This document shows, one piece after another, positions 1-64,000 of a stretch of 64,000 nucleotides of DNA (the stretch's first letter is position 1; every line of letters begins with the position of its first letter). The stretch is from Candidatus Korarchaeum sp. Its GTDB lineage: Archaea > Korarchaeota > Korarchaeia > Korarchaeales > Korarchaeaceae. A program made the translations under genes and the position numbers. The DNA is taken from assembly GCA_038888615.1 (NCBI GenBank), contig JAWAID010000001.1, positions 806,001-870,000 on the forward strand, given 5' to 3'. The notes below the pieces were generated by a model that made no database searches, was not told where the DNA came from, and saw only the letters and a list, made by a program, of their open reading frames with translations.

Positions 1-796
1 TGAAGGCATCGGAGCTCATAGCGTAAGGGACCCAATCCTCCCTTCTCAACCTCCCTAGGAACCTCACCTTCATCCCCCTAGCTAACCGAGCGAGCCTCTT
101 CCTCAGGGGACCTTCTCCAACTACCCAGAGGGAGACGTCGGTCTCAACGCTCCTGAGGTCGGTTAACAGGCTCTCTAGGTTCTTAGCCTCAACTAACCCA
201 CCCACGAATATCAACTGAACCTCCCCCTCCCTATCGACGGGTTCGGATCTCCTCAAGATGCCATCCACCTCCTCCACGTCCACGAAGTTGGGGATCACGA
301 AGACCCTCTCGTGGTCGATCCCTCGCGTGATGATCACCCTCCTATCCGCTTCATTCAGGGCTATGAAGGCCGCAGCCTCCCTAACGATCCTAAATGAGAT
401 CCTCTCGTGTAATTCAGCTAGGATAGAGGCTATTCCCGTGTAGAAGGCCCTTCCATGCAGCGTTATCACTACCCTACTCTTATCAGCGAAAGGGTAGGTC
501 AACAGCGTCGTGAAGGTGTAGACCGAGTGCATGTGAATCGCATCGAAATCCCTCACGATCCTCCTCGAGATCAAGGGGAGGCTGAAGGGTATCGGGTTCC
601 GTAGAGGCTCCAATGAGGACCTAAGCCTTATCACGGTGTATCCATCCTCCTCACAAACACCCACGCGTTCACGAGACGTCGTTAGCACTACCACGTCATG
701 GCCCCGAGACGATAGGAACTTGGACAACCTCTGCACGTGGTACTCAACGCCTCCCGGGTGCGGCGGGAAGCGGTGACAGACTTGAAGCACCCTCAT
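1..796 (-). CDS. Glycosyltransferase family 4, partial (C-terminus outside window)
   Basis: This gene reads off the left edge, so about 265 N-terminal residues are visible and no stop is seen. It starts with MRVLQVCHRFPPHPGGVEYH, the GT-B N-terminal glycine-rich acceptor loop typical of GT4 enzymes. It continues with FDAIHMHSVYT and TLHGRAF segments and then, in the second Rossmann lobe, VQLIFVGGLVEAKNLESLL. Members transfer sugars from nucleotide-sugar donors to glycans or lipids on the cytoplasmic face of the membrane. The E-x7-E donor-site motif would lie beyond the edge. The ATG at 796 is preceded by a GGGGAG Shine-Dalgarno sequence. It follows the radical-SAM gene by 12 bp and may be co-transcribed with it. 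The exact substrate cannot be told. Confidence 0.85.
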   Translation of the reverse strand, partial: MRVLQVCHRFPPHPGGVEYHVQRLSKFLSSRGHDVVVLTTSRERVGVCEEDGYTVIRLRSSLEPLRNPIPFSLPLISRRIVRDFDAIHMHSVYTFTTLLTYPFADKSRVVITLHGRAFYTGIASILAELHERISFRIVREAAAFIALNEADRRVIITRGIDHERVFVIPNFVDVEEVDGILRRSEPVDREGEVQLIFVGGLVEAKNLESLLTDLRSVETDVSLWVVGEGPLRKRLARLARGMKVRFLGRLRREDWVPYAMSSDAF

Positions 797-808
797 CGAT
801 CTCCCCGC

Positions 809-1891
809 TCATATTAAGAGGAGGCCTCCGCTGGTGCGACATCTTCCCACGATGGGTATCAGCTCCCCGCAGTTGGGGCACCTCCCATCCTCGGTCAGGT
901 TGCACCTCTCGATCGAGAAGCCGTACCTCCTTATCAGCAAGGTCCCGCACTCAGGGCAGTAGGTGTTCTCCGATGGATCGCCCGGAACGTTCCCAGCGTA
1001 AACGTACTTAACTCCCTCCTCCTTAGCGATCTTAACAGCTCTCCTTATCGTGTCTACGGGAGTCGGAGGGACCCTCTTCATCCTGTAATGAGGGAAGAAC
1101 CTCGAGAAGTGAACGGGGGTGTCGCTACTCACTTCCCTCACGACCCACCTCGAGAATGCCCTTATCTCATCCTCCCCATCGTTGTACCCAGGTATTATTA
1201 AGTAAGTGAGTTCCACGTGCTTACCGGCTCTCTTAAGAGCGATTACAGTATCCAAGACGGGTTTTAGGAAGGGGGCCTTAGCTACCCTTCTGTAGAAGTC
1301 ATCCGTGAAGGCCTTCACGTCCACGTTGGCCGCGTCTATCAACGGTATGAGCCTCTCCCTCGCTTCCTCGCTCCAGTATCCATTGGTAACGCTCACAGTA
1401 GCTAACCTATTCCTCCTAGCGAGCTCAGCGGTCTCGCACACCCACTCCATGCTCACTACGGTTGGCTCGTTGTAGGTGAAAGCGATGCTGGAAGCTCCGT
1501 AATTCAGGGCCTCCTCAATCGCTTCCTCGGGTGGTAGGTAAGTGAGGTGGGTGAAGCTCTCCGGCTCGGACTGGCTTATAACCCAGTTCTGACAGTGCTC
1601 GCAGAAGAGGTTGCATCCGACCGTCCCTATGCTGTAGGTCCTGCTACCCGGCATGAAGTGGAAGAGGGGCTTCTTCTCTATGGGGTCCATGGCTACACCG
1701 CTCATCATCCCGTAGTTGACCTCGCAGAGGGTACCCTCAACGTTCAGCTTAGATTTGCAGAGCCCGTACATCCCCTCGGGGATAACGCACTTCCTAGGGC
1801 ATGCTAAACACCTCACTCTACCATCTCTTAAGCTTTCCTGAAGCTTAGCCCTCACCCTGTGAGCTCCCCCATTCGGGCAATCCTCAACCAT
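809..1891 (-). CDS. amrS: AmmeMemoRadiSam-system radical SAM enzyme (PFL-activase-like)
   Basis: A 360-aa radical-SAM protein of the COG1180 / AmrS type. An N-terminal cysteine cluster (CLACPRKC, CKSK, about residues 34-50) precedes the canonical cluster motif GCNLFCEHCQN (CX3CX2C, about residues 93-103), which binds the 4Fe-4S cluster that cleaves S-adenosylmethionine. The C-terminus carries a rubredoxin-like or zinc-ribbon tail (YCPECG ... CPNCGE). The family is usually found with AMMECR1 and Memo partners of unknown reaction, and neither is in this window. A TATA-like element (AAAAGTTTAT, minus strand, 1913-1925) lies about 27 bp before the ATG, so the mRNA is probably leaderless. Family assignment is firm; the substrate is unknown. 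Confidence 0.9.
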   Translation of the reverse strand: MVEDCPNGGAHRVRAKLQESLRDGRVRCLACPRKCVIPEGMYGLCKSKLNVEGTLCEVNYGMMSGVAMDPIEKKPLFHFMPGSRTYSIGTVGCNLFCEHCQNWVISQSEPESFTHLTYLPPEEAIEEALNYGASSIAFTYNEPTVVSMEWVCETAELARRNRLATVSVTNGYWSEEARERLIPLIDAANVDVKAFTDDFYRRVAKAPFLKPVLDTVIALKRAGKHVELTYLIIPGYNDGEDEIRAFSRWVVREVSSDTPVHFSRFFPHYRMKRVPPTPVDTIRRAVKIAKEEGVKYVYAGNVPGDPSENTYCPECGTLLIRRYGFSIERCNLTEDGRCPNCGELIPIVGRCRTSGGLLLI

Positions 1892-1912
1892 CGCTGAATC
1901 GTCAAATGAGCC

Positions 1913-1925
1913 CTGATAAACTTTT
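1913..1925 (-). promoter_or_regulatory. TATA/BRE-like promoter of the radical-SAM gene
   Basis: On the minus strand this reads AAAAGTTTATCAG, a purine BRE followed by an A/T-rich TATA-like core. It is centred about 27 bp upstream of the ATG at 1891, the spacing expected for a leaderless archaeal transcript. Seen directly; activity is inferred. Confidence 0.5.
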
Positions 1926-1978
1926 CATGAGGGCTTCTCGGACCTCTTGGGTTGCTGATCACTCAAAGCTCAACGGAC

Positions 1979-2530
1979 CTAAGACTTAATGGCGCTCAAT
2001 ATCAATCCCTTCAAGGATGCTAACGCTTCCTCGCACTTGCTCCCGCTTATCATGACTTCGATGAACCAGGACCTACCGTACCAAATGGAGAGCGTCTGGT
2101 TCCCTTCAGCAAATAGGAGGAAGCCGCCCTCATCGGTGAAGAGGTACTTGGTCCTCTCAGGGGGGAGCTCCTCCCTGACCCTAGCTATAGCCCTGGCTCC
2201 GAATTGGAGTGAGCTCTGAGCGTTCGGGAACTTCGAGACTAAGAGGAGCGCGAACGTATCATTACCGTACCCTAGGGAGTACAAGTAGGCGCTGGTACCC
2301 ATTGGGAAATCGAAACCCGATCCCAAGCTGAACACGGGCTGATATCCGAGCAGGAAGAACCCCTTACCCGAGAACGAGGTCGAGTTGAGCTTTGAGGAGA
2401 ACTCGCTGAAGGAGACCCCCTCAGGAGGGAGGGGCCACTCCTCACCGAACTGGGGTGAGGGGATCAGGTATATGATGGCTCCGAGAAGCATCACGCCCAG
2501 CATGATCAGAGCCGGTAGTACCAGCCTCAA
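1979..2530 (-). CDS. Hypothetical membrane-anchored extracytoplasmic protein
   Basis: I do not recognise this protein. The open frame extends upstream to 2659, but I place the start at the TTG at 2530. A TATA-like CTTTTAATAT lies upstream at about 2572-2582, inside the longer frame, and a CTGAGG ribosome-binding-like sequence precedes the TTG. The resulting 183-aa protein begins with one hydrophobic helix (LVLPALIMLGVMLLGAIIYLIP) acting as a signal anchor. A mixed alpha/beta extracytoplasmic domain of about 150 residues follows, with no recognisable catalytic motif (FSGKGFFLLGYQPVFSLGSG, ISGSKCEEALASLKGLI). It stands alone between the radical-SAM gene and the PhoU-like gene. It is probably a real gene, because the hydrophobic segment and codon use are coherent. 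Confidence 0.55.
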   Translation of the reverse strand: MRLVLPALIMLGVMLLGAIIYLIPSPQFGEEWPLPPEGVSFSEFSSKLNSTSFSGKGFFLLGYQPVFSLGSGFDFPMGTSAYLYSLGYGNDTFALLLVSKFPNAQSSLQFGARAIARVREELPPERTKYLFTDEGGFLLFAEGNQTLSIWYGRSWFIEVMISGSKCEEALASLKGLILSAIKS

Positions 2531-2769
2531 GCGGGTCCTCAGGCTATCACCTAGCTGGAATGCCTCAGTGATATTAAAAGGAGAAGTCGCTCTCGGGTGT
2601 GAAGGAACACGGTATCCGCAATCCGTTAATATAGTAAATTCACGCAGGTGGGGGATCATGGGGTAGCGAATCGACTTCCGAGTCGATTGAGAATTAAAGT
2701 ATCGACGCCGCGTTAACGTAAAAGATCCAGCCGTTATCGGACATCCCCACTCAATTTTACCGAGGGGGA

Positions 2770-2780
2770 AATTTATATAT
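2770..2780 (+). promoter_or_regulatory. TATA box upstream of the PhoU-like gene
   Basis: AATTTATATAT follows a GA-rich BRE-like stretch (CGAGGGGG). It lies about 35 bp before the ATG at 2809, leaving a leader of roughly 8-10 nt. Confidence 0.6.
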
Positions 2781-2808
2781 GCGCGGCATAGCAGCTAGCT
2801 CGATGTAA

Positions 2809-3432
2809 ATGGCCACTCTGCTGGATAAGGAGATAAGGTCGATATTCTCCGAGGTGGTTAAGTCCAGTGAGCTCTCGCTTCAGCTCACGAGGATGTGCGT
2901 AGATGCGCTCCTGGGTAAGCTGAACTCCTCTGAGCTACTGGCGGAGGTGGATAAGGGGGCTCAGATACTCTCCTTCTCCCATGAGCAGGTGAGGTTGAAG
3001 ATAAGCGAGGTCCTAGCTAGGTTTCAACCGATGGGTGGGGATCTCAGGAAGTTGATATCGCTCTTAGAGATATCCTACGGCCTGCTGAGATTGGGGAGAT
3101 ACGCCAGGAACATAGCTCAAACTATAACGATGTTCGGTGATCTGAGGGACTGTGACCTCTCTAGGGTCGTTACAACCGCAGAGCTAACGGACAGAATGGT
3201 GAAAGACGCGCTGAGAGCGGTTGAGAGTGGGGATCAGGAACTCGCCAGGAGGGTCATGGAGATGGACGATGAGGTCGACGGAGCTTACAACGAGCACATC
3301 AGGAGGTGGCTTCTAAGCGGCGAGGAGAGGGAACCCGTTTGTGCGGTAGCGAATACCCTTATCCTGAGGTACCTCGAGAGGATGGCTGATCACGCGGTTC
3401 AGATAGCGGAGGAAGTCCTGAGGATGTCCTGA
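2809..3432 (+). CDS. phoU: PhoU-family phosphate signalling/transport regulator
   Basis: A 207-aa all-helical protein with the two-repeat PhoU architecture. The first three-helix bundle spans about residues 1-105 and the second about 106-207. Diagnostic metal-binding and helix motifs are visible: MDDEVDGAYNEHI in the second repeat and the C-terminal ILRYLERMADHAVQIAEEV (R-x-LER-x-x-DHA-x-x-IAE). PhoU proteins damp phosphate uptake and signalling by acting on the PstSCAB transporter and its partners. Here the gene is alone and 11 kb from pstCAB (13961-16519), so the functional link is by family only. The ATG at 2809 follows a clear TATA box by about 35 bp. Confidence 0.85.
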   Translation: MATLLDKEIRSIFSEVVKSSELSLQLTRMCVDALLGKLNSSELLAEVDKGAQILSFSHEQVRLKISEVLARFQPMGGDLRKLISLLEISYGLLRLGRYARNIAQTITMFGDLRDCDLSRVVTTAELTDRMVKDALRAVESGDQELARRVMEMDDEVDGAYNEHIRRWLLSGEEREPVCAVANTLILRYLERMADHAVQIAEEVLRMS

Positions 3433-3453
3433 TATCCATCAGGAGCGATCCCC

Positions 3454-4611
3454 TTGAGGGTGGGTGGAGTGGATCTCAATGAGGTGGCTGAACGCTTCGG
3501 AACACCAGCATACGTGATAGATCTCGATAGAGTCAAGGAGAACTTCCTGAGGCTGAGTAATGCATTAAAATGCCCTCACGTCATAGCGTACGCCTATAAA
3601 GCGAATCACGAGCCTGAGTTAGTGAGGACACTAGCCGCTTTAGGCTCCGGTGCCACCGTGCCATCAGCCTTCGGTATCATGCTAGCTAAGTGGGCCGGCG
3701 TGCCCCCCGATAGGACGGTGCTGGTGGGGCCCAGCCCCTCGGTAGGGGACCTGAGGGAGGCCCTGGACTTCGGGGCGATAATCTCACTGGAAAGTGAATC
3801 AGAGGCTAGAGTTCTCAAAAACCTTGGGAGAGCAAAGGTGATGGTCAGAGTGAATCCGGGGATGGGTGCTGGAGCCCATCCCAGCTTAGTGACGAGCGGA
3901 AAAGGGAGCAAGTTCGGTCTCCCTCCCGAGAGGGCCCTAAATCTCTACGAGTCCTTAAAATCCGATCTAGAGGTTATGGGCTTCCACACCCACATAGGGA
4001 GTCAGATACTCTCCGTGGAACCATTTAAAGCGGCTCTAGATGTCCTAAGGGATCTCGTGGAGAGAGCTGGGGGCGTTGATGTGATAGATCTGGGAGGTGG
4101 CATCGGCGTGCCTTACTCGGGTGAGAGGCCCTTCCCGCTGGAGGATTACGCCAGCCTATCTTGCGGTTGCGCGAGGGAGCTCGGGGCCACACTCCTCCTG
4201 GAGACGGGCAGGTACATAGTGGCCGACGCCGGCTACCTCCTGACCAGGGTGAACTACGTGAAGGAAGTTGAGGGAGTCAAGTGGATCCTAGTGGACGCTG
4301 GAATGAATGATCTGATAAGACCGGCTCTCTACGGGGCTAGGCATGAGGTGATCTGCAGCGCTGAGGGGACTAGGGAGAGGGTCATGATAGCGGGACCCGT
4401 TTGCGAATCAGCCGATGTGTTCGGCGAGTACGAGCTGCCCGAGCTGAGGGAAGGGGATCTGATCGCCTTCAAGAACGCTGGGGCTTACGGGTTCTCAATG
4501 GCGAGCAGGTACAACCTGAGGCCTCTCCCGGCAGTCGTGGCCATCGAGGGAGGGAGCTTCAGGTTGCTGAGGGCCAGGGAGGGATTCGAGAGGGCGATCC
4601 TCGGACTTTGA
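3454..4611 (+). CDS. lysA: Diaminopimelate/ornithine-type PLP decarboxylase (LysA-like)
   Basis: A 385-aa fold-type III PLP decarboxylase. The PLP lysine sits in AYAYKANHEPELV (about residue 49). GFHTHIGSQ, the glycine loop DLGGGIGVPY (phosphate binding), LLETGRYIVADAGY, and PVCESADVFG with the active-site Cys at the dimer interface follow in the LysA order. GAYGFSMASRYNLRP is the usual C-terminal signature. Diaminopimelate decarboxylase makes lysine from meso-DAP, but archaeal relatives may act on other diamino acids. The start is the TTG at 3454, preceded by AGGAG with 8-nt spacing. It sits 21 bp after phoU and may be co-transcribed. Archaea without other DAP-pathway genes nearby warrant caution about substrate. 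Confidence 0.85.
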   Translation: MRVGGVDLNEVAERFGTPAYVIDLDRVKENFLRLSNALKCPHVIAYAYKANHEPELVRTLAALGSGATVPSAFGIMLAKWAGVPPDRTVLVGPSPSVGDLREALDFGAIISLESESEARVLKNLGRAKVMVRVNPGMGAGAHPSLVTSGKGSKFGLPPERALNLYESLKSDLEVMGFHTHIGSQILSVEPFKAALDVLRDLVERAGGVDVIDLGGGIGVPYSGERPFPLEDYASLSCGCARELGATLLLETGRYIVADAGYLLTRVNYVKEVEGVKWILVDAGMNDLIRPALYGARHEVICSAEGTRERVMIAGPVCESADVFGEYELPELREGDLIAFKNAGAYGFSMASRYNLRPLPAVVAIEGGSFRLLRAREGFERAILGL

Positions 4612-4676
4612 ACTTCAGCTAGAAGGTACCTGCAGCGTCGGGGAAAAGCATAAGAATTCCGTCGGGACCTCCGTGT

Positions 4677-5924
4677 ATGCTGGACGAGTACTACGGGTCG
4701 CTGTTCAAGTGCGGGCCCTCCTTCCCCATCGTGGTGGAAAGGGGGCTCGGCGCGGAGGTGTGGAGCGTCGACGGCAGGCGTTTCCTGGACTTCAGCGGGG
4801 CGGCCACCTCCCTCGGCCAGTCCCATCCCAGGGTGGTCAACGCGATAAAGTCCGGGGTCGAGAAGATCACGGGGTTCTCCGGGTTATTAGCGCCTACGGA
4901 GCCCTTCCTGAGACTGGGGATGGAGCTCAGATCGATAGCACCGATCAAGAACCCCTCGATAGCTTACGCGACCACCGGGAGTGAGGCAAGCGACTTCGCC
5001 ATCCAGCTCGCTAAATACGCCACCGGGAGGAGCGTGATAATCTCCTTCTACGGTGCGTACCACGGGCTCACGGGGTACGCGCTGTTCTCATCACCTACCG
5101 AGGGGATGAGGAGGGTCAGGCCCCACCTGGTGGATGCCCTCTTCGCCCCCTACCCCAGGTGCCGGCGCGAGGGCTGCGTTGAGGAATCGATAAGGTTCAT
5201 AGAGGAGGAGATCATAGGCAGGGCGGTGGAGCCTGATGACATCGCGGCGATGATTGTGGAGCCGCTTCAATCTCACGGCGGCATAATATTGCCACCGGCT
5301 GAGTTCTTCAGGGAACTGAGGAGGATAACGAAGGAGATAGGGGCTGTCCTGATAGTGGATGAGGTCTACACGGGTTTCGGCAGGACGGGAAGGTGGTGGG
5401 GTATCGAGCATCACGCGGTGGAGCCCGACGCCATCGTAATGGGTAAGGGGATCGCGGGTGGTTTGCCGCTAGCAGCGGTAGCCTTCAGGAGCGATCTGAT
5501 CGATGAATGGTACCTCTGCAGCGGTGGGAGCCTGGGGACCTTCGCGGGGAACTACCTATCGGCCCTAGCCTCGCTAGCCACCATAGAGGCGATAAGGGAG
5601 GAGGGACTACTGAAGAACGCTGAGGAAAGGGGAAGGCAGTTGAGCAAAGCCCTTGAGGAGTTCGTGGGGAGGTTCGACGCTGTGGCGGACGCCAGGGGGG
5701 TAGGCTGCGTTCAGGGGATAGAGATATGTGAGGGAGGAAAGCCGTCGAGGAAGCTGGCTGATGAGCTCAAGTGGGCCCTGTTCAGGAGGGGGCTGCTCGC
5801 GATACCGGTCGGCAGGCATCATAACGTCATCAAGTTAACGCCTCCGATCACGATAAGGGAGGAACAGATGGAGGAGGCCATCGGGATCCTCGAGGAAGCC
5901 ATTCGGGAGATCAGCCGAGGATGA
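4677..5924 (+). CDS. Class-III (acetylornithine/GABA-type) PLP aminotransferase
   Basis: A 415-aa fold-type I, subgroup II aminotransferase. Motifs in order are GRRFLDFSGAATSLGQSHP, the phosphate-binding TTGSEASDFAIQLAKYATG, FYGAYHG, IVEPLQSHGGII, the PLP-contacting IVDEVYTGFGRTG, and the Schiff-base lysine in IVMGKGIAGGLPLAAV (about residue 261). Members transfer omega-amino groups (GABA, ornithine, acetylornithine, beta-alanine) or act as amino-acid epimerases. The substrate cannot be assigned from sequence alone. It lies downstream of the lysA-like gene on the same strand. Its last 14 bp overlap the convergent small membrane ORF ending at 5911. A second class-III enzyme is at 59090-60382. 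Confidence 0.85.
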   Translation: MLDEYYGSLFKCGPSFPIVVERGLGAEVWSVDGRRFLDFSGAATSLGQSHPRVVNAIKSGVEKITGFSGLLAPTEPFLRLGMELRSIAPIKNPSIAYATTGSEASDFAIQLAKYATGRSVIISFYGAYHGLTGYALFSSPTEGMRRVRPHLVDALFAPYPRCRREGCVEESIRFIEEEIIGRAVEPDDIAAMIVEPLQSHGGIILPPAEFFRELRRITKEIGAVLIVDEVYTGFGRTGRWWGIEHHAVEPDAIVMGKGIAGGLPLAAVAFRSDLIDEWYLCSGGSLGTFAGNYLSALASLATIEAIREEGLLKNAEERGRQLSKALEEFVGRFDAVADARGVGCVQGIEICEGGKPSRKLADELKWALFRRGLLAIPVGRHHNVIKLTPPITIREEQMEEAIGILEEAIREISRG

Positions 5925-6051
5925 GCGAGGTTATGATGACGAGAATAAGGACTATCAATGAGATCAATATTAATGGAAGTAGGTGAGTGGTCAACAACGC
6001 TATCAGGAACGCTATGTAGTCTTTAAGGGTTAACTCACCGCCTTCCCCCAA
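5911..6051 (-). CDS. Small single- or double-pass membrane peptide (46 aa) at the end of the peptide ABC operon
   Basis: This short ORF is below usual length cut-offs. A TTG start at 6051 lies 4 nt after the TGA of the ATPase gene and is preceded by GAGGGTGAG at proper spacing. The product begins MGEGGELTLKDYIAFLIALL and continues with TTHLLPLILISLIVLILVII before ending TSLILG. The last 30 residues are almost purely hydrophobic and the N-terminus is charged and soluble. It is the sixth cistron of the SBP-permease-permease-ATPase-ATPase operon and ends inside the convergent aminotransferase gene. Small hydrophobic proteins can modulate ABC transporters, but that role here is inference. It could be spurious; the ribosome-binding site and tight spacing argue against that. 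Confidence 0.5.
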   Translation of the reverse strand: MGEGGELTLKDYIAFLIALLTTHLLPLILISLIVLILVIITSLILG

Positions 6052-6055
6052 AGAC

Positions 6056-7039
6056 TCACCCTCCCAATCGATCCCAGAAGTGACAGCTCACCCAGTGTCC
6101 GTGCACGGCTTCCTCAAGCGGCGGCTCCTCCCTGCCACACTCCTCCCGAGCGAAGGGGCACCTGGTGTGGAACCTGCATCCAGGGGGTGGGTTCAACGGG
6201 CTCGGGATCTCCCCCAGCAGGATCATCTTCTCCCTCCTCTTAGCGACCTTTGGATCGGGGATCGGTATTGAGGAGAGCAATCCCCTCGTGTAGGGATGAA
6301 GCGGGTTCTCGAAGAGCTCCTCCGTGCTAGCGAGCTCTATCAACTTACCCAGGTACATGACCCCCACCCTCTCGCTCATGTATCTGACGACGGCCAAGTT
6401 GTGGCTTATGAGCAGGTAGGTTAGGTCTAACTCCCGTTTCAAGTCAGATAGCAGGTTCAGTATCTTAGCTTGAACGCTGACATCAAGGGCGGAGGTAGGT
6501 TCATCAAGCACGATGAACTCCGGCCTCAGGATCAGGGCTCTAGCGATCACTATCCTCTGCCTCTGACCTCCTGAGAACTCATGAGGGTACCTGCTCATGT
6601 GCTCCGGGTTGAGCCCCACGAGCCTCAGGACCTCTGACACCTCCTCCCTGATCCTCCTCTCATCAGCTCCCTCGTGTATCACCAAGGGCTCGCCGACGAT
6701 GTCCTTCACGCGCTTTTTAGGGTGCAGAGCTCTGTAAGGATCCTGGAACACGATCTGCATCTTCCTCCTCAATCGGAGGAGGTCCTTCCCCTTCAGGTCA
6801 GTTATATCGGTACCGTTGAAAAGTATCCTGCCTCCAGTCGGCTCCAGTAACTTTATTGCGGTCCTTCCGAGCGTCGTCTTACCGCTTCCGGATTCGCCGA
6901 CCAACCCGAACGTCTCCCCCCTCCTTATCTCGAAGGAGACCCCGTCCACGGCTCTCACGTGCCCCACCACGCGCATAGCGATTCCTCCCCTCACCGGAAA
7001 GTACTTCTTGAGGTCCTTAAGCTCTAGCATCTTCATCAA
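6056..7039 (-). CDS. Oligopeptide/dipeptide ABC transporter ATP-binding protein (OppF/DppF-like)
   Basis: A 327-aa ABC ATPase. Walker A is GESGSGKTT (about residues 49-57), the Q-loop is [10 protein letters not shown], the signature is FSGGQRQR, Walker B is [12 protein letters not shown], and the switch His is in LLISHNLAV. The C-terminal oligopeptide-transporter extension [20 protein letters not shown] is present with its cysteines, the region seen to bind a 4Fe-4S cluster in some Opp/Dpp ATPases. It powers import of short peptides together with the OppD-like ATPase directly upstream (4-bp overlap at 7036-7039). It is the fifth gene of the operon that starts near 11602. The alternative start at the third Met makes little difference. 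Confidence 0.9.
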
Positions 7040-7995
7040 CCTCCGTACAGGAAGCAGGCGACCTCATGCCCCTTGATCACTTCCAGGAGCCTAGGCACCT
7101 CCTTCTCACAAATGCCCATCCTGTGGGGACACCTCGGGTGGAACAGGCATCCGGGCGGCGGGTTTATGAGAGAGGGTATCTCCCCTTCCATCGAGAACAG
7201 CCTCCCCTCCCGCCTCTCGGGGCTAGGTATGGCCCTCAGAAGGCCCTTCGTGTAGGGATGAAGCGGGTTCTCGAAGAGCTCCTCCGTGTCGGCTAGCTCA
7301 ACTATCCTTCCGGCGTATATGACCGCTATCCTGTCGGACACCTCGGCAGCCAGGGCCAGGTCGTGCGTTATGTAGAGCACGCTGGTCCCGAGCTCCCTTA
7401 TGAGCTGCCTGAAGAGCTCCATTATCTGCGCTTGTATCGTCACGTCCAGGGCTGAGGTCGGTTCATCAGCTATCAGTAGCTTCGGCTTAAGGGCTAGGGC
7501 CATGGAGATGACTATCCTCTGAGCCATACCGCCGCTCAGCTCGTGAGGGTAGCTCCTGTAGATCCTCTCGGGATCCGGCAGGCCGACCCTCCTGAACATC
7601 TCCAGCACTCTCTCCCTAGCCTCACTCTTGGGCAGGTCCTCGTGGACCAAGAAGGACTCCTCCACCTGCTTGCCCACCGGTATGACGGGGTTGAGCGCGG
7701 CCTTGGGCTCCTGGAATATCATGGAGATCTCCTTCCCCCTGATCCTCAGAATCTCCTCCTGAGGGAGCTTCAGCAGGTCCCTACCCTCGAATATTATCTC
7801 TCCTCCCGTTATCTCAGCGTTCTGATCCAAAAGTCGGAGTATGGAGAGTCCAGTCACCGTTTTTCCGCTTCCAGTCTCTCCAACGAGGCCCAGGGTATCG
7901 CCGTAGTTCATCCTGAGGTGGACCCCGTCGACCGCCCTAACCAACCCCCTGAGCGTGCGAAACACCACCCTGAGGTCCCTCACCTCCAAGAGCAA
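7036..7995 (-). CDS. Oligopeptide/dipeptide ABC transporter ATP-binding protein (OppD/DppD-like)
   Basis: A 319-aa ABC ATPase paralogous to its downstream neighbour. It has Walker [21 protein letters not shown], signature LSGGMAQR (typical of OppD), Walker [14 protein letters not shown], and ITHDLAL. The C-terminal [20 protein letters not shown] cysteine cluster marks it as a peptide-transporter ATPase. OppD and OppF normally form a heterodimer on the cytoplasmic face of the two permeases. It follows the DppC-like permease by 5 bp and overlaps the next ATPase by 4 bp, so translation is probably coupled. Confidence 0.9.
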
Positions 7996-8000
7996 GGTCC

Positions 8001-8867
8001 CTACCTCCTGGCCCTGACGTTGAGTATGTCATTTATCCCGTCCCCGAGCAGGTTGAATCCCAGCGTCGCGAGCAGTATAGCGAAGCCTGGGAAGGTCGAG
8101 ACCCACCACTGCTCCGTTATGAACCTCCTGCCCTCGCTCACCATGACCCCCCACTCGGGCGTCGGCGGCTGGACCCCCAACCCCAGGAAACCCAGGCCCG
8201 CGGCGGTCAGTATGGTCCCCCCCATGTCGAGCGTGGCCTGCACTATCACGGGCGGTACTATCATCGGTAGGACGTGCCTGAGGATTATCCTCAGGTCGCT
8301 CGCTCCTATGGCCCTAGCGGCCTCGATGAAGGTCTCCTCCCTCACCTGCAGCGTGCTGGCCCTCGCCAGCCTGGCGTAGTAGACCCAGGAGACGAAGGCT
8401 ATCGCTAGCATCGTGTTGAAGATCCCCGGTCCTAGAGCCGCGGCCACGGCCATGGCGAGTATCAGCCTCGGGAAGGCCATGAAGATGTCGGTCACCCTCA
8501 TGAGCACCTCATCGACCTTACCACCGAAGTAGCCCGAGATCACCCCGATCAGGGTCCCTAAGCTGAAGGACACGGCTACGACGACGACCGCTATCGTTAA
8601 GGAGATCCTGGACCCCCAGACGACCCTGCTGAATATGTCCCTACCCAGCTGATCGGTCCCGAAGGGGTGCTCTGGACCGGGAGGTAGGAGTCTCTTAGAT
8701 AGCTCCTGCTTCACGGGGTCATGCTTAGCTATGTGAGGCGCGAATAACGCTATCGATACGAGTAGTATCACGAGAGAGAGTCCTAAGATCGTTAAGGGTG
8801 ATCTCCTAATCAAAATGAGATTTATCCTGAGGTCCTCCGATCTCAAGTACCCCTGTATGGTTGCCAA
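8001..8867 (-). CDS. Peptide ABC transporter permease (DppC/OppC-like)
   Basis: A 288-aa inner-membrane permease with about six TM segments, starting from SPLTILGLSLVILLVSIALFAPHIA. The DppC landmarks GTDQLGRDIFSRVVWGSRISL and the EAA loop ETFIEAARAIGASDLRIILRHVLPMI, which docks onto the ATPases, are present. The open frame extends to 9038, but that part overlaps the upstream permease gene. I chose the TTG at 8867, which has a GGGGTGATCCC ribosome-binding site immediately after the dppB stop. It pairs with the DppB-like permease to form the peptide channel. Confidence 0.88.
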   Translation of the reverse strand: MATIQGYLRSEDLRINLILIRRSPLTILGLSLVILLVSIALFAPHIAKHDPVKQELSKRLLPPGPEHPFGTDQLGRDIFSRVVWGSRISLTIAVVVVAVSFSLGTLIGVISGYFGGKVDEVLMRVTDIFMAFPRLILAMAVAAALGPGIFNTMLAIAFVSWVYYARLARASTLQVREETFIEAARAIGASDLRIILRHVLPMIVPPVIVQATLDMGGTILTAAGLGFLGLGVQPPTPEWGVMVSEGRRFITEQWWVSTFPGFAILLATLGFNLLGDGINDILNVRARR

Positions 8868-8878
8868 GGGATCACCCC

Positions 8879-9892
8879 TCAAGCGTACCTTATCCTGGGA
8901 TCCAGGAAGGCGTAGAGTATGTCCACTATCAGGTTCGCCAGGGAGTATATGAGCGCTATCAGGAGGGTCGCTCCCATGACGGCGAGGAAGTCCACCGAAA
9001 GGAAGGCCCCCGTGGAGTACCTCCCCAGGCCGGGCCACGCGAAGATGGTCTCGGTCAACACGGCACCCTCGAGCAAGCTACCGTAGGTCATCCCTATGAC
9101 CGTTGTGGTTGGAATGAGAGCGTTCCTGAGCGCGTGCCTGAAGAGGACGACCCTCTCAGTTAACCCCTTGGATCTGGCCGCCTTTATGAAGTCCTGGTTC
9201 AGCACCTCCAGGAGGGCCGCTCTGGTTATTCTGGTTATCGAAGCGGATGCGTAGTAGCCTAGGACGAACGAAGGGAGTGCTAGATGCCATAAAGCGTTGG
9301 AAAGGGCTTCAAAGTTGCCGGCGAGTAGGCTGTCCAGCAGGAGGAGTCCCGTCACCCTGGGAGGCTCCGGCACCCCTGGATCAAGCCTACCAGGTCCCGG
9401 AAACAGGCCCAGCTTGTAATAAAGGACGAAGAGTAGGATCAAGCCTAACCAGAAGACGGGCATGCTCACCCCCATCAGGGCGAATATCCTAGAGACATGA
9501 TCCGGCCACCTGTCCTTCTTGATCGCCGAAACTATCCCGAGGGGGATCCCTATAGCTACGGCTACCACCATGGCTGATGTGGCGAGCTCTATCGTCGCGG
9601 GGAAGAAGTAGAGGAGATCCTCCATGACAGGTTTGTTGGTCCTTATGGACTTCCCGAGGTCTCCCTTCGATAGCTTAATGAGATAATCGATGAACTGCTC
9701 GTGAACGGGTTTATCGAATCCCCACTCCCTCCTTATCTTCTCAACCAGCTCAGGTGATGCCTGAGGACCCAGAATAGCACCTATGGGATCCGCTGGAATG
9801 ACATGGGAAACGAAGAAAGTGATGACCACTATACCGAAGAGGACGAAGGCCATGAGGATAAGTCTCCTCATTACGTAAGTCCTCAGGTCCAT
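8879..9892 (-). CDS. Peptide ABC transporter permease (DppB/OppB-like)
   Basis: A 337-aa permease with the DppB layout. TM1 is LILMAFVLFGIVVITFF. A periplasmic-type loop VIPADPIGAILGPQASPELVEKI follows, then further TM segments and the EAA loop QDFIKAARSKGLTERVVLFRHALRNALIP. The C-terminal DILYAFLDPRIRYA is the family end motif. I prefer the ATG at 9892, preceded by GGGAGG. The frame opens at a TTG (9907) that overlaps this ribosome-binding site. It is the second gene of the operon, after the substrate-binding protein. Confidence 0.88.
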   Translation of the reverse strand: MDLRTYVMRRLILMAFVLFGIVVITFFVSHVIPADPIGAILGPQASPELVEKIRREWGFDKPVHEQFIDYLIKLSKGDLGKSIRTNKPVMEDLLYFFPATIELATSAMVVAVAIGIPLGIVSAIKKDRWPDHVSRIFALMGVSMPVFWLGLILLFVLYYKLGLFPGPGRLDPGVPEPPRVTGLLLLDSLLAGNFEALSNALWHLALPSFVLGYYASASITRITRAALLEVLNQDFIKAARSKGLTERVVLFRHALRNALIPTTTVIGMTYGSLLEGAVLTETIFAWPGLGRYSTGAFLSVDFLAVMGATLLIALIYSLANLIVDILYAFLDPRIRYA

Positions 9893-9925
9893 CACTAGTC
9901 CTCCCAAAAAAGTGGAAGTGGGGGA

Positions 9926-11602
9926 TCAGCTACCAACGACCTTCGATACCTTAGAGAGGTCCAGAACGAAGAAAGTTGGGTCGGGGAGCCAGTTCTTCAC
10001 GTAGTCCCTTATCACCTGTTGCGCAACTTCCTGATAGAGCATAGCGTAGGGACCGTGATCGAGTATGTAATCGGTCAGGGTGAGGTACATCTCCTCCCTT
10101 CTCTTGAGGTCCATCTCAGCGGATGCCTTCTCAGCTAGGTCAGCGGCGTAATCATCGTACCAACTGTTCCTCCACGCCAGCTGCCTTATTCTGTAGTTCG
10201 CGAAGGCCATGGCATTGCTATCTGGGTCGGGGTAATCCGAGCCCCACTGCGCTAGGACGAGTTGCAGGCCCTGCTTCCTATACTTCTCGTACATCATGGA
10301 GGCGGTCATCTGATTTATCTTCACCCTTATCCCGCATTCAGCCAGGTCAGCCTGTATCTTTGTCGCTATATCTATCGCTGGATAAGTCGGTGCGGTCGTG
10401 AGTTCTATTTCGAAACCATCCGGGTAGCCGGCCTTCGCGAGCAGCTGCTTGGCTAAAGTGACGTTCCTATAGTAAGGTGTCTTCGGGTTCGCTCCTAAAA
10501 GACCCTTCGGAACGACTGTCTGCCACTTTATAGCAGCTCCCTTTAAGATGTCGTTGACTATGGAATCGTAATCTATGCAGTACCTTATCGCATCCCTTAC
10601 CTCCTCCTTATCTAACGGTTTTACGGCAACGTTCATTCCTATGTAACGGTTTTGGAACCTCTCAACACGTACTACTTTAACTCCGGGTTGCTTCTCGACT
10701 TGTTTCACCTGATCCGCTGTCAAATCTATAACTACATCGGCGTCTCCCTTCTGAATCAGTAGGAGCTGATCCGTCGGCTCAGGGACATGCTTTATTATGA
10801 CCGTCTTGAGAATGGGTTGCCCCGTTTTCCAGTAATTGGGATTGGCCCTCAACACGAACTGAGATTCCCTATCCCATCTCTCCAGTACGAAGGGCCCGCT
10901 TCCAGCGCTGTGGTCGGTGAGCCACTCGCTGCCCATGTCACCGTTCTTCGCGTGAGCTTCTACGACCTTGCTATCGACTATGCTGGAGGTCGTGAAGGTT
11001 AAGACGCTCAGGAAGAAGCTGGGAGCCACCGTCTTGTTCAGCCTTATCCTGACGGTGTAATCGTCCACCTTCTCGATCTGCTCAGGACTCTTGAGGAACG
11101 GTTCGATAACGGAGTAAGCAGTTTGCTTGAGCTTGATAACTCTCTGTAATGAGTAAACGACGTCATCTGCCGTCAGGGGATTCCCACTGGCGAACTTTAT
11201 CCCCTTCCTTATGTAGAAGGTCCAGACCAGGCCATCCGGGCTGTACTCCCACCTCTCGGCTACCTCGGGCTTCACGTTGATCAGATCCGGGAGCTCGAAG
11301 TCCACCAACTTATCGTAGAGCTGATTAGTGACGAAGCAGGAGGTGAACTCGTAAGCTCTAGCTGGGTCCAGGGAAACGGCATCGGAGGTGTCCATAGCGA
11401 TTATCAGGGTGTCGGCGGGGGTCCTCATCTCCGGGGCCGGAGTGGTCGTTACGGTAGGGGTTACCGCGGGGGGAGCGCCGGTGACGGTCACCGTGGTGGT
11501 TACGGTCGTGGTCACCCCCTTCCCGGGTGGTGCGATGAAGTAACCGATGGCTAAACCCACGATGAGGAGGATCAAGGGTAGGGCGAGGTCCCTAGCCGTC
11601 AT
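9926..11602 (-). CDS. Extracellular oligopeptide-binding protein (SBP family 5)
   Basis: A 558-aa solute-binding protein. An N-terminal hydrophobic segment (LALPLILLIVGLAIGYFIAPP) is followed by a Thr/Pro/Val-rich linker (VTTTVTTTVTVTGAPPA), which tethers the binding lobe outside the cell in many archaea. The mature part has SBP_bac_5 landmarks: DTLIIAMDTSDAVSLDPARAYEFTS, RKGIKFASGNPLTADDVVYSLQRV, and GSGPFVLERWDRESQFVLRANPNYW. The start is the ATG at 11602 with AGAGGTG upstream; the open frame to 11686 runs through the promoter. It is the first and promoter-proximal gene of the peptide-import operon. The surface Thr-rich linker is a likely glycosylation region (inference). Confidence 0.9.
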   Translation of the reverse strand: MTARDLALPLILLIVGLAIGYFIAPPGKGVTTTVTTTVTVTGAPPAVTPTVTTTPAPEMRTPADTLIIAMDTSDAVSLDPARAYEFTSCFVTNQLYDKLVDFELPDLINVKPEVAERWEYSPDGLVWTFYIRKGIKFASGNPLTADDVVYSLQRVIKLKQTAYSVIEPFLKSPEQIEKVDDYTVRIRLNKTVAPSFFLSVLTFTTSSIVDSKVVEAHAKNGDMGSEWLTDHSAGSGPFVLERWDRESQFVLRANPNYWKTGQPILKTVIIKHVPEPTDQLLLIQKGDADVVIDLTADQVKQVEKQPGVKVVRVERFQNRYIGMNVAVKPLDKEEVRDAIRYCIDYDSIVNDILKGAAIKWQTVVPKGLLGANPKTPYYRNVTLAKQLLAKAGYPDGFEIELTTAPTYPAIDIATKIQADLAECGIRVKINQMTASMMYEKYRKQGLQLVLAQWGSDYPDPDSNAMAFANYRIRQLAWRNSWYDDYAADLAEKASAEMDLKRREEMYLTLTDYILDHGPYAMLYQEVAQQVIRDYVKNWLPDPTFFVLDLSKVSKVVGS

Positions 11603-11635
11603 AAAAACACCTCTTGATAGGGGGGACTCCGCGTG

Positions 11636-11652
11636 ACAAATATAAAGCTTTT
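11636..11652 (-). promoter_or_regulatory. Promoter of the peptide ABC operon
   Basis: On the minus strand it reads AAAAGCTTTATATTTG, a BRE plus TATA box. It is about 40 bp upstream of the SBP start codon, leaving a leader of about 15 nt that contains the AGAGGTG ribosome-binding site. No other promoter-like element is evident before the following four cistrons, which are tightly packed. Confidence 0.6.
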
Positions 11653-11689
11653 GTTTAAAAAATTTGAAAATTTGCCGAAATAACACTCA

Positions 11690-13480
11690 TCAATCCAAGC
11701 CCAGTTGTCTCAGCGTCTCGGGCCTGGGAACCCCCTCGCCGTCCCAACCCCTCACCTCGTAGTATAGGTCCAGGAACCTCTCCTGCTCCTCCTCAGTTAT
11801 CCCCCTCTCCTCCCCATCGTGTACGAAAGTCTCCTTGAGCAGCCTCCTGGGCAATCTATCGTCCTTCCTCCTGATCCCTAGCCTCACGTTGTACATCCTA
11901 GTCAGGTTTATTATCCTCTTAGCAGCGTTCCTCATGTCCTCGACGCTGGTCTCCCTCCCCGTGATCATCGTGTAGTACTTAGAGATCTCCTCCCAAGCTA
12001 TCGTGGTCCTGGTTGAGAACCTGCAGAGGGCCAGGGAATCGCCTAGAGCTGCTAACTCCTCTAGGTTAGCTAGAACTAATGTCTTCTCCATGTTTATGGT
12101 CTTCCTGTCTCCCCCTATCCCCCTGGTGTCAGCGTAGTACCCCGTTATCCTCAGATGACAAGCTCCCCTGGAGGAGAGGCCGTAGCCTATTATCATGCTC
12201 TTCAGGGTCCTGGGATCGTAGCCAGCGGGCTCGAGCCCCTTCACGTGAACGGCTATATCCTCGAGCCCCAGCTTTCTCGAGGCCGAGGCGACCCCCTCGG
12301 CCAGTATATCGCCGACACCCTCCCTTCTCGCTATCATATCAGCTAATCTGTGCAGGGATTCGGGATCACCATAATCCAGTTTGAAGCCGGGATCGAGCTT
12401 CCCCCTCCTGTAGGCCTCTATAGCGAACCCCAGGACGTTGCCCAGCGTTATGGTGTCCATCCCCAGCCTGTCCGCTTGGTCATTGAGCCACACTATCGCT
12501 TTGACATCCGTTACCGCGCAGAGCCCTCCTATCGCATATACAGTCTCGTACTCGAGCTCCACCTCGCTACCAGCGTACCTCCCTTCCCTAACCTTGCTGT
12601 ACCTACCGCAAGGGGTCGGGCAACCGAAACAGGCCTTCGGGTGGATGAAGACCTCCCTCTTTATGGCGTCCCAAGCTATGTTCTCCCAGCCATCGACGGA
12701 GCCTTTGGACCAGTAGTAGCTCGGGAAGAAGCCCCAGAGGTTAGCTAACTCAACCCCTCCCGTAGTACCCTTCTCGAAGTAAGCCTTGAGCTCCTGCTTC
12801 GCCCTAGGAACTATGACCTCAGCCGAGAACCTCCTCACCCCTTCGGGATCAGCCGCATCCCATTCCTGCTTATCGTACTCCACTACTATGGCCTTCAGCC
12901 TCTTGGATCCCATCACAGCTCCTCCACCCGTTCTACCACCCTGCCTCCACTTCTCATTGCCTATTGCTGCGAACTTGACCAGATTCTCGCCTGCAGGTCC
13001 TATAGAAGCCACTGAGCACCTACCATGCTCCCTCTTCAGCTCCTCCTCCGTCTCATAGATGTCCTTGCCCCACAAGCCGCTAGCGTCCCTGAACTCGATG
13101 CCGTTCTCGCTCAGGACCAGATAAGTGGGCCTCTCAGCGCTCTTCATTACGACCAAAGCGGTCGTCCCGACCCACCTGGTGGCCGCCCCCAGCGTACCCC
13201 CTATCACGGACTCCCCTATTATCCCCGTCTGAGGCGACTTGAAGACGAAGGTCCCCTTTCCGGAGTAAGGTACAGCTGTACCCGTGAAGGGGCCTATAGC
13301 GAATATAAGTGGATTCTCAGGTCCCAAGGGATCAGTGTTAGCATCGGTCATATCGTATAGGATCTTAGCACCTATCCCCTTTCCTCCTATGAAGTTCCAA
13401 GCTAGTTCATCCGGAACAGGTTCGCTCCTGACCTTCCTCTCGCGGAGATCAACCCAGTGGATGAGACCGTATCCCCTCAT
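11690..13480 (-). CDS. aor: Tungsten/molybdopterin aldehyde:ferredoxin oxidoreductase family protein
   Basis: A 596-aa AOR-family enzyme. The N-terminal domain has NFIGGKGIGAKILYD and IFAIGPFTGTAVPYSGKGTFVFKSPQTG, typical of bis-pterin binding. RTGGGAVMGSKRLKAIVV and the cluster motif CFGCPTPCGR (CX2CX3C) follow, and a distal Cys in DSLALCRFS probably provides the fourth ligand. AOR enzymes oxidise aldehydes from amino-acid fermentation to acids and reduce ferredoxin. That fits the adjacent peptide importer, but the specific aldehyde is unknown. The frame opens at 13528, but the ATG at 13480 is better: a TATA element lies at 13507-13518, giving an almost leaderless mRNA. It ends 4 bp before the SBP upstream open frame. 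Confidence 0.9.
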   Translation of the reverse strand: MRGYGLIHWVDLRERKVRSEPVPDELAWNFIGGKGIGAKILYDMTDANTDPLGPENPLIFAIGPFTGTAVPYSGKGTFVFKSPQTGIIGESVIGGTLGAATRWVGTTALVVMKSAERPTYLVLSENGIEFRDASGLWGKDIYETEEELKREHGRCSVASIGPAGENLVKFAAIGNEKWRQGGRTGGGAVMGSKRLKAIVVEYDKQEWDAADPEGVRRFSAEVIVPRAKQELKAYFEKGTTGGVELANLWGFFPSYYWSKGSVDGWENIAWDAIKREVFIHPKACFGCPTPCGRYSKVREGRYAGSEVELEYETVYAIGGLCAVTDVKAIVWLNDQADRLGMDTITLGNVLGFAIEAYRRGKLDPGFKLDYGDPESLHRLADMIARREGVGDILAEGVASASRKLGLEDIAVHVKGLEPAGYDPRTLKSMIIGYGLSSRGACHLRITGYYADTRGIGGDRKTINMEKTLVLANLEELAALGDSLALCRFSTRTTIAWEEISKYYTMITGRETSVEDMRNAAKRIINLTRMYNVRLGIRRKDDRLPRRLLKETFVHDGEERGITEEEQERFLDLYYEVRGWDGEGVPRPETLRQLGLD

Positions 13481-13506
13481 GCGGACCCGATCCCAATGGA
13501 GGGAGA

Positions 13507-13518
13507 TGATATAAACTT
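13507..13518 (-). promoter_or_regulatory. TATA box of the AOR gene
   Basis: Minus-strand AAAGTTTATATC, about 33 bp before the ATG at 13480. It lies inside the longer open frame, which supports the downstream start. Confidence 0.5.
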
Positions 13519-13524
13519 TGAGTA

Positions 13525-13857
13525 ACACTCGTTGACCTCGGATGTAAGACAGCTATGCTTACCTGTAAATGCACTTATTACGAAGAGCCTCGTTGGCTTT
13601 CCACGCTTAACCAGGTATTTACCCTAACATTAGGTTAGGATAACCATCAAACTCACTGTGTTGTGGAATGGTTTCCCTATATCCGAAACTCCCGGCACTC
13701 GGTCCCAGTGCGAGGTCCCAGCTTCCCCCACCTAACTTGACTCACCCTATCCTCCCATCAGGAGCTCCTCCTATCTCACGCGACACTGATACGCTCAACA
13801 GGGGCCTGGTGGGATCGATATGGTGTCTGAGACCACACCTCATCGTGACGATGACTA
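13525..13857. other. Intergenic region without a recognisable gene
   Basis: About 330 bp between the AOR promoter and the pst regulatory repeats. Neither strand has a convincing ORF, tRNA or known RNA motif. A short CT-rich stretch (13725-13780) and weak inverted repeats are present but not diagnostic. Confidence 0.4.
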
Positions 13858-13885
13858 TCTATATAGATTATATAGTCTATATAGA
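13858..13885 (+). promoter_or_regulatory. Tandem palindromic A/T boxes upstream of pstC (candidate operator)
   Basis: The 10-bp palindrome TCTATATAGA occurs twice, at 13858-13867 and 13876-13885. The two copies are 18 bp apart start to start and are separated by TTATATAG. They end 24 bp upstream of the pst TATA box at 13909-13922. Spacing near two helical turns suggests a dimeric regulator or upstream activating sequence for phosphate-starvation control. The repeat is seen directly; the role is inferred. Confidence 0.5.
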
Positions 13886-13908
13886 TATATTTTCCCTATC
13901 AGGATAAT

Positions 13909-13922
13909 GTTTATAATTTTAA
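13909..13922 (+). promoter_or_regulatory. TATA box of the pstCAB operon
   Basis: GTTTATAATTTTAA. Transcription would begin about 13940-13945. This excludes the TTG at 13937 as start and favours the ATG at 13961. Confidence 0.6.
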
Positions 13923-13960
13923 CACCTCTGTAACTGTTGAGAGGGAAGGTAGCCAGGAGT

Positions 13961-14926
13961 ATGCCTCCGACCTCGCCTCTACAGCGGTTCAGAGGACCCA
14001 TGCTGCCCAAATACGATAAGGGATTTTTCCTCCTACTCCTTCCCTTCGCCTCGATAGTGTTCGTGGTCTTCATCGCTCTCACCTACGTAGTACTATCGGT
14101 ATCCTATCCCTCTATCTCCAAATTCGGGACGAAGCTCTTCACGGAGAACGTCTGGAGACCCTCAGAAGCAGGCGAGGAGTTCGTGAGATATGGGCTCCTA
14201 GCTCCTCTCTATGGAACGCTAGTCACATCCCTCATAGCTGCGACCATAGCGCTACCCCTCTCGCTATCGACAGTTTACCTGGTCGAGGAGCTGGCTCGCT
14301 CGAAGCTGAGAGAAGTACTCTCGACAACGATAGATCTGATGGCAGGACTTCCAACAGTTCTCTATGGACTATGGGGTGTAGAAGTCATGATACCCTTCAT
14401 AAGAGATAGCTTAATGACCCCTCTTCACTTATACCTCCCATGGATACCTCTCTTCTCATGTGAACCCCTTAGCGGGGCCTCATTCCTCTCCGCGGGTATC
14501 CTTTTAGCCATAATGATAATACCTTTCATGCACAGCTTGGTTCAGGACGCTTACAGGAGCATTCCAAGGACTTACAGGGAAGCTGCTCTCTCTCTAGGGG
14601 CTAACAGGTACGAGTACTTCAGGATAATGCTTTCAATGATAAAACCAGCCGTGATAGCCTCTCTCCTCCTAGGACTCGGGAGGGCATCAAGTGAGACAGT
14701 AGCGGTAGCTTTAGTGGTGGGCAACTCATTCAACTTATCTCCGTGCCTCTTTTCGCCTGGCTACACCATACCCTCACTCATAGCAAACCAGTTCTCCGAG
14801 TCCAACTTTTACCCCTACATGCAGAGCGCCCTCTATGCTGGCGGACTCGTCCTGCTGCTCCTAGGGGTGGCCTCCAGCATCACGGGCTTGATCATGATGA
14901 GGAAAGTGAGGGAGATGTATGGTTAG
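13961..14926 (+). CDS. pstC: Phosphate ABC transporter permease PstC
   Basis: A 321-aa polytopic permease with about six TM helices (FFLLLLPFASIVFVVFIALTYVVLSV first). The EAA-type loop TYREAALSLGANRYEYFRIMLSMIKPAVIAS and the sequence GLGRASSETVAVALVVGNS are characteristic of PstC/PstA, where the conserved Arg and Glu in this segment are needed for phosphate translocation in the E. coli homologue. The start is set by the promoter at 13909-13922. It overlaps pstA by 8 bp. No PstS phosphate-binding protein is adjacent. Confidence 0.88.
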   Translation: MPPTSPLQRFRGPMLPKYDKGFFLLLLPFASIVFVVFIALTYVVLSVSYPSISKFGTKLFTENVWRPSEAGEEFVRYGLLAPLYGTLVTSLIAATIALPLSLSTVYLVEELARSKLREVLSTTIDLMAGLPTVLYGLWGVEVMIPFIRDSLMTPLHLYLPWIPLFSCEPLSGASFLSAGILLAIMIIPFMHSLVQDAYRSIPRTYREAALSLGANRYEYFRIMLSMIKPAVIASLLLGLGRASSETVAVALVVGNSFNLSPCLFSPGYTIPSLIANQFSESNFYPYMQSALYAGGLVLLLLGVASSITGLIMMRKVREMYG

Positions 14927-15761
14927 CATCAGGGAGGTTAAGGAGAAAGCTTTCATCGCAATCTCAGTTTTCCTAGCGGCTCTTGCGGTACTGCCCATAT
15001 TCCACATACTGTTCTCAGTGCTCTACAGGGGGCTGCCCCCCATCTTAGCGGCTGGGACGACTTTCCTCACGGAAGCCCCTCCCCCTCCGGGTAGGGGTAT
15101 CGGGGGAATAGGGCCCTCCCTAGTCGGGACCTTCATGCTGGCGTTGATATCCTCCCTCGTAGGAGTGCCCCTCTCGTTCGCCTCAGCCCTATTCTCGGTC
15201 GAGTTCCCTGATAACCTCATCTCGAGGGGGGTCAGGACCCTGAGCAAGGCCCTCCTCCAGATCCCATCCATACTCGTTGGCATGCTCATATACATGCTCA
15301 TCGTAATCCCAATGGGTAGATTCTCAATGCTAGCGGGCTCCCTAGCTTTAGCCATAATGATGATCCCTTACGTAACGACATACGTTGAGGAAGCATTGGA
15401 AAGCGTCCCGAAGACTTACAGGGAAGCGGGTTATGCCCTTGGCTTCTCGAGGACTCAGGTCGTTTTTAAGGTGAGCGTGAGCATAGCTAAGAGGGGTATA
15501 TTGACCGGTGTACTGATAGGGTTCGCTAAGGTGACTGGCGAAACGGCACCCCTGCTCTTCACGGTGGGGAAGCAGAGGCAGGAGGTCTCCCTGAACCCCC
15601 TCGGCTACTCGGATTCGATATCCCTCCTGATATTCGACTTCGTCCAGACGCCCTACGCGAACTGGCACGAGGTAGCCTGGGGCGCGGCCCTCGTGCTGAC
15701 CTCAATATTCCTAGCGATATTCCTGATCTCGAGGAGCTTCACCAGGAGGGTCGTGCTATGA
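14919..15761 (+). CDS. pstA: Phosphate ABC transporter permease PstA
   Basis: A 280-aa permease with about six TM segments. A periplasmic-type loop TTFLTEAPPPPGRGIGGIGPSLVGT is typical of PstA. The EAA loop is TYREAGYALGFSRTQVVFKVSVSIAK, followed by FAKVTGETAPLLFTVG, equivalent to the PstA RAxGETAP motif. It overlaps both pstC (8 bp) and pstB (4 bp), so the three proteins are translationally coupled. Confidence 0.88.
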   Translation: MVSIREVKEKAFIAISVFLAALAVLPIFHILFSVLYRGLPPILAAGTTFLTEAPPPPGRGIGGIGPSLVGTFMLALISSLVGVPLSFASALFSVEFPDNLISRGVRTLSKALLQIPSILVGMLIYMLIVIPMGRFSMLAGSLALAIMMIPYVTTYVEEALESVPKTYREAGYALGFSRTQVVFKVSVSIAKRGILTGVLIGFAKVTGETAPLLFTVGKQRQEVSLNPLGYSDSISLLIFDFVQTPYANWHEVAWGAALVLTSIFLAIFLISRSFTRRVVL

Positions 15762-16519
15762 GGAAGGTAGCTCTGCTGATGAGCGGGTTGAGCGTTAAGA
15801 TAGCGGGGAAGGAGATACTGAGGAACGTAAATCTCGAGCTCCCGGAGAGGAGGATACTGGCCGTAATGGGCCCCTCGGGCTCGGGCAAGTCGACCCTCCT
15901 GAGGGCCATAAACAGGTTGCTCGATATAGTGCCCTCCTGCGAGGTGACGGGGAAGGTGATCATCCACGGGGTGGACGCGTACTCCTCAGATCCCTACAAG
16001 GTGAGGAGGCTCACAGGAATGGTCTTTCAGGTCCCTAACCCCTTCCCCAATATGAGCATCTACGATAACGTCGCGATAGGTCCTAAATTGAATGGTTTAG
16101 TCAGGAACAAGGGGGATCTGGATGAGCTGGTCAGGTGGGCGCTGGAGAAAGCCATGCTGTGGGACGAGGTCAAGGATAGGCTGAGGGACCCCCCGCACAA
16201 GCTGAGCGGGGGTCAGCAGCAGAGGCTCTGCTTAGCCAGGGCCTTGGCCCTGAAGCCGAAGTTACTGCTGCTGGATGAGCCGACGGCGAACGTAGACCCG
16301 ATAAACGCTGCCAAGATAGAGGAAGCCCTGAGGGGCCTAGTCGAGTCCCACGAGATAACTGTCGTCTTCGTGACGCATACTCCCCATCAAGCGATGAGGA
16401 TCTCGGACTACGTGGCTTTTCTCTACATGGGTGAGCTCGTTGAGTTCGGCCTCACCCAGGAGATCGTCCTTAACCCGAGGCACGAGCTGACAGCGAGGTT
16501 CCTGAAGGGTGAGGTCTGA
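15758..16519 (+). CDS. pstB: Phosphate ABC transporter ATPase PstB
   Basis: A 253-aa ATPase with Walker A GPSGSGKSTLLRAINRL, the PstB-specific Q-loop MVFQVPNPFPNMSIYDNVAIGPKL, signature KLSGGQQQRLCLARALAL, Walker B LLLLDEPTANVDP, and FVTHTPHQAMRISDY. It drives phosphate import with PstC and PstA. It is the last gene of the operon and converges on ppdK with 70 bp between stops. Confidence 0.92.
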   Translation: MRKVALLMSGLSVKIAGKEILRNVNLELPERRILAVMGPSGSGKSTLLRAINRLLDIVPSCEVTGKVIIHGVDAYSSDPYKVRRLTGMVFQVPNPFPNMSIYDNVAIGPKLNGLVRNKGDLDELVRWALEKAMLWDEVKDRLRDPPHKLSGGQQQRLCLARALALKPKLLLLDEPTANVDPINAAKIEEALRGLVESHEITVVFVTHTPHQAMRISDYVAFLYMGELVEFGLTQEIVLNPRHELTARFLKGEV

Positions 16520-16589
16520 TCCTCACCCTAACGTGAGGGCCGCTTCCCGCAGCCCTTCACCGGATCGAAAGAGAAGATCGGTGATTCGA

Positions 16590-19229
16590 TCAGTAGATCG
16601 GGAACTCCACCCCTCTCTCCCTCAGCACAGCGTGAGCTGCCGCTAGCCTAGCTACGGGGACCCTGAAAGCTGAGGCGCTCACGTAATCAAGCCCTATCTT
16701 GTGGCAGAACTCTATGCTCCTGGGATCACCTCCGTGCTCACCGCATATCCCTATCTCAAGCCTCGGATTAGCGGCTCTCCCCCTCTCCACAGCTATCCTC
16801 ATCAGCTCGCCCACGCCTTCAGTATCTAGGCTCTGGAAGACGTCGAAGTCGAGTATCCCCCTCTCCAAGTAGTCGTGCATGAACTTGTTCTCGACATCAT
16901 CCCTGCTGAAGGTGAATACGCCTTGCGTTAGGTCATTGGTCCCAAAGCTGAAGAACTCGGTCTCCCTAGCTATCTTATCAGCCGTTATACAAGCTCTCAC
17001 GACCTCTATCATCGTACCCACGGGCATTCTGACTCCGTACTCCTTAAAGACCGGCTCTATAGCGCGCTCCTTCACGTACCTTATCTCCCTGTAGTCCGCC
17101 ACCTGAGGTATCATTATCTGGACCTGAAGATCCTTCCCCTCCTTCCTGAGCTCGAGATAAGCTTCTACAATAGCTCTCACTTGAGCTTCGTATATCTCAG
17201 GATAGGTCACACCTACTCTAACTCCCCTGTGCCCCATCATAGGGTTAGCTTCCCTGAGCTCCCTGACCCTCCTCAGTAGGGACTCAAGCTTGCTGATCTC
17301 CTCACCATCCCCTCTCATCCTAGCCTCGCAGAGCCTCTCGAGGAGCTCATCTGAGCTTGGTAGGAACTCGTGCAATGGTGGATCGAAGAGCCTCACCGTC
17401 ACCTTGAGCCCCTCCATCACCCTGAATATCTCAAGGAAGTCGCTCTTTAAGAACGGAACCAGCTTCCTCATAGCCTCCCTCCTCTCGTCACCGCTCCTGG
17501 CCATTATCACCTGCTGGAATATAGCGAGCCTCTCGGGCCTCCTGAACATCCTCTCAGTCCTGAGCAAGCCTATTCCCTCAGCACCGAACCTCCTAGCTAT
17601 CTCAGCGTCCTCCGGAGTGTCTGCATTAGCTCTAACTCCTAATCTCCTCACTTCGTCAGCCATCTTGAGTATCTCGAAGAACTCCTTCGGTAGATCAGCT
17701 TTAGCAGTGGGTATCTCACCCAAGTAGACCTTCCCCGTGAAGCCGTCTATGGTTATGAGGTCCCCCTCCCTGACGGTGATGCCATCCACTCTGAACTCCC
17801 TCCTCTCATAATCTATCCTTATCCTCTCAGCCCCCACGACAGCGGGCTTCCCTATGGCCCTGGCTACGACTGAGGCGTGGCTGGTCATCCCTCCCCTGCT
17901 CGTCAGTATACCTTGGGAAGCGTAGAACCCGTGGACGTCATCGGGTCTAGTCTCCTCCCTGACCAGTATCACCCTCTCTCCCCTGCTGGCCCACTCGACA
18001 GCTGTATCGGCGTCGAAGACGGCCCTTCCTGTGGCTGCTCCCGGTGAGGCGTTGAGGCCCTCAGCTATGGGGGTTATCGAGTGCTTCTTCAGGTAGGACT
18101 CATCCAGCCTGGGGTAAAGCAATCCTATTATGTGCTCCGGCTTCACCCTAGCTAAGGCCTCCTCCTTGGTGAGCATGCCCTCCCTGTACATATCCGCTAC
18201 CGTCTTAACCCTGGCTAGAGGGGTCATCTTCGCGTTTCTGGTCTGGAGCAAGTAGACCTTGCCCCTCTCTATCGTGAACTCTATGTCCTGAACCTCCTTC
18301 TTGACCCTCTCTAGCCTCTTAGCCATATCGTATATCTGCCTGTAGAGATTCGGTCTCTCGTTCCTCAGCTCCTCTATGCTCTTCGGCGTCCTTATTCCGG
18401 CGACCACGTCCTCCCCCTGGGCGTTGGGCAGGAACTCCCCGTATAGCGCGTTCTCCCCCGTAGCCGGATCCCTCGTGAAGAGCACCCCTGTGCCCGAGTC
18501 GAATCCCATGTTGCCGAAGACCATAGCGACTATGCTGACGGCGGTGCCATCAGCCACATCGGGGGTTATGTTGTTAGCTTTCCTGTAGAAGACAGCCCTA
18601 GGTGAGTTCCAGGACCTGAAGACGGCCATTATAGCTAGTTCAAGCTGCTTCCAGGGGTCCTGGGGGAACCTCTCACCTAAAACATCCTTGAACCTCTTTA
18701 CCACCTCCTTCAGGTCCTCTGCCTTGAGATCAGCATCGTACTTAGCCCCTTTCTTTGCCTTCACCTCCTCGAATATGTCGTCGAACACCTTCTTCTCCAC
18801 CCCGAGCACTATACTACCGAACATCTGAAGGAACCGTCTATAGGCATCGTAAGCGAACCTCTCGTCCCCAGTAAGCGCTATTAGGCCTCTAAGGGTCTCG
18901 TCGTTGAGCCCCAGGTTGAGCACGGTGTCCATCATCCCCGGCATTGAGACAGGAGCACCGCTCCTCACTGAGACCAGGAGGGGATTTTGGGGATCCCCGA
19001 ACCTCCTCCCGGTCTTACTCTCGAGCCAAGTCATCGCCTCCCTAACTTGATCCATCAAACCCTCGGGGAGCCTCTCACCGTTTGAGTAGAAGAGCCTACA
19101 AGCCTCCGTCGTTATCGTTATCCCTGGGGGAACGGGGAGCCCGTGCTTGTACATTAAGACGAGACCGGCCCCCTTCCCCCCGAGTAGCTTCACGTCCTCA
19201 GGGTCCGATTCGTCGTAAGTGTACACCAA
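16590..19229 (-). CDS. ppdK: Pyruvate, phosphate dikinase
   Basis: An 879-aa enzyme of normal PPDK length. The N-terminal ATP-grasp domain has LLGGKGAGLVLMYKHGLPVPPG, VSVRSGAPVSMPGMMDTVLNLGLND and FGNMGFDSGTGVLFTRDPATG. The swivelling phosphohistidine domain has GILTSRGGMTSHASVVARAIGKPAVVG, where the His after TS is phosphorylated. The C-terminal PEP/pyruvate TIM barrel has GIGLLRTERMF, SFGTNDLTQ and the catalytic Cys in IGICGEHGGDP. It interconverts pyruvate + ATP + Pi and PEP + AMP + PPi. The TTG start is used here; the same frame has earlier CTG codons. A TATA element lies at 19299-19311. Confidence 0.95.
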   Translation of the reverse strand: MVYTYDESDPEDVKLLGGKGAGLVLMYKHGLPVPPGITITTEACRLFYSNGERLPEGLMDQVREAMTWLESKTGRRFGDPQNPLLVSVRSGAPVSMPGMMDTVLNLGLNDETLRGLIALTGDERFAYDAYRRFLQMFGSIVLGVEKKVFDDIFEEVKAKKGAKYDADLKAEDLKEVVKRFKDVLGERFPQDPWKQLELAIMAVFRSWNSPRAVFYRKANNITPDVADGTAVSIVAMVFGNMGFDSGTGVLFTRDPATGENALYGEFLPNAQGEDVVAGIRTPKSIEELRNERPNLYRQIYDMAKRLERVKKEVQDIEFTIERGKVYLLQTRNAKMTPLARVKTVADMYREGMLTKEEALARVKPEHIIGLLYPRLDESYLKKHSITPIAEGLNASPGAATGRAVFDADTAVEWASRGERVILVREETRPDDVHGFYASQGILTSRGGMTSHASVVARAIGKPAVVGAERIRIDYERREFRVDGITVREGDLITIDGFTGKVYLGEIPTAKADLPKEFFEILKMADEVRRLGVRANADTPEDAEIARRFGAEGIGLLRTERMFRRPERLAIFQQVIMARSGDERREAMRKLVPFLKSDFLEIFRVMEGLKVTVRLFDPPLHEFLPSSDELLERLCEARMRGDGEEISKLESLLRRVRELREANPMMGHRGVRVGVTYPEIYEAQVRAIVEAYLELRKEGKDLQVQIMIPQVADYREIRYVKERAIEPVFKEYGVRMPVGTMIEVVRACITADKIARETEFFSFGTNDLTQGVFTFSRDDVENKFMHDYLERGILDFDVFQSLDTEGVGELMRIAVERGRAANPRLEIGICGEHGGDPRSIEFCHKIGLDYVSASAFRVPVARLAAAHAVLRERGVEFPIY

Positions 19230-19298
19230 CTTCCTCAGGACATCATCACCTCTCCTGAATATGGAGGAAATTCTTTATTACTTTTCCCGGTATTTCAC

Positions 19299-19311
19299 AT
19301 ATATAAAATAT
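19299..19311 (-). promoter_or_regulatory. Promoter of ppdK
   Basis: Minus-strand TATATTTTATATATG-like box, giving a leader of roughly 45 nt before the TTG at 19229. The surrounding 130 bp are strongly A/T rich. Confidence 0.45.
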
Positions 19312-19349
19312 ACATTATGGGATTATTAGTAACTCCTATGTCCTATGTT

Positions 19350-19366
19350 ATATTAAAAAATTTTAA
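19350..19366 (-). terminator. T-rich terminator after the PfpI-like gene
   Basis: Minus-strand AAATTTTTTAATAT lies 22-38 bp after the stop of the PfpI-like gene. Oligo-T runs are the usual archaeal termination signal. Confidence 0.4.
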
Positions 19367-19387
19367 GTTATAGCATTGTTGAGTAAA

Positions 19388-19951
19388 CTACTTCTCCTTC
19401 AGTATCCTGATGAACTCCCTCATCCAAACCGGTAGGTCGGGCCAAGCCCTGGCCGTGACTATGTGCCCCCTGCACACCACGACCTCCTTGTCGTGCCAAT
19501 TAGCCCCGTGAGCCTTTAAGTCGGGCGACACAGCTATGTAAGAGGTAACGTTCATGCCAGGTTCTATTAACTTATAAGCAGTCAGGACGAGGGGGCCGTG
19601 GCATATGGCAGCCAGGGGCTTCCTGTTCTCCATGAAATGCTTCACTATCCTCTCCAGATCGGGGTTCAGCCTTATGTACTCAGGGGCCCTGCCTCCCGGT
19701 ATAACTAAGCCATCGTACTCCTCAGGATTCACCTCCTTGAACTCCTTGTCGACCCAGGCGAACCTGTAGCCGGGCTTCTCGGTGTAGGTCTCCCAGCCGG
19801 GCTCGAAGTCATGCACCACCGTCATCAGCACCTTCTTCGTCGGCGCAGCCACGTGCACCTCGAAGCCCTCCTCCTTAAGGCGCCAGTACGGGTAGAAGAG
19901 TTCCTGTGCCTCTACGGCATCACCCGCCACTATGAGCACCCTCTTGGGCAT
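19388..19951 (-). CDS. PfpI/DJ-1 family protein (deglycase/protease-like)
   Basis: A 187-aa DJ-1/PfpI protein. The nucleophile elbow is AAICHGPLVLTAYKL, with the Cys-His pair and a conserved upstream Glu in MTVVHDFEPGWETYTEKPGY. The VIPGGRAPEYIRLNPDLE segment is typical of the PfpI branch (class I glutamine amidotransferase fold). Family members have been reported as proteases, glyoxalases or deglycases, so the exact activity is open. I chose the ATG at 19951 (GAGGGTGACC upstream) over the GTG at 19963. A TATA box is at 19982-19989. Confidence 0.88.
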   Translation of the reverse strand: MPKRVLIVAGDAVEAQELFYPYWRLKEEGFEVHVAAPTKKVLMTVVHDFEPGWETYTEKPGYRFAWVDKEFKEVNPEEYDGLVIPGGRAPEYIRLNPDLERIVKHFMENRKPLAAICHGPLVLTAYKLIEPGMNVTSYIAVSPDLKAHGANWHDKEVVVCRGHIVTARAWPDLPVWMREFIRILKEK

Positions 19952-19981
19952 GGTCACCCTCACGAAGTAGGAAGGTAGTTC

Positions 19982-19989
19982 ATATAAAC
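19982..19989 (-). promoter_or_regulatory. TATA box of the PfpI-like gene
   Basis: Minus-strand GTTTATAT, about 30 bp before the ATG at 19951. Confidence 0.45.
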
Positions 19990-19996
19990 GTTATTG

Positions 19997-20008
19997 GTTA
20001 AAAAACAG
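19997..20008 (-). terminator. Oligo-T terminator of the Nramp-like permease gene
   Basis: Minus-strand CTGTTTTTTAAC begins 11 bp after the permease stop at 20019 and precedes the PfpI promoter. Confidence 0.45.
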
Positions 20009-20018
20009 AAAGGAAGGT

Positions 20019-21506
20019 TTACCAGAGCTTGAAGGTGACCCCTAGATAGAGGATGAACGAGTAGGTGAAGAAGATGGCGCTTATGAGCAGGAACACGAAG
20101 ACGATCCACGACGGCCTTACCACCTTGCCAGCGGGATGTATCCTGGGCAGGAGGTAGAAGTTCTGGTAGAAGAAGACCCATGTGAAGAGGACCATTATGA
20201 GCATGTTGGTGACCCCTGTTGCGAGCAGCAGGGGTCCGGGTTGCTCCACGAGGACCGTTATCATACCTATTACCGTGAATATCGTGACAGTGTAGTAGTA
20301 GATCTTGCGGTACTCGACCCTCTCAGGCACCTTAGGTAACGTGTAGAGGTTGCTCGCTACCATTCTTCCAGCTCCATCAAGCGCGCCTATGTAACTATCT
20401 GCCAGGAAGAAGAAGCCCACTAAGTACAATATGCCCCTGCCGACATCCCCCCAGACGTGGCCGAGCCACTCAGCCTGGTAGACCACTAACTTCCATCCTG
20501 AGGGGAGCTTCCCCGTGGCTAGGTACTCCGGCCTGAGGACCGCGTAAGTTAATAGTGTCGCTAAAACTATGGTTAACGTATTCAGGACGACCCCTATCAG
20601 GTTCTCCACCCACTGCCAGCTCATCCATTCCCTCCAACTCTTCCTGACTTCCTCCGTATCCCTGAAGGCAACACCCACACCTGGAATGGGCTCGGGCTTT
20701 CCGGTGACGGGGCTGGTGACCCTCCCTATGTGAGCCGCCATGGCGGCGTTCTTGTCCCTCACCCAGAAGCTGTATAAGAGGTTCCAGAATCCTCCCATGC
20801 CCGTGTAAGCTATCAGCGTTATGAATATGTTCATGTCGGCCGGATCGAAGTTAGCGGGAAGCATGCTGAACCCACTGGCATACCAGGGTACTAGGGCTGG
20901 GAAGAACTCGCCCGCTACCTTTGCTACAGCGGGAGAGAGGAGCACAGCTGTAAGCATGCCGAAGAAGGAGATCATAGCAGCTGCCGTCTCAGCCCATTCC
21001 ACCACCTTGTAGGCAACGGGCCCCAATACGAAGAGGATCCATATGAGTATTATGGTCACCTCAGCCCAGAACCTGGTCTGGCCGGCAGCATCCCAGCCCG
21101 GGGGGAACTTTGTGAGGGCCGCTAATGCGGTAGCGCCACCGGAAACGTAACCACCGATCCAGAGCAACACTATCAGGCACATTATGAACGTAATCCATCC
21201 GAAGATCCTATGAACTCTGTGAAACCCCTCAAATATGGTTTCTCCGGTGGCCATCGTGTATCTCGCTATCTCCAGGTTTACCCAGTACTGGAGTGAAGCG
21301 TAGAATATCAACCAGCTGAGGAAGAAGAGGCCGTACTTCGCCACCACGTAAGGCCACCATATGAGCTCTCCGGATCCCTGAGCGAGTCCAGCCCAGATGA
21401 TACCTGGGCCTATCATAGCTGCGTAACCCGGAAACCTCGGGAGGTCCTTGACTTCGAATGGCTTCTTGAACCTACCCAGAAGGAGGCTCTCCTTCTCCTC
21501 AGCCAT
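20019..21506 (-). CDS. Nramp-like (APC superfamily) permease
   Basis: A 495-aa integral membrane protein with about 11-12 TM segments. The N-terminus FPGYAAMIGPGIIWAGLAQGSGELIWWP resembles the first TM helix of Nramp-family metal transporters (GPG...). However, the metal-binding DPGN of canonical Nramp is replaced by AQGSGE, and I cannot find the MPH motif of TM6. It is therefore probably a divergent Nramp-related transporter whose substrate need not be Mn2+/Fe2+. Start: ATG at 21506 after GGTGGT, or the in-frame ATG at 21518. A TATA-like TTATATTAA lies at 21546-21560. It is divergent from the cupin genes, and the shared region contains an inverted repeat at 21612-21630. Confidence 0.65.
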   Translation of the reverse strand: MAEEKESLLLGRFKKPFEVKDLPRFPGYAAMIGPGIIWAGLAQGSGELIWWPYVVAKYGLFFLSWLIFYASLQYWVNLEIARYTMATGETIFEGFHRVHRIFGWITFIMCLIVLLWIGGYVSGGATALAALTKFPPGWDAAGQTRFWAEVTIILIWILFVLGPVAYKVVEWAETAAAMISFFGMLTAVLLSPAVAKVAGEFFPALVPWYASGFSMLPANFDPADMNIFITLIAYTGMGGFWNLLYSFWVRDKNAAMAAHIGRVTSPVTGKPEPIPGVGVAFRDTEEVRKSWREWMSWQWVENLIGVVLNTLTIVLATLLTYAVLRPEYLATGKLPSGWKLVVYQAEWLGHVWGDVGRGILYLVGFFFLADSYIGALDGAGRMVASNLYTLPKVPERVEYRKIYYYTVTIFTVIGMITVLVEQPGPLLLATGVTNMLIMVLFTWVFFYQNFYLLPRIHPAGKVVRPSWIVFVFLLISAIFFTYSFILYLGVTFKLW

Positions 21507-21611
21507 ACCACCACCCATCGGGTTTTGTCGGATTTGCGATATACAATTAATATAAGCATTTCGCTTCCTGAGTCTCACATCCGCAACGCGTCTGCATTTT
21601 TAGTTCCGAAC

Positions 21612-21630
21612 TTGTTAAACTTTTTAACAA
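21612..21630. promoter_or_regulatory. Perfect inverted repeat between divergent promoters
   Basis: TTGTTAAA (21612-21619), CTT, TTTAACAA (21623-21630): perfect 8-bp arms with a 3-nt spacer. It ends 3 bp upstream of the cupin TATA box and about 50 bp upstream of the permease promoter. This is the position expected of an operator controlling one or both divergent units. Regulator unknown. Confidence 0.55.
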
Positions 21631-21633
21631 CTA

Positions 21634-21644
21634 CTTTTATATGA
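21634..21644 (+). promoter_or_regulatory. TATA box of the cupin operon
   Basis: CTTTTATATGA, centred about 27 bp before the ATG at 21666, which fits a leaderless or near-leaderless mRNA. Confidence 0.6.
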
Positions 21645-21665
21645 TGACCCCTGGAGAATCTCCCC

Positions 21666-22010
21666 ATGTTCAGGATGCGCAGGGGCGAGGAGGCGAGGGT
21701 GCTGGAGACCTGGCCCGGGGTGAGGAGGAAGACGCTCGCCCTCGGGGAGAGGATGGTCCTCCTGGAGGTCAGTATGGAAGCGGGTTCCGTGGGCAGGGCC
21801 CACTCCCACCCTAACGAGCAGGTGGGGTACGTGGTCAGAGGTAGGCTAAGGCTGAGGATAGGGAGCGAGGTTCACGAGCTGGGTCCTGGGGACGCTTACG
21901 TGATCCCGGATGGTGTTGAGCATGAGGCCACCGCTCTGGAGGAGACTCGTGTGGTGGAGGTCTTCTCCCCACCTCACGAGGTGTTCAAGAGGGATCTGGA
22001 GGAGGGATGA
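21666..22010 (+). CDS. Cupin-domain protein
   Basis: A 114-aa single-domain cupin. Motif 1 is GRAHSHPNEQVGYVVRGRLRLRIG, with two His and a downstream Glu/Gln position. Motif 2 is LGPGDAYVIPDGVEHEATALEE. These residues normally bind a divalent metal in a small beta barrel. Small cupins may be isomerases, dioxygenases or sugar-binding proteins, and no specific function can be assigned. It overlaps the next cupin by 4 bp, so the two are likely co-translated. Confidence 0.85.
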   Translation: MFRMRRGEEARVLETWPGVRRKTLALGERMVLLEVSMEAGSVGRAHSHPNEQVGYVVRGRLRLRIGSEVHELGPGDAYVIPDGVEHEATALEETRVVEVFSPPHEVFKRDLEEG

Positions 22011-22414
22011 TCTTGCCCAAGTATGTGGTGAGGCCCGAGGAGGTGGTCGGAGGAGCCCCCATGGAGGGGAAACACGTGAGGGATCTGAAGGTGATATACC
22101 CTGGGAACGTGGACCCGAGTCCCAGGTCCCTGATCCTAGGCGTGGTCGAGGTCGATCCGGGGCATCACACCCCCCTTCACAGGCACGAATGCGAGGAGGT
22201 CTACTACGTGCTGAGCGGGAGGGGCGAGGTGGAGATAGAGGGTGAGAGGTACGAGGTGGGAAAGGGCTATGGCGTGTACATACCCGTTCGGGCTAAGCAC
22301 AGGATATTCAACACGGGAAGTGAGGTACTGAGATACGTGGCCGTCGGAGGCATAATGTTCGTCCCCCTGGTACCTGAGTGGCCCACCAAATCACCCTACG
22401 AGATACTCGAGTGA
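22007..22414 (+). CDS. Cupin-domain protein
   Basis: A 135-aa cupin. Motif 1 is GHHTPLHRHECEEVYYVLSGRGEVEIEG (H-x-H ... E) and motif 2 is VGKGYGVYIPVRAKHRIFNTG. The metal-binding set is complete. It is translationally coupled to the preceding cupin and followed within 12 bp by a small membrane protein, forming a three-gene unit. Function unknown beyond a metal-dependent small-molecule enzyme or binding protein. Confidence 0.85.
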   Translation: MILPKYVVRPEEVVGGAPMEGKHVRDLKVIYPGNVDPSPRSLILGVVEVDPGHHTPLHRHECEEVYYVLSGRGEVEIEGERYEVGKGYGVYIPVRAKHRIFNTGSEVLRYVAVGGIMFVPLVPEWPTKSPYEILE

Positions 22415-22426
22415 CGGAGCCGGGTG

Positions 22427-22891
22427 ATGCGGGTGCTCAGAGCCCCTCCTAAGTTCGTCTACATCAGGTGGATGGGGTTGCTGACCACCCTGATACCTAC
22501 CTCGGGAATGGCCCTCCTCTACCTGACCTCACCCAGCCCCAGGGAGGGGTTAATATACGCGATCACGGTATCCCTTCCCCTCCTGGTCTTCTCCTACTAC
22601 CTGGACGTCCTCATCAGGTTGATACCGATGCCAGAGAGGATCAAGCACCCTTTCCCCCGCGTCTGGATCTCCTGGACGGTGGCCTACCCGATCGCCAGGC
22701 TCGGGGTATCCGAACCCCTCCTAACTAGGCTGGTGGGACCGACGATGAGCCTCAGTCACATGACGCTGATCGCGATGATCTTCATGGGAGCGATGTACGG
22801 TGTCTTCTTCTACACGGCTTACATCGTGCTGTTCCGCATCTACGTGAGGAGGAAGCTGAGCAGGGGAACCCTGCCAGATTCCTTCTACTGA
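22427..22891 (+). CDS. Hypothetical four-TM membrane protein
   Basis: A 154-aa unrecognised protein with four likely TM helices: WMGLLTTLIPTSGMALLYL, LIYAITVSLPLLVFSYYL, VWISWTVAYPIARLGV, and a long hydrophobic stretch ending MGAMYGVFFYTAYIVLF. The C-terminus is basic and cytoplasmic. The ATG at 22427 directly follows an in-frame GTG. It is the third gene after two cupins and converges on ilvD, with 18 bp between stops. Confidence 0.65.
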   Translation: MRVLRAPPKFVYIRWMGLLTTLIPTSGMALLYLTSPSPREGLIYAITVSLPLLVFSYYLDVLIRLIPMPERIKHPFPRVWISWTVAYPIARLGVSEPLLTRLVGPTMSLSHMTLIAMIFMGAMYGVFFYTAYIVLFRIYVRRKLSRGTLPDSFY

Positions 22892-22909
22892 ACCCCTTGA
22901 ACCCGCGAG

Positions 22910-24574
22910 TCACAACGGCCTTAAGACTGCCCCCCTGTCAGCGGACTCTGCTAGAGCAGAGAACAACCTGAGGAACCCGTACTCCTCCTTAGTTTTCGGC
23001 CTCCACCTTCTCCTCCTCTCCTCCAGGGCATCCTGATCGACCAGAAGGTCGAGCTTCCTTCCGGGTATGTCTATCAGCACCTCGTCCCCCTCCTCCACCA
23101 GGGCTATGGGTCCGCCCTCAGCCGCCTCGGGAGAGACATGACCTATCGCTGGCCCTCTGGTCGCACCGGAGAACCTCCCGTCCGTAACTAAGGCCACCCT
23201 CCTGAGTCCCATTCCCGTTATCGTAGCGGTAGCTGCGAGCATCTCCCTCATCCCGGGCCCGCCCTTCGGCCCCTCGTACCTTATCACCACGACATCCCCC
23301 TCGACCACCTTACCATCGAAGAGGGCCCTAACAGCCTCCTCCTCCGAATCGAAGGGCTTGGCGTACCCTCTGAAGACGCGCATATCAGGATCCACTGCTG
23401 TCTGCTTCACCACAGCCCCCCTAGGGGCTAAACTACCCCATAGGACCGCGAGACCACCTTCCTTATGGTAAGGATCGCTCCTAGGCCTTATAACTTTCCT
23501 GTCCCTAACCTCAGCCCTCGAGACTATCTGCCCCCAAGTTTCACCGCTCACGGTCATGGCATCGAGGTGCATCACATCAGCCAGCTCCTTGAATATAGCG
23601 GGCACTCCACCCGCGTAATGGAGGTCCTTAACGTAATGGGGACCGGCTGGATTCAAGTTAGCTATGTGAGGCGTCTCCCTACTTATCCTGTCGAAGAGCT
23701 CGAGAGGTATCTCTATACCGGCTTCCCTAGCTATAGCCATCAGGTGAAGCACAGCATTGGTAGATCCTCCTAGAGCTACGTCAACCCTTATAGCGTTCTC
23801 AAAAGCTTCATACTTCATTATGTCCCTTGGCTTAATCCCAAGCTCCAGCATCCTCATGATGAGCCTTCCCGCCTGCTTAGCTGCCCTTAGCCTCTCCGAT
23901 GAAACAGCGGGTATCGTCGATGTGCCCGCGGGTATCATGCCCAGGGCTTCACCGACTATGGCCATCGTGTTAGCGGTATACAGGCCAGCGCAGGAACCTG
24001 GACCCGGAGCAGCTAGGGATTCTATCCTCCTTAACTCATCCTCACTAATCTTGCCGGCTGCGTACTGACCCACCGCCTCGAAGACGTGACTTATGCCTAC
24101 CTCCCTCCCATCCATCGAGCCGGGGAGCATGCAACCGCCGTTGACCATGACCGCTGGCACGTTGAGCCTAGCTGCAGCCATAAGCATTCCTGGGGTTATC
24201 TTATCGCAGGAGCTTATCAGTACTAAGGCATCGAAGGCATGGGCCCTAGCCATCAGCTCGACGCTGGCAGCTATCACCTCCCTGCTCGGAAGCGGGGCCT
24301 TCATGCCCTCGTGCCCCATAGCTATGCCATCGCATATGGCTATCGTGTTGAACTCCAGAGGGGTTCCCCCGGCCTCCCTAATACCCTCCTTAACGGCTCT
24401 GGCTACATTATCCAGGTGCATGTGTCCTGGAACCACCTCGTTCCAGGAGTTAGCTATCCCTATCAGGGGCCTACTGAGGTCATCATCGTCTAGGCCAGCG
24501 GCCTTGAAGAGGCTCCTCTGAGGAGCCCTCTCAGGCCCTTCAGTGACTAACCTGCTCCTCCACCTCAGATCCAT
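22910..24574 (-). CDS. ilvD: Dihydroxy-acid dehydratase
   Basis: A 554-aa IlvD of normal length. It converts 2,3-dihydroxy-isovalerate or -methylvalerate to the 2-keto acids in valine, isoleucine and leucine synthesis. Cluster cysteines are visible in ISSCDKITPGMLMAA and PGPGSCAGLYTANTMA; GIANSWNEVVPGH and the VNGGCMLPGS region are conserved. SGATRGPAIGHVSPEAAEGGPIALVEEGD is the C-terminal signature. No other branched-chain genes adjoin it. Some archaeal IlvD homologues act on sugar acids, so a dual role is possible. Confidence 0.93.
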   Translation of the reverse strand: MDLRWRSRLVTEGPERAPQRSLFKAAGLDDDDLSRPLIGIANSWNEVVPGHMHLDNVARAVKEGIREAGGTPLEFNTIAICDGIAMGHEGMKAPLPSREVIAASVELMARAHAFDALVLISSCDKITPGMLMAAARLNVPAVMVNGGCMLPGSMDGREVGISHVFEAVGQYAAGKISEDELRRIESLAAPGPGSCAGLYTANTMAIVGEALGMIPAGTSTIPAVSSERLRAAKQAGRLIMRMLELGIKPRDIMKYEAFENAIRVDVALGGSTNAVLHLMAIAREAGIEIPLELFDRISRETPHIANLNPAGPHYVKDLHYAGGVPAIFKELADVMHLDAMTVSGETWGQIVSRAEVRDRKVIRPRSDPYHKEGGLAVLWGSLAPRGAVVKQTAVDPDMRVFRGYAKPFDSEEEAVRALFDGKVVEGDVVVIRYEGPKGGPGMREMLAATATITGMGLRRVALVTDGRFSGATRGPAIGHVSPEAAEGGPIALVEEGDEVLIDIPGRKLDLLVDQDALEERRRRWRPKTKEEYGFLRLFSALAESADRGAVLRPL

Positions 24575-24593
24575 AGCATGGAAGGCCCAAGTG

Positions 24594-24611
24594 TAGAATA
24601 AAAAATTTGGG
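24594..24611 (-). terminator. T-rich terminator of the Arf-GTPase operon
   Basis: Minus-strand AAATTTTTTATTCTAC lies 10-26 bp after the stop at 24620. Confidence 0.45.
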
Positions 24612-24619
24612 GATCGGGA

Positions 24620-25411
24620 TCACCTCTCCTCCATCATCCTCTCTATCCAAGTCCTCTCCTCTCTACTCGGGGTCTTGAAGAGAGCATCCAATACCCTGGT
24701 CTGTCCCAGGAAGAGCAGGAGGGCCGCTAGAATATATAGAATGTTGAGGGGCCATTCCTTAAGCATAGCTAAGTAAACTTCCCTCTGAGGCAGGGGCTTC
24801 CCGATTATAGCTATGGGAAGGGTTGACATCAGGTAATCAGCTCCAAGGTTTACCATGCCGATTATGAATGCACCGATAGCAAATGAGAGAGCCCTCATGC
24901 TCTTTGTCCTAAAGTAGATGTAATGGAATAGTGCTACACCGATCAAACCACTTATGAGAGCTCCACCTATCAGGAACAGCATCGTGGTAGATAATATTGG
25001 GTTGAAAGCGAGGTAGGCGAAGAACGCGATTCCCATGAGCCTATAGGTGAAGTAAGTTATGTAGATGGCTGACACAACTCCAGCTAATGGTACTAGGTAA
25101 AGGACCTTGAGCTCCATGAGGTAGAAGGACAGCGTAACCACAGCGAAGGACGATAAGAGAACTGATGCAAGAGCGTAAAACCAATGATCTACTTTAAGGG
25201 TTATTCTAGGTATGTTTACTACGAACGGATCTCCTACGACTTCATAGTACCCAATAAGGAATATCTCCGTTATCGAGAATGCTAGGAAAGTACCGATTAA
25301 GGCCAAGGTAGGCCCTGCTTCTCTCAAACCTCTTGGTCTGAACTTAATCAAGCTCGCTAAGTGGTAAAGGATAACAGCAGTACTCAGTAGGAGGGAAGTC
25401 GAGTGAGCCAT
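24620..25411 (-). CDS. Hypothetical seven-TM-like membrane protein
   Basis: A 263-aa unrecognised integral membrane protein with about seven hydrophobic helices (e.g. LSTAVILYHLASLI, LALIGTFLAFSITEIFLIGYY, WFYALASVLLSSFAVVTLSFYL, FIIGMVNLGADYLM, LNILYILAALLLFLGQ) and a charged cytoplasmic tail (SREERTWIERMMEER). It is the third gene after the Arf-like GTPase and the 154-aa protein, so it may be the membrane partner of that GTPase (inference). The ATG at 25411 has no ribosome-binding site. The strong GGGGGTGA at 25446-25453 instead precedes in-frame ATC, ATT and CTG codons, so the true start may be 8-11 codons upstream at a non-standard codon. Confidence 0.65.
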   Translation of the reverse strand: MAHSTSLLLSTAVILYHLASLIKFRPRGLREAGPTLALIGTFLAFSITEIFLIGYYEVVGDPFVVNIPRITLKVDHWFYALASVLLSSFAVVTLSFYLMELKVLYLVPLAGVVSAIYITYFTYRLMGIAFFAYLAFNPILSTTMLFLIGGALISGLIGVALFHYIYFRTKSMRALSFAIGAFIIGMVNLGADYLMSTLPIAIIGKPLPQREVYLAMLKEWPLNILYILAALLLFLGQTRVLDALFKTPSREERTWIERMMEER

Positions 25412-25453
25412 TATGTAAGGATCTATACCATACAGTTGAATGATCTCACCCCC

Positions 25454-25918
25454 TCACATCATGAAGAACCCTCTTGATCTCTCAACAGCCTTATCGAGGG
25501 CTCCGGCTCGTTTCTCCTCGGTCTCCTCACCCCCCATCCTGAAGGCCGCTAGGTACTTGAAGACATCGGGCAGGATGTCCTTCAACCTATCTGAAGTCAT
25601 ATCGGCTCTCGATGAGAGAGCCTCAGATACCTTAAGGAGCCCTACCTCTATCCTCCCAACCTCACCCTCATCGTCAGTTATCGCTACGATGGAAGCTATA
25701 CCCTGTCTGGGTTTCTCACCCGCTAATCTAAGCGTGCAGCCGACGAAGTTAAGACCAGCATGCTTGAACTTCACCACCTCACCTCCCGAAGCTGACATAG
25801 GGAAGGCCTTAACCACCAGCTTCGTGACCTCCTCGCTCGGCTGACCCGGGGGGTGGAAGCCGATCAGTGAGAAACCCTCGCTACCTAAAATAGAGGCTAG
25901 TAACTTGACTATCCCCAT
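25454..25918 (-). CDS. Hypothetical protein, possibly longin-like, in Arf-GTPase operon
   Basis: A 154-aa protein I do not recognise with certainty. After MGIVKLLASILGS it reads FSLIGFHPPGQPSEEVTKLVVKAFP, FVGCTLRLAGEKPRQGIASIVAITDDEGEV, then helices. The strand-loop-helix pattern, with GF-x-P-x-G near the start and an R-x-G-I-x-S-hydrophobic strand, recalls longin/DENN-type domains that partner small GTPases. This is inference from pattern only. It starts 15 bp after the Arf-like GTPase gene and is followed by the membrane protein, so all three are probably one operon. Confidence 0.6.
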   Translation of the reverse strand: MGIVKLLASILGSEGFSLIGFHPPGQPSEEVTKLVVKAFPMSASGGEVVKFKHAGLNFVGCTLRLAGEKPRQGIASIVAITDDEGEVGRIEVGLLKVSEALSSRADMTSDRLKDILPDVFKYLAAFRMGGEETEEKRAGALDKAVERSRGFFMM

Positions 25919-25933
25919 AAATAACCCTCCGAA

Positions 25934-26836
25934 TCAGGAACCCTCGCTCTCAACGTACCTCTCAACCACCTTTATCAACACTTCCCTGGCCTTCTCCCTA
26001 TCCCTTACCTCAGCGACGTTGTTCAGAACGTCGACCAACAGAGCTTTAACCTTGCTCTCAGACGAGTACCTAGGTATCAGAGCCGCCCCTATCAGGCCTC
26101 CCCTTATCGCTATTATCAGCTTCTTATCCCTCATCTCTATCGTTTGAGGGATGTCCTTAAGCGACTCGGTGGTGTAGCTCCTCACTAAGGAGATGAAAGC
26201 GCTTAACGTAAGGCTCGTCGTTGAGGTAGTGGATATGAGGGGGTTGCCCTTCTCATCCAGAACGATGAGTTCCTCTATCCTGAGCGGATGAGAAACTTCC
26301 TTACCTGTCAGCTTCTCATAGATCCAAGCGAAAGCCTCGAATAACCCGAATCCCGTCAAGGCGCTTGCCCAAACTATCTGCCAAGTCATATCCTCAAGCT
26401 TAGTGAGCTCTAAAGCTTCGATCACCTCCATTACCGTAGCTGCGTTATCTAAATCAGCTTTGTTCGCGATCACCAGGAGAGGCTTACCTTTCTTCATGAC
26501 GGAGACTATCCTCCAAAGCTCCTCCTTGGCTTCATTGAACCTCTCCCTGTCCGCTGAGTCCAGGACGAATATTACAGCATCGGCCTTCTCAGCGTACTCC
26601 TCCCACATACCCCTCAAAGCCCTCTGACCACCTAGGTCCCAGACGTTGAACTCCAGCTCCCTTATCTTGAACTTCTCAAAGTTAGCGCCTACTGTCGGCA
26701 CAGTCACACCAGGTTCTCCCCTCAGGATGTAGTTGAGCATCGTCGTCTTACCGGCTCCGTCTAAGCCTAGAATTACCAGTGTGGTTGGCTTCTTGAAGAG
26801 CCCGAATATACCCGAAACCAACCTCTGGAACGACAC
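25934..26836 (-). CDS. Arf/Arl-like small GTPase with an extra C-terminal domain
   Basis: A 300-aa protein. Residues 1-180 are a complete Arf-type GTPase: P-loop GLDGAGKTT (24-32), switch-I threonine in PTVGANF (48), WDLGGQ (66-71, with Gln), NKAD (125-128) and the SAL motif (158-160). An amphipathic N-terminus (LVSGIFGLFKK) resembles the membrane helix of Arf proteins. Residues 185-300 form a further alpha/beta domain (IEELIVLDEKGNPLI ... KLIIAIRGGLIGAALIP) that looks longin- or roadblock-like; that part is inference. The start is GTG at 26836, almost at the predicted transcription start. Arf-family proteins control membrane traffic in eukaryotes. In archaea their role is unknown. Confidence 0.88.
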   Translation of the reverse strand: MSFQRLVSGIFGLFKKPTTLVILGLDGAGKTTMLNYILRGEPGVTVPTVGANFEKFKIRELEFNVWDLGGQRALRGMWEEYAEKADAVIFVLDSADRERFNEAKEELWRIVSVMKKGKPLLVIANKADLDNAATVMEVIEALELTKLEDMTWQIVWASALTGFGLFEAFAWIYEKLTGKEVSHPLRIEELIVLDEKGNPLISTTSTTSLTLSAFISLVRSYTTESLKDIPQTIEMRDKKLIIAIRGGLIGAALIPRYSSESKVKALLVDVLNNVAEVRDREKAREVLIKVVERYVESEGS

Positions 26837-26856
26837 GTGATCTCAGAAGCCTCAGC

Positions 26857-26870
26857 ATAAATATAAATTT
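26857..26870 (-). promoter_or_regulatory. Promoter of the Arf-GTPase operon
   Basis: Minus-strand AAATTTATATTTAT box about 27-30 bp before the GTG at 26836, flanked by 5-bp inverted CTCAG/CTGAG repeats. Confidence 0.55.
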
Positions 26871-26916
26871 TTCTGAGTGAGGTCCGGCTCCCTTCATCTA
26901 ATTTATTTCGAGATGC

Positions 26917-27282
26917 TCACCTTAGGAATTCTTTTATTTTCCCCAAGACTTCAGCTACCTCCTCAGAGCGCTGAGCGTAGGACCCCTTGATGCTCATCAT
27001 CAATATTACGTCTCCCTGAATCCTCTTTATCAATATGAAACTATCTTTTCCGATTAAGATAACAATAGGTTCCTCTCCAATCCCCAGCTGTGTTGAGAAG
27101 CTTCTAGATATCTCTACAATAGCGGAGCCGGACGCCACTAGGAAGTCCTCATTGGCGGAACCCTTCGAATCGGAGTATAGGATTATACCATCCGATGTAA
27201 ATAGTCTCATAGATATGAGGGCTTCTCCAAGCATGCCCCTGGTCTCATTGACCATCGACTCGAATTCCCCTGAGAGCTCCAT
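26917..27282 (-). CDS. Roadblock/LC7-domain protein
   Basis: A 121-aa single-domain protein with the roadblock/LC7 pattern. An N-terminal helix (EFESMVNETRGMLG) is followed by strand and turn FTSDGIILYSDS, a long helix (SGSAIVEISRSFSTQLGIG), then EPIVILIGKDSFILIKRI and VILMMSIKG strands and a C-terminal helix. Roadblock proteins (MglB, RLC7, Ragulator) dimerise and bind small GTPases, often as GAPs or scaffolds. It lies just upstream of the Arf-like GTPase gene and 3.5 kb from an MglA-like GTPase, either of which could be its partner. The frame opens at 27354, but the TATA at 27316-27330 and AGGAAATCGGG before the ATG at 27282 favour the shorter form. Confidence 0.8.
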   Translation of the reverse strand: MELSGEFESMVNETRGMLGEALISMRLFTSDGIILYSDSKGSANEDFLVASGSAIVEISRSFSTQLGIGEEPIVILIGKDSFILIKRIQGDVILMMSIKGSYAQRSEEVAEVLGKIKEFLR

Positions 27283-27315
27283 CCCGATTTCCTGGTGGAA
27301 GCTACTAGGGACATC

Positions 27316-27330
27316 TATTAATAAATTATC
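27316..27330 (-). promoter_or_regulatory. Promoter of the roadblock gene
   Basis: Minus-strand GATAATTTATTAATA, about 36-40 bp before the ATG at 27282. It lies within the longer open frame. Confidence 0.5.
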
Positions 27331-27359
27331 TATTCCGCATATGTGACGGTTCAATAAAT

Positions 27360-27800
27360 GATTTCTTTTTGAAATCGCCAGTCACAATAAAGAAACTAAA
27401 GAATCTACCAAGCATGAATAAGAAAATTTACTCTTTATGAGCGAGTTGATGAGCAGTAGATCGTCAGATTTTCTGGGACTGAGTTCCTGGGGAGCCCTTA
27501 ACTAATAGTCGCAGGGGATCTTAATAGGGAGGCATGAAGAGTTAATAGAAGTGTTCACTCAGATCAGAGTAGATGATGCCTCTTCAATCTGCGAATAGAA
27601 AAAATAAAATTATAATTTCTGGAACCACAATTGTCAAAAGATAATATATAAAGGCTGCTAAACTGATGGATCCTCCCCCGCAGATCACGATCCCTCAAGC
27701 TGTATGCGAAGAACGCGAACGAAAGCTAAATGAGGAATATTAGGGATCAAGTAACGCGTAAACTTATTATTCTTCATTGACGCATGACGATGCGAGATCC
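27360..27800. other. A/T-rich intergenic region with two promoter-like elements
   Basis: No gene over 30 codons is convincing in this divergent spacer. On the plus strand there is a strong TATA (AATATATAAAGG, 27643-27653) with an ATG-initiated 25-codon ORF at 27666-27743 just at the predicted start site. A second TATA-like TAAACTTATTATTC lies near 27760-27773. The first could drive a small RNA or leader; the second fits the gene starting at 27801. Confidence 0.4.
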
Positions 27801-28334
27801 ATGAGCGAGGTAGCGTTCCTGACCGAAGTGGGATTTGAGTGGGTTAGTAAGGAAAAAATCTTTAACTTAAGAGGAGTGAGATTTAAAATATTTACATTAG
27901 GATGCGAGGATAGATGTGTATCCCTGATCGAATTAGAATCGCTGATTCAGCCTAAGGCCGGAGAGATCACGCTATGCGGGTCGGACCTCCTCGATATCGG
28001 TATTGGGATCGGCAGGAAGAGGGTATTGATGGTACATAGGCCCTGCGAGGTGAGGGCTGGGGACACCGTATTGAGGATTCCGGAAGCTCCCTCGAGCTTA
28101 CCAAACGTATTGAGGGTCATGAAGGTAACTTATACGCTTCAGGAACTCGGTAGAGGTGCGAGGATCAAGGTGCTCTACAGCGGGGATCCCAGGGTTTACG
28201 TCCTGGTAACACCGTCGGAAGCTACCCTCGACTCGAGAGGAAGGTGCGTCAACATACCACCGGAACCAGTACTCTTAGCAACCCCAAGTGGTAGTGAACT
28301 GAGGTTTGGAGACGTACGTCTGAAACTCCCGTAG
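27801..28334 (+). CDS. Hypothetical beta-rich protein
   Basis: A 177-aa protein not recognised. It is predominantly beta with short turns (FLTEVGFEWVSKEKIFNLRG, VLMVHRPCEVRAGDTVLRIPEAP, VYVLVTPSEATLDSRGRCVNIPPEPVLLATPSG). There are no TM segments or known catalytic motif. Two N-terminal cysteines (CEDRC) form a CX3C pair. I selected the ATG at 27801, since the earlier TTG (27777) lies too close to the TATA-like element near 27765. It is convergent with the coiled-coil gene ending at 28367. Confidence 0.6.
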   Translation: MSEVAFLTEVGFEWVSKEKIFNLRGVRFKIFTLGCEDRCVSLIELESLIQPKAGEITLCGSDLLDIGIGIGRKRVLMVHRPCEVRAGDTVLRIPEAPSSLPNVLRVMKVTYTLQELGRGARIKVLYSGDPRVYVLVTPSEATLDSRGRCVNIPPEPVLLATPSGSELRFGDVRLKLP

Positions 28335-28366
28335 TCTCGCTTAGCGGTAACATGCGATACATTTCC

Positions 28367-29119
28367 TCAAATTCCACCTAGACCCCTCATTACCTCGTCC
28401 AGCAGTTTCCCCTTGAGGCTCTCCAAGTACTTAAGAGAAGCCCCCGAGAGGCCTGGAAATTTCCTTACCACAGAACCCACTTTATCTAGGGTATCGAATG
28501 TATATCTGATTCGCTCCTTATTCTCCTCGCTCAAATCTGAGGAGAACTCCTTCAGAGCGATCTTCAGATCACTTATCTCCTTGAGGACTCTCTCCGGGGA
28601 ACCCTCCTGAGGGACGTGCTTAACCAACAACTCTAGGGTCGAGATCAGGAGCTCGGGAGGGATGAGCTCCATCCTCCCCAGGATGCTCTTCAACTGGCCC
28701 GAGAGGAAGGATATCGATGCGGTATCATCCTCACAATATTTAACTATCTCCAGTAATACGTTAATAAACATTTCTAAATCGTTAGAGATTCTAACCTTTA
28801 TCTCCTTAAGTCTCTTCATGAGCTCAGTAAATGTGGGCTGATACCTGTTCCTGAGGATCGGTGATACCACCGAGGGGTCCATCGTCCGGCTGTAGAGTAT
28901 CTCCTCCTTGGAGAGCTTCTCCACTAAAGACGAGATCTCGCTTCTGATCGCGTTTAGCTCCGCTGATGGATCCCTATCCAGGAACTGAGTTAAGGACCTT
29001 TGATACCTCTTAAGCGATTCATATTCGCTCATTAGGTCCTCTAACATCTCGTACATAGATATCTCAAATAAGGAAGCTTCTAATTTATCGTAACCGCTCT
29101 CTAGAAACTCCTCAAGCAT
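28367..29119 (-). CDS. Coiled-coil protein divergent from the MglA-like operon
   Basis: A 250-aa, almost entirely helical and charged protein with heptad-like stretches (MLEDLMSEYESLKRYQRSLTQFL, EISSLVEKLSKEE, TFTELMKRLKEIKVRISNDLEM, FSSDLSEENKERIRYTFDTL). There is no enzyme motif and no membrane segment. The start at 29119 sits 27 bp from the centre of the perfect palindrome at 29137-29156, giving a leaderless mRNA. The plus-strand gene at 29175 is 28 bp on the other side. The two coiled-coil genes are therefore very likely co-regulated and may act together. Function unknown; a structural or scaffolding role is inference. Confidence 0.7.
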   Translation of the reverse strand: MLEEFLESGYDKLEASLFEISMYEMLEDLMSEYESLKRYQRSLTQFLDRDPSAELNAIRSEISSLVEKLSKEEILYSRTMDPSVVSPILRNRYQPTFTELMKRLKEIKVRISNDLEMFINVLLEIVKYCEDDTASISFLSGQLKSILGRMELIPPELLISTLELLVKHVPQEGSPERVLKEISDLKIALKEFSSDLSEENKERIRYTFDTLDKVGSVVRKFPGLSGASLKYLESLKGKLLDEVMRGLGGI

Positions 29120-29136
29120 TAGGTGAAAGGGAACCT

Positions 29137-29156
29137 GCAAATTTTATAAAATTTGC
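29137..29156. promoter_or_regulatory. 20-bp perfect palindrome serving as bidirectional core promoter/operator
   Basis: The half-site GCAAATTTTA is followed by its exact complement TAAAATTTGC with no spacer. The centre contains a TATA-like ATTTTATAAAAT readable on both strands. Start codons lie 27-28 bp from the centre on each side (29119 minus, 29175 plus), the normal TATA-to-start distance for leaderless archaeal genes. One TBP site could thus serve both directions, or a dimeric regulator could occlude both. Confidence 0.7.
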
Positions 29157-29174
29157 TCGGTAAAGTTTCGATGT

Positions 29175-30788
29175 ATGGAGTTAGGGGGTCAGTGGGAAGA
29201 ACTCAGGAGGGCATTGCTGGAGGAAGGGTATAGCCTAGACAAGATTGATAAGCTTGAGAGCTACCTGAGGAAGGACGATATTTTGCCCTCCTTAGAGAGG
29301 GTCCTCATCAGGTTGAAGAGACTTGGAGAGATAGCCGCATCACTCGAGAGCGAGCTGGCCGGCGCTGGCGAGGATGTGGTAAACAGAGTTGATCTACTCC
29401 TGCAATCCATCAAGAGACTCGTTTCAAGTATGATAGAGGATCAGTCGTATATGAGGCCACTCCTCAGGGATAAATCGAAAGTCAAGGAGGCTAAGAACAT
29501 TCTAGAAGTGACCCTAGGGGAGATCTCCTCGATGGAGAGGGAGCTGCTCAATAGGGTTAACTCATACATTCAAGAGAGAAAATTGGAAGTGGAGAGCTTA
29601 AGGAGTTACGAGGAAATACCTGCATTCATCAACTTCCTCAGGATATTGAAGAAAGCAGAAGCTCAGAAGTCCGCGGTCGCTGAGGCCAAGGTCGAGGAGG
29701 CAGCGGAAGGGGAAGCCGAAGTGAGACCACCTGAAACCGTGAAGAGGAGAAAGGAGGAGGCCCTTAACACCTTAAGGGATGCTTTCAGAAGTTTAAGGGC
29801 CATCAAAGAGGAGCTTGAGTTGATGGGAGTGACTTACGCGAAGCTCTCTCATGTGATCGACCTGGAGGACCCGTTCACCGAAAAACTGTTTCAGATAGAG
29901 GAGGATTCTGTTAAAAAATATACCCAAAACATCGTCTCGAAATTACGCTCTACTGAGGACGAATCCAAGAGGTTGATCCAAATAGCTCAGAAAATAATGG
30001 ATTCTAAGGCAAGCGTGGAGGAGATGAAAGGGGAATTGCTGGAGAGAATGGAGAGCATAGATGCGCTATCTAATATCAAGGAGGTGATCCCTTACATAGG
30101 GCTGGACTTCCCGAAGATACCCCTATCACTGAGGTCCAAGCTACAGATAGATCTACTCAGGAAGGAGGCTGAAAGGATCGGTAAAATAAGCTCTATCCTC
30201 AAAAACATCCTGAATGAGCTGGAATACGTTCCCAAAGATGCTAAAATAGATCTAAGTAAGCTTTCGTTTGAATCGACGGAATCCTTGCTGGAGAGCCTGG
30301 GCAACTGCTTGAGGGCATCTAGGCTATCCTACGGCATGCCCGAGGCAATCGCGTATACTGGAGTCATGAGTGAAATATTGGAGCTATATCCCAGATGGAG
30401 AGAAAAAATAATATCCCTTTTGAGGGAAAAGGGGGAAATATCTCTCCAAGATCTAAAGTTCATACCACAGAGCTGGAGACCTTGGGTCCTCAGGAACCTA
30501 GCTGAGGAAGGCATAGTGATCGTCAAAGAGGACAAAGTGACTATCAGGGTGCTCTCTGAGGATGTTAGGAAGATAGAGATGGAGATAGAAGTCATAGAGG
30601 ACATGGTAAATGATTTAGGAGGTATGCTACCGATTATCGATGAGCAGGGGGTTAAGAGGCTCAGGGAGGACCTGGAGAGAGCTAAGTCCCTCCTCATAGC
30701 GGGGAGGACCTCGGAGTACAGGGAGCTCATTTCGAGCCTTAGGTCCAGGGTGAGTGAGATCAAGATGCAATTAGGGGTGAAGAGATGA
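29175..30788 (+). CDS. Long coiled-coil protein with winged-helix-like C-terminal region
   Basis: A 537-aa protein. Residues 1-160 and 190-400 are charged helices with coiled-coil character. They are separated by a low-complexity Ala/Glu linker (residues 163-187). Residues 405-458 (PRWREKIISLLREKGEISLQ ... LRNLAEEGIVIVKEDKVTIRVL) have the helix-turn-helix plus wing pattern of a winged-helix domain. A final helical hairpin follows. No family is recognised. The last codons overlap the MglA-like GTPase gene by 4 bp, which strongly suggests that the two proteins are made together and may form a GTPase/effector pair. The leaderless start at 29175 is set by the palindromic promoter. Confidence 0.75.
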   Translation: MELGGQWEELRRALLEEGYSLDKIDKLESYLRKDDILPSLERVLIRLKRLGEIAASLESELAGAGEDVVNRVDLLLQSIKRLVSSMIEDQSYMRPLLRDKSKVKEAKNILEVTLGEISSMERELLNRVNSYIQERKLEVESLRSYEEIPAFINFLRILKKAEAQKSAVAEAKVEEAAEGEAEVRPPETVKRRKEEALNTLRDAFRSLRAIKEELELMGVTYAKLSHVIDLEDPFTEKLFQIEEDSVKKYTQNIVSKLRSTEDESKRLIQIAQKIMDSKASVEEMKGELLERMESIDALSNIKEVIPYIGLDFPKIPLSLRSKLQIDLLRKEAERIGKISSILKNILNELEYVPKDAKIDLSKLSFESTESLLESLGNCLRASRLSYGMPEAIAYTGVMSEILELYPRWREKIISLLREKGEISLQDLKFIPQSWRPWVLRNLAEEGIVIVKEDKVTIRVLSEDVRKIEMEIEVIEDMVNDLGGMLPIIDEQGVKRLREDLERAKSLLIAGRTSEYRELISSLRSRVSEIKMQLGVKR

Positions 30789-31396
30789 GGAAGATGTCCA
30801 TAGTGATAATAGGGCCTCATCAAGCCGGGAAGAGCACTTTCATAAGGAAGTTAGACCCTTCAGCGATCAGAATGGATTACGAGAAGGGCACCATGTCTAC
30901 TACAGTTGGGTTTGATTATGGTATAATCTTTTGGGACGCATCCACCGATGAGCTTTACCCTAAGGATAGGATAGAGGATCTCAATCCCTTCAATGAGATC
31001 TGGAAGGTAACGATCACCGGAACGCCAGGGCAGATAGCCTTCTCCTACGTCAGGAAAGCCCTTGTGAGGGGTAAGGATGGTGTGATAATGATAGTAGATA
31101 GTGCGCAACCGGTTCAGATAGTCTACGCGTTAGGCCAGTATCAGGAGGCCAAGGAGGTGCTCCCCCCCGGTTTCCCGTTCCTGGTACTAGCGAATAAACA
31201 GGATCTACCGGATGCTAAACCGCCCGACGTCATAAGGGGGCTTCTTGGGATCAACACTGAGGTAGTACCGATATCGGCACTCCTAGGTAATGGTGTTCAG
31301 GAGGCCTTCATCCGGTTTCTCAAGACGGTGAGAGCGGAGCTGATGACTAAATCGATGCAGTTCTACGCTGAGACTCAGGTGAAAATAAGGACTTAA
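30785..31396 (+). CDS. MglA-like small GTPase
   Basis: A 203-aa P-loop GTPase: GPHQAGKST (10-18), switch-I MSTTVGFDYG (37-46), GTPGQ (79-83), NKQD (137-140) and SAL (164-166). The Walker B/G3 Asp of DxxG is replaced by Gly (GTPG). Bacterial MglA also lacks this Asp (it has Thr), and the following KALVRGKDGVIMIVDSAQ closely resembles the MglA segment. MglA is a polarity and motility switch controlled by a roadblock protein (MglB). Here a roadblock gene lies at 26917-27282. It is translationally coupled to the coiled-coil protein upstream. No prenylation or lipid signal is visible. Confidence 0.82.
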   Translation: MRKMSIVIIGPHQAGKSTFIRKLDPSAIRMDYEKGTMSTTVGFDYGIIFWDASTDELYPKDRIEDLNPFNEIWKVTITGTPGQIAFSYVRKALVRGKDGVIMIVDSAQPVQIVYALGQYQEAKEVLPPGFPFLVLANKQDLPDAKPPDVIRGLLGINTEVVPISALLGNGVQEAFIRFLKTVRAELMTKSMQFYAETQVKIRT

Positions 31397-31404
31397 AAAA
31401 GGGG

Positions 31405-31635
31405 TTATGATCTCCTCATAGTGACCTCTATCCTCCTCCTCAGATAGTCCCTCCTCATAGTCACTTCGAATCCCTCCCATCTTATCGGCTCACTGGGCTC
31501 CTTCACCCAAATGGGCCATACGTAGTCCTTCATCTCCACGTTATATTCCTCCTCCAAACCGTTGCAGGACTTCCTCACTTTTCCATTTAGGTTGACTACC
31601 TCCCCGCTCGAGAGGATGTATTCGTACAGTGGCAT
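31405..31635 (-). CDS. Small hypothetical protein
   Basis: A 76-aa protein, not recognised, with MPLYEYILSSGEVVNLNGKV and a basic C-terminus with a near-repeated motif (FEVTMRRDYLRRR, IEVTMRRS). Two WP/WE aromatic positions and acidic and basic patches suggest a small beta/alpha domain. It converges on the GTPase gene (8 bp between stops), and minus-strand T6 at 31396-31402 may terminate it. A CTTATTATAATC promoter-like element lies near 31676-31688. Could be spurious. Confidence 0.45.
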   Translation of the reverse strand: MPLYEYILSSGEVVNLNGKVRKSCNGLEEEYNVEMKDYVWPIWVKEPSEPIRWEGFEVTMRRDYLRRRIEVTMRRS

Positions 31636-31941
31636 AATTCGATGAGCTACGCTGTCAAGAAAAACCGGGCTATCAGATTATAATAAGCCCATAATCTCAA
31701 TATCTTACTCATATTTCAACTCTGAGGCCATGGAGCGGCTCTCCCCAGGGATAACTCACAGGGACTGGGGGACGCCTCTACTCTCAAATAGATCCGCTCA
31801 CTAACTACACTGAAGATCCTCATCGGCTCACCGAGAAGCAGCTTAACGATCGTACGACTTTCGCTACTAACGTTTTTATTATTATCTGCTCCTGATAAGT
31901 GGCCGTTCGAATAGGCCATGGGAGTGGGGGTGATCCACTAG
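31636..31941. other. Intergenic region
   Basis: 306 bp. It contains an outward promoter for the small minus-strand gene (about 31676-31688) and a plus-strand TATA-like GTTTTTATTATTATC (31872-31886). A GGGGGTGATCC ribosome-binding site just before 31942 completes it. No other gene is seen. Confidence 0.4.
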
Positions 31942-33276
31942 ATGGGAAAAAGTTTAGTGATCCCAATGGTTCTACTCTTACTACTATCGATGCCACTCCA
32001 AGGTGCTGCTTCTCAATCCTCCATCGCTGTGGGCTTCGATAAGAAGCACGGTCTTCCCTCAACAAAGTTTCCGGCATTGAGGAAGCTCCTGGAGAGCGAG
32101 GGTTATGTTGTTAAGGATGTGGAGGGATTCTCTCCGGACGCGGATGTGATAATCATAGTGAACCAGACGTCACCTCTCACTGAGGGGGAGTTAAGTGAAT
32201 TGGATTCCTACGTGAGGTCAGGTCACTCCGTCCTGATAGTGAGGAGCGTAGTGGGTGCGGCCTTCAACGTGTGGCCCTCCGATGAGCTCGCATGCACGAT
32301 TAAGGTGATAGGCGGATGTGATCCCTTCGAAACCGTAGCTAACTCCACCTACTTCAAGTACTCCAGGTCCGTCCTCGTCAAGGGAGCCTACCTGAGGAAC
32401 CTCCCAGCGAACGTACTGAACTTCCTGCTCAGCAAGAAAGTGTGGGTTGATAGGGATAAGAACGGGAGGCGCACTGAAGCTGATGCTGAAGCCGATAAGC
32501 TGGTCGTGATGGTGGGGCAGGTATACGGGAGAGGCAGAGTGGTCATATCCTCAGCTGAGTTCTTCAACGACGCTCTTCTGACGCAGCTCGATAATAAGCT
32601 TTTCGTTAAGGAGCTCATCTCATGGCTCTCAACCCCTTCTGTTGCCATGAAGAGATATGAGGAGGTCAGATCGAAGCTGAGTAACTTTCTGGGAATGAGA
32701 GGGGATCTGGAGAGGGTCGGGGGGAACTCCTCCGTCCTAGTGGGAATAGCTGCTAACTTCGAAAGGAGCCTAAACGACGCCATGAGTAAGATAGATAGGG
32801 GCTCGAGTGAGGAAGCGATTAATGTGCTCGATGATGTCGATAGGAAGATATCCACCTACATGGGCTTCGTCTCGAGGTTGGTGGTGATAGAGACAAAGCT
32901 CGCGGAGTTCTCCAAGTACCTAGAGGAGACCAAAGCGAGTGAGCCCAACATAACGCTCGATGTCTTCTTCGAGAGGCTCTCCAAGCTTAACTCCGAGAAG
33001 AAGCACCTATACGAGAGGTGGTCTGCTGGCGATATTTCAGGGGCGAATCAGACAGCCAGCTACATATTGGATGAGCTGGAGAAGCTCCGTAGCGAGACAG
33101 CTTCGAACGTGACCGCTCAGAGGGAGATGATAAGGCAGAAGCAGGAGGAACAGCAGAGGATGATGACGACTGCTATAGCAGCCTTAGTGGTAGCTGCGAT
33201 CGTAATAGCGGCTGTGCTGCTCTACAGGAGGAGGAAGGAGAAGGTTGAGGTGGTGATAAGGCCTCCGGGGACGTGA
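31942..33276 (+). CDS. Secreted, C-terminally anchored protein with GATase-like and coiled-coil regions
   Basis: A 444-aa type-I membrane protein. The signal peptide (LVIPMVLLLLLSMPLQGAAS) is followed by a Rossmann-like N-terminal domain (about 28-230: AVGFDKKHGLPSTKFPALRK, DADVIIIVNQTSPLTEGELS, VVISSAEFF). This recalls the glutamine-amidotransferase-like domains in extracellular archaeal and bacterial proteins. Residues 240-400 are coiled coil. A single TM helix (IAALVVAAIVIAAVLLY) and a basic cytoplasmic tail end the protein. Such a protein could link an outer structure to cytoplasmic filaments, but that is inference. It is followed 4 bp later by the 93-aa gene. Confidence 0.72.
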   Translation: MGKSLVIPMVLLLLLSMPLQGAASQSSIAVGFDKKHGLPSTKFPALRKLLESEGYVVKDVEGFSPDADVIIIVNQTSPLTEGELSELDSYVRSGHSVLIVRSVVGAAFNVWPSDELACTIKVIGGCDPFETVANSTYFKYSRSVLVKGAYLRNLPANVLNFLLSKKVWVDRDKNGRRTEADAEADKLVVMVGQVYGRGRVVISSAEFFNDALLTQLDNKLFVKELISWLSTPSVAMKRYEEVRSKLSNFLGMRGDLERVGGNSSVLVGIAANFERSLNDAMSKIDRGSSEEAINVLDDVDRKISTYMGFVSRLVVIETKLAEFSKYLEETKASEPNITLDVFFERLSKLNSEKKHLYERWSAGDISGANQTASYILDELEKLRSETASNVTAQREMIRQKQEEQQRMMTTAIAALVVAAIVIAAVLLYRRRKEKVEVVIRPPGT

Positions 33277-33280
33277 GACC

Positions 33281-33562
33281 ATGAGCTACTCCGATCCCAG
33301 GGTAGCTTTCAAGCTAGGAGCCATGCTTCAGTCGGTAGAGGACAGGGTCGTGTACTCGAAGCCCAAGGTAAGTGAGCTGATCAGGGAGCTGGAGAGGTTG
33401 AAAGATGCTCTTGAGGAGGGGGACAGGGACCTGGTTGACTCATGGTTGGAGTACCTCAGGGGTCACTACAGCGGTTTCGACGAGCTGGATCCCGACGATA
33501 GGAAGGCTTTAGTCGAGGATATGAAGGCCTTGAGGGAGAGAGTGGCTGAGAAGATCAGGTAA
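33281..33562 (+). CDS. Small helical hypothetical protein
   Basis: A 93-aa acidic, helical protein (VSELIRELERLKDALEEGDRDLVDSWLEYLRG ... DDRKALVEDMKALRERVAEKI) with no TM or enzyme motif. It starts 4 bp after the secreted coiled-coil protein and is probably co-transcribed. It ends exactly where the convergent regulator gene ends (33562/33563). Possibly a cytoplasmic partner of the membrane protein (inference). Confidence 0.6.
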   Translation: MSYSDPRVAFKLGAMLQSVEDRVVYSKPKVSELIRELERLKDALEEGDRDLVDSWLEYLRGHYSGFDELDPDDRKALVEDMKALRERVAEKIR

Positions 33563-34462
33563 CTACCTTCCAATTAAGAGGGAGATCTCCCTCCTCTTTC
33601 TTTGAGAAGTGAATCCTATTGAGTAGAGTAATGCCTCTAAAACGCTCCTCCTGCAGATCTCCAGGTAGATTATGTTATCCGAGAGGACCCTGGGCCTCTC
33701 CTCCAAGCTGACGCCGAGCTTGGCGTAGAGTCCTCTGAGCCTCTCTATGAACCTCAGCATGCCCTCGGGGCTGAAGGCCTTGAAGTAGAACCTAGCGCAT
33801 CCCCTCGAAGGGACGCTCCTGAAGATCCTCCCGCTTTGGAAAGCTTTCAGAAATTGATAGGGGTAGTTATCAATCCATTTAGGAATGCTCCATCCATCGT
33901 AGAATTCCCTCTTAGTCGGAGCCCCGAAGAGCAGCAGTAGAACACCTAAGCTAGGCAGCAGGTATACCTTCCTCTCCTTCCTGTTCACCGTGACCTCCGC
34001 TGGATCGATGCTCAGGAGGGCCCTGGAGAGCTCTATCAGGTGAGAGAGCTGGAAGTCATCATCGTACCTGAGGATGAGCGAAACGCTTCCCCTCCTGACA
34101 TTGAACTTCGAACTACTCGATGCCGAGTAACCGATGAGGGAGGCAGTCGCCTCCAAGTTAAAGCTGGGTTTCAGGGGTCTCTTGAAACCGATGCCCTCGA
34201 TGGACCTCAGGGCATCCCACAGGTCTATCTTGGCTAGCTCAGCTAATCTCACGAGGAGGACGAAGGGCATCGGGGAGCTGGGGGTCGACAGGATCTTGAT
34301 CACCTTCATTATAGGGATTCCCGTTTCCTTAGCTATTTTAGTGTAGCTACTCACCCTCAAAGCTCTCACAACTAGCTCCTGTCTCATCTCCAAGCTTACT
34401 CTCACCGGATAGAGTGGTGGCACCTTGTCGCAGTAGACCTCCACATCCCCTACCTCTACCAT
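33563..34462 (-). CDS. HTH protein with degenerate LAGLIDADG-like domain (candidate regulator)
   Basis: A 299-aa protein. Residues 30-60 (VVRALRVSSYTKIAKETGIPIMKVIKIL) form a helix-turn-helix. Residues 103-290 resemble a two-repeat LAGLIDADG fold: EATASLIGYSASSS (105-117), later WSIPKWIDNYPYQFLKAFQSGRIFRS (191-216) and a GMLRFIERLRGLYAKLGV helix. The acidic catalytic residues at the ends of the LAGLIDADG motifs are missing, so it is unlikely to be a nuclease. Bacterial WhiA, which regulates division genes, combines the same two elements in opposite order. It precedes no other gene on its strand, and its start lies 108 bp past the end of the FtsZ-like operon. Role in controlling that operon is inference. 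Confidence 0.65.
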   Translation of the reverse strand: MVEVGDVEVYCDKVPPLYPVRVSLEMRQELVVRALRVSSYTKIAKETGIPIMKVIKILSTPSSPMPFVLLVRLAELAKIDLWDALRSIEGIGFKRPLKPSFNLEATASLIGYSASSSSKFNVRRGSVSLILRYDDDFQLSHLIELSRALLSIDPAEVTVNRKERKVYLLPSLGVLLLLFGAPTKREFYDGWSIPKWIDNYPYQFLKAFQSGRIFRSVPSRGCARFYFKAFSPEGMLRFIERLRGLYAKLGVSLEERPRVLSDNIIYLEICRRSVLEALLYSIGFTSQRKRREISLLIGR

Positions 34463-34486
34463 GTCACCTAGCTCAGAGGATCTGAC

Positions 34487-34499
34487 GATTTAAAAAGGG
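34487..34499 (-). promoter_or_regulatory. Promoter of the HTH/LAGLIDADG-like gene
   Basis: Minus-strand CCCTTTTTAAATC, about 30 bp before the ATG at 34462. Confidence 0.5.
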
Positions 34500-34530
34500 C
34501 CATCTTATTATTTCCAGTGCCCTTCTTCAC

Positions 34531-34563
34531 AAAAAATTTTCGGGGATGAAAAAGTGAAAAAAT
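34531..34563 (-). terminator. Terminator of the FtsZ-like operon
   Basis: Directly after the stop at 34571 the minus strand has three oligo-T runs (ATTTTTTC, CTTTTTC, ATTTTTTG) within 33 bp, a strong archaeal-type termination signal. Confidence 0.6.
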
Positions 34564-34570
34564 TGTATGG

Positions 34571-35542
34571 TTATCTCGTAGCAGAGATCCCGAGCAGACC
34601 CTCAAGAGTGGGGGACCTCACACCGGATGCTATAACGGTTATCCTCGGCTCAGTGAGATCCTCAGCTATCCTGAAACCCCAATATACCCTCTCGAGCAAG
34701 TAGTCCTCCGTCAGTAGCTTAGTGGCTGAGCCAGCCTCCTCTAAGCTGGTGTTGGGAGTCGCCTGCAGGTAGACCAATGCTGAGTCAGCTTCCTTTATCT
34801 CGGCATCCAGGAGTATGTTCCCCAGGGCTGTCTTAGCCGCGTCAGCTACTCTACCTCCTACCCCTAAGCCCACGGCCCCCAGTCCGGCCTCCCTCACCAC
34901 GGCCTCGAAGTCGGCGAAGCTTATGCTCACCACGTGGGGCATGTAGAACAGGTTAGCTAGGTCCGAGATGACGGCCGCTAGCAGGGAGTCCGCGTACTTG
35001 AAGGCATATTGCACCTGAATGTAGCCTATCTTCCTACTCAGTATGTCGTTCAGGTTCACTATGGTTAGGTCAGCGACATTCATTATCCTCGAGAGACCGT
35101 ACCTGGCGTTATTGACCTTACCCAAGCCCTCCCATGAGAACGGGAATGAGACCAGGGCTATCCTTATCACATCGGGGAACCTGTCCTTGATCGCTGAGAG
35201 TATCGGTGCCACGCCGCCTGACGCGGTCCCTCCTCCCAGCCCTCCCGTGACTATGAGCACGTGGGGCCTGCCTATGGCGGCCATTATCCTATCGAGGTCG
35301 GCCATTATAGCCCTTTCGCCTACGTTCGGATTTCCCCCGCTACCGAATCCTCCAGTCACAGTTTCGCCGACTAGGAGCTTCACGTCGGATTTGACGGCCT
35401 TCAGGTGGTTGGCCTCAGTGTGTATGGCTATGGTCTTCACGGGAGCACCGACCTCCTTCAACCTGTTCAGCGTGTTGCAGCCGGCACCGCCCACGCCGAC
35501 GACGGTCATCGTTACCCTAGCTGACTCAGGCGCCTGGATCAT
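34571..35542 (-). CDS. FtsZ-like GTPase paralogue A
   Basis: A 323-aa FtsZ/tubulin-superfamily protein. T1 loop VVGVGGAGCNTLNRL (14-28), GGGTASG in place of the tubulin signature GGGTGTG (103-109), GKVNNARYGLSRIMNVADLTIVNLND (T5/T6 region), and a T7 region VVSISFADFEAV. Canonical NxDxxD is here SISFAD (206-211): the Asn and first Asp are lost and only the last Asp remains. NTD of the third strand is HTE. It ends ASGVRSPTLEGLLGIS, without the linker and C-terminal peptide that bind FtsA/SepF in true FtsZ. It is the last gene of the five-FtsZ operon, 4 bp after paralogue B. Confidence 0.88.
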   Translation of the reverse strand: MIQAPESARVTMTVVGVGGAGCNTLNRLKEVGAPVKTIAIHTEANHLKAVKSDVKLLVGETVTGGFGSGGNPNVGERAIMADLDRIMAAIGRPHVLIVTGGLGGGTASGGVAPILSAIKDRFPDVIRIALVSFPFSWEGLGKVNNARYGLSRIMNVADLTIVNLNDILSRKIGYIQVQYAFKYADSLLAAVISDLANLFYMPHVVSISFADFEAVVREAGLGAVGLGVGGRVADAAKTALGNILLDAEIKEADSALVYLQATPNTSLEEAGSATKLLTEDYLLERVYWGFRIAEDLTEPRITVIASGVRSPTLEGLLGISATR

Positions 35543-35546
35543 GCGG

Positions 35547-36536
35547 TCACCCTCCTCCCATAGAGCTTAGGAAGTCCTCCACCATCCTCGACTTCACTCC
35601 GAAAGTGTAAACGGTTACCTTAGGACTGGTCATCTCGATGCTGGGCTTGAGCCCGAAGTAGACCTCGGGTATGCCCAAGTTGTTGGTGAGCACGTCCTGC
35701 AGGTAGGTCATCCCCTCAACGGAGACAGCTGTCTCAGCGCACTCGAGTATACCGACGACACCCTTAGCTCCCTTGAGGTCAGCATCACCGAACGGATCGA
35801 CCAAGGAGGACTCGAAGGCCTCTCTGGTGGTCCTTCCCTCCCCGAAGCCAGAGTAGCCCAGCCCGGAGCCCTTAGCGATCTCCTTCATCACGGCGAAGTC
35901 GACGTTCTGCATTCCGGGTAGCGGAGAGAGATTCTGAAGCGACGCCAAGCCCTTTATCACGTTGAAGAGCCTGTCATCCATCACCTTATAAGCCCTAGTT
36001 AGAGGTACGTTCGTGTACTTCCTCTTCAACACGTCATTGAAAGCGACCCAGGTCACGTCGGAGAGATCTATCGTCTCGGAGAGACCGTACTTGGCGTTGT
36101 TTATCCTGACCTCCCCCTCGCTGGAGAACGGTACTACAACGTAGCTTATGGTTAGAGCGTTGGGTAAGCTCTCCTTTATGGCCTCAGCTAAAGTAACTAT
36201 GCCCCCAGTACCGGCTCCTCCTCCCAGCCCAGCTAGGAGCACTATGACCTCCCTATCGCTCAGTAAAGACACGAGGTTCTCCTTGACGGACTCCATCGCC
36301 TTCCTCCCGTTCTCAACGGTCCTAGCGCTCCTACCCCCCAGGAAGGACTCCCCAGCGAGCACCTTGTGATCGGCCTTGGTAGCGTTGAGGGAGGCAGCAT
36401 CCGTGTTAACAGCTATGAGCTTCGCTTCAGAGAAGCCAGTCCTCTTTATGTTCGTTATCATGTTGCAACCGGCCCCTCCTATACCCACGACGGCTAACTT
36501 GAGCTGAGCTGATACCTCAGGTCTCCTCCAACTCAC
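35547..36536 (-). CDS. FtsZ-like GTPase paralogue B
   Basis: A 329-aa FtsZ-like protein: T1 VGIGGAGCNMITNI, IAVNTDAASLN, signature GLGGGAGTGG (105-111 GGGAGTG), VRINNAKYGLSETIDLSDVTWVAFND, T7 NVDFAV (211-216). The second catalytic Asp is replaced by Val, while the first is kept. It ends TFGVKSRMVEDFLSSMGGG with no C-terminal tail. Its start overlaps the PRC-barrel stop by 4 bp, so the two are translationally coupled. FtsZ family proteins polymerise with GTP, the T7 loop of one subunit completing the active site of the next. Loss of the Asp predicts poor hydrolysis at this interface. Confidence 0.9.
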   Translation of the reverse strand: MSWRRPEVSAQLKLAVVGIGGAGCNMITNIKRTGFSEAKLIAVNTDAASLNATKADHKVLAGESFLGGRSARTVENGRKAMESVKENLVSLLSDREVIVLLAGLGGGAGTGGIVTLAEAIKESLPNALTISYVVVPFSSEGEVRINNAKYGLSETIDLSDVTWVAFNDVLKRKYTNVPLTRAYKVMDDRLFNVIKGLASLQNLSPLPGMQNVDFAVMKEIAKGSGLGYSGFGEGRTTREAFESSLVDPFGDADLKGAKGVVGILECAETAVSVEGMTYLQDVLTNNLGIPEVYFGLKPSIEMTSPKVTVYTFGVKSRMVEDFLSSMGGG

Positions 36537-36769
36537 TTCCTCCTCACCTCCACAACACCTTTAACTAACACCACATCACCAACAGCTAAAATACTTGAAG
36601 GGGGGAGTGTGTACTCCAGTTCCTTCTCGCTTCCCCCTCTCAAAATCTTTGCCTTTATTAATAGGTTAGCCTTTCCCTCCTCATCTATCACCACGTCGCT
36701 TACTATTCCCACCTTCCTCCCTGAACTGTCCACCACTTCCTTGCCTATCACTTCGTCCCTCCTGAGCAA
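36533..36769 (-). CDS. PRC-barrel domain protein
   Basis: A 78-aa single PRC-barrel: MLRRDEVIGKEVVDSSGRKVGIVSDVVIDEEGKANLLIKAKIL, the classical beta-barrel with V-G-x-V-x-D-hydrophobic pattern, followed by LPPSSILAVGDVVLVKGVVEV. PRC-barrel proteins have been linked to archaeal division: CdvA contains one, and haloarchaeal CdpB proteins act with SepF and FtsZ. Here it is wedged between FtsZ-like C (stop at 36770, start at 36769) and B (4-bp overlap), so co-expression is certain at the translational level. Acting as an adaptor for the FtsZ-like filaments is a reasonable inference. Confidence 0.85.
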   Translation of the reverse strand: MLRRDEVIGKEVVDSSGRKVGIVSDVVIDEEGKANLLIKAKILRGGSEKELEYTLPPSSILAVGDVVLVKGVVEVRRK

Positions 36770-37765
36770 TCATATCCCTCCTTGCAGCCACTTGTCCACT
36801 AGCTCGGATCTGACCCCGGTGGCTAGGAGCATTATCTTAGGCTCATAGAGCTTCCAGTTGGGCTTTATTCCCCAGAATATGCTCATTATGTTGTAGTCCG
36901 ATGAAAGCGTTTGGGGTATCCTATCGAGCTCCCTCATCACTAGCTGCGACTGATTGCCCTCAACGTAAACTATCGCTCCCTTGGCGTTCCTTATATCGGC
37001 TTCGCTGTAGTTAGCGGCTATCGCTGCCCTGAAGGCTTCTGAAGCACTCCTCCCCCTCCCTATCCCTATGAAACCTAAGCCCGATCCCCTGACGAGTACC
37101 TCCATGTTGCTGTAATCTATGTTCACTAAGCCGGGCTGAGGTACTATATCCTGAAGGCCGACTATTGAGTCTATTATGTCTACTAGCAACTTATCCATCT
37201 CTCTGAAAGCCTGACTGACTGGCAAATTGCCTGCTCTCTCCTTTAACAGGTCGTTAGCGTTGACCACGGTCATGTCGGCGGAGTCGAGCATCCTGGAGAG
37301 ACCCCACTGAGCGTTCCTTATCCTAGTGGGGCCTTCGGATACGAAGGGTAGCGTGACTATTCCTATAACTATCTTGTCAGGGAACTTCTCCTTCACAGCT
37401 TCAGCTATGGTCGGTCCCGCTCCAGTGCCAGTACCTCCACCCATGCCAGCCGTTATCATTATGAGCTCCTTATCCCTCAGGGGGGTGAGTATCTTATCCA
37501 TGTCCTGCTCGGCTATCATCTTCCCCAGTTCGGGGGAGCCTGCTGCACCTCTACCCTTGTGAGCCCCTTCCCCTATCAGTATCTTGATGTCGGCGCTTAT
37601 CCTCTGCAGCACCGGTGCATCGGTGTTAACAGCTACGGTAGGCACTCTCACACCGTACCTCTTGACGTTGTTGACGGTGTTGCACCCGCAACCTCCAACC
37701 CCAACTAACACCATCTTGAGGGCCGAGAGCTCCGAAGCCCTAGCTAGCTCCGATCTGGACATCAT
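36770..37765 (-). CDS. FtsZ-like GTPase paralogue C
   Basis: A 331-aa protein closest to orthodox FtsZ in its GTP site: T1 VGVGGCGCNTVNNV, VAVNTDAPVLQ, GMGGGTGTGAG (GGGTGTG 109-115), RIRNAQWGLSRMLDSADMTVVNANDLL. T7 is NIDYSN (215-220), so the second catalytic Asp is Asn. It continues GSGLGFIGIGRG and ends ATGVRSELVDKWLQGGI, with no linker or C-terminal peptide. The ATG at 37765 (or 37762) follows GAGGTG. It lies 11 bp after the 99-aa protein and abuts the PRC-barrel gene. Confidence 0.92.
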   Translation of the reverse strand: MMSRSELARASELSALKMVLVGVGGCGCNTVNNVKRYGVRVPTVAVNTDAPVLQRISADIKILIGEGAHKGRGAAGSPELGKMIAEQDMDKILTPLRDKELIMITAGMGGGTGTGAGPTIAEAVKEKFPDKIVIGIVTLPFVSEGPTRIRNAQWGLSRMLDSADMTVVNANDLLKERAGNLPVSQAFREMDKLLVDIIDSIVGLQDIVPQPGLVNIDYSNMEVLVRGSGLGFIGIGRGRSASEAFRAAIAANYSEADIRNAKGAIVYVEGNQSQLVMRELDRIPQTLSSDYNIMSIFWGIKPNWKLYEPKIMLLATGVRSELVDKWLQGGI

Positions 37766-37776
37766 AGAGGGTCACC

Positions 37777-38076
37777 TCAGAGCGATCCTCCCATTGAAAC
37801 CATCTTAGACTCCAGGATCCTCATGAAGGTCCTCCTCAACTCCTCCATATCGGTCACCGCTCCTCCCTTAGCTTCGACGTACTCCTTCACAGCCACTAGA
37901 GGAGGCACATAGGGGAACTTCTCCTGCCTAGCGAACCATGCGAGCGAGACCTCACCCTTGTTCTCCTCCAAGTACCTGGATACTAACTCAGCAACCGATA
38001 CGGAGGGTCTAACCTCGGGTTGGAATTGAGGCTGGGGTTCCTCCCTCTTCTCCTCCTCTTTCTTCCTACGGAACAT
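37777..38076 (-). CDS. Charged 99-aa protein between FtsZ-like genes
   Basis: Unrecognised. The N-terminus is a dense charged, presumably disordered stretch (MFRRKKEEEKREE) followed by a Pro/Gln linker (PQPQFQPEVRPS). A small helical domain follows (VAELVSRYLEENKGEVSLAWFARQEKF ... MEELRRTFMRILESKMVSM). The ATG at 38076 is preceded by a strong GGGGGAGGTGC. The frame continues to a GTG at 38094 that overlaps the stop of paralogue D. Size, disordered charged tail and position suggest an adaptor or regulator of the filaments, comparable in logic to SepF or ZapA-type partners though not similar in sequence. That is inference. Confidence 0.65.
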   Translation of the reverse strand: MFRRKKEEEKREEPQPQFQPEVRPSVSVAELVSRYLEENKGEVSLAWFARQEKFPYVPPLVAVKEYVEAKGGAVTDMEELRRTFMRILESKMVSMGGSL

Positions 38077-38090
38077 GCACCTCCCCCCAC

Positions 38091-39110
38091 TCACAGACCT
38101 AACTCAGCCAAAAAATCATCAACGTATTGGGAGCGGACCTGGGTCACCAGGAGGTTCACCCTCACGTCGGGGTACTCAAAGGTAGGCCTAACTCCCATGA
38201 AGACCGTGGGAATTCTGTACCTCCTGCTCAAGATATCGGTGGCTTCCCTCATCTGATCTACCCTTAGGTCCACGGACTTGCCCTCGAAGTAGATCACGGC
38301 CCCCTTAGCTTCAGTGAGATCGCACTTGGCGTAATCATCCTGTAAGGCATCATCAAATGCCTGGAATATGTACTGCCCTCTGCCCACTCCTATGAAGCCC
38401 AGCCCTGACTGATACGATATCCTGGAGAAGTTGCTCAAATCAACGTTAACGTATCCTGGCCCTGTCTGAGTGCTCTGCATCTTAACTAAAGCATAGATAC
38501 TCCTCTCTATCTTCCTGTTCACGAGTGAGAAAGCGTAGTTTAGATCAACGGATCTAGCTCTCTCCATAGCTAGGTCGTTGGCGTTGACTATCGTCACATC
38601 CGAAACCTCCATGGTTTCCCTCAATGAGAACTGGGCGTTCCTCCTCCTCTCCTCACCCTCCTCCTTCATGGGTAGCGTAACCACAGATATCTTTATGGCG
38701 TCCCTGTTCCTCAATCCCACCTCCCTCATCAGGACGGGAAGTCCTCCCGATCCAGTTCCTCCTCCCATCCCAGCTATGCCTATCACTATATCCACTCTCT
38801 CATCCAAAGCCCTTAGCACGCTTTCTATGTCCTCCTCCATCGCTTCCCTGCCTATATCAGGTACGCCCTGAGCCCCTCTACCCTTGTGAGTGTATCTGCC
38901 TATCAGTACCTTCTCATCAGCCTCCGTCTTCCTCAGTACGGCTGAGTCGGTGTTAACAGCTATGGTCTTGACGTTCTTAGGGAACTTCTTGTAAAAAGCG
39001 CTGATTATGTTATTACCGCATCCACCTACACCAACTATGTTTATCCTAGCCTCGGTTACCTTCTCAACATCCTCAAGGCCCCTATCAACACCCCTCCTCC
39101 TAACCGCCAT
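38091..39110 (-). CDS. FtsZ-like GTPase paralogue D
   Basis: A 339-aa protein with a basic N-terminal extension (MAVRRRGVDRG). T1 is IVGVGGCGNNIISAF, followed by IAVNTDSAVLR, GMGGGTGSGG (GGGTGSG 116-122), RRRNAQFSLRETMEVSDVTIVNANDLA, and T7 NVDLSN (222-227; Asn at the second Asp position, as in paralogue C). It ends VTQVRSQYVDDFLAELGL. It follows paralogue E by 7 bp and overlaps the frame of the 99-aa protein. C and D share the N-x-D-x-x-N loop and are likely the closest pair. Confidence 0.92.
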   Translation of the reverse strand: MAVRRRGVDRGLEDVEKVTEARINIVGVGGCGNNIISAFYKKFPKNVKTIAVNTDSAVLRKTEADEKVLIGRYTHKGRGAQGVPDIGREAMEEDIESVLRALDERVDIVIGIAGMGGGTGSGGLPVLMREVGLRNRDAIKISVVTLPMKEEGEERRRNAQFSLRETMEVSDVTIVNANDLAMERARSVDLNYAFSLVNRKIERSIYALVKMQSTQTGPGYVNVDLSNFSRISYQSGLGFIGVGRGQYIFQAFDDALQDDYAKCDLTEAKGAVIYFEGKSVDLRVDQMREATDILSRRYRIPTVFMGVRPTFEYPDVRVNLLVTQVRSQYVDDFLAELGL

Positions 39111-39117
39111 CCCAACA

Positions 39118-40131
39118 TCACTCCCTCAACAGCTCTTTAACATCCCCTATCATGTCCTTCACGAACGGGGAGTCGACGCCAGTAGCGTAAACCAGAGACT
39201 CAGGAGTCCTGAGCATCGGGCTCAGCCTAGCTCCGAAGGATATCCTCTCCACATCGTACTTCTCCGTTATGAGCCTTGGTCCATCTATCACGTCCGTGAG
39301 GCTAGCGGTTGGCGGTATCTTGAGGTAGAGCAGGTAGCCTGAGGCCGAAGTGGGATTCGCGTCGAGCAACCTGGTATCTATAGCGTTCTCCACAGCCTTC
39401 CTCACGCTCCTGTGAGAGCCGATCCCTATGAAACCTATGCCCGATCTCTCTATCATCCCCCTCAGATCCGGAAAGTCCAACCTCTGCAGCGTGTCCCTGG
39501 GATCGAGCATCTCTATCATGTAGTTAACCGCCATCTTCAGTATGTTGTCCATCCTGGAGTAAGCCACCTGAGCCGGCATCTCACCGAACTTCTCGAGCAG
39601 TATATCGTTCATGTTGACCACTACGCTATCGCTGACGACGACAGTTTCCCTCAATCCAGATTGAACGTTCTTCATCTTGGTCTGCCCCTCGTACCTGAAG
39701 GGTATGGTAACAACTGAGATTATCGCAGGTGCTTTGTCCCCGTACTCGTCCCTTATTGCCCTGAGAAGGAAGGGCAAGCCACCGCTTCCCATACCCCCTC
39801 CCAATCCAGCTACCGTGATGAGGAGATCGCAGACATCAAGGGTCCTTATGACCTTATCGAGGTCCTCATCAACGGCCTTCTGAGCTAAACTTATATCACC
39901 ACCGCTCCCCCTTCCCTTAAGAGTGTTCTCCCCCACTTGGATTATCTCGTGGGCCTTCACCTGCCTCAAGGCATTTAGATCGGAGTCCAAGGCTACCAGC
40001 TTCGCTATCTCCATCCCAGCTTTTGCTAAGGAATCTATAGCCTTTATTCCCGCTCCTCCAACGCCTAGCACGGTGATCTTAGTGGGGATCTCCTCAAACC
40101 TAGTGGGAAGGCCAGCCCTACTACTCGACAT
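39118..40131 (-). CDS. FtsZ-like GTPase paralogue E (first gene of the operon)
   Basis: A 337-aa protein: T1 VLGVGGAGIKAIDSL, VALDSDLNALR instead of NTD, GLGGGMGSGG (GGGMGSG 111-117), KMKNVQSGLRETVVVSDSVVVNMND, T7 RLDFPD (217-222). Both catalytic Asp positions are present, but the leading Asn is Arg. It ends ATGVDSPFVKDMIGDVKELLRE. The ATG at 40131 has GGGAGGT at 7-nt spacing; an alternative TTG at 40200 would add 23 residues. It is the promoter-proximal member, behind a leader of about 100 nt that contains a candidate 28-codon uORF. Confidence 0.88.
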   Translation of the reverse strand: MSSSRAGLPTRFEEIPTKITVLGVGGAGIKAIDSLAKAGMEIAKLVALDSDLNALRQVKAHEIIQVGENTLKGRGSGGDISLAQKAVDEDLDKVIRTLDVCDLLITVAGLGGGMGSGGLPFLLRAIRDEYGDKAPAIISVVTIPFRYEGQTKMKNVQSGLRETVVVSDSVVVNMNDILLEKFGEMPAQVAYSRMDNILKMAVNYMIEMLDPRDTLQRLDFPDLRGMIERSGIGFIGIGSHRSVRKAVENAIDTRLLDANPTSASGYLLYLKIPPTASLTDVIDGPRLITEKYDVERISFGARLSPMLRTPESLVYATGVDSPFVKDMIGDVKELLRE

Positions 40132-40132
40132 T

Positions 40133-40219
40133 TCACATACCTCCCGGAGGGTCTTCACCCGATGGACACATGGGATCTCGGAAATGTACCTCCGTTTCAA
40201 CCCCTCCCTCTGGGGTCAT
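40133..40219 (-). CDS. Candidate 28-aa leader ORF upstream of the FtsZ-like operon
   Basis: ATG at 40219 with GAGGGGTAACC upstream; product MTPEGGVETEVHFRDPMCPS plus eight more residues. The stop TGA ends 1 nt before the ATG of paralogue E. Based on the TATA at 40257-40275 it would be the first ORF in the mRNA. It overlaps, in another frame, the possible N-terminal extension of paralogue E. A regulatory uORF is possible; a chance ORF is equally conceivable. Confidence 0.3.
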   Translation of the reverse strand: MTPEGGVETEVHFRDPMCPSGEDPPGGM

Positions 40220-40256
40220 CGGTTACCCCTCGCCCGGGGCTACTGGATTCACGAAA

Positions 40257-40275
40257 TTTTTATATATAGTTTATG
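40257..40275 (-). promoter_or_regulatory. Promoter of the five-FtsZ operon
   Basis: Minus-strand ACATAAACTATATATAAAAA, a strong TATA-like stretch. Transcription would start near 40235, leaving about 100 nt before the ATG at 40131, which is unusually long for this window where most mRNAs look leaderless. Confidence 0.6.
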
Positions 40276-40279
40276 TAAA

Positions 40280-40500
40280 ATTATGGGGTTACTGGAAACC
40301 GGATTCTTCGCCGGATAAGGAACCTATCTGTCTCGATAAACCCTAATAACTCTATAGCATAATCAAAATTAATCCAGTTTCATGAATCTTCTTTCAGATA
40401 AATCGTAGTTACGTTATTCAATATCAATCTTACCTGGACATATCTGTCCTGTGAGTGATGATGCTCTTAAAGACCATAATTATTTAGAAGATAATATTCA
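40280..40500. other. A/T-rich intergenic region upstream of the FtsZ-like operon
   Basis: No ORF or RNA gene recognised. It lies between the operon promoter and the T-rich terminator of the metal ABC operon. It contains short direct motifs (CTGTC, GATAA) but no clear operator. Confidence 0.35.
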
Positions 40501-40522
40501 TAATTCTTTAGCAAAAATTGGA
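40501..40522 (-). terminator. T-rich terminator of the metal ABC operon
   Basis: Immediately after the permease stop the minus strand reads TTTTTGTATT and then CCAATTTTTGC, two T-runs within 25 bp. Confidence 0.4.
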
Positions 40523-41326
40523 TCATAATACAAAAATTCTCCTCCTAATTTTGCTTATTAGCTTCGATATCGCGAGTAATATCACGGAGAAGAGCGATAT
40601 AGATGCCCCCACAGGTAGATCGAACGCGTAACTCATCCAAAGGCCTGAGAGGGAGGATATCACTCCAATGATAGCTGAAGCCATCGGCTGATATCTATCG
40701 CTCCTTAACAGAGGCACAGATGCCGCTACAGGATTGTAGAGGAGCGAGAAGACAAGGAAGCCACCTGTCACCTTCAAAGCGAGAGCTATAGCTGCGCCGC
40801 AAATGGCTAGCATGACAGTACTGTGCAGAACCACCCTCACACCCTCGGCCTCCGCTAACCTCCTATCGAAGATCATCGAGCTCAACTCGAGCCTGAAGGC
40901 CGATGCGTAACCCGAGAGGATGAGGAGGAGCAAGGACATACTTATCACCTTCCCAGGGGTAGCAGCCAGTAAGCTCCCCCAGAGGACACTAGCTACCTCT
41001 GAGGTCGCTAGAACCCTGATATTCGATAGGTATATCGAGAGAAGAGCTACTGAGGATGATGCTGAGAATAGGGCCATGCTTAGGAGCTCCCTCTCGTACT
41101 CGGATCTTGAGAACAATATTCCTAGGATGATGGACGATATGAGTGAGAATGAAAAAGCTCCATAAATGGGATCAAATCCGATGACAAGTCCTATAGACGC
41201 TCCTGCGAGTGCCGTATGGGCTACGCTGAAGCTCAGAGTGCTCACACCCATTCTCTGCACGTAGAAACCCAGGGTACCGAGTAGGAAGCCGGTTAGGATC
41301 GCTGTAAGCACTGCTATGAGAATCAA
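40523..41326 (-). CDS. znuB: Metal ABC transporter permease (ZnuB/MntB family)
   Basis: A 267-aa ABC-3 family permease with about eight hydrophobic helices. Family sequence LSFSVAHTALAGASIGLVIGFDPIYGAFSFSL (S-x-x-HxxLAGxSIG-x-x-x-G) near the N-terminus and KVTGGFLVFSLLYNPVAASVPLL near the end are typical of ZnuB/TroC permeases. It imports a divalent metal (Zn2+ or Mn2+). The TTG start overlaps the ATPase stop by 4 bp. Last gene of the operon. Confidence 0.88.
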   Translation of the reverse strand: MILIAVLTAILTGFLLGTLGFYVQRMGVSTLSFSVAHTALAGASIGLVIGFDPIYGAFSFSLISSIILGILFSRSEYERELLSMALFSASSSVALLSIYLSNIRVLATSEVASVLWGSLLAATPGKVISMSLLLLILSGYASAFRLELSSMIFDRRLAEAEGVRVVLHSTVMLAICGAAIALALKVTGGFLVFSLLYNPVAASVPLLRSDRYQPMASAIIGVISSLSGLWMSYAFDLPVGASISLFSVILLAISKLISKIRRRIFVL

Positions 41327-42009
41327 CCCACTACCCTCCCGCAGTTCATCCTTATCACGCGATCGAGATTGAGGGGGACCTCATCGTGACTTACCACCAC
41401 AATCGCTGCATCCTCCCTAGCCGAGTAATCCCTGAGGACCTCAGCTAGGATGGATCTCATCTCGAGGTCCATACTCGAGAAGGGCTCGTCCAAAAGTAGG
41501 AGCCTAGGTTTCCTCACCAGAGCCCTAGCTATCATGACTCTCTGCTGCTGTCCCCCGCTTAGCCTCCCGAAGGGATCTTCCATTAGCTTCCCTATCCCAA
41601 GGAGGCTCGAGATATCGTCTATCCTCGCCTCAAGCTCTGTTCTGAGAGATCCTAGGGGGGCTAGCCCCATGGAGATAACTTGCCTCACCGTGTAGCTCTC
41701 CTCAGGTGGTTTCATGAAGTTTTGAGGGACGTAGCCGCAGAGCTTCCTAACCTCAGCCACTCTTCTGCTCTTCGTGTTAACCCCAAATAGGAAGGCCTCT
41801 CCCCTAAACGGTTTGAGGAGCCCTAAGCAGGTCTCCAAGAGCGTGGTCTTCCCAGCGCCGTTCGGCCCGGTTATTAGCACGGACTCACCGGAACTTAAGG
41901 AGAGGTTGACCTCCCTTATGGCCGGTCTCCCGCTCCCTGAATAGGAGACCCAGACATCCTCCAGCCTCAGGGCCTCGCAGCGGGGGCTCAATCCGATCCC
42001 CTTCGCCAT
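41323..42009 (-). CDS. znuC: Metal ABC transporter ATPase (ZnuC/MntA family)
   Basis: A 228-aa ATPase: Walker A GPNGAGKTTLLETCLGLLKP, CGYVPQNFM Q-loop, signature RLSGGQQQRVMIARALV, Walker B LLLLDEPFSSMD, VVSHDEVPL. The GPNGAGKTTLL form and short length are typical of metal importers. It couples to the permease downstream (4-bp overlap) and the SBP at 42446-43357. Confidence 0.9.
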   Translation of the reverse strand: MAKGIGLSPRCEALRLEDVWVSYSGSGRPAIREVNLSLSSGESVLITGPNGAGKTTLLETCLGLLKPFRGEAFLFGVNTKSRRVAEVRKLCGYVPQNFMKPPEESYTVRQVISMGLAPLGSLRTELEARIDDISSLLGIGKLMEDPFGRLSGGQQQRVMIARALVRKPRLLLLDEPFSSMDLEMRSILAEVLRDYSAREDAAIVVVSHDEVPLNLDRVIRMNCGRVVG

Positions 42010-42027
42010 GAGTAAGGAAGTAAAAAT

Positions 42028-42441
42028 TTATACTGTTATCACTGCCTCCTCGAAGAGCTCCCCAAGCTCAGCTCCCTCGACGTAGGCGCTAGCGGAACCC
42101 AACCCCTCCCTCGAGGACATCTCCTCTATCAGCTCCCGAACCCCCTCCCTGAGCTTAAGCCTCAGCTTCAAGTTCTTTCTCCTACTGAGGAACAGGAACT
42201 CGATATCATCGTGCTCCTCCATCCTCAAGCTCATCTTCCCCGTGGTGCATCCGGTCGAGGCCTGTATCCCATCCACCGAGCAGGTGTAGGGGGTCCTCAC
42301 CGGGCACCTGATGGTGCAGGAGAGCTCATGCTCGTCCTCGGGTCTCAGCAGTTCGAGAGCCCTTAGACCAGCTCTGTAGCCTAGGACGAGCCAAGGTCCC
42401 CTGTGACCGTGCATCCTAACGGCATCCTCTAAGCTGAGCAC
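42028..42441 (-). CDS. FmdE-domain protein in the metal uptake operon
   Basis: A 137-aa protein of the FmdE (formylmethanofuran dehydrogenase subunit E-like) family. It has MHGHRGPWLVLGYRAGLRALELL, then CPVRTPYTCSVDGIQASTGCTTGKMSLRM with the cysteines and Asp of the metal site (C-S-V-D-G-I-Q-x-x-T-G-C-T). The usual GHxCP cysteine is Gly here (GHRGP). FmdE domains bind zinc, and outside methanogens their role is unclear. It sits between the metal-binding protein (4 bp upstream) and the ATPase (18 bp downstream), which suggests a metal chaperone, sensor or storage role (inference). Confidence 0.82.
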   Translation of the reverse strand: MLSLEDAVRMHGHRGPWLVLGYRAGLRALELLRPEDEHELSCTIRCPVRTPYTCSVDGIQASTGCTTGKMSLRMEEHDDIEFLFLSRRKNLKLRLKLREGVRELIEEMSSREGLGSASAYVEGAELGELFEEAVITV

Positions 42442-42445
42442 TGGA

Positions 42446-43357
42446 TCACCTCCTCCTGAGGATCAAGATCGCTTCAGCAATGACTATGACAGCTAAAATC
42501 GCGGTTAGAGCTTCGTAAAACTGAGCTTCGCTAGCTAACTTCCTCTCGGAAGCCCTGAGTTCAGCGTGAGATAGGGCTTCGGAGAGCCTCTCAACGTTCC
42601 ACACCATGACCTGTGTCATGTTCTTAAGCTCAGGAGGCGACTCCGGGAAGTTAGACAGAGCGACCTCCACGGCGTTCACCTGGGAGGCTAACCTCGATCC
42701 TATCTCGGTCCCGCTCTGAAGGTTGTCCACGACTAAAACTGCTCCGCTCTCAGTAGCGTTCTTCACTATGGACTCGAATAGCTTCGCTGATACCTTTTCA
42801 GGGGGTGGGAATGTGGCTATCACCCTGAAGCCCAGGAACTTGAGGAAGTCAGCTTGGAACATCATGCTGACCACCGGCTTTCCGGGGAAACCCCTCTCGT
42901 CCGCTATCCTCCTCATCTCCCTGACCGCTTCATCTATGGCCTTAAGGCACTTCTCGAGCTTAGCTGACGTAGTCAGACCTAAGTAGTGATCTAATACCTT
43001 AGATACGTTAGAGTAGAGGGATTTGAGCAGATCAGGGGTGTTCCAACCTCCGGATAATTTGACAGCAGGAGTCTCGCTTCCTGAAGCCCTCCTTAACTCC
43101 TCTATCCAGGGCTCTATACCGTGGTAAAGTATGAGATCGGCCTCAGCTATAGTGTAAGCGTCACTCGGCTTGGCATCGTAGTGCCCTGGGCAGATGTTCG
43201 GTGGTGCTATGACCTCTATATCGACCGAATCACCGGCTAGGTCCCTTACAATACTGCACAGGACCGTGGTGGAGCACACGACCTTGGACTTGTCAGCGGC
43301 CAATGGCGTGAGCGTCGGTATCAACAGTATCAGCAGGAGTGGAACTAGGGGTCTCAT
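42446..43357 (-). CDS. znuA: Metal-binding SBP of ABC transporter (ZnuA/TroA family)
   Basis: A 303-aa protein with a signal peptide (MRPLVPLLLILLIPTLTPLAAD), a cluster A-1 domain (VVCSTTVLCSIVRDLAGDSVDIEVIAPPNICPGHYDAKPSDAYTIAEADLILYHGIEPWIEEL), and an unusual C-terminal TM anchor (FYEALTAILAVIVIAEAILIL). The HYD and YHGIEPW His residues lie where metal ligands are expected; the third His of ZnuA is uncertain. The frame opens at 43492, but the ATG at 43357 lies 24 bp from the TATA centre and begins the signal peptide. The promoter is overlapped by a 31-bp palindrome. Confidence 0.85.
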   Translation of the reverse strand: MRPLVPLLLILLIPTLTPLAADKSKVVCSTTVLCSIVRDLAGDSVDIEVIAPPNICPGHYDAKPSDAYTIAEADLILYHGIEPWIEELRRASGSETPAVKLSGGWNTPDLLKSLYSNVSKVLDHYLGLTTSAKLEKCLKAIDEAVREMRRIADERGFPGKPVVSMMFQADFLKFLGFRVIATFPPPEKVSAKLFESIVKNATESGAVLVVDNLQSGTEIGSRLASQVNAVEVALSNFPESPPELKNMTQVMVWNVERLSEALSHAELRASERKLASEAQFYEALTAILAVIVIAEAILILRRR

Positions 43358-43377
43358 AGGGCTCAGCGGCAATGCCA

Positions 43378-43385
43378 AAATATAA
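43378..43385 (-). promoter_or_regulatory. TATA box of the metal ABC operon
   Basis: Minus-strand TTATATTT, about 24 bp before the ATG at 43357 (leaderless). It directly abuts the palindromic operator. Confidence 0.65.
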
Positions 43386-43415
43386 GTATTACTATTATCA
43401 GATAATAGTAATACT
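43385..43415. promoter_or_regulatory. 31-bp perfect palindromic operator of the metal ABC operon
   Basis: AGTATTACTATTATC (43385-43399), central A, then its exact reverse complement (43401-43415). The arms are 15 bp each with no mismatch. It covers the BRE and touches the TATA box, so a bound dimer would block TBP/TFB. This is the layout of a metal-dependent repressor site. The regulator is not identifiable here, and the motif does not match a consensus I know. Confidence 0.75.
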
Positions 43416-43668
43416 GTTGAGCGGGCTCTCCGTCGAGCCGGGACTCGGTTCGAAGCTTGGCTGAACGAAAACACATCTTTTCTCAAGCTCACTACCAGCC
43501 TTTTGGTGAGTTCACCGTAAGAAGCCCGACAAGATGGTCCTTAAACTTCAGGCGAGCTAGGGAAAGTGGTGCGAGCCTCTCAAAGGCTCGGGTAGTCACA
43601 GGTCGAATTAAGTGGTACGACCGAAGGGAGCCGAGGGGCAGCTGAGCTAATGCGAAATAGTACTCCGC
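43416..43668. other. Intergenic region with a hairpin, no gene recognised
   Basis: 253 bp. It contains CGAGCCT-CTCAA-AGGCTCG at about 43572-43590 (7-bp stem) and a smaller CGAG/CTCG stem near 43432-43446. No TnpB, tRNA, SRP or RNase P motif was recognised. A non-coding RNA is possible but unsupported. Confidence 0.3.
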
Positions 43669-43917
43669 TCACGGGGCCCTGTAGACGACGCACCTATCTA
43701 AGTCCCCCTCCTTACCCAGGCACTCGAAGCCCAACCCCAGCCTCTTAGCTAAGGCTTCAGCGGCCCTCGCTGGGAATGAGGAGTTATCCAATATGAGGAG
43801 GATCCCCTCCCCCTCCTTAAGCTCCCTGGCTAGCCTTAGGAAAGTGGCCACCGGGGACTCCGTACAACCCTCCATCCTCTTGGCCATGTCGATCTCTGAG
43901 ACTATCCTGTAGCTCAA
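43669..43917 (-). CDS. Small TusA-like protein next to IscU/IscS
   Basis: An 82-aa protein. The pattern GCTESPVATFLRLARELKEGEGILLILDNSSFPARAAEALAKRLGLGFE matches the beta-alpha-beta layout of TusA/SirA sulfur carriers, with a Cys (residue 18) two residues before the Ser-Pro that replaces the usual Cys-Pro. A second Cys is in FECLGKEG. The likely role is sulfur transfer, by context rather than a firm match. The TTG start has AGAGGTGATCCC upstream. It follows the IscU-like gene by 4 bp. Confidence 0.55.
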   Translation of the reverse strand: MSYRIVSEIDMAKRMEGCTESPVATFLRLARELKEGEGILLILDNSSFPARAAEALAKRLGLGFECLGKEGDLDRCVVYRAP

Positions 43918-43921
43918 GGGA

Positions 43922-44413
43922 TCACCTCTCAGCCCTCGATCCGCCTCTATATAACCTTTCTATGAGCTCCTCTTCCTCTATAGCTTGCTTCTCCACAGCT
44001 GTTAACTCTTCCGGTAACCACTCAGGCCTCCTCTCCCCATAGTACCTCCTTATAGCCCTCCTCAGGGCCCCCACAGCTAGTATGCTGCAGTGCCTCTTGA
44101 CGGGGGGCAGGCCTCCCAGCTCATCAGCCACTCGCTGCCAATCGATGCCCCAAGCTTCCCTCAGGGTCCTTCCCCTCACGATCTCGGTGAGCACGCTGGC
44201 TGCAGCTATGTTAGCAGCGCAACCGTAACTCTCGAACTTAGCGTCCTCTATAACATCCCCTCTTATCCTCAGGTAGATGCTTATGACATCGCCGCAAGCA
44301 GGACTCCCGGCTTGAGCGGACGCATCGGCATTCTCCATCCTCCCCAGGTTCCTGGGGTTCCTGAAGAGCTCCAATACCTTGGGGGTGTAGGGTAGCGGTA
44401 CTCTGGTGCTCAT
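43922..44413 (-). CDS. iscU: IscU/NifU-like Fe-S scaffold protein
   Basis: A 163-aa protein with the three conserved scaffold cysteines: SPACGDVISIYLRI, FESYGCAANIAAASVLTEIVRG, and PPVKRHCSILAVGALRRAI. It also has the LELFRNPRNLGRMENADA N-terminus of the family. IscU assembles Fe-S clusters on these cysteines with the adjacent Asp. The C-terminal 35 residues are a charged helical extension. It lies 70 bp downstream of the cysteine desulfurase and is followed by the TusA-like gene, forming a sulfur-mobilisation set. Confidence 0.92.
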   Translation of the reverse strand: MSTRVPLPYTPKVLELFRNPRNLGRMENADASAQAGSPACGDVISIYLRIRGDVIEDAKFESYGCAANIAAASVLTEIVRGRTLREAWGIDWQRVADELGGLPPVKRHCSILAVGALRRAIRRYYGERRPEWLPEELTAVEKQAIEEEELIERLYRGGSRAER

Positions 44414-44484
44414 GATCCCCTTAAAACAATTGTTTTAGAATATAACCCTTTCCATGGGGGCCGCTGACCCCGATGAGGATGAGC

Positions 44485-45687
44485 TCAGAGGGGGCTCATA
44501 GACCTGAGTCTCTCAACGGCCTCCCTCACCTGCTCGCTCACGTACCTCATCTCCTCCATCCCGTGATACCTAGTCAGTTTGAAGAGCAAACTGCCGTGAG
44601 CCTCCTCGTGCTTCCTCCCTATGGCTAGCATCACGTGGCTCGGCTCAAGCACCCTGCTCGTGCAAGCGCTACCGCTGGACACGTAAACCCCCCTCATGCT
44701 GAGCTCAACCGTTAGCGCCTCTCCCTCGACCCTCAGGAAGCTCATGTTAACGTTATCGGGGGCTCTCTCCTTCCCCGAGGGACCGTTCAGAATGCATTCA
44801 GGAACGCTATCGATTATAGAACCTATCAGAAAGTCCCTGAGGGAGGTCATCTTCCTCACGTTACCGTCGAAATCCTCGAAAGCCAGCTCAATTGCCTTCC
44901 TGAATCCCGCTATTGCTGGCACGTTCTCGACCCCCGGCCAAAGCGCTTGGCCACTCAGGGCCCCTCTCAGCACGGGTTGCACCTCGACGTCATCCCTAAC
45001 GTAGAGGACAGCAGCTCCCTTCGGGCCCAGGATCTTGTGAGAGCTTACAGTGAGCATATCGACGTCTAACTCATTCAGGTCTATCGGTACCCTAGCGTAG
45101 GCATCGCAGGCATCTGTGTGGAAGAGGGCATCCGAATTTCTATCCCTCACTACCTCGATCAGCTCCCTCAACCTCTGCACTGTACCTATCTCGTGGTTCA
45201 CGTGCTGAATGCTCACCAGCAGCGTATCCTTATCCACTAACTCAGAGAGGATCTCACCCATAACGAAGCCCTGCTCATCAACAGGAGCCCTGACTACTTT
45301 AAACCCAGCTTCCTCCAGGGAAAGAGCTGGCAAGAGCACGCTGTAGTGCTCTATGTCCGATACGATTATTTTCCTCCCCCTACTCCTGTTCGCCCTAGCT
45401 GAGCCGATTATCGCTAAGTTGTTGGCCTCGGTCCCGCTGTGGACGAAGTTCACGTCCTCCTTATCACCGTTCAGCGTCTTGGCCACCAGCTCGGATGTCT
45501 CATCCAACACCTCGAATGCCTCCCATCCCGGCTTGTTGGTTATGGAAGGATGTCCGTAGCCCACTACGTTGAAATAGGGGATCATAGCTTCCACGACCTC
45601 TCTAGGAACCCATCCTGAGTTCTCATTATCGAGATAAACCTCTTTAGCAGGTTTCCCATGTACCCTCAGTAGATCCTCGATACCCAT
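44485..45687 (-). CDS. iscS: Cysteine desulfurase (NifS/IscS family)
   Basis: A 400-aa PLP enzyme. FVHSGTEANNLAIIG, IEHYSVLLPAL, HVNHEIGTVQ, FHTDACDAYARVPIDL, and the PLP lysine in VSSHKILGPKGAAVLY are present. The catalytic Cys loop SSGSACTSRVLEPSHVMLAIG is the group-I (IscS/NifS) form. It removes sulfur from cysteine for Fe-S clusters and thio-cofactors. The ATG at 45687 has GGAGGTG upstream; an earlier ATG (45705) overlaps this ribosome-binding site. It is the first gene of the IscS-IscU-TusA-like unit. Confidence 0.93.
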   Translation of the reverse strand: MGIEDLLRVHGKPAKEVYLDNENSGWVPREVVEAMIPYFNVVGYGHPSITNKPGWEAFEVLDETSELVAKTLNGDKEDVNFVHSGTEANNLAIIGSARANRSRGRKIIVSDIEHYSVLLPALSLEEAGFKVVRAPVDEQGFVMGEILSELVDKDTLLVSIQHVNHEIGTVQRLRELIEVVRDRNSDALFHTDACDAYARVPIDLNELDVDMLTVSSHKILGPKGAAVLYVRDDVEVQPVLRGALSGQALWPGVENVPAIAGFRKAIELAFEDFDGNVRKMTSLRDFLIGSIIDSVPECILNGPSGKERAPDNVNMSFLRVEGEALTVELSMRGVYVSSGSACTSRVLEPSHVMLAIGRKHEEAHGSLLFKLTRYHGMEEMRYVSEQVREAVERLRSMSPL

Positions 45688-45792
45688 GAGCACCTCCGCA
45701 TCCACCCGAAGGAGGCAATAATAACGTTGCTCACCCGAAAGCTCCTCTTTCCCTGAGGAAATCCATCGCGAAAACCGTTATCACCTCAGTTA

Positions 45793-46248
45793 CTAAATGG
45801 ATTCTGTATCCACGGACTCGTTGAAACTGCGTATATTTGGGGGTATAGTGAAATCGTTCATGAAGAACCTCTTATCTAGCCCCGCGGTCCCTCCGCAGTA
45901 TCTAGGACGACTTCCAGTAACAGGAGTCACTACGCTCTCTAACCTCTTGACGTAAGCGTTATCCAGTAAAGACGGCTCAGTCCTCCATCCCGGTTGTCTG
46001 TACTCAGGAGGGTTCTTCCCCAATCAGTTGTCCTCACCACTGGCCTCCTCAAGCCTCCTGAGCATCTGATCCTCGACCTCCCTCAGAGTCTCGCCAGGCG
46101 ACCACCCTATCCTGCACCTCAGCCCAGGGGCATTGAAGGACCGTCTTCCCCCGGCCATCAGCCGGAGTTGAGGAACGTCGTGAAGCCCAATCATCTCATC
46201 GCACTCCTCAGCATAGCCAAAGCCTATCCTCCTTCTCCCCTCACTGAG
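45793..46248 (-). pseudogene. Decayed M20 peptidase / DapE-ArgE-like gene (C-terminal half)
   Basis: One minus-strand frame carries RRSFNAPGLRCRIGWSPGETLREVEDQML, then a TGA, then GKNPPEYRQPGWRTEPSLLDNAYVKRLESVVTPVTGSRPRYCGGTAGLDKRFFMNDFTIPP. The T-G-x-x-P-R-x-x-G-G-T-A-G-x-D-x-R-F-F motif is diagnostic of M20 deacylases such as succinyl-DAP desuccinylase. The dimerisation-domain PG segment precedes it. The catalytic N-terminal half is missing and the frame is interrupted by at least one stop, so this is a remnant. The last residues (IRSFNESVDTESI) no longer match the family. Confidence 0.7.
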
Positions 46249-46271
46249 GAAAAGGGGAGGGTAAGTTTACA

Positions 46272-49200
46272 CTATTTCCTACGATTCACGCCAATCTCTC
46301 TCCTAGCTTTTGCCCTCTCTGACCTAGCTGCAGTGCGGTAGAAAACTAAGGCGAGTGGTAAGAAGCTTGCTAGGGTCTCAGGTAGGTATTTGGTTTCATC
46401 GAAGGTCTTGAAGAGGAGCTCCCTCTCGGATAGGTCCTTCTCAGGAGATTCGAGCTCACTCAGGAGAATAGCTCTGTCAGCAGCTATCAAAGTGAGGTTG
46501 GCCTCACTCGTGCTCACATCACGAGCTTCCCTCACGCTCCTCTGGAACGCATGGTACCTCTCCAGCTTAACCTCGCCGCTGGCCTCGATCCTCACTGGGG
46601 TCCTGAACCTGACCACCAGCGAGCTCATCCCGGGCACTCCCTCCAAGCTCAGGTCCGCGTAGAACCCATCCCCCCTCAGGTACTCCAACTTCTCAGCCCT
46701 CAAAACGAGCTCCGTTGAATTTAGGTAGGTCTTAGTTCCCTCCTTCATGATCCAAACGGGCCTTCCGGAGATCTTAACACTCCCGGAGACCTTCAATCCT
46801 GTGATTATCGCTTTTATTCGTGGTACCTCGGATTCAACGCCGCTTACACTGATCTTCAGCCCCGGAAACATTCTCTTAGCTTCTGTCAGGTTCCTAAGAC
46901 CTCTTTCTACCCATTCTCTCAATTCTCCTGAGACATCTAGCTTGAGGGAGCATAAATCATCTTTCCAAATCAAGCTATGACTTCCGGAGACCTTACCGCT
47001 GATCGTGCCGGTGAAGTTCCCCGTCTCGAAACCCAGGACCCCTAAACCCCCGACATCTGGAAGCTCAATGACCCTCCCGTTCACGGAAGCCTCCAGGTGA
47101 TCCCCTAACCTGAGCCTTATCTCGTTGCACTCCCAACTCAGCGGGACGGGTACGGGGGTTCCTGAGGAGACGCTCCCACCTCTCACGACCCTATTTACCG
47201 CTACCCCCTTATCCAGGTAGACCTGGAATATCCTGTAGTTCTTGAGGTTCTCGAATTCATATATTATGCCGACGTAACCGGCCAGGTCGCCGCAGGCGTT
47301 CAATACGAGCTCACCCCTATCCAGCTCGTAAGTCGTTATGGCTATGTTCCTCGTCGCTCTAACCCTTAACCCCCCCTCGACCTCTGAGAAGTTCCCCCTT
47401 AAGTAGAGCCACCTTAAATCAGCCCTCTCCCTCGGAAGCTCCTCATCTATCGTCTGATTGGCTGAGCTGGGCCCTATGCAAATCCCCACTGGGGCTCCGG
47501 GGTCATCGCTCAGGTAGATCGAGTGAATAGGTAGGTCCCCCCTCACGAGCTCGTAGGCGATCAGGCTCCTCCTCATGAAGTAGACATCCGAGGGGAGTAT
47601 TAGGGATACGCTCGCGTTCGGGACAGGCGGTTTCGATAGATTGAGGATTTTGAGGGAAGGTACAGATGGGATAGGACCTAGGAACATGAAGAGGTAATTA
47701 TAAGTGGCGTTTTCTCCATTTAAGAACGCTAAATCACCTAGGGTTGTGAGGACAGCGACCTTATCCCCTCTCGATAGGTCGCTGAGTAGGAGCAAGGGGA
47801 CCTCGGGTCCCTTCGCGATCCAAACTGAGGGCTGCATCATCACGTCCCTAGCGTGCATCAGGGAGCTCACGGTCGATGAGTAGTGACTCAGGACCAGCAG
47901 GGGGTAATCGGCTCTCAGATCCCCAGTGATCGCGAGATTCAAATCGGGAGTTGAGATCGCTCCGGAGCCCCTCTCACTCAACTGGTCCCAAAGCTGGATG
48001 CTGAAGGCTGTCGATGAGAAACCGGTCACTATCAAGCCGGCTAAAAGGATCGCCTGGAGCTTGGAGCTCCTCGATAGCTCCCTCATCCTCCTGAGGAGCA
48101 GTGAGGATAGAACAGCCAAGCCCAAAGCGGCGTAGAGTGGAAACCTGTACTCCCAGTAGGAGAAGCTAGCTACTGAGAGCTTGAGGTAAGTGACAGCCCT
48201 ACCCAGGAGGAGGCTCGTGAGGATGAAGAGGACGTAGCTCTTCAATGCCTCATCCATCTTCGAGTTGAGGGAGAGTATGCCGAGAAGCCCAGCGATACCC
48301 AATAGGTTTGGGTAGAGGAACCAGGGTACGTGACCAAGGTAGAATAACTCGCTCACGTTAACTTCACCCAAGTGGAGCTGCCAGACGATCAATCCCGCTG
48401 AGTAGAGAGCTAGCAATGCTGAGATCATTACGCTACGCCCTCCGGAGATGAAGCGCTCGAAGCGTGTTAGGGGCTCCACCAGGTACCTCCCCCTGAGCTC
48501 GCTTAGGATCAGCGAGAGGGCCCCCGAGATCAGCAGGTAGAGGGAGGTGGAGGCCGGGGCTCCCTCGTAGATCCCCGGGATCAAGTAGAGGGAGTACAGG
48601 AGGAGCCCCGCTAACGTAACACCTAGGGCGGAGTGCCTCCTCCTTCCGAGGAGGAGGGAGACGAGAACTAAGTAAGCTGAGAAAACGAGGGCCTCGGCTA
48701 CGTGCAAGAGGAAGGCGAGTGATGTCGATGAGAAAACGTAGAGGACCTTCCTCCTTCCCTCCACGTATAGGTCAGAGTAGAGGAGGAACGCCAGTAGGCC
48801 TATAGCTGTCGTTAAGGGTAGGCCCCAGAAGAAGACGGGCTGACTCCATATCAGGGACCTGTAGGAGGCCTCATTGGCCTTCTCCAGCATATCGTAACTG
48901 GTCCCGTACCTGATGACGGCCAGGGAAGCGAGGCTCGTGAAGAGGCTCCAGGTGAGGAGGGCCTCGCCCCTCGACCTCAGCTTCGAGAAAGATGAAGCTA
49001 CGATTAGGAAACTCATCAAGTTCAGTGGAATCGCTGTCAGCATCACGCTGAAGGGATCAGCTCTCTCGATCAGGTAAACAGTGCCGAGAAGGGAGTGAAA
49101 TCCGAGATAACTCCACCCATGGTAATCACCTGGCCTCCTAGCTAGCTCCCAGGCCGCGTCCTGATGGTAGAGCACGTCGTTCGTGGTGAGCATGAATATG

Positions 49201-49772
49201 TAGGGGTAAACCAGGGCCAACTCGAGGAGGAAGAAGGCAGCGAGTAGCAGGGTTAACGCCACGTAATTATCGAACCTGAACTCAAGATCCCTCCAGAGGC
49301 TTCTTCCCTTAAGGATCAAGTATAGGGAGGCGAGGCAGATCACGATAGATATCGTCACGATCGACTCCAAAGCCGGGAGCCTCACTGACATGTTAAGGAG
49401 CATCAGGAAAGTCAACGTAAGTCCTCCAAGGGAGAAGGAGAGACCAAGGGACTCCCAAGGATCCCCGGATACTAGGGGGGCTAAGGGGATGAACATGAGC
49501 ATGAGGAAGGTCATAAAGGTGAGGGAGCTGTAAGGTAAGGGGAGTAGCAGCGATAGGGCCAGTAGGAGGGGAGGTAATGAGGCCAGCATGACCTCGACCC
49601 TCATCACCTTGAGCGAGACTTTGAACTCCAGGTTCAGGAGAATCAGAGCCAGGAGAGGGACCAACAATAGGGGGAATTCGTAAAGACCGAGGTTCAAGGG
49701 GAAGCTGAGAGCCACTAGGAACGTTAGGCAGATCCCGAGAGGGATGTAAAGGTCCTTCAGGTCCGCTTTCAT
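46272..49772 (-). CDS. Very large polytopic membrane protein with long extracytoplasmic C-terminal part
   Basis: About 1166 aa and not firmly assignable. Residues 1-600 contain some 16-18 TM helices. A loop after about the sixth helix (MLTTNDVLYHQDAAWELARRPGDYHGWSYLGFHSLLG) carries acidic and His residues, as in GT-C type lipid-sugar glycosyltransferases (inference). Residues 620-1120 are beta-rich and extracytoplasmic, with many N-x-S/T sequons and a segment (NYRIFQVYLDKGVAVNRVVRGG ... LGVLGFETGNFTGTISGK) resembling concanavalin-like sandwiches. A final TM helix and basic tail end it. The TATA at 49796-49803 favours the ATG at 49772 over 49784. It is followed upstream by a GT4 gene, consistent with a surface-glycan role. 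Confidence 0.65.
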   Translation of the reverse strand: MKADLKDLYIPLGICLTFLVALSFPLNLGLYEFPLLLVPLLALILLNLEFKVSLKVMRVEVMLASLPPLLLALSLLLPLPYSSLTFMTFLMLMFIPLAPLVSGDPWESLGLSFSLGGLTLTFLMLLNMSVRLPALESIVTISIVICLASLYLILKGRSLWRDLEFRFDNYVALTLLLAAFFLLELALVYPYIFMLTTNDVLYHQDAAWELARRPGDYHGWSYLGFHSLLGTVYLIERADPFSVMLTAIPLNLMSFLIVASSFSKLRSRGEALLTWSLFTSLASLAVIRYGTSYDMLEKANEASYRSLIWSQPVFFWGLPLTTAIGLLAFLLYSDLYVEGRRKVLYVFSSTSLAFLLHVAEALVFSAYLVLVSLLLGRRRHSALGVTLAGLLLYSLYLIPGIYEGAPASTSLYLLISGALSLILSELRGRYLVEPLTRFERFISGGRSVMISALLALYSAGLIVWQLHLGEVNVSELFYLGHVPWFLYPNLLGIAGLLGILSLNSKMDEALKSYVLFILTSLLLGRAVTYLKLSVASFSYWEYRFPLYAALGLAVLSSLLLRRMRELSRSSKLQAILLAGLIVTGFSSTAFSIQLWDQLSERGSGAISTPDLNLAITGDLRADYPLLVLSHYSSTVSSLMHARDVMMQPSVWIAKGPEVPLLLLSDLSRGDKVAVLTTLGDLAFLNGENATYNYLFMFLGPIPSVPSLKILNLSKPPVPNASVSLILPSDVYFMRRSLIAYELVRGDLPIHSIYLSDDPGAPVGICIGPSSANQTIDEELPRERADLRWLYLRGNFSEVEGGLRVRATRNIAITTYELDRGELVLNACGDLAGYVGIIYEFENLKNYRIFQVYLDKGVAVNRVVRGGSVSSGTPVPVPLSWECNEIRLRLGDHLEASVNGRVIELPDVGGLGVLGFETGNFTGTISGKVSGSHSLIWKDDLCSLKLDVSGELREWVERGLRNLTEAKRMFPGLKISVSGVESEVPRIKAIITGLKVSGSVKISGRPVWIMKEGTKTYLNSTELVLRAEKLEYLRGDGFYADLSLEGVPGMSSLVVRFRTPVRIEASGEVKLERYHAFQRSVREARDVSTSEANLTLIAADRAILLSELESPEKDLSERELLFKTFDETKYLPETLASFLPLALVFYRTAARSERAKARREIGVNRRK

Positions 49773-49831
49773 CGGAAGATCCATCGAGGGAGAATATTAA
49801 AAACTCACCTGAGATGGAGCGGTTACTCAAG

Positions 49832-51001
49832 TCATCCGCTAAGGACTTCCCTGTAGACGTCGACCACCCTCTTAACTACGTTCTCCCATGAGAAGGAGAG
49901 AGCGTAGCTCCTTATGGTATCAGGATCCCAACCCCTGCTCAGCGCTATTGCTATCCTCTCAGCAAGCCCATCAGGATCCCCCGGTTCGCAGAGCAGACCA
50001 TAATCCTCTGAGACTATGATCTCCTCACTTCCTCCGTTCTTAGTAGCTACAACCGGCTTTCCACAAGCCATAGCCTCTATTTGAACAACTCCGAAGCTCT
50101 CGCTCAAGCTGGGCAAAACGAATACATCGCAGGAGTTCATCCAAAGCGAGAGCTCATCCTCAGGGATGAACCCTAGGAGCTTCACCTTACTCTCAAGCCC
50201 CAGCTTCCTCACAATCCTCCTTAACTCCTTCCCGTAAGGCCCGATCCCCCCAATGAAGCAGAGGACATCATGATGCTCCCTCAGCACCTTCGGCATGGCT
50301 CTTATCAAATACTGAAACCCCTTCCTGGGTACCAGAGCTCCCAAGGAGAATATCACCTTACTCCCCATCGGTAGCCCAAGCCTTTCCCTAGCTTCCCTCA
50401 CATCCATAGCCCTTATCCTCCTCGGGCTGAACCCGTTGGGTATCGAAAAGACCCTGCTGTTGAACTCCCTTAGGAGGGATGAATCGGACCTGTTCACCCT
50501 TATCAGAGCGTCAGCTTCCCTCCAAGTGTAGTGGATCTTGCTGCTACCTGATCCGTACTCCTCCAGGAACCACTCCCTGTTCTCGTGGATCGTCACAACA
50601 ACCGGGGTTCCGAAAGCATCACCCAGCTTCACAGCAGCATATCCACAGGGCCAAGTGAAGTGAGCATGTATCAAATCGAACCTAATACCCCTTCTCTTAA
50701 TCATCCTCTCGTAAATCTTAGCTAACCTATCGCCTAAAGCCCTACTAATTCTACTGGGCAGGTAGACCGTGGATTTAACGTGAACGCTGACGTTCTCAGG
50801 GACCTCGCTCAGGTCGAGCAAGCTGCTCTTCCTGAACCTCCTGACCCAGTCCAAGTACCCTGAGAACGGGAGGAGGTTCGAGAGCTCAGCGAGGATGTTG
50901 TGATGCACTAGTACGTTCACCTCGCTGATCGACTTCGATTCCTCATCCACGAGCCCCTTTACGAAGCTGTTGTAGTGAGGGGCTATGACCAAGAGCCTCA
51001 T
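49832..51001 (-). CDS. Glycosyltransferase family 4
   Basis: A 389-aa retaining GT-B enzyme: DLIHAHFTWPCGYAAVKLGDAFGTPVVVTIHE in the first lobe, IFSLGALVPRKGFQYLIRAMPKV, and the donor-site VFVLPSLSESFGVVQIEAMACGKPVVATKNGGSEEI with the E-x7-E motif. It uses a nucleotide-sugar donor, probably to build a cell-surface glycan or glycolipid. It lies 60 bp upstream of the large membrane protein gene on the same strand. Confidence 0.92.
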   Translation of the reverse strand: MRLLVIAPHYNSFVKGLVDEESKSISEVNVLVHHNILAELSNLLPFSGYLDWVRRFRKSSLLDLSEVPENVSVHVKSTVYLPSRISRALGDRLAKIYERMIKRRGIRFDLIHAHFTWPCGYAAVKLGDAFGTPVVVTIHENREWFLEEYGSGSSKIHYTWREADALIRVNRSDSSLLREFNSRVFSIPNGFSPRRIRAMDVREARERLGLPMGSKVIFSLGALVPRKGFQYLIRAMPKVLREHHDVLCFIGGIGPYGKELRRIVRKLGLESKVKLLGFIPEDELSLWMNSCDVFVLPSLSESFGVVQIEAMACGKPVVATKNGGSEEIIVSEDYGLLCEPGDPDGLAERIAIALSRGWDPDTIRSYALSFSWENVVKRVVDVYREVLSG

Positions 51002-51083
51002 CGGAGCACCCTTCAGGACGCCGGCTTGAGGTTCGAATTTAAAATTACCTTAAACGTAGCTGAGCTTTCCTGGAGTAAAGGGT

Positions 51084-51962
51084 TTAGATGAGGGACCTCA
51101 GTATGCCATCCAGAGCTATCGCCAGGAAGATCACTCCCTCGACGGGGCTAGCCACCTTGTACATCCTCCTCGCCTCCCCTCTCTCAGGCCTCCTAGCGTA
51201 CCTGATGGAGTGGTAGAGGAACCTGAGGGTGATCGGTAGGGAGAAGATGAGGAAGAGTGGGCCGAATGGCCCTATTGCGAACAGGAGGAGCTGAGAGGTT
51301 ATCAGGAGGAAGTTAGATGCTACTATCAGCTCAGAGGTTCTCTTGATCCCCCACTTGACGGGCGCCATGGGTACGCGGGCGTTGGCGTAATCGTCCAGGT
51401 AGTAGATCGATATGTACCATATGTGCGAGGGGATCCAGAGCATCGTGATCAGAGCTATCAAGACAGCTTGAACCTCCATCGTATCCCTAGCTGCCGCCCA
51501 ACCAGCTAGCGAGGGAGCAGCCCCAGCTAAGCCTCCGAAGATTATCGAGAGAGGGGTCCTCCTCTTCGTCCAGAGCGTGTAAACCACTATATCGAATATC
51601 ATGCCCAGCGACGTTGAGAACGCTACCCAGAAGTTTATGATCGAGGATAAAGCAAGTCCAACTGAGAACAGGAGCAAGCCGAAGAGGAGAGCATCCCACT
51701 TCGATAACCTACCGGCTGGAACGGGCCTGTCCCTGGTCCTAGGCATCATAGCGTCTATGTCCGCATCCAAAGCCATGTTCAGGGAGGTGGTGCCGGATAT
51801 CGAGAGGAGCATGGCGGCCGCCAGCATCACTAGAGTGTCTATCCTAGTCCCTCCAGCGCCCAAGTAAGTGAATATGGATGTTAGAAGGAGTAAGGAAGTT
51901 TGTTTCGGTTTAGTTAAGCATAGGAGATCCGATAACCTCAACTTAAGCGAGCTGACTTGCAA
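51084..51962 (-). CDS. ctaB: Protoheme IX farnesyltransferase-like UbiA prenyltransferase
   Basis: A 292-aa UbiA-superfamily protein with about eight or nine TM helices. The first Asp-rich motif is NMALDADIDAMMPRTRDRPVPAGRL, the CtaB form with N-x-x-x-D-x-x-x-D. FGGLAGAAPSLAGWAAARD and LWIPSHIWYISIYYLDDYANARVPMAPV (second motif) follow. CtaB converts heme b to heme O for heme-copper oxidases, but no oxidase genes are nearby. The start at 51962 is a TTG-type frame start next to the following gene. Confidence 0.88.
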   Translation of the reverse strand: MQVSSLKLRLSDLLCLTKPKQTSLLLLTSIFTYLGAGGTRIDTLVMLAAAMLLSISGTTSLNMALDADIDAMMPRTRDRPVPAGRLSKWDALLFGLLLFSVGLALSSIINFWVAFSTSLGMIFDIVVYTLWTKRRTPLSIIFGGLAGAAPSLAGWAAARDTMEVQAVLIALITMLWIPSHIWYISIYYLDDYANARVPMAPVKWGIKRTSELIVASNFLLITSQLLLFAIGPFGPLFLIFSLPITLRFLYHSIRYARRPERGEARRMYKVASPVEGVIFLAIALDGILRSLI

Positions 51963-51971
51963 GCTCCCACC

Positions 51972-53048
51972 TCACGACCTGTAGGAGTAGAGCTTCACCA
52001 GCGTGTCCGTGACGACCTCGCCCTCCATGAACCTGTTGCTCACCTCTATAACCCTACCACCGAACGGTATGATGGGGTTAACGTAGAGCAGCTCGAAAGG
52101 AGCCATGGCCTCCCAGCTAGGATATCTCATGGCGTACTTCAGGACGAGGACGGCTCTCAACTGACTATCCCCCACACGGTAGGTGATGGATCTGCTCACG
52201 CTGTTACCGGCTATCTCGAAGTGGGTCCTGTTACCGTAGCTCTCCATCTTGAACGTGAGGTAGACGGTTCCCAATCCGCCGGATGTGGAGGGGCACTCGT
52301 CCATCCGCTGGGTCACGCTGCCATCCATCATGTTCACGAAGGCGCACTTCCTCGGTCTCCACAGTTCATCCACCAAGTAGTAGCTCACGGTCGTGTAGTT
52401 AACCCCCAGGTAGAGGTAGCTGGACTTGTAGGTGAGGTTGAAGAGGGGGGTGCCGTTCAGAGTGACCCTCTTAGCCCTTACGACCTCAGAGCCCCAGGGA
52501 ACCGGGTAGAACTCCATGGACTCGTTGTCGTAGAGGTACCTCTCCCTGTAGTAGATGGCATAGCTACCGTCCTTGAAGTCAACGGGGTAGCCTGCCCACC
52601 TCCAGAGCCTCGTGACCCTTATCGAGTCCTTGAAGAAGTAGGGAACCGCCTCGCTCGTCTCCCTCCTCGTGTTTCCAGCTATCACAATCACGTCCCTCCC
52701 CCCCTTGTAGACCGATATCAGGAACGTCCTGGGCTCCCTCATCAGGGCAGTGGCGTTGTCAGGAGGTATGTAGTTCGAGGATATCTCCCCAACCCCCTCG
52801 TAAGCCCTGGGCCCTCCTAGGATTATTATCACATCGTGCTTCTCGAGGGCCCTGCTGAATTCCTTAGGGCCTATTATCTCGAAGGTGATGTTTGACTCAC
52901 TGAGAAGCCCTCCTATGAATAGGGCAGTGGGCCTATCGGCCTCATTACTTATTATCGCGACGCTAGGCTTTCTATCAGCTTCTAAATGAAGGACTGGGGC
53001 TAGGAGCAGCGGGATCAGGATGACCAGTAGTGAGGTCCTTTCCCTCAT
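51972..53048 (-). CDS. Secreted protein with S-layer-like or cell-surface features
   Basis: A 358-aa unrecognised extracellular protein. A signal peptide (TSLLVILIPLLLAPVLHLEA) is followed by a Rossmann-like N-terminal segment (SVAIISNEADRPTALFIGGLLSESNITFEIIG, HDVIIILGGPRAYEGVGEIS), a pattern seen in archaeal secreted and S-layer-associated proteins. A beta-rich region with several N-x-S/T sites follows (NGTPLFNLTYKSSYLYLGVNYTT). No C-terminal anchor is evident. The frame opens at 53198, but the ATG at 53048 follows a TATA core (53070-53079) by about 26 bp. It is divergent from the propeller protein and 9 bp upstream of ctaB, with which it may be co-transcribed. Confidence 0.65.
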   Translation of the reverse strand: MRERTSLLVILIPLLLAPVLHLEADRKPSVAIISNEADRPTALFIGGLLSESNITFEIIGPKEFSRALEKHDVIIILGGPRAYEGVGEISSNYIPPDNATALMREPRTFLISVYKGGRDVIVIAGNTRRETSEAVPYFFKDSIRVTRLWRWAGYPVDFKDGSYAIYYRERYLYDNESMEFYPVPWGSEVVRAKRVTLNGTPLFNLTYKSSYLYLGVNYTTVSYYLVDELWRPRKCAFVNMMDGSVTQRMDECPSTSGGLGTVYLTFKMESYGNRTHFEIAGNSVSRSITYRVGDSQLRAVLVLKYAMRYPSWEAMAPFELLYVNPIIPFGGRVIEVSNRFMEGEVVTDTLVKLYSYRS

Positions 53049-53068
53049 CGCAGCTCCTCGGATGACAC

Positions 53069-53080
53069 GCTTAAAAAGAT
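53069..53080. promoter_or_regulatory. Shared bidirectional core promoter
   Basis: GCTTAAAAAGAT on the plus strand reads ATCTTTTTAAGC on the minus strand. The ATGs at 53099 (plus) and 53048 (minus) are each 25-26 bp from its centre, so one TATA-like core could serve both leaderless genes. Confidence 0.5.
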
Positions 53081-53098
53081 TTACAGTTAGCGCGATTG

Positions 53099-54436
53099 AT
53101 GCGTTCCGAAGCGGGCCTGCTCCTCGTGATACTAGTCCTTCAGACGCTGCAAGCAGCGGGATCTCCCTACTTGGAGGTATCCAAGCTAGTGAGCCCATCC
53201 GGAATAGAGCAGGTGATAATGAGGGATGAGTACGCTCTGCTCAAGACCGGGGAGGGGTTGGTCCTCCTGGAGGGGAGTTCGGGGAGGAACCTGAACATCG
53301 GTGAGGGGAGGTTGATTGATGGGAAGGGGGCCTTCTTTCAGTCAGGAGGGAGACTTTACGAGATCTCCGGCGGAGGAGCGAGGGAGGTGGCCGAGTGCGG
53401 GGACTGCACCTTCTTCCCCTACTCCAGCGAGAGGTACGCCATGTCGAATAGGGAGGGGCTCACCCTCAGGATGGATGGTGAGGAGATTAGGGTGATGCTG
53501 AGACCTCAGATCGGCAAGTGGTCTGATGAGGGGAATTACTTCGCAGCGCTATCGGGCAGCACGCTCTACGTGGTCTCCGAGAGGGGGATCATCTGGAGCA
53601 TGAGCCTCACCACCCAGGTCTTCGATATCGACCTCTCGAAGGATCTAGTGATCTTGACAACGAAGAACTGCGAGATCTACGCTTACAGAATAGGTAAGGG
53701 AGTAGCTTGGACCAACAGGCTCTGCGGCTGCTGCATCCCGCTTAAGCTAGCTTCATCAAGCGAAATAGTGGCAGTGGCCCTTCAGGGGGAGGAGTTGGTA
53801 CTGCTCGATCCGTCCACCGGGAGGGTGGTGCAGAGGGTGAGCATACCCGCTTACTCCGTTCAGGTCCACGATGACCTGATAGCCGCCCTGGATTCGGGAG
53901 GAGTAGTCCACGTATTAGCGGACTCCAGCAAGCTCGAGGTTGAGGGTAAGAGCTCAGGGGCCCTCCTCACCTGGGACCTCCCGACTTGGCTGAGGGGGGA
54001 GCTGATCTACGAAGCCGGTGAGAGAATCAGCATCTCGAGGAGGTCCTTCATCCCGCTGACCCCTGGAAACGTGACCTTGAGGCTGAAGGACCCAAACGGC
54101 GTGGAAGTGAGGAGGGAGGTAGTTGTGAAGCCGTTGGAGGTGACCTTAACTCCTGAAGGAGATGTGGAAGTGAGAGGGGATGGAGAGCTCTCCGTGAGGG
54201 CTCAGGGCAGGACCTACGAGGGGGAGAGGGTCAGGGTGGACACGGGCTTCCTTCCCCAATATACCGTAGAAATATTAAATTATGGAGTCCCTATAGGAAA
54301 ATATTCTTGCTATAATTCCAGGTTCACGATGATAGCACTGGCAGCGGTCCTCGTGGCGATCTCAGCGCTGGTGCTGGCGAAGGGGTTTTTAGCGAGCGGT
54401 TCCCGAGGGGCGTATGGACCTGGGGCTGAGGGGTAA
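53099..54436 (+). CDS. Secreted beta-propeller-like protein with C-terminal TM anchor
   Basis: A 445-aa type-I membrane protein. A signal peptide (LLLVILVLQTLQAAGS) is followed by repeated four-strand modules of the PQQ/WD type: GEGLVLLEGSSGRNLNIGEG, GSTLYVVSERGIIWSMSL, CEIYAYRIGKGVAWTNRL, EELVLLDPSTGRVVQRVSI. An Ig-like or PEGA-like stretch follows (PGNVTLRLKDPNGVEVRREVVV), then a TM helix (TMIALAAVLVAISALVLA). A CGDC and a CGCC cysteine pair are unusual for an exported protein. Function unknown. It overlaps the SDR gene by 23 bp. Confidence 0.7.
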   Translation: MRSEAGLLLVILVLQTLQAAGSPYLEVSKLVSPSGIEQVIMRDEYALLKTGEGLVLLEGSSGRNLNIGEGRLIDGKGAFFQSGGRLYEISGGGAREVAECGDCTFFPYSSERYAMSNREGLTLRMDGEEIRVMLRPQIGKWSDEGNYFAALSGSTLYVVSERGIIWSMSLTTQVFDIDLSKDLVILTTKNCEIYAYRIGKGVAWTNRLCGCCIPLKLASSSEIVAVALQGEELVLLDPSTGRVVQRVSIPAYSVQVHDDLIAALDSGGVVHVLADSSKLEVEGKSSGALLTWDLPTWLRGELIYEAGERISISRRSFIPLTPGNVTLRLKDPNGVEVRREVVVKPLEVTLTPEGDVEVRGDGELSVRAQGRTYEGERVRVDTGFLPQYTVEILNYGVPIGKYSCYNSRFTMIALAAVLVAISALVLAKGFLASGSRGAYGPGAEG

Positions 54437-55190
54437 GCTAGCCGTCCTGACGGGGGCTAGCTCCGGTATGGGTAAGGCGGCAGCCCTCTCCCTACTCAAG
54501 GAGGGAGCTAGGGTTCTGATAGCCTCGAGGAGTGAGGAGAGGCTGAGGAGGGCCGCTGAGGAGCTATCTAGGGAGGGAGAGGTCCACATTCAGGTGGCCG
54601 ATGTGACTAAGGCTGAGGACGTAGAGGGGCTCTACAGGAGGGCTGAAGAGCTGGGAGGGGCTGAAATACTGGTTGTGAGCTATGGAGGGCCTAGGATAGC
54701 TAGGTTCAGTGATTTGGAGGATAGGGATTGGTACGATTCCTTTGAGCTGCTCGTCATGAGCTCAGTCAGGTTATCCAGGTCCTTCGGCTACAGGATGAAG
54801 GAGAGAGGGTGGGGAAGAATCGTCTTCATAACCTCAACAGCTATAAGAGAAGTTAACATGGACATACCACTCTCCTCAATCGTTAGGGTATCGCTATCAA
54901 GTCTGATCAAGGTGCTATCTAGGGAACTGGCTCCCGAGGTCACCGTGAACGGGGTGATGCCGGGCAGGATAATGACGGAGAGGCAGAGGGAGCTGTTGAC
55001 GGTTAAAGCGAGGGAGAGAGGGATGAGCCTGGAGCAGATGGAAGCGGAGGCTTCGGCTGAGATTCCAGCTAAGAGATTCGGGAGACCTGAGGAGGTAGGA
55101 GACCTCATAGCTTTCCTCTGTAGCGAGAGGGCTGGTTACGTGTCCGGGGCCCTCATCCCGGTGGATGGTGGCTATCTGACCTGCATATGA
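54414..55190 (+). CDS. Short-chain dehydrogenase/reductase with altered catalytic tetrad
   Basis: A 258-aa SDR: Rossmann motif TGASSGMGKAAALSLLKEGARVLIASR, ADVTKAEDVE, GRIVFITSTA and a C-terminal SGALIPVDGGY. At the usual YxxxK site the sequence is LSSIVRVSLSSLIKVL, with Ser in place of Tyr and Arg in place of Lys. NAG is SYGG. Classical oxidoreductase chemistry is therefore doubtful, although archaeal relatives with the same substitution are common enough that another activity may exist. It starts inside the end of the propeller gene and is followed by an M42 peptidase. Confidence 0.85.
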   Translation: MDLGLRGKLAVLTGASSGMGKAAALSLLKEGARVLIASRSEERLRRAAEELSREGEVHIQVADVTKAEDVEGLYRRAEELGGAEILVVSYGGPRIARFSDLEDRDWYDSFELLVMSSVRLSRSFGYRMKERGWGRIVFITSTAIREVNMDIPLSSIVRVSLSSLIKVLSRELAPEVTVNGVMPGRIMTERQRELLTVKARERGMSLEQMEAEASAEIPAKRFGRPEEVGDLIAFLCSERAGYVSGALIPVDGGYLTCI

Positions 55191-55199
55191 GGTGATGGT

Positions 55200-56225
55200 A
55201 TGAGGTGGCTCCCTCTCCTTGAGAGGCTCTCCACGGCCTCGGGGCCTCCGGGCTTCGAGGACGAGGTAAGGGATTTGATAAGGGGGGAGCTCCGAGGCAG
55301 CGTGGACGAGCTTCACGAGGACAACTTCGGCAACCTCTACGCGATCAAGGGGAGGGGAGGGAGGAGGGTCATGCTAGCTGCCCACATGGATGAGGTAGCC
55401 ATGATGGTCAGGTACGTCGAGCCTAACGGTTTCCTGAGGTTCGCACCCCTAGGAGGGCTCAGCCCCTCCCAGCTGATAGCTCAGAGGGTGGTGGTTCACG
55501 GGAGCGTGAGGCTCAGGGGCGTGATAGGGTCGACGCCGGCTCACATGGGAGGGGAGGAGAGGATCCCGAAGGTGGAGGAGATGTACGTCGACGTGGGGGC
55601 AGCGAGTAGGGAGGAGGTCGGGAAGCTAGGGGTCAGGCCTGGGACCCCGATCACCTTCGACGCCCCCTTCACCTACCAACCGGAGACCGGGGTGGTGATG
55701 GGGAAGGCCCTCGACGATAGGCTGGGATGCCTAGTGCTAGCTGAGGCCATAGCCGATGCTGAGCCCAAGGATAGGGTATTCGCGGTCTTCACTTGCGAGG
55801 AGGAGAGAGGACTCAGGGGAGCTCAGGTGGCCGCTAGTAGGGTGAGGCCCGAGCTGGCCTTCGTCATAGAGGGGACCATAGCTTCGGACGTCCCAGGGGT
55901 GCCTGAGCACAGTCACATAACGCAGCTCGGGAAGGGGCCCGCTATCAGGGTCATGGATAGGAGCGTCATAGTCAGGAGGTGGCTTCTGGACTCGATCGTC
56001 TCAAGGGCCGAGGAGCTGGGGATACCTTACCAGCTCCAGCTCTCCCCCATCAGCAGTACTGACGCTGGACCCATAAGCGTGAGTAACGAGGGCGTTCCGG
56101 TGGGGGTGATCTCAGTCCCAGCCCGCTACATACACTCCCCTCAGGCCCTAGCTAAGGTGAGGGACGTGGAGAACACCATGAAGCTGGTTAAGAGCTTACT
56201 GGAGGACCCTCCCACTAGGACTTAA
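55200..56225 (+). CDS. M42-family aminopeptidase (TET/FrvX-like)
   Basis: A 341-aa binuclear zinc aminopeptidase: AAHMDEVAMMVR (His and Asp ligands), DVGAASREE, GKALDDRLGCLVLAEAI (bridging Asp), FTCEEERGLRGA (catalytic Glu pair), AFVIEGTIASD, and PISSTDAGPISVSNEGVPVGVISVPARYIHS. TET-type enzymes form dodecameric particles that trim peptides. That fits a peptide-using lifestyle suggested by the opp operon. It lies 9 bp after the SDR gene on the same strand. Confidence 0.92.
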   Translation: MRWLPLLERLSTASGPPGFEDEVRDLIRGELRGSVDELHEDNFGNLYAIKGRGGRRVMLAAHMDEVAMMVRYVEPNGFLRFAPLGGLSPSQLIAQRVVVHGSVRLRGVIGSTPAHMGGEERIPKVEEMYVDVGAASREEVGKLGVRPGTPITFDAPFTYQPETGVVMGKALDDRLGCLVLAEAIADAEPKDRVFAVFTCEEERGLRGAQVAASRVRPELAFVIEGTIASDVPGVPEHSHITQLGKGPAIRVMDRSVIVRRWLLDSIVSRAEELGIPYQLQLSPISSTDAGPISVSNEGVPVGVISVPARYIHSPQALAKVRDVENTMKLVKSLLEDPPTRT

Positions 56226-56256
56226 CGGATTTTATTTTGTCGGTCTGAGGAAGCGT

Positions 56257-57753
56257 ATGAGACACCCCTACATGACCTACGGTGGTTTAGTAGCTAGCGA
56301 ACATTACTTAGCTTCTACACTAGCCTCAGAGGTCCTCAGAGATGGAGGAAACGCCGTAGATGCGGCTGTAACAGCTTCCCTCTCGCTCTCAATCCTCCTT
56401 CCCCATCTGAGCGGGCTAGGAGGGGACTTCTTCGCTCTGGTGAGGAGGGGGAGGGAGGTGAGGTTCGTGGACGGCTCGGGTCCCTCTCCCCGCGAGCTGA
56501 GCAGGGAGGAGCTGCTGAGGAGGGGGTTCAGGGAGATGCCAGCTAAGGGACCCCTCTCCATCACGGTGCCGGGCTACGTAGATGCCCTTCACCTGATGTG
56601 GAGGAGGTACGGTAGGATGGACTGGAGCGAGCTCGTCTTCAGGGCTTCTAGGATAGCCAGAGATGGGTTTCCGGTCTCTAAGAGTTTATCAGATGCTGTT
56701 AAGCTCTATAAGGAGTTCTTATCGGCTGACGAAGGGTCGGCCTCAACTTACCTGGGAGTGGGGGAGCGGGGGTCTCGGAAGAAGTTCGATGGTCTCGCAT
56801 CAGCCCTAGAGAGGATAGCTGAGGATCCGAGGGACTTCTACGAGGGGGAGATAGCCTCGAGCATCGTGAAGTACGTCAGGGAGAGGGGAGGGGTTCTCTC
56901 GCTGGACGACCTCTCCAGTTACCACGCTAGCGAGGGTCAGCCCGTATCCGCTAGGCTCTGGGGTTGCGAGGCCTACGAGATGCCCCCTCCGACGCAGGGC
57001 TTGACCACGCTGCACATGATGATGCTGACCGAGGGGCTGGGAGGACCTTCCTCGCTCGAGAGGGTGAGGAAGCTGATCGAGGTATCGAGGAGGGCTTACG
57101 CCATCAGGGATAAGTACATAACGGATCCCAGGTATATGAGCGTGAGCTTGAGCGAGCTTATGGATCCCTCCATCCTCAATGAGGCTGGGAATGTGGGGAG
57201 ATTCGGTGAGGGAGATACGACCTTCTTCGCGGTGATCGATCCGGATGGAATGATCGTAGCTGGGATACAGAGCATCTTCACGGCCTTCGGCTCAGGTCTG
57301 ACCGAACCGGGTTACCAGGTGACGCTGAACTGCAGGGGATCGAGCTTTTCCCTGGATGAGGGACATGTGAACAAGCTTGAACCGGGGAAGAGGACCCTAC
57401 ACACTCTATCAGCTCTCCTCATGAACTGCGGCAGTGACTGGTACGCTATAGGGACTTCAGGTGGTCACTTCAGGCCTCAGATTCACTGGTGGATCTCAAC
57501 AAACCTCCTGAAGTACGGAATGGATTGTCAGGAGGCTCTTGACTTTCCAAGAGCTTACTTAGACCTATCAAGCAACACTTTAGTCGCTGAGGAGGGAATA
57601 GAACTCGATGGTAGCTTGAAAGTGAATCTGAAGGTAGAGAGGTACCCATCTAGGCTTGGTGTCGCTGCCCTAGCTCTGATGAGGGGGGACGGCCTCAGGG
57701 TAGGGTGCGCGGACGTGAGAGGGGACGGGGGGTGCTCGGGGACCCTACGCTAA
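56257..57753 (+). CDS. Gamma-glutamyltransferase-like Ntn hydrolase
   Basis: A 498-aa Ntn-hydrolase. ASEHYLASTLASEVLRDGGNAVDAAVTASLSLSILLPHLSGLGGDFFALV is the N-terminal GGT signature. EMPPPTQGLTTLHMMMLTEG follows. The autoprocessing nucleophile is the Thr in FGEGDTTFFAVIDPDGMIVAGIQS (about residue 327). TSGGHFRPQIHWW is near the end. It hydrolyses or transfers gamma-glutamyl groups (or, in related families, other acyl groups). No signal peptide is seen, so the enzyme appears cytoplasmic, unlike bacterial Ggt. It converges with the MgtE-like gene (4-bp overlap of ends). Confidence 0.88.
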   Translation: MRHPYMTYGGLVASEHYLASTLASEVLRDGGNAVDAAVTASLSLSILLPHLSGLGGDFFALVRRGREVRFVDGSGPSPRELSREELLRRGFREMPAKGPLSITVPGYVDALHLMWRRYGRMDWSELVFRASRIARDGFPVSKSLSDAVKLYKEFLSADEGSASTYLGVGERGSRKKFDGLASALERIAEDPRDFYEGEIASSIVKYVRERGGVLSLDDLSSYHASEGQPVSARLWGCEAYEMPPPTQGLTTLHMMMLTEGLGGPSSLERVRKLIEVSRRAYAIRDKYITDPRYMSVSLSELMDPSILNEAGNVGRFGEGDTTFFAVIDPDGMIVAGIQSIFTAFGSGLTEPGYQVTLNCRGSSFSLDEGHVNKLEPGKRTLHTLSALLMNCGSDWYAIGTSGGHFRPQIHWWISTNLLKYGMDCQEALDFPRAYLDLSSNTLVAEEGIELDGSLKVNLKVERYPSRLGVAALALMRGDGLRVGCADVRGDGGCSGTLR

Positions 57754-58931
57754 CCCATCAACGCCAGTATCGCGGCTATCAACGCGGTCGACATGGTGTC
57801 CGTGGCCGTGGTCTCCAGGGGGATGATGAAGTTATCGGGGTTCAACCCCCTCCTGAAGGTCAGGATCGATAGGGAGAAGGTGAAGACCATGACCACCGGC
57901 AGCAGGATTCCGTAAACCGAGACCACTACCAGCGAGCTCCTCGACCCTCCGATGACGAGGCCTATCGCGCTGTAGAGGGTGAAGTATATGAGACCCGCTG
58001 CCCCTATCTGAGCTATATCACCGACCTTAGACCTTATCTCCACTATGCTAGGGCTTAGGAGACCTGTGAAAAGATTAGTCGTTGATATAGATCCGAATAT
58101 AGCGGCACAGTCACCTATGGTGTCTATTATGGCTGGGTAAACGGTGAGTATGCCCGGGGTCCTCTCTATGACCTCCCTGACGGAGGACAGGGAGAGGCCC
58201 GAGAGGCTCGAGATCAGGGTGACGGTGGCTATCGTGAGGAAGGACTCCCTGGTCGTCCTTCTGAACTCCTCCTCTCTGCTGAAGATCACTGCTAAGATCA
58301 GGGTGAATATGATCGTGGATGAAGCTATCAGGTAGATCAGGATGACTCCCACCTCATTGAAAGCCAAGCTGAGGGAGATCACGTAGGAGAGGGTGGCCCA
58401 TATATCGGCTATGGTCGAGGTCACCGGATAAACCACGACATCGGGGTCCATGCCTCTCTTGAACGACTCGTGACCGACGAACGATGTGGCGGGTACTATA
58501 ACCGCAACAGCTATGGTCTGGGATGATATCGCCGTTGAGACCACCAGCGGGAGCTCGCTCAATCCCGAGCCACCGAAGATGCAGGCCAGAAAACCCATTA
58601 GGACGCTCATCAGGAGAGATAGAACGATCATGGAGGAGATTATCGAGTAGTAATATGTGGTGTTCCCCCTGAAGCTGGGTCTCACGGTACCCAGGTGGAG
58701 CCCCGTGCTTATCCTGGCGGCCTCTATCCCGTTCAGCGCTCCCCTGCCCGTGAGGACGATCGGGTAGAGGGCGATGCACCAAGGTCGCCTCAGGACCAGA
58801 CCCGAGAGGCTCTCGAGGATCCCCCCAGCGAACAGGCCCCCTAGATCGAAGCTCAAGGAGAACAAGGAGTCCCTGAATACCTGGTACCTCCTCCGAGCAA
58901 TTTGGAAGCTGTTTTGGGAATCGTTGTGCAT
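57750..58931 (-). CDS. MgtE/SLC41-type divalent cation transporter (two MgtE domains)
   Basis: A 393-aa membrane protein with duplicated MgtE channel domains. The first half has GLFAGGILESLSGLVLRRPWCIALYPIVLTGRGALNGI and the Pro/Asp-rich GMDPDVVVYPVTSTIADIWATLSYV. The second half has ILTVYPAIIDTIGDCAAIFGS and GLNPDNFIIPLETTATDTMST. It lacks the N-terminal and CBS cytosolic domains of bacterial MgtE, like eukaryotic SLC41 and other archaeal forms. It probably moves Mg2+. The ATG at 58931 has GGGAGGTG upstream. Confidence 0.85.
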   Translation of the reverse strand: MHNDSQNSFQIARRRYQVFRDSLFSLSFDLGGLFAGGILESLSGLVLRRPWCIALYPIVLTGRGALNGIEAARISTGLHLGTVRPSFRGNTTYYYSIISSMIVLSLLMSVLMGFLACIFGGSGLSELPLVVSTAISSQTIAVAVIVPATSFVGHESFKRGMDPDVVVYPVTSTIADIWATLSYVISLSLAFNEVGVILIYLIASSTIIFTLILAVIFSREEEFRRTTRESFLTIATVTLISSLSGLSLSSVREVIERTPGILTVYPAIIDTIGDCAAIFGSISTTNLFTGLLSPSIVEIRSKVGDIAQIGAAGLIYFTLYSAIGLVIGGSRSSLVVVSVYGILLPVVMVFTFSLSILTFRRGLNPDNFIIPLETTATDTMSTALIAAILALMG

Positions 58932-59057
58932 CTGTAATGTCACCTCCCATCATTCGACACCCCCTAGTTTCGCAGGCTACCTCCTACGGTCCCGTTATAA
59001 CCCTTACCCTCACTGGAGCCCCTGGGCGGGCTGATACGGGGACCCCGAGGTACGGGG

Positions 59058-59069
59058 AAGTTTATATTT
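59058..59069 (+). promoter_or_regulatory. TATA box of the second class-III aminotransferase
   Basis: AAGTTTATATTT, about 26 bp before the ATG at 59090 (leaderless). Confidence 0.6.
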
Positions 59070-59089
59070 TAGGGGGGTAGAGGGCCGAG

Positions 59090-60382
59090 ATGCGGCAGGA
59101 CGAGGTGCTGAGGAGGCTCGATGCCTCCCTCATGACCAACCTCTTCAGGACCCATAGGGTCGTGGTCAAGAGGGCTAAGGGGGTTTACGTCGAGGACGTC
59201 GACGGTAATAGGTACATGGACTTCATGACAGTCATAACCACAGCTTACTTAGGCCATAACCCGGATTACTTGGTTGAGGCCATTAAGAGGGCAGCTGAGG
59301 ACTTGATAGCAGGAGGCTCCTTCGTTTACTACTCCGAGCACCTCCTAAACGCTACTGAGAAGCTCCTCTCCCTCTTCCCGAAGGAGCTGAACAGGGTGGC
59401 CTTCAAGCCGGGTGGAGGGGAAGCCGTTGAGCTGGCGTTGAAGCTAGCTAGGAAGTACACCAAGAGGCAGGAGGTCCTGGTGACAATGGGGTCCTACCAC
59501 GGGAGGACCACGGGCTCCCTGACCTTCCACGGATCCAGGAGAAAGGAGTTCGGTCCCCTACCCCCCGGCCTCAGTTACGTCCCCTACCCTTACTGCTACA
59601 GGTGCCCCGTCAAGGCCAGCAGCTGTGAGGACTGCGCGGAATCGGTGCTGCAGCTGATAGATAGCTACCTGAAGTTCTCAGGAAACAGGGACTATGCTGC
59701 TATGATAATTGAGCCCATTCAGGGTGTTGGCGGTATAATATACCCTCCTGACTCCTTCTTCCCCAAGCTAGCTAGTTTGCTGAGGGAGAACAATTCGATA
59801 CTCGTGTTCGATGAGATACAGACGGGGATGGGGAGGACCGGAACGACTTGGAGGTTCGAGGCGCTCAACGTAACTCCTGATATAGTGGTAGTAGCTAAGG
59901 GGATCACTGGAGGCCTTCCGCTAGCAGCTGTGGTCACGAGGGAGGAGATAGCTAGCGCTATGGAACCTGGGGATGAGCACTCCACCTACGCGGCCCCTCC
60001 ACTCGTGATGGCGGCAGCCGAGGCCACGCTCTCCCACTTCATTCAGAACAAGGAGAGCATACTGAGGAACGTCAGGGAGGCTGGGGAGTACGCTTTGAAG
60101 CTCCTAGAGGAACTCAAGGGGAGAAGAAAACTGGTTGGGGATGTCAGGGGGAAGGGACTCATGATAGGGATAGAGTTAGTTAGGGAAGGCAAGAGGCCTG
60201 CTAGAGAGGAGACAGCTCAGCTGTGCTTCGATAAGGCACTGAGGAGGGGGCTGCTCTTGGCCACGAGCGGATGGTACGGCAACGTGGTTAGGTTCGCTCC
60301 TCCCCTAACGGTGAGCAGGGAGGAGATAGAGAGGGCAGTGAACATAATAGATGAGAGCCTAAGGGAGATAGAGGGTTCCTGA
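59090..60382 (+). CDS. Class-III PLP aminotransferase / amino-acid racemase-like
   Basis: A 430-aa enzyme of fold-type I subgroup II. It has YMDFMTVITTAYLGHNPDYLVEAI, FKPGGGEAVELALKLARKYTK, SYHGRTTGSLTFHGSRRKEFGP, IIEPIQGVGGIIYPP, VFDEIQTGMGRTG and the PLP lysine in VVVAKGITGGLPLAAVV. The insert YPYCYRCPVKASSCEDCAES, with five cysteines, is typical of archaeal members that include broad-specificity amino-acid racemases and ornithine or GABA aminotransferases. It differs from the 4677-5924 enzyme, which lacks that cysteine insert. Substrate unknown. Confidence 0.88.
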   Translation: MRQDEVLRRLDASLMTNLFRTHRVVVKRAKGVYVEDVDGNRYMDFMTVITTAYLGHNPDYLVEAIKRAAEDLIAGGSFVYYSEHLLNATEKLLSLFPKELNRVAFKPGGGEAVELALKLARKYTKRQEVLVTMGSYHGRTTGSLTFHGSRRKEFGPLPPGLSYVPYPYCYRCPVKASSCEDCAESVLQLIDSYLKFSGNRDYAAMIIEPIQGVGGIIYPPDSFFPKLASLLRENNSILVFDEIQTGMGRTGTTWRFEALNVTPDIVVVAKGITGGLPLAAVVTREEIASAMEPGDEHSTYAAPPLVMAAAEATLSHFIQNKESILRNVREAGEYALKLLEELKGRRKLVGDVRGKGLMIGIELVREGKRPAREETAQLCFDKALRRGLLLATSGWYGNVVRFAPPLTVSREEIERAVNIIDESLREIEGS

Positions 60383-60454
60383 ACCTACTCCTCAGTCGGA
60401 TAACTGAAGGGAATCGCTCCCCGGCATACGCTGAGTCCCAGAACTAGATGGAGC

Positions 60455-61269
60455 TTACCTTGATGTCCTGAGGGTAGTCAACGTGCTATCCTTGGGGCTC
60501 AGGACCTCATCGGCTATCTTTATCCTCTTATCAGGCCTTTGCCCCTCGAAAGAATCCTTAGTGAGCTCGGAGTACTTCCAGCACTTCCTTTCAGCGTTCC
60601 GTTTCTCCTCGCATTTTTTCCTTATGGAAGATATCTCATGATTCACCAAGTGGCCGTCACCAGCAGTTCCAAGATAGGTAGGTCTAAGTATGATCAGGGA
60701 GGAGAGCATCTTAGCTAGGTAGAGGGCCCCTGAGGGCATGAAGTTTATGCCGTGGGTCAGGTCGAACACCAACCTAGTGGGTCCCCTCTCGTCGCATAGC
60801 TCGTTCAGAAGGAGGCCCAGCTCAAGCAGGACCTTGGCCATGAAGTCCCCAACTCCTCCCTTGAAGGCCCACTTTCCTCCGGACGAGCCCACTCCGGGTC
60901 CAACTACGACGCTGAAGGGAGGTAACGATCCGGCATCACGCTTGTAGATGCATCTAACCACACACTCCGCGAAGCTCTTGACGTGATCTTCCAGTTCCCT
61001 TAGCTGCTGACACCCCGCTCCTTCCAGCGCCCCGCGTAGCATGAGGTACAGCTGCTCCCGTCTCCGTAGCTTCCCTCAAGTACGCCAGCATCAGGATCGA
61101 TCGGGCTGTCCAGGACTATCAGTATGAGTCCGCTGTCCCGATGCATGGAGGTGAGCAGGGGAGTGGTGCAGCAGGTCCTCATTCCGAATTCGATCGCTTT
61201 CAGCTACGTACTCAGCCTGACGCCACCTGGAGGGGAGCCCCATGTGGAGATCACTATGGTGGTTGACAT
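60455..61269 (-). pseudogene. csx1: Frameshifted and truncated csx1-like (CARF) gene
   Basis: Fragments in two minus-strand frames reconstruct a Csx1-type protein. MSTTIVISTWGSPP begins at 61269. RWRQAEYVAESDRI is in a second frame. TTPLLTSMHRDSGLILIVLDSPIDPDAGVLEG returns to the first frame, which is broken by a TAG between. The second frame then carries FSVVVGPGVGSSGGKWAFKGGVGDFMA and TRLVFDLTHGINFMPSGALYLAKML. The DLTHGINxMP motif is diagnostic of Csx1/CARF proteins that bind cyclic oligoadenylate in type III CRISPR immunity. The C-terminal HEPN RNase (R-x4-H) is absent. A TATA lies at 61287-61298. At least three frame disruptions mark it as decayed. Confidence 0.8.
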
Positions 61270-61286
61270 CACTCTCTCTTAAGATG

Positions 61287-61298
61287 CTAAAATAAAAG
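61287..61298 (-). promoter_or_regulatory. Surviving promoter of the csx1-like pseudogene
   Basis: Minus-strand CTTTTATTTTAG, about 24-26 bp before the ATG at 61269, matching the leaderless layout of functional genes nearby. Confidence 0.4.
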
Positions 61299-61299
61299 T

Positions 61300-61774
61300 T
61301 AAAGCTCGTTTCTGGTTCACCGTTATGGGACTCATAGATAATCGTCCTTCCCCCTATAGGGGCTTTCGCCGCCAATGGTAAGGCACATCGGGAGCTATGG
61401 CGTACCCATCCGGCTCTCTCGCCACATATCGGGCACGCCCTAATGTTGAGGTGTATAAAGATAACGGGTGGAGACTGTGAACCTAATATTACTTGATATT
61501 ATCAACGATAAAGATCTATCTACTTGGGAACTGCTACTAAAGTTATTATACGGAAATCGAGGTCGAGATTCCCGAAACCAAAAGATCCTGAATCTTCCTA
61601 AGATTTCTCTCCTTCTTATTGTCCTTATCTTTTAAGTAACTCCAGAGTGGTGCGGGGCGGAGAGTTATGGGGTCGAGCGGATTATCTCCTGGATGCGATG
61701 GGAATTTGACTCGAAGGAACATCTCTCAGTGGAATGCTTCTATGAACCTCATAATTTGAACGAGAAACTCGAGT
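61300..61774. other. Intergenic accessory DNA without a recognised gene
   Basis: About 475 bp. The A/T content rises in 61470-61560 and several short ORFs occur, but none has a promoter or family match. No CRISPR repeats were seen despite the csx1 remnant. Confidence 0.35.
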
Positions 61775-62377
61775 TTAAGCAATATCTCCCTCAACTAAAC
61801 CCTTCGCCGTCATGAGAGCCACTCCTCTATCCCTGGCCTCCTCCAAAGCTGCCTGTTGGATCACCATAGCGTACATAACCTTAACTAACCTCCTACGGGC
61901 CACCTCAGGTCTCAACTTAACGAGCTTATCCACCCTATCCGCGAACTCCCTCACCTTAGCTGCGCTTAGCCTAGTCTTCACCTCACCTATCACCACGAGT
62001 TCATCGGTCTCACCGTAGATATCGTATTGGACACCCTCTAGCTCAGCCGAAGTTAGTTCTACCTGAATTCCTTTACTCTTTAGGACCCAGGAGACAACCT
62101 CTCTAGCCTCCTCCTCTAGCGTTAGGGAGAACCTCTCCATCATGCTTTCCACAGCGGAGAGTCTCTCGTTTATCCTCCTGATCTCCCCAATTATCTCCTC
62201 GAACTTCCTGTCATGCTCCTCAAGCCTGGCCAATATCTCCTCGAACTTCCTGTCATGCTCGGCTAGGCGAGCCAATATCTCCTTGTAACCCACGAGACCT
62301 GCTATCGCATATCTGAACTCGGCATCCTCCTCCAATGCCTTCAAGAGCCTCTTCTTTTCCTCACTAGTGAGGGACAT
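61775..62377 (-). CDS. PD-(D/E)XK-like protein with coiled-coil repeats (DUF3782-type)
   Basis: A 200-aa protein. The N-terminal half has a tandem 14-aa repeat, EILARLAEHDRKFE / EILARLEEHDRKFE, followed by further coiled coil. The C-terminal half has YDIYGETDELVVIGEVKTRLS, the D-x(n)-E-V-K arrangement of the PD-(D/E)XK nuclease fold, then helices. Such proteins are numerous in thermophilic archaea, and their function is unknown; a nuclease role is by fold only. The ATG at 62377 is about 27 bp from a CTTTTTTATG element near 62402-62411. The frame continues to 62434. Confidence 0.75.
   Translation of the reverse strand: MSLTSEEKKRLLKALEEDAEFRYAIAGLVGYKEILARLAEHDRKFEEILARLEEHDRKFEEIIGEIRRINERLSAVESMMERFSLTLEEEAREVVSWVLKSKGIQVELTSAELEGVQYDIYGETDELVVIGEVKTRLSAAKVREFADRVDKLVKLRPEVARRRLVKVMYAMVIQQAALEEARDRGVALMTAKGLVEGDIA
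62235..62272 (-). repeat. Tandem 42-bp coding repeat (two copies within 62193-62276)
   Basis: ATCTCCTCGAACTTCCTGTC followed by ATGCTC occurs twice, 42 bp apart, encoding EHDRKFEE in tandem coiled-coil units. It is an in-frame expansion, so the protein is longer by whole heptad pairs. Confidence 0.55.
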
Positions 62378-62439
62378 CGTAACTTTCGGAATTTGAGGCA
62401 TAAAAAAGATTACTCCTCGGATAGGGGAGTTCAAATGAG

Positions 62440-62900
62440 GGGGGACACTGGAAGGTACCTCAAACGTGGGATGAATACCCGAAGGAGCACCGCCTCAGAG
62501 GGGGATTTCTCCATCCTATAGAGACGGCAGGTGCGGGTATTCCATCCCGGAAGCCGATGGGGGCATTTGGCCGATGAGCCTCGGGGGTTGCGTAATATGG
62601 GGCTACGCGGCTCGAAACCTACCCCTTGAGATAATGGAGCCAGAGCTTGTGAAGGATTGACTTAAGAAGTGAATTGCGGTAGCAGGAGAAGGGTTGCCGA
62701 AGCAATGAAACTCAAATTTAGAGATCAAAGTCCCCTCCTCTTCGATACCCACGGAAGTGGTCCTGTGAAGTGTTCAGGGGACATTAACCGATGAGTGCCA
62801 TTCATTGGAAATATTTTTAGCAGCTATTGGAAGAAGAGCATAGAGTTTTCTCTCTTGACACGAGGTGGAGGTGAATCAAAACTACTGTTGTGATCTTCAC
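62440..62900. other. Non-coding or decayed accessory DNA
   Basis: About 460 bp with no intact gene. Broken frames and G-rich stretches fit decayed mobile DNA ahead of the transposon-end-like hairpins. I could not assign a parent gene. Confidence 0.35.
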
Positions 62901-62911
62901 AGAGCTGAAGG

Positions 62912-62929
62912 CCCGCCCTTTAGGGCGGG
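62912..62929 (+). mobile_element. IS200/IS605-type end hairpin (first copy)
   Basis: CCCGCCC-TTTA-GGGCGGG, followed by GATGTGATG and preceded by GAAGG. A stem of C/G-rich arms around TTTA with a trailing GGATG resembles the 3' end of TnpB-carrying elements in archaea. No transposase or TnpB frame accompanies it. Confidence 0.5.
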
Positions 62930-63069
62930 GATGTGATGTTAAAGTTTTATATCTTCGGATTCTGGAGACGTGGAGGACCACTCTCAGACGTGGCCTAAGA
63001 GTATGGACACGCTACCTGGTAATATATTTTCATTCACCTCCCCCACGATCATATCAAAAACATATCCCT

Positions 63070-63180
63070 GAGCCTCGCGCTATGCGAGGTAGGGTAATGC
63101 GCCTGAGACCGGGCGCGGGGCTACTCGGCCATAGGTAACGTACCAAACCTCCCCGAAAGCCATTTAGGGCGGGAGGTCAG
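63070..63180 (+). ncRNA. Candidate structured RNA / omegaRNA-like remnant ending in a second element-end hairpin
   Basis: Three consecutive stems: CCTCGC-GCTAT-GCGAGG near 63073-63090; GCGCC...GGCGC near 63100-63117; and an outer ACCTCCC (63147-63153) with GGGAGGT (63171-63177), with inner GCC/GGC pairs around ATTTA. The final hairpin plus GGGCGGGAGGTCAG strongly resembles the 3' end of TnpB guide (omega) RNAs. No TnpB gene is present, so this is an orphan or decayed copy. RNA function is inference. Confidence 0.35.
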
Positions 63181-63184
63181 TTGA

Positions 63185-63505
63185 GCGCACCCATGCTCAC
63201 CGACTTTTGAGGGGGATCGTGAAGGGGTTCTGAGCTACGTAGTCTTAGACTCACTCAGCTGGGGCTCACGGCCTCGAGGCTTCATAGGCCCCCGTCAGGG
63301 TGAACTCGCTTCAGACCCTCATCTCTTTAGGGATCGGAGAAAGACCCTCCATCCGAAGGCATTTAGCTGCCCATCCCCAACCCGCATCTCCTTTCGGGAC
63401 ATCGACCACCCCACATCCGGAGGGCCTCCGGTTGAGGATCGTCACCTCGACAGCCCCCCATCTATATAATGTACTATTCCATGTCTAAGACGAGTGACTG
63501 AGCGT
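63185..63505. other. Intergenic region before the nucleotidyltransferase gene
   Basis: About 320 bp with no convincing ORF. Contains small inverted repeats (GGCCTCGAGGC near 63271-63281) but nothing I can name. Confidence 0.35.
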
Positions 63506-63507
63506 GA

Positions 63508-63520
63508 ACTTTAAACTTAG
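63508..63520 (+). promoter_or_regulatory. TATA box of the nucleotidyltransferase gene
   Basis: ACTTTAAACTTAG, about 25 bp before the ATG at 63539 (leaderless). Confidence 0.5.
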
Positions 63521-63538
63521 CCTCAGTGGGAATAGCTG

Positions 63539-64000
63539 ATGGACCCCCTCTATAGGGAGTACGTCAGCATGATAGTGGAATCGCTGAAGGCGAAGCTAGG
63601 CGATAATCTAGTCTCCGTTGTGCTTTTCGGGAGCGTAGCTAGAGGGGAGGCCGACGAGGGGAGTGACATAGATCTACTCGTGGTTTTGGAGAGCTCAAGC
63701 GGTTCCTTCGGGAGGAGGTTCGATGTCTTCAAGGAGATAGAAAAGGAGCTCATAACTTCTGAGCCGAGGGTTGAGTTGAGGAGGCGAGGGCTTGGCGCTC
63801 TGATAAGCCCAGTACCGCTGACGAGGGAGGAGGTTATAAAGCATCCCCCTATCCTCCTGGATATCCTTACGGATGGAATAATCCTCTACGATAAGGGCTT
63901 CATTGGGGAGCAGCTGGAGGAGCTCAGGGAGAGGCTCAAGGCATTAGGGGCTAGGAAGGTCCTTCTGCCCAATGGCAAGTGGTACTGGGACCTGAAGCCG
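63539..64000 (+). CDS. Nucleotidyltransferase-fold (MNT-like) protein, partial at right edge
   Basis: At least 154 aa, no stop in the window. VVLFGSVARGEADEGSDIDLLVVLES is the pol-beta nucleotidyltransferase signature (GSxxRGxxxxxSDxDL) with both metal-binding Asp. The next region (LISPVPLTREEVIKHPPILLDILTDGIILYDKGF) is typical of larger archaeal members of this fold. If followed by a HEPN protein it would be a MNT/HEPN toxin-antitoxin pair, but that lies outside the window. The leaderless ATG at 63539 is supported by the TATA at 63508-63520. Confidence 0.82.
   Translation, partial: MDPLYREYVSMIVESLKAKLGDNLVSVVLFGSVARGEADEGSDIDLLVVLESSSGSFGRRFDVFKEIEKELITSEPRVELRRRGLGALISPVPLTREEVIKHPPILLDILTDGIILYDKGFIGEQLEELRERLKALGARKVLLPNGKWYWDLKP

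Follow-up and report, generated by a model that had tools for sequence, protein, structure and literature searches.

Five divergent FtsZ-like proteins encoded in one conserved korarchaeal operon: a candidate second filament system

Results

The window, that is, the entire stretch of 64,000 nucleotides of Candidatus Korarchaeum sp. DNA that was analysed, contains a block of seven genes on the minus strand (34571-40131, as read from the open reading frames) which encode five FtsZ-family proteins, here termed A to E, together with a PRC-barrel protein (P) and a small charged protein (X), in the order A-B-X-C-PRC-D-E (Table 1). Sequence comparisons indicate that this five-gene set is ancient, and the locus may well constitute a dedicated second FtsZ-type filament system, slow-hydrolysing, multi-subunit and anchored through P and X, which would operate beside FtsZ1, FtsZ2 and SepF; we regard the chances for and against this reading as about even. 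Five of the seven FtsZ proteins of the genome are encoded in the operon, while the canonical FtsZ1 and FtsZ2 as well as SepF are encoded apart from it.

Table 1. Features of the operon and its surroundings (positions within the window)
Feature	Position	Strand	Characteristics
FtsZ-like A	39118..40131	-	PF00091 E 2e-30; T7 RLDFPD, no C-terminal tail
FtsZ-like B	38091..39110	-	PF00091 E 1.5e-35; T7 NVDLSN, no tail
X, charged protein	37777..38094	-	ORF; no Pfam, PDB or fold match
FtsZ-like C	36770..37765	-	PF00091 E 4e-40; T7 NIDYSN, no tail
P, single PRC-barrel protein, CdpB-like	36533..36769	-	PF05239 E 1.4e-9; PDB 1pm3, 8qzo, 8onw
FtsZ-like D	35547..36536	-	PF00091 E 3e-29; T7 NVDFAV, T3 rearranged, no tail
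FtsZ-like E	34571..35542	-	PF00091 E 2e-28; T7 SISFAD, T4 GGGTASG, no tail
R, probable regulator	33563..34462	-	N-terminal HTH + LAGLIDADG-like domain; confined to operon carriers
M, weak candidate member	31942..33276	+	predicted secreted/membrane-anchored coiled-coil, DUF4350/GIFT-like domain
TATA-like promoter element ACATAAAcTATATATAAAAATTTCG	about 40250..40275	-	conserved 5' of gene A

An earlier sequence-only reading had described five FtsZ-superfamily genes packed at -4 to +11 bp, interleaved with a PRC-barrel protein and a charged protein of 99 amino acids. This layout was confirmed: the gaps between ORF ends are +7 (A/B), -4 (B/X), +11 (X/C), 0 (C/P), -4 (P/D) and +4 bp (D/E), PF00091 and PF05239 were recognised in A to E and in P, respectively, and X comprises 99 residues if counted from ATG 38076 or 105 from GTG. 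The start of gene A is most likely ATG 40131, where its homologues begin, and TTG 40200 is disfavoured. The TATA-like element is kept in five genomes of the same genus and, in a shorter version, in G021, a genome of another genus; T-rich stretches are located 3' of E. Searches for bacterial-type terminators and Rfam families yielded matches at chance level only, and the scan for bacterial-type promoters remained at or near chance.

Against PF00091 (Tubulin/FtsZ) the five proteins scored 100-138 bits (cut-off 33; E 4e-40 to 2e-28), and the Pfam FtsZ_C domain exceeded its cut-off in E only. In the NCBIfam equivalog TIGR00065, which demands at least 295 bits, A to E reached 167-229, compared to 375 and 334 for FtsZ1 and FtsZ2 of the same genome. 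A Pfam search detected CetZ_C (PF21011) in control proteins from G029 and in none of A to E, and the profile of C gave 207 bits to M. jannaschii FtsZ versus 64 to CetZ structures; on these grounds an identity as CetZ or tubulin was rejected. In the phylogenetic tree, A to E form a single clade (100/100) outside those of FtsZ1 and FtsZ2, in which A, B, C and D each pair with their own ortholog from the other genus. In tree tests, a common clade with korarchaeal FtsZ1 was compatible with the data (p 0.42), and one with korarchaeal FtsZ2 was weakly rejected (p 0.034).

The operon has a patchy distribution, being present in 6 of 29 korarchaeal genomes, and is absent from close relatives whose only FtsZ proteins are FtsZ1 and FtsZ2. 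The carriers are some heat-loving korarchaea. Inspection of relatives, as had been suggested, revealed the same gene order in four genomes of the genus and in one of another genus. Recent tandem duplication, previously named, if coupled with a lack of conserved order elsewhere, as an outcome that would speak against the reading, was rejected as the origin of A to E (p = 1e-58). The operon proteins share 53-67% identity with those of G021, a divergence similar to that of FtsZ1 and FtsZ2 (55 and 57%), and their dN/dS of 0.013-0.042 is equal to or below that of FtsZ1/2, indicating strong purifying selection. Across 394 genomes, the C profile found nothing above the level of canonical FtsZ beyond the six korarchaeal carriers, and a scan of named genomes returned the G005 and G021 records, followed by matches at 29-43% identity only. 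The assumption that archaea typically possess one or two FtsZ proteins holds as a rule, since superfamily members number 1-3 in most of the 394 genomes. By our count, however, about 25 genomes from outside the korarchaea encode 5-8 of them, and the one array of this kind that was examined (G029) is of the CetZ type. In G000 and G021 the operon is flanked by ordinary chromosomal genes. The interval bounded by the Arf-like GTPase gene and iscU differs from genome to genome. No clean empty site was found; in G001 both flanks share a contig but lie about 28 kb apart, the interval being filled by other genes. Relatives of the operon proteins were not found among viral contigs, and a viral origin was rejected accordingly.

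The T7 loop of one FtsZ subunit cleaves the GTP bound by its neighbour. In cell-division FtsZ the catalytic motif of this loop is NxDxx[D/E] (PMC12583498), and both aspartates are present in 72/72 other archaeal FtsZ-family sequences used for comparison, whereas the motif NxDxxD is altered in all five operon proteins, in a way that differs between the paralogs and is fixed within each. A retains both aspartates and has lost the asparagine (R/TxDxxD), the second aspartate is replaced by Asn in B and C (NxDxxN) and by Val/Ile in D (NxDxxV/I), and E has lost the asparagine and the first aspartate (SxSxxD). In E. coli FtsZ, the substitution D212A reduces the GTPase activity to 7% (PMC8142252), and D212N results in stable polymers (PMC12754632). 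The motifs of the nucleotide pocket are complete in B and C; A departs in T1, where the final Asn of GxGGxGxN is Lys within the genus, D in T3 and E in T4. The statement that all five proteins keep the FtsZ core is thus only partly right: it fails for T1 of A, T3 of D and the catalytic T7 loop of every one of them, a change in T7 that the earlier reading had passed over. In contrast, the predicted loss of the linker and the C-terminal peptide was borne out, as only 9-14 residues follow the core in A to E, compared to 61 and 37 in FtsZ1 and FtsZ2 of the same genome, and the C-terminal linker and binding peptide of cell-division FtsZ are thus missing.

P matches the archaeal PRC-barrel structures 1pm3 (E 8e-10), 8qzo (E 1e-4) and 8onw (E 6e-4), the latter two of which we take to be CdpB proteins, and with PF05239 and these structural matches P has the PRC-barrel domain of CdpB-type proteins. 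In archaeal division, PRC-barrel proteins partner FtsZ through SepF (PMC10936438), in agreement with the suggestion that P serves as a built-in partner. The N-terminal tail of X (MFRRKKEEEKREE...) is charged and probably disordered and is followed by a predicted four-helix domain; neither Pfam, PDB nor fold searches identified a relative. R, with an HTH at about residues 24-59, is WhiA-like by fold search (best E 2e-3) and without Pfam match, and its restriction to operon-bearing genomes suggests that it is likely a dedicated transcription regulator of the operon. Good matches to M are restricted to three operon-carrying genomes of the genus.

Discussion

Based on these features, we propose that transcription from one promoter, controlled by R, would result in co-production of five distinct FtsZ-like subunits, which may build mixed protofilaments together. 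The earlier reading, a mixed or staged filament system apart from ordinary division, is hence supported in part, with co-polymerisation, staging and separateness from division as its putative elements. Since the second catalytic aspartate is gone in B, C and D and the first in E, leaving only A with both, GTP cleavage would be expected to be slow or nil at the majority of subunit interfaces, and the polymer to be unusually stable. As no subunit possesses a tail peptide, attachment would have to be supplied otherwise, and likely built-in anchors or cross-linkers are P, by analogy to CdpB, and X with its tail and helical domain. The filament would probably serve as a lasting scaffold for the shape of the cell or the geometry of its septum in thin filamentous cells. 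Ca. Korarchaeum cryptofilum, the sole imaged korarchaeon, forms filamentous cells and also has crenactin (PMC7613921), and it probably carries the five-FtsZ operon. The link to shape leans on this one imaged species, and its crenactin counts against it. A more specific version, in which a five-component heteropolymer with set subunit positions and divided GTP binding and hydrolysis forms the long-lived cytoskeleton that gives Korarchaeum its thin filamentous shape, is speculative, and we consider it doubtful.

It might alternatively be hypothesized that A to E modulate or stabilise the FtsZ1/FtsZ2 ring, with P joining the SepF complex and no separate structure being formed. SepF is encoded in the genome, PRC-barrel proteins are known to act alongside FtsZ and SepF when archaea divide (PMC10936438), and co-assembly of plant FtsZ1 and FtsZ2, in which the T7 aspartate was tested, provides a two-subunit precedent (PMC8142252). 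However, A to E have no tail for SepF to bind, the operon is separate with its own probable regulator, and close relatives manage with FtsZ1 and FtsZ2 only, so that the operon is dispensable for korarchaeal division in general; such a role in division appears rather unlikely, if worth considering. The altered T7 loops could also mark inactive, non-polymerising regulators. If A to E were mostly pseudo-GTPases, they might form a closed five-protein assembly or act as polymerisation inhibitors or sensors, which would fit the changed pockets of A, D and E, the T7 changes throughout and the recognition of FtsZ_C in E alone. The complete pockets of B and C and the very low whole-protein dN/dS, as expected of polymer subunits, render this improbable. 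That the genes are recent tandem copies, or a cassette of mobile or viral origin, with no distinct function is largely refuted and highly improbable: the patchy occurrence and the variable interval next to iscU would be in line with it, but recent duplication was rejected, the flanks are ordinary, viral relatives were not found, and divergence matching that of FtsZ1/FtsZ2 is accompanied by strong purifying selection.

Eukaryotic microtubules are mixed tubulin-family polymers; to our knowledge, no prokaryotic system in which three or more FtsZ-type subunits co-operate has been described. We found no description of the operon in the open literature, although an early mention of numerous FtsZ copies in the 2008 Korarchaeum genome paper (Elkins) is possible. 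B and C represent a natural counterpart of the laboratory mutation D212N among five ancient paralogs, and the operon opens direct tests of the way in which catalytic subunits and non-catalytic ones are combined in one filament. It is also a candidate basis of the thin filamentous shape in a phylum whose cell biology is barely explored.

With archaeal FtsZ1/FtsZ2, SepF and CdpB1/CdpB2 the operon has in common the FtsZ fold, the GTP-binding motifs and a gene for a PRC-barrel partner. It differs in that five paralogs forming a separate clade are encoded in one operon, all tail-less, with a broken T7 motif in each and scores below the TIGR00065 cut-off. R resembles WhiA in combining a LAGLIDADG with an HTH fold; yet the HTH of WhiA is C-terminal and that of R N-terminal, and neither the N-terminal LAGLIDADG and C-terminal HTH arrangement nor the sequence-level match of the WhiA family was found in R. 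CetZ proteins, which have a role in cell shape in haloarchaea (PMC12186497), are likewise additional tubulin-family paralogs besides FtsZ1/2, and CetZ-type genes do occur in tandem arrays (G029), but A to E are FtsZ-type without CetZ_C. Alpha- and beta-tubulin are co-assembling paralogs with divided roles. Similarly, catalytic and stabilising roles are split between the co-assembling FtsZ1 and FtsZ2 of plant chloroplasts (PMC8142252). In contrast to both of these pairs, the korarchaeal system would comprise five subunits instead of two, with a putative co-assembly of A to E.

Gene content, transcription and neighbourhood of the operon

The genome of this Korarchaeum (1.67 Mb on two contigs, completeness 99.85%), in which the window spans C1:806001-870000, contains seven places that match the Pfam Tubulin family, five of which are clustered in the window while the remaining two are solitary. 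The five clustered genes, A to E, all widely exceed the Pfam GTPase cut-off and, as the sequence-only reading had claimed, form a tightly packed array with genes encoding a PRC-barrel protein, P, and a small charged protein, X. A TATA-like box, which is kept in same-genus genomes and occurs in a shorter form in G021, a carrier from another genus, is located about 125 bp upstream of the likely start codon of A, and T-rich stretches follow E. Based on these signals, the operon is likely to be transcribed as a single unit. The 5' leader of A can form a hairpin. Among the leaders compared, which include the counterparts at loci L038, L039 and L041, those of the same-genus relatives G010 (z -3.9) and G012 (z -5.2) have a strong hairpin and that of G005 a moderate one (z -2.5); the hairpin of the window is weak, and G011 has none. 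As this hairpin occurs in leader sequences that differ among the genomes, a regulatory leader is possible.

Features of the operon and its surroundings, and FtsZ- or CetZ-type loci elsewhere (window positions unless a contig or locus is given)
Feature	Position	Strand	Description
A-E, P, X		-	order A-B-X-C-P-D-E; P 78 aa, X 99/105 aa; junctions -4 to +11 bp, from ORF ends
Likely ATG of A	40131
5' leader of A	40131-40250		potential hairpin
R	33563-34462		probable regulator
M	31942-33276		predicted secreted or membrane-anchored coiled-coil protein
M and following 93-aa ORF	31942-33562		adjoin R
537-aa protein and small GTPase genes	29175-31396		overlapping; GTPase Arf/Ras-like
Metal ABC-transporter set	40523-43492		ZnuA, ABC-3, ATPase and FmdE-like gene
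Solitary Tubulin matches	C1:369797; C1:350807
CetZ/tubulin-type tandem array	L043:12553-16676		277-aa gene in between
Two FtsZ-like genes in tandem	L046:9944-12070		on one strand

The gene R, a probable regulator, is present in four genomes, each of which carries the operon; in the two other carriers the assembled contig ends before its expected place. The structural model of R (mean pLDDT 69, moderate) has an HTH at the N-terminus, together with a LAGLIDADG-like domain with likeness to intein endonucleases and WhiA. In G021, R flanks the operon at its opposite end and is directed away from it; thus, the link between R and the operon has survived rearrangement. The adjoining gene M, whose product has a weak DUF4350/GIFT-like match, has good matches only in this genome, G010 and G012, all of them operon carriers. 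The pair of 537-aa protein and small GTPase genes is retained in most genomes of the genus, several with a second GTPase copy. The metal transporter set lies immediately upstream of the operon here and in G011, and is not there in G010 and G012.

Distribution and ancestry

Identical gene order in relatives, proposed as a check by the sequence-only reading, was found in G010, G012, G011 and G005, the copies of the latter two being interrupted by contig ends, and in G021. Identity to the G021 proteins is 53% for A, 62% for B, 67% for C, 55% for D and about 60% for E, over the piece of E present on the contig. Since this divergence resembles that of the canonical division proteins FtsZ1 and FtsZ2 between the same two genomes (55 and 57% identity), the operon seems to date back to the separation of the two genera. 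Among the 29 genomes of the phylum, six carry the operon and 23 lack it, eleven of these belonging to the same genus. In a tree of FtsZ1 and FtsZ2 the five same-genus carriers form one clade (100/100) and G021 is placed far from them, a pattern that calls for several losses or, alternatively, a single ancient transfer. Across 394 genomes, a search profile built on C gave no match above the level of canonical FtsZ outside the six carriers.

A carefully built tree with 51 sequences unites A to E in a single clade (100/100) outside those of FtsZ1 and FtsZ2, and A, B, C and D each pair with their own full-length G021 ortholog (bootstrap 98-100). The scenario that the earlier reading had set against itself, recent tandem duplicates in an order unique to this genome, is contradicted by this pairing, by the shared order and by the rejection of a tree forcing the five genes of the window into one clade (p 1e-58). 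Constraints uniting A to E with korarchaeal FtsZ2 or FtsZ1 were weakly rejected (p 0.034) and not rejected (p 0.42), respectively. Between the window and same-genus relatives, dN/dS is 0.013-0.042 for A to E, 0.038-0.061 for FtsZ1 and FtsZ2 and 0.07-0.18 for flanking genes; by these values, which are rough as dS is partly saturated, purifying selection acts on all five proteins no less strongly than on the canonical division proteins. The five paralogs and their partner genes constitute an ancient, conserved operon additional to a complete canonical division set.

Sequence changes and possible function

A to E extend only 9-14 residues beyond the core, compared to 61 and 37 in the FtsZ1 and FtsZ2 of the same genome and a median of 42 in the comparison sequences. 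All score below the cut-off of the NCBI FtsZ model (167-229 versus 295 bits; own FtsZ1 375, FtsZ2 334). Of the 72 comparison sequences, 69 show the motif NxDxxD in the T7 loop, which inserts into the nucleotide site of the neighbouring subunit (PMC12583498), and all retain the two aspartates. The loop reads R/TxDxxD in A (R in the genus Korarchaeum, T in the other genus), NxDxxN in B and C (constant in all orthologs, the other genus included), NxDxxV/I in D, where the variable residue is V or I, and SxSxxD in E, compared within the genus only. In E. coli FtsZ, 7% of the GTPase activity remains upon the D212A substitution, as cited in PMC8142252, and D212N leads to stable polymers (PMC12754632); B and C carry the natural equivalent of the latter. 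A retains both T7 aspartates, but its T1 loop is altered in the genus Korarchaeum, and in D the T3 loop is rearranged.

The structures matched by P are 1pm3, 8qzo and 8onw, all archaeal PRC-barrel proteins. In Haloferax, PRC-barrel proteins and SepF form a complex that recruits FtsZ (PMC10936438; PMC12186497); the present genome also encodes SepF, two further PRC genes and an actin-family gene. For X, a charged N-terminal tail (low confidence) and a four-helix domain (confident) are predicted, and a fold search with this structure gave no match. Taken together, we consider it an even chance that A to E co-assemble into a dedicated filament, which would turn over slowly because most of the T7 loops are impaired, would be anchored or bundled by P and X and controlled by R, and may serve cell shape or septum scaffolding. 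An accessory role of A to E within the ordinary division ring is a distinctly less probable reading, and that they form a complex other than a filament appears improbable. With respect to the dedicated filament, the cell-shape role is a lead only, since the sole imaged korarchaeon, which forms filaments of up to 100 µm, also has crenactin (PMC7613921).

Comparison with known systems

FtsZ- or CetZ-type genes also occur in tandem in two other archaeal families, the one represented by L043 being unrelated. In Shewanella, Colwellia and allies (L062-L109), FtsZ-like matches share about 30-35% identity with C; the two placed in the tree, L062 and L071, have long branches and may be paralogs distinct from division FtsZ. 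The accessible literature, whose scope does not extend to the 2008 genome paper, contains no description of a five-FtsZ operon and mentions korarchaeal FtsZ merely as present; 'divergent FtsZs' beyond the main groups have been reported for Crenarchaeota in general (PMC9871819). The Pfam matches of A to E include no CetZ_C domain. A to E are members of a known superfamily, and they differ from CetZ in being FtsZ-like, the C profile scoring 207 bits to solved structures of FtsZ versus 64 bits to those of CetZ.
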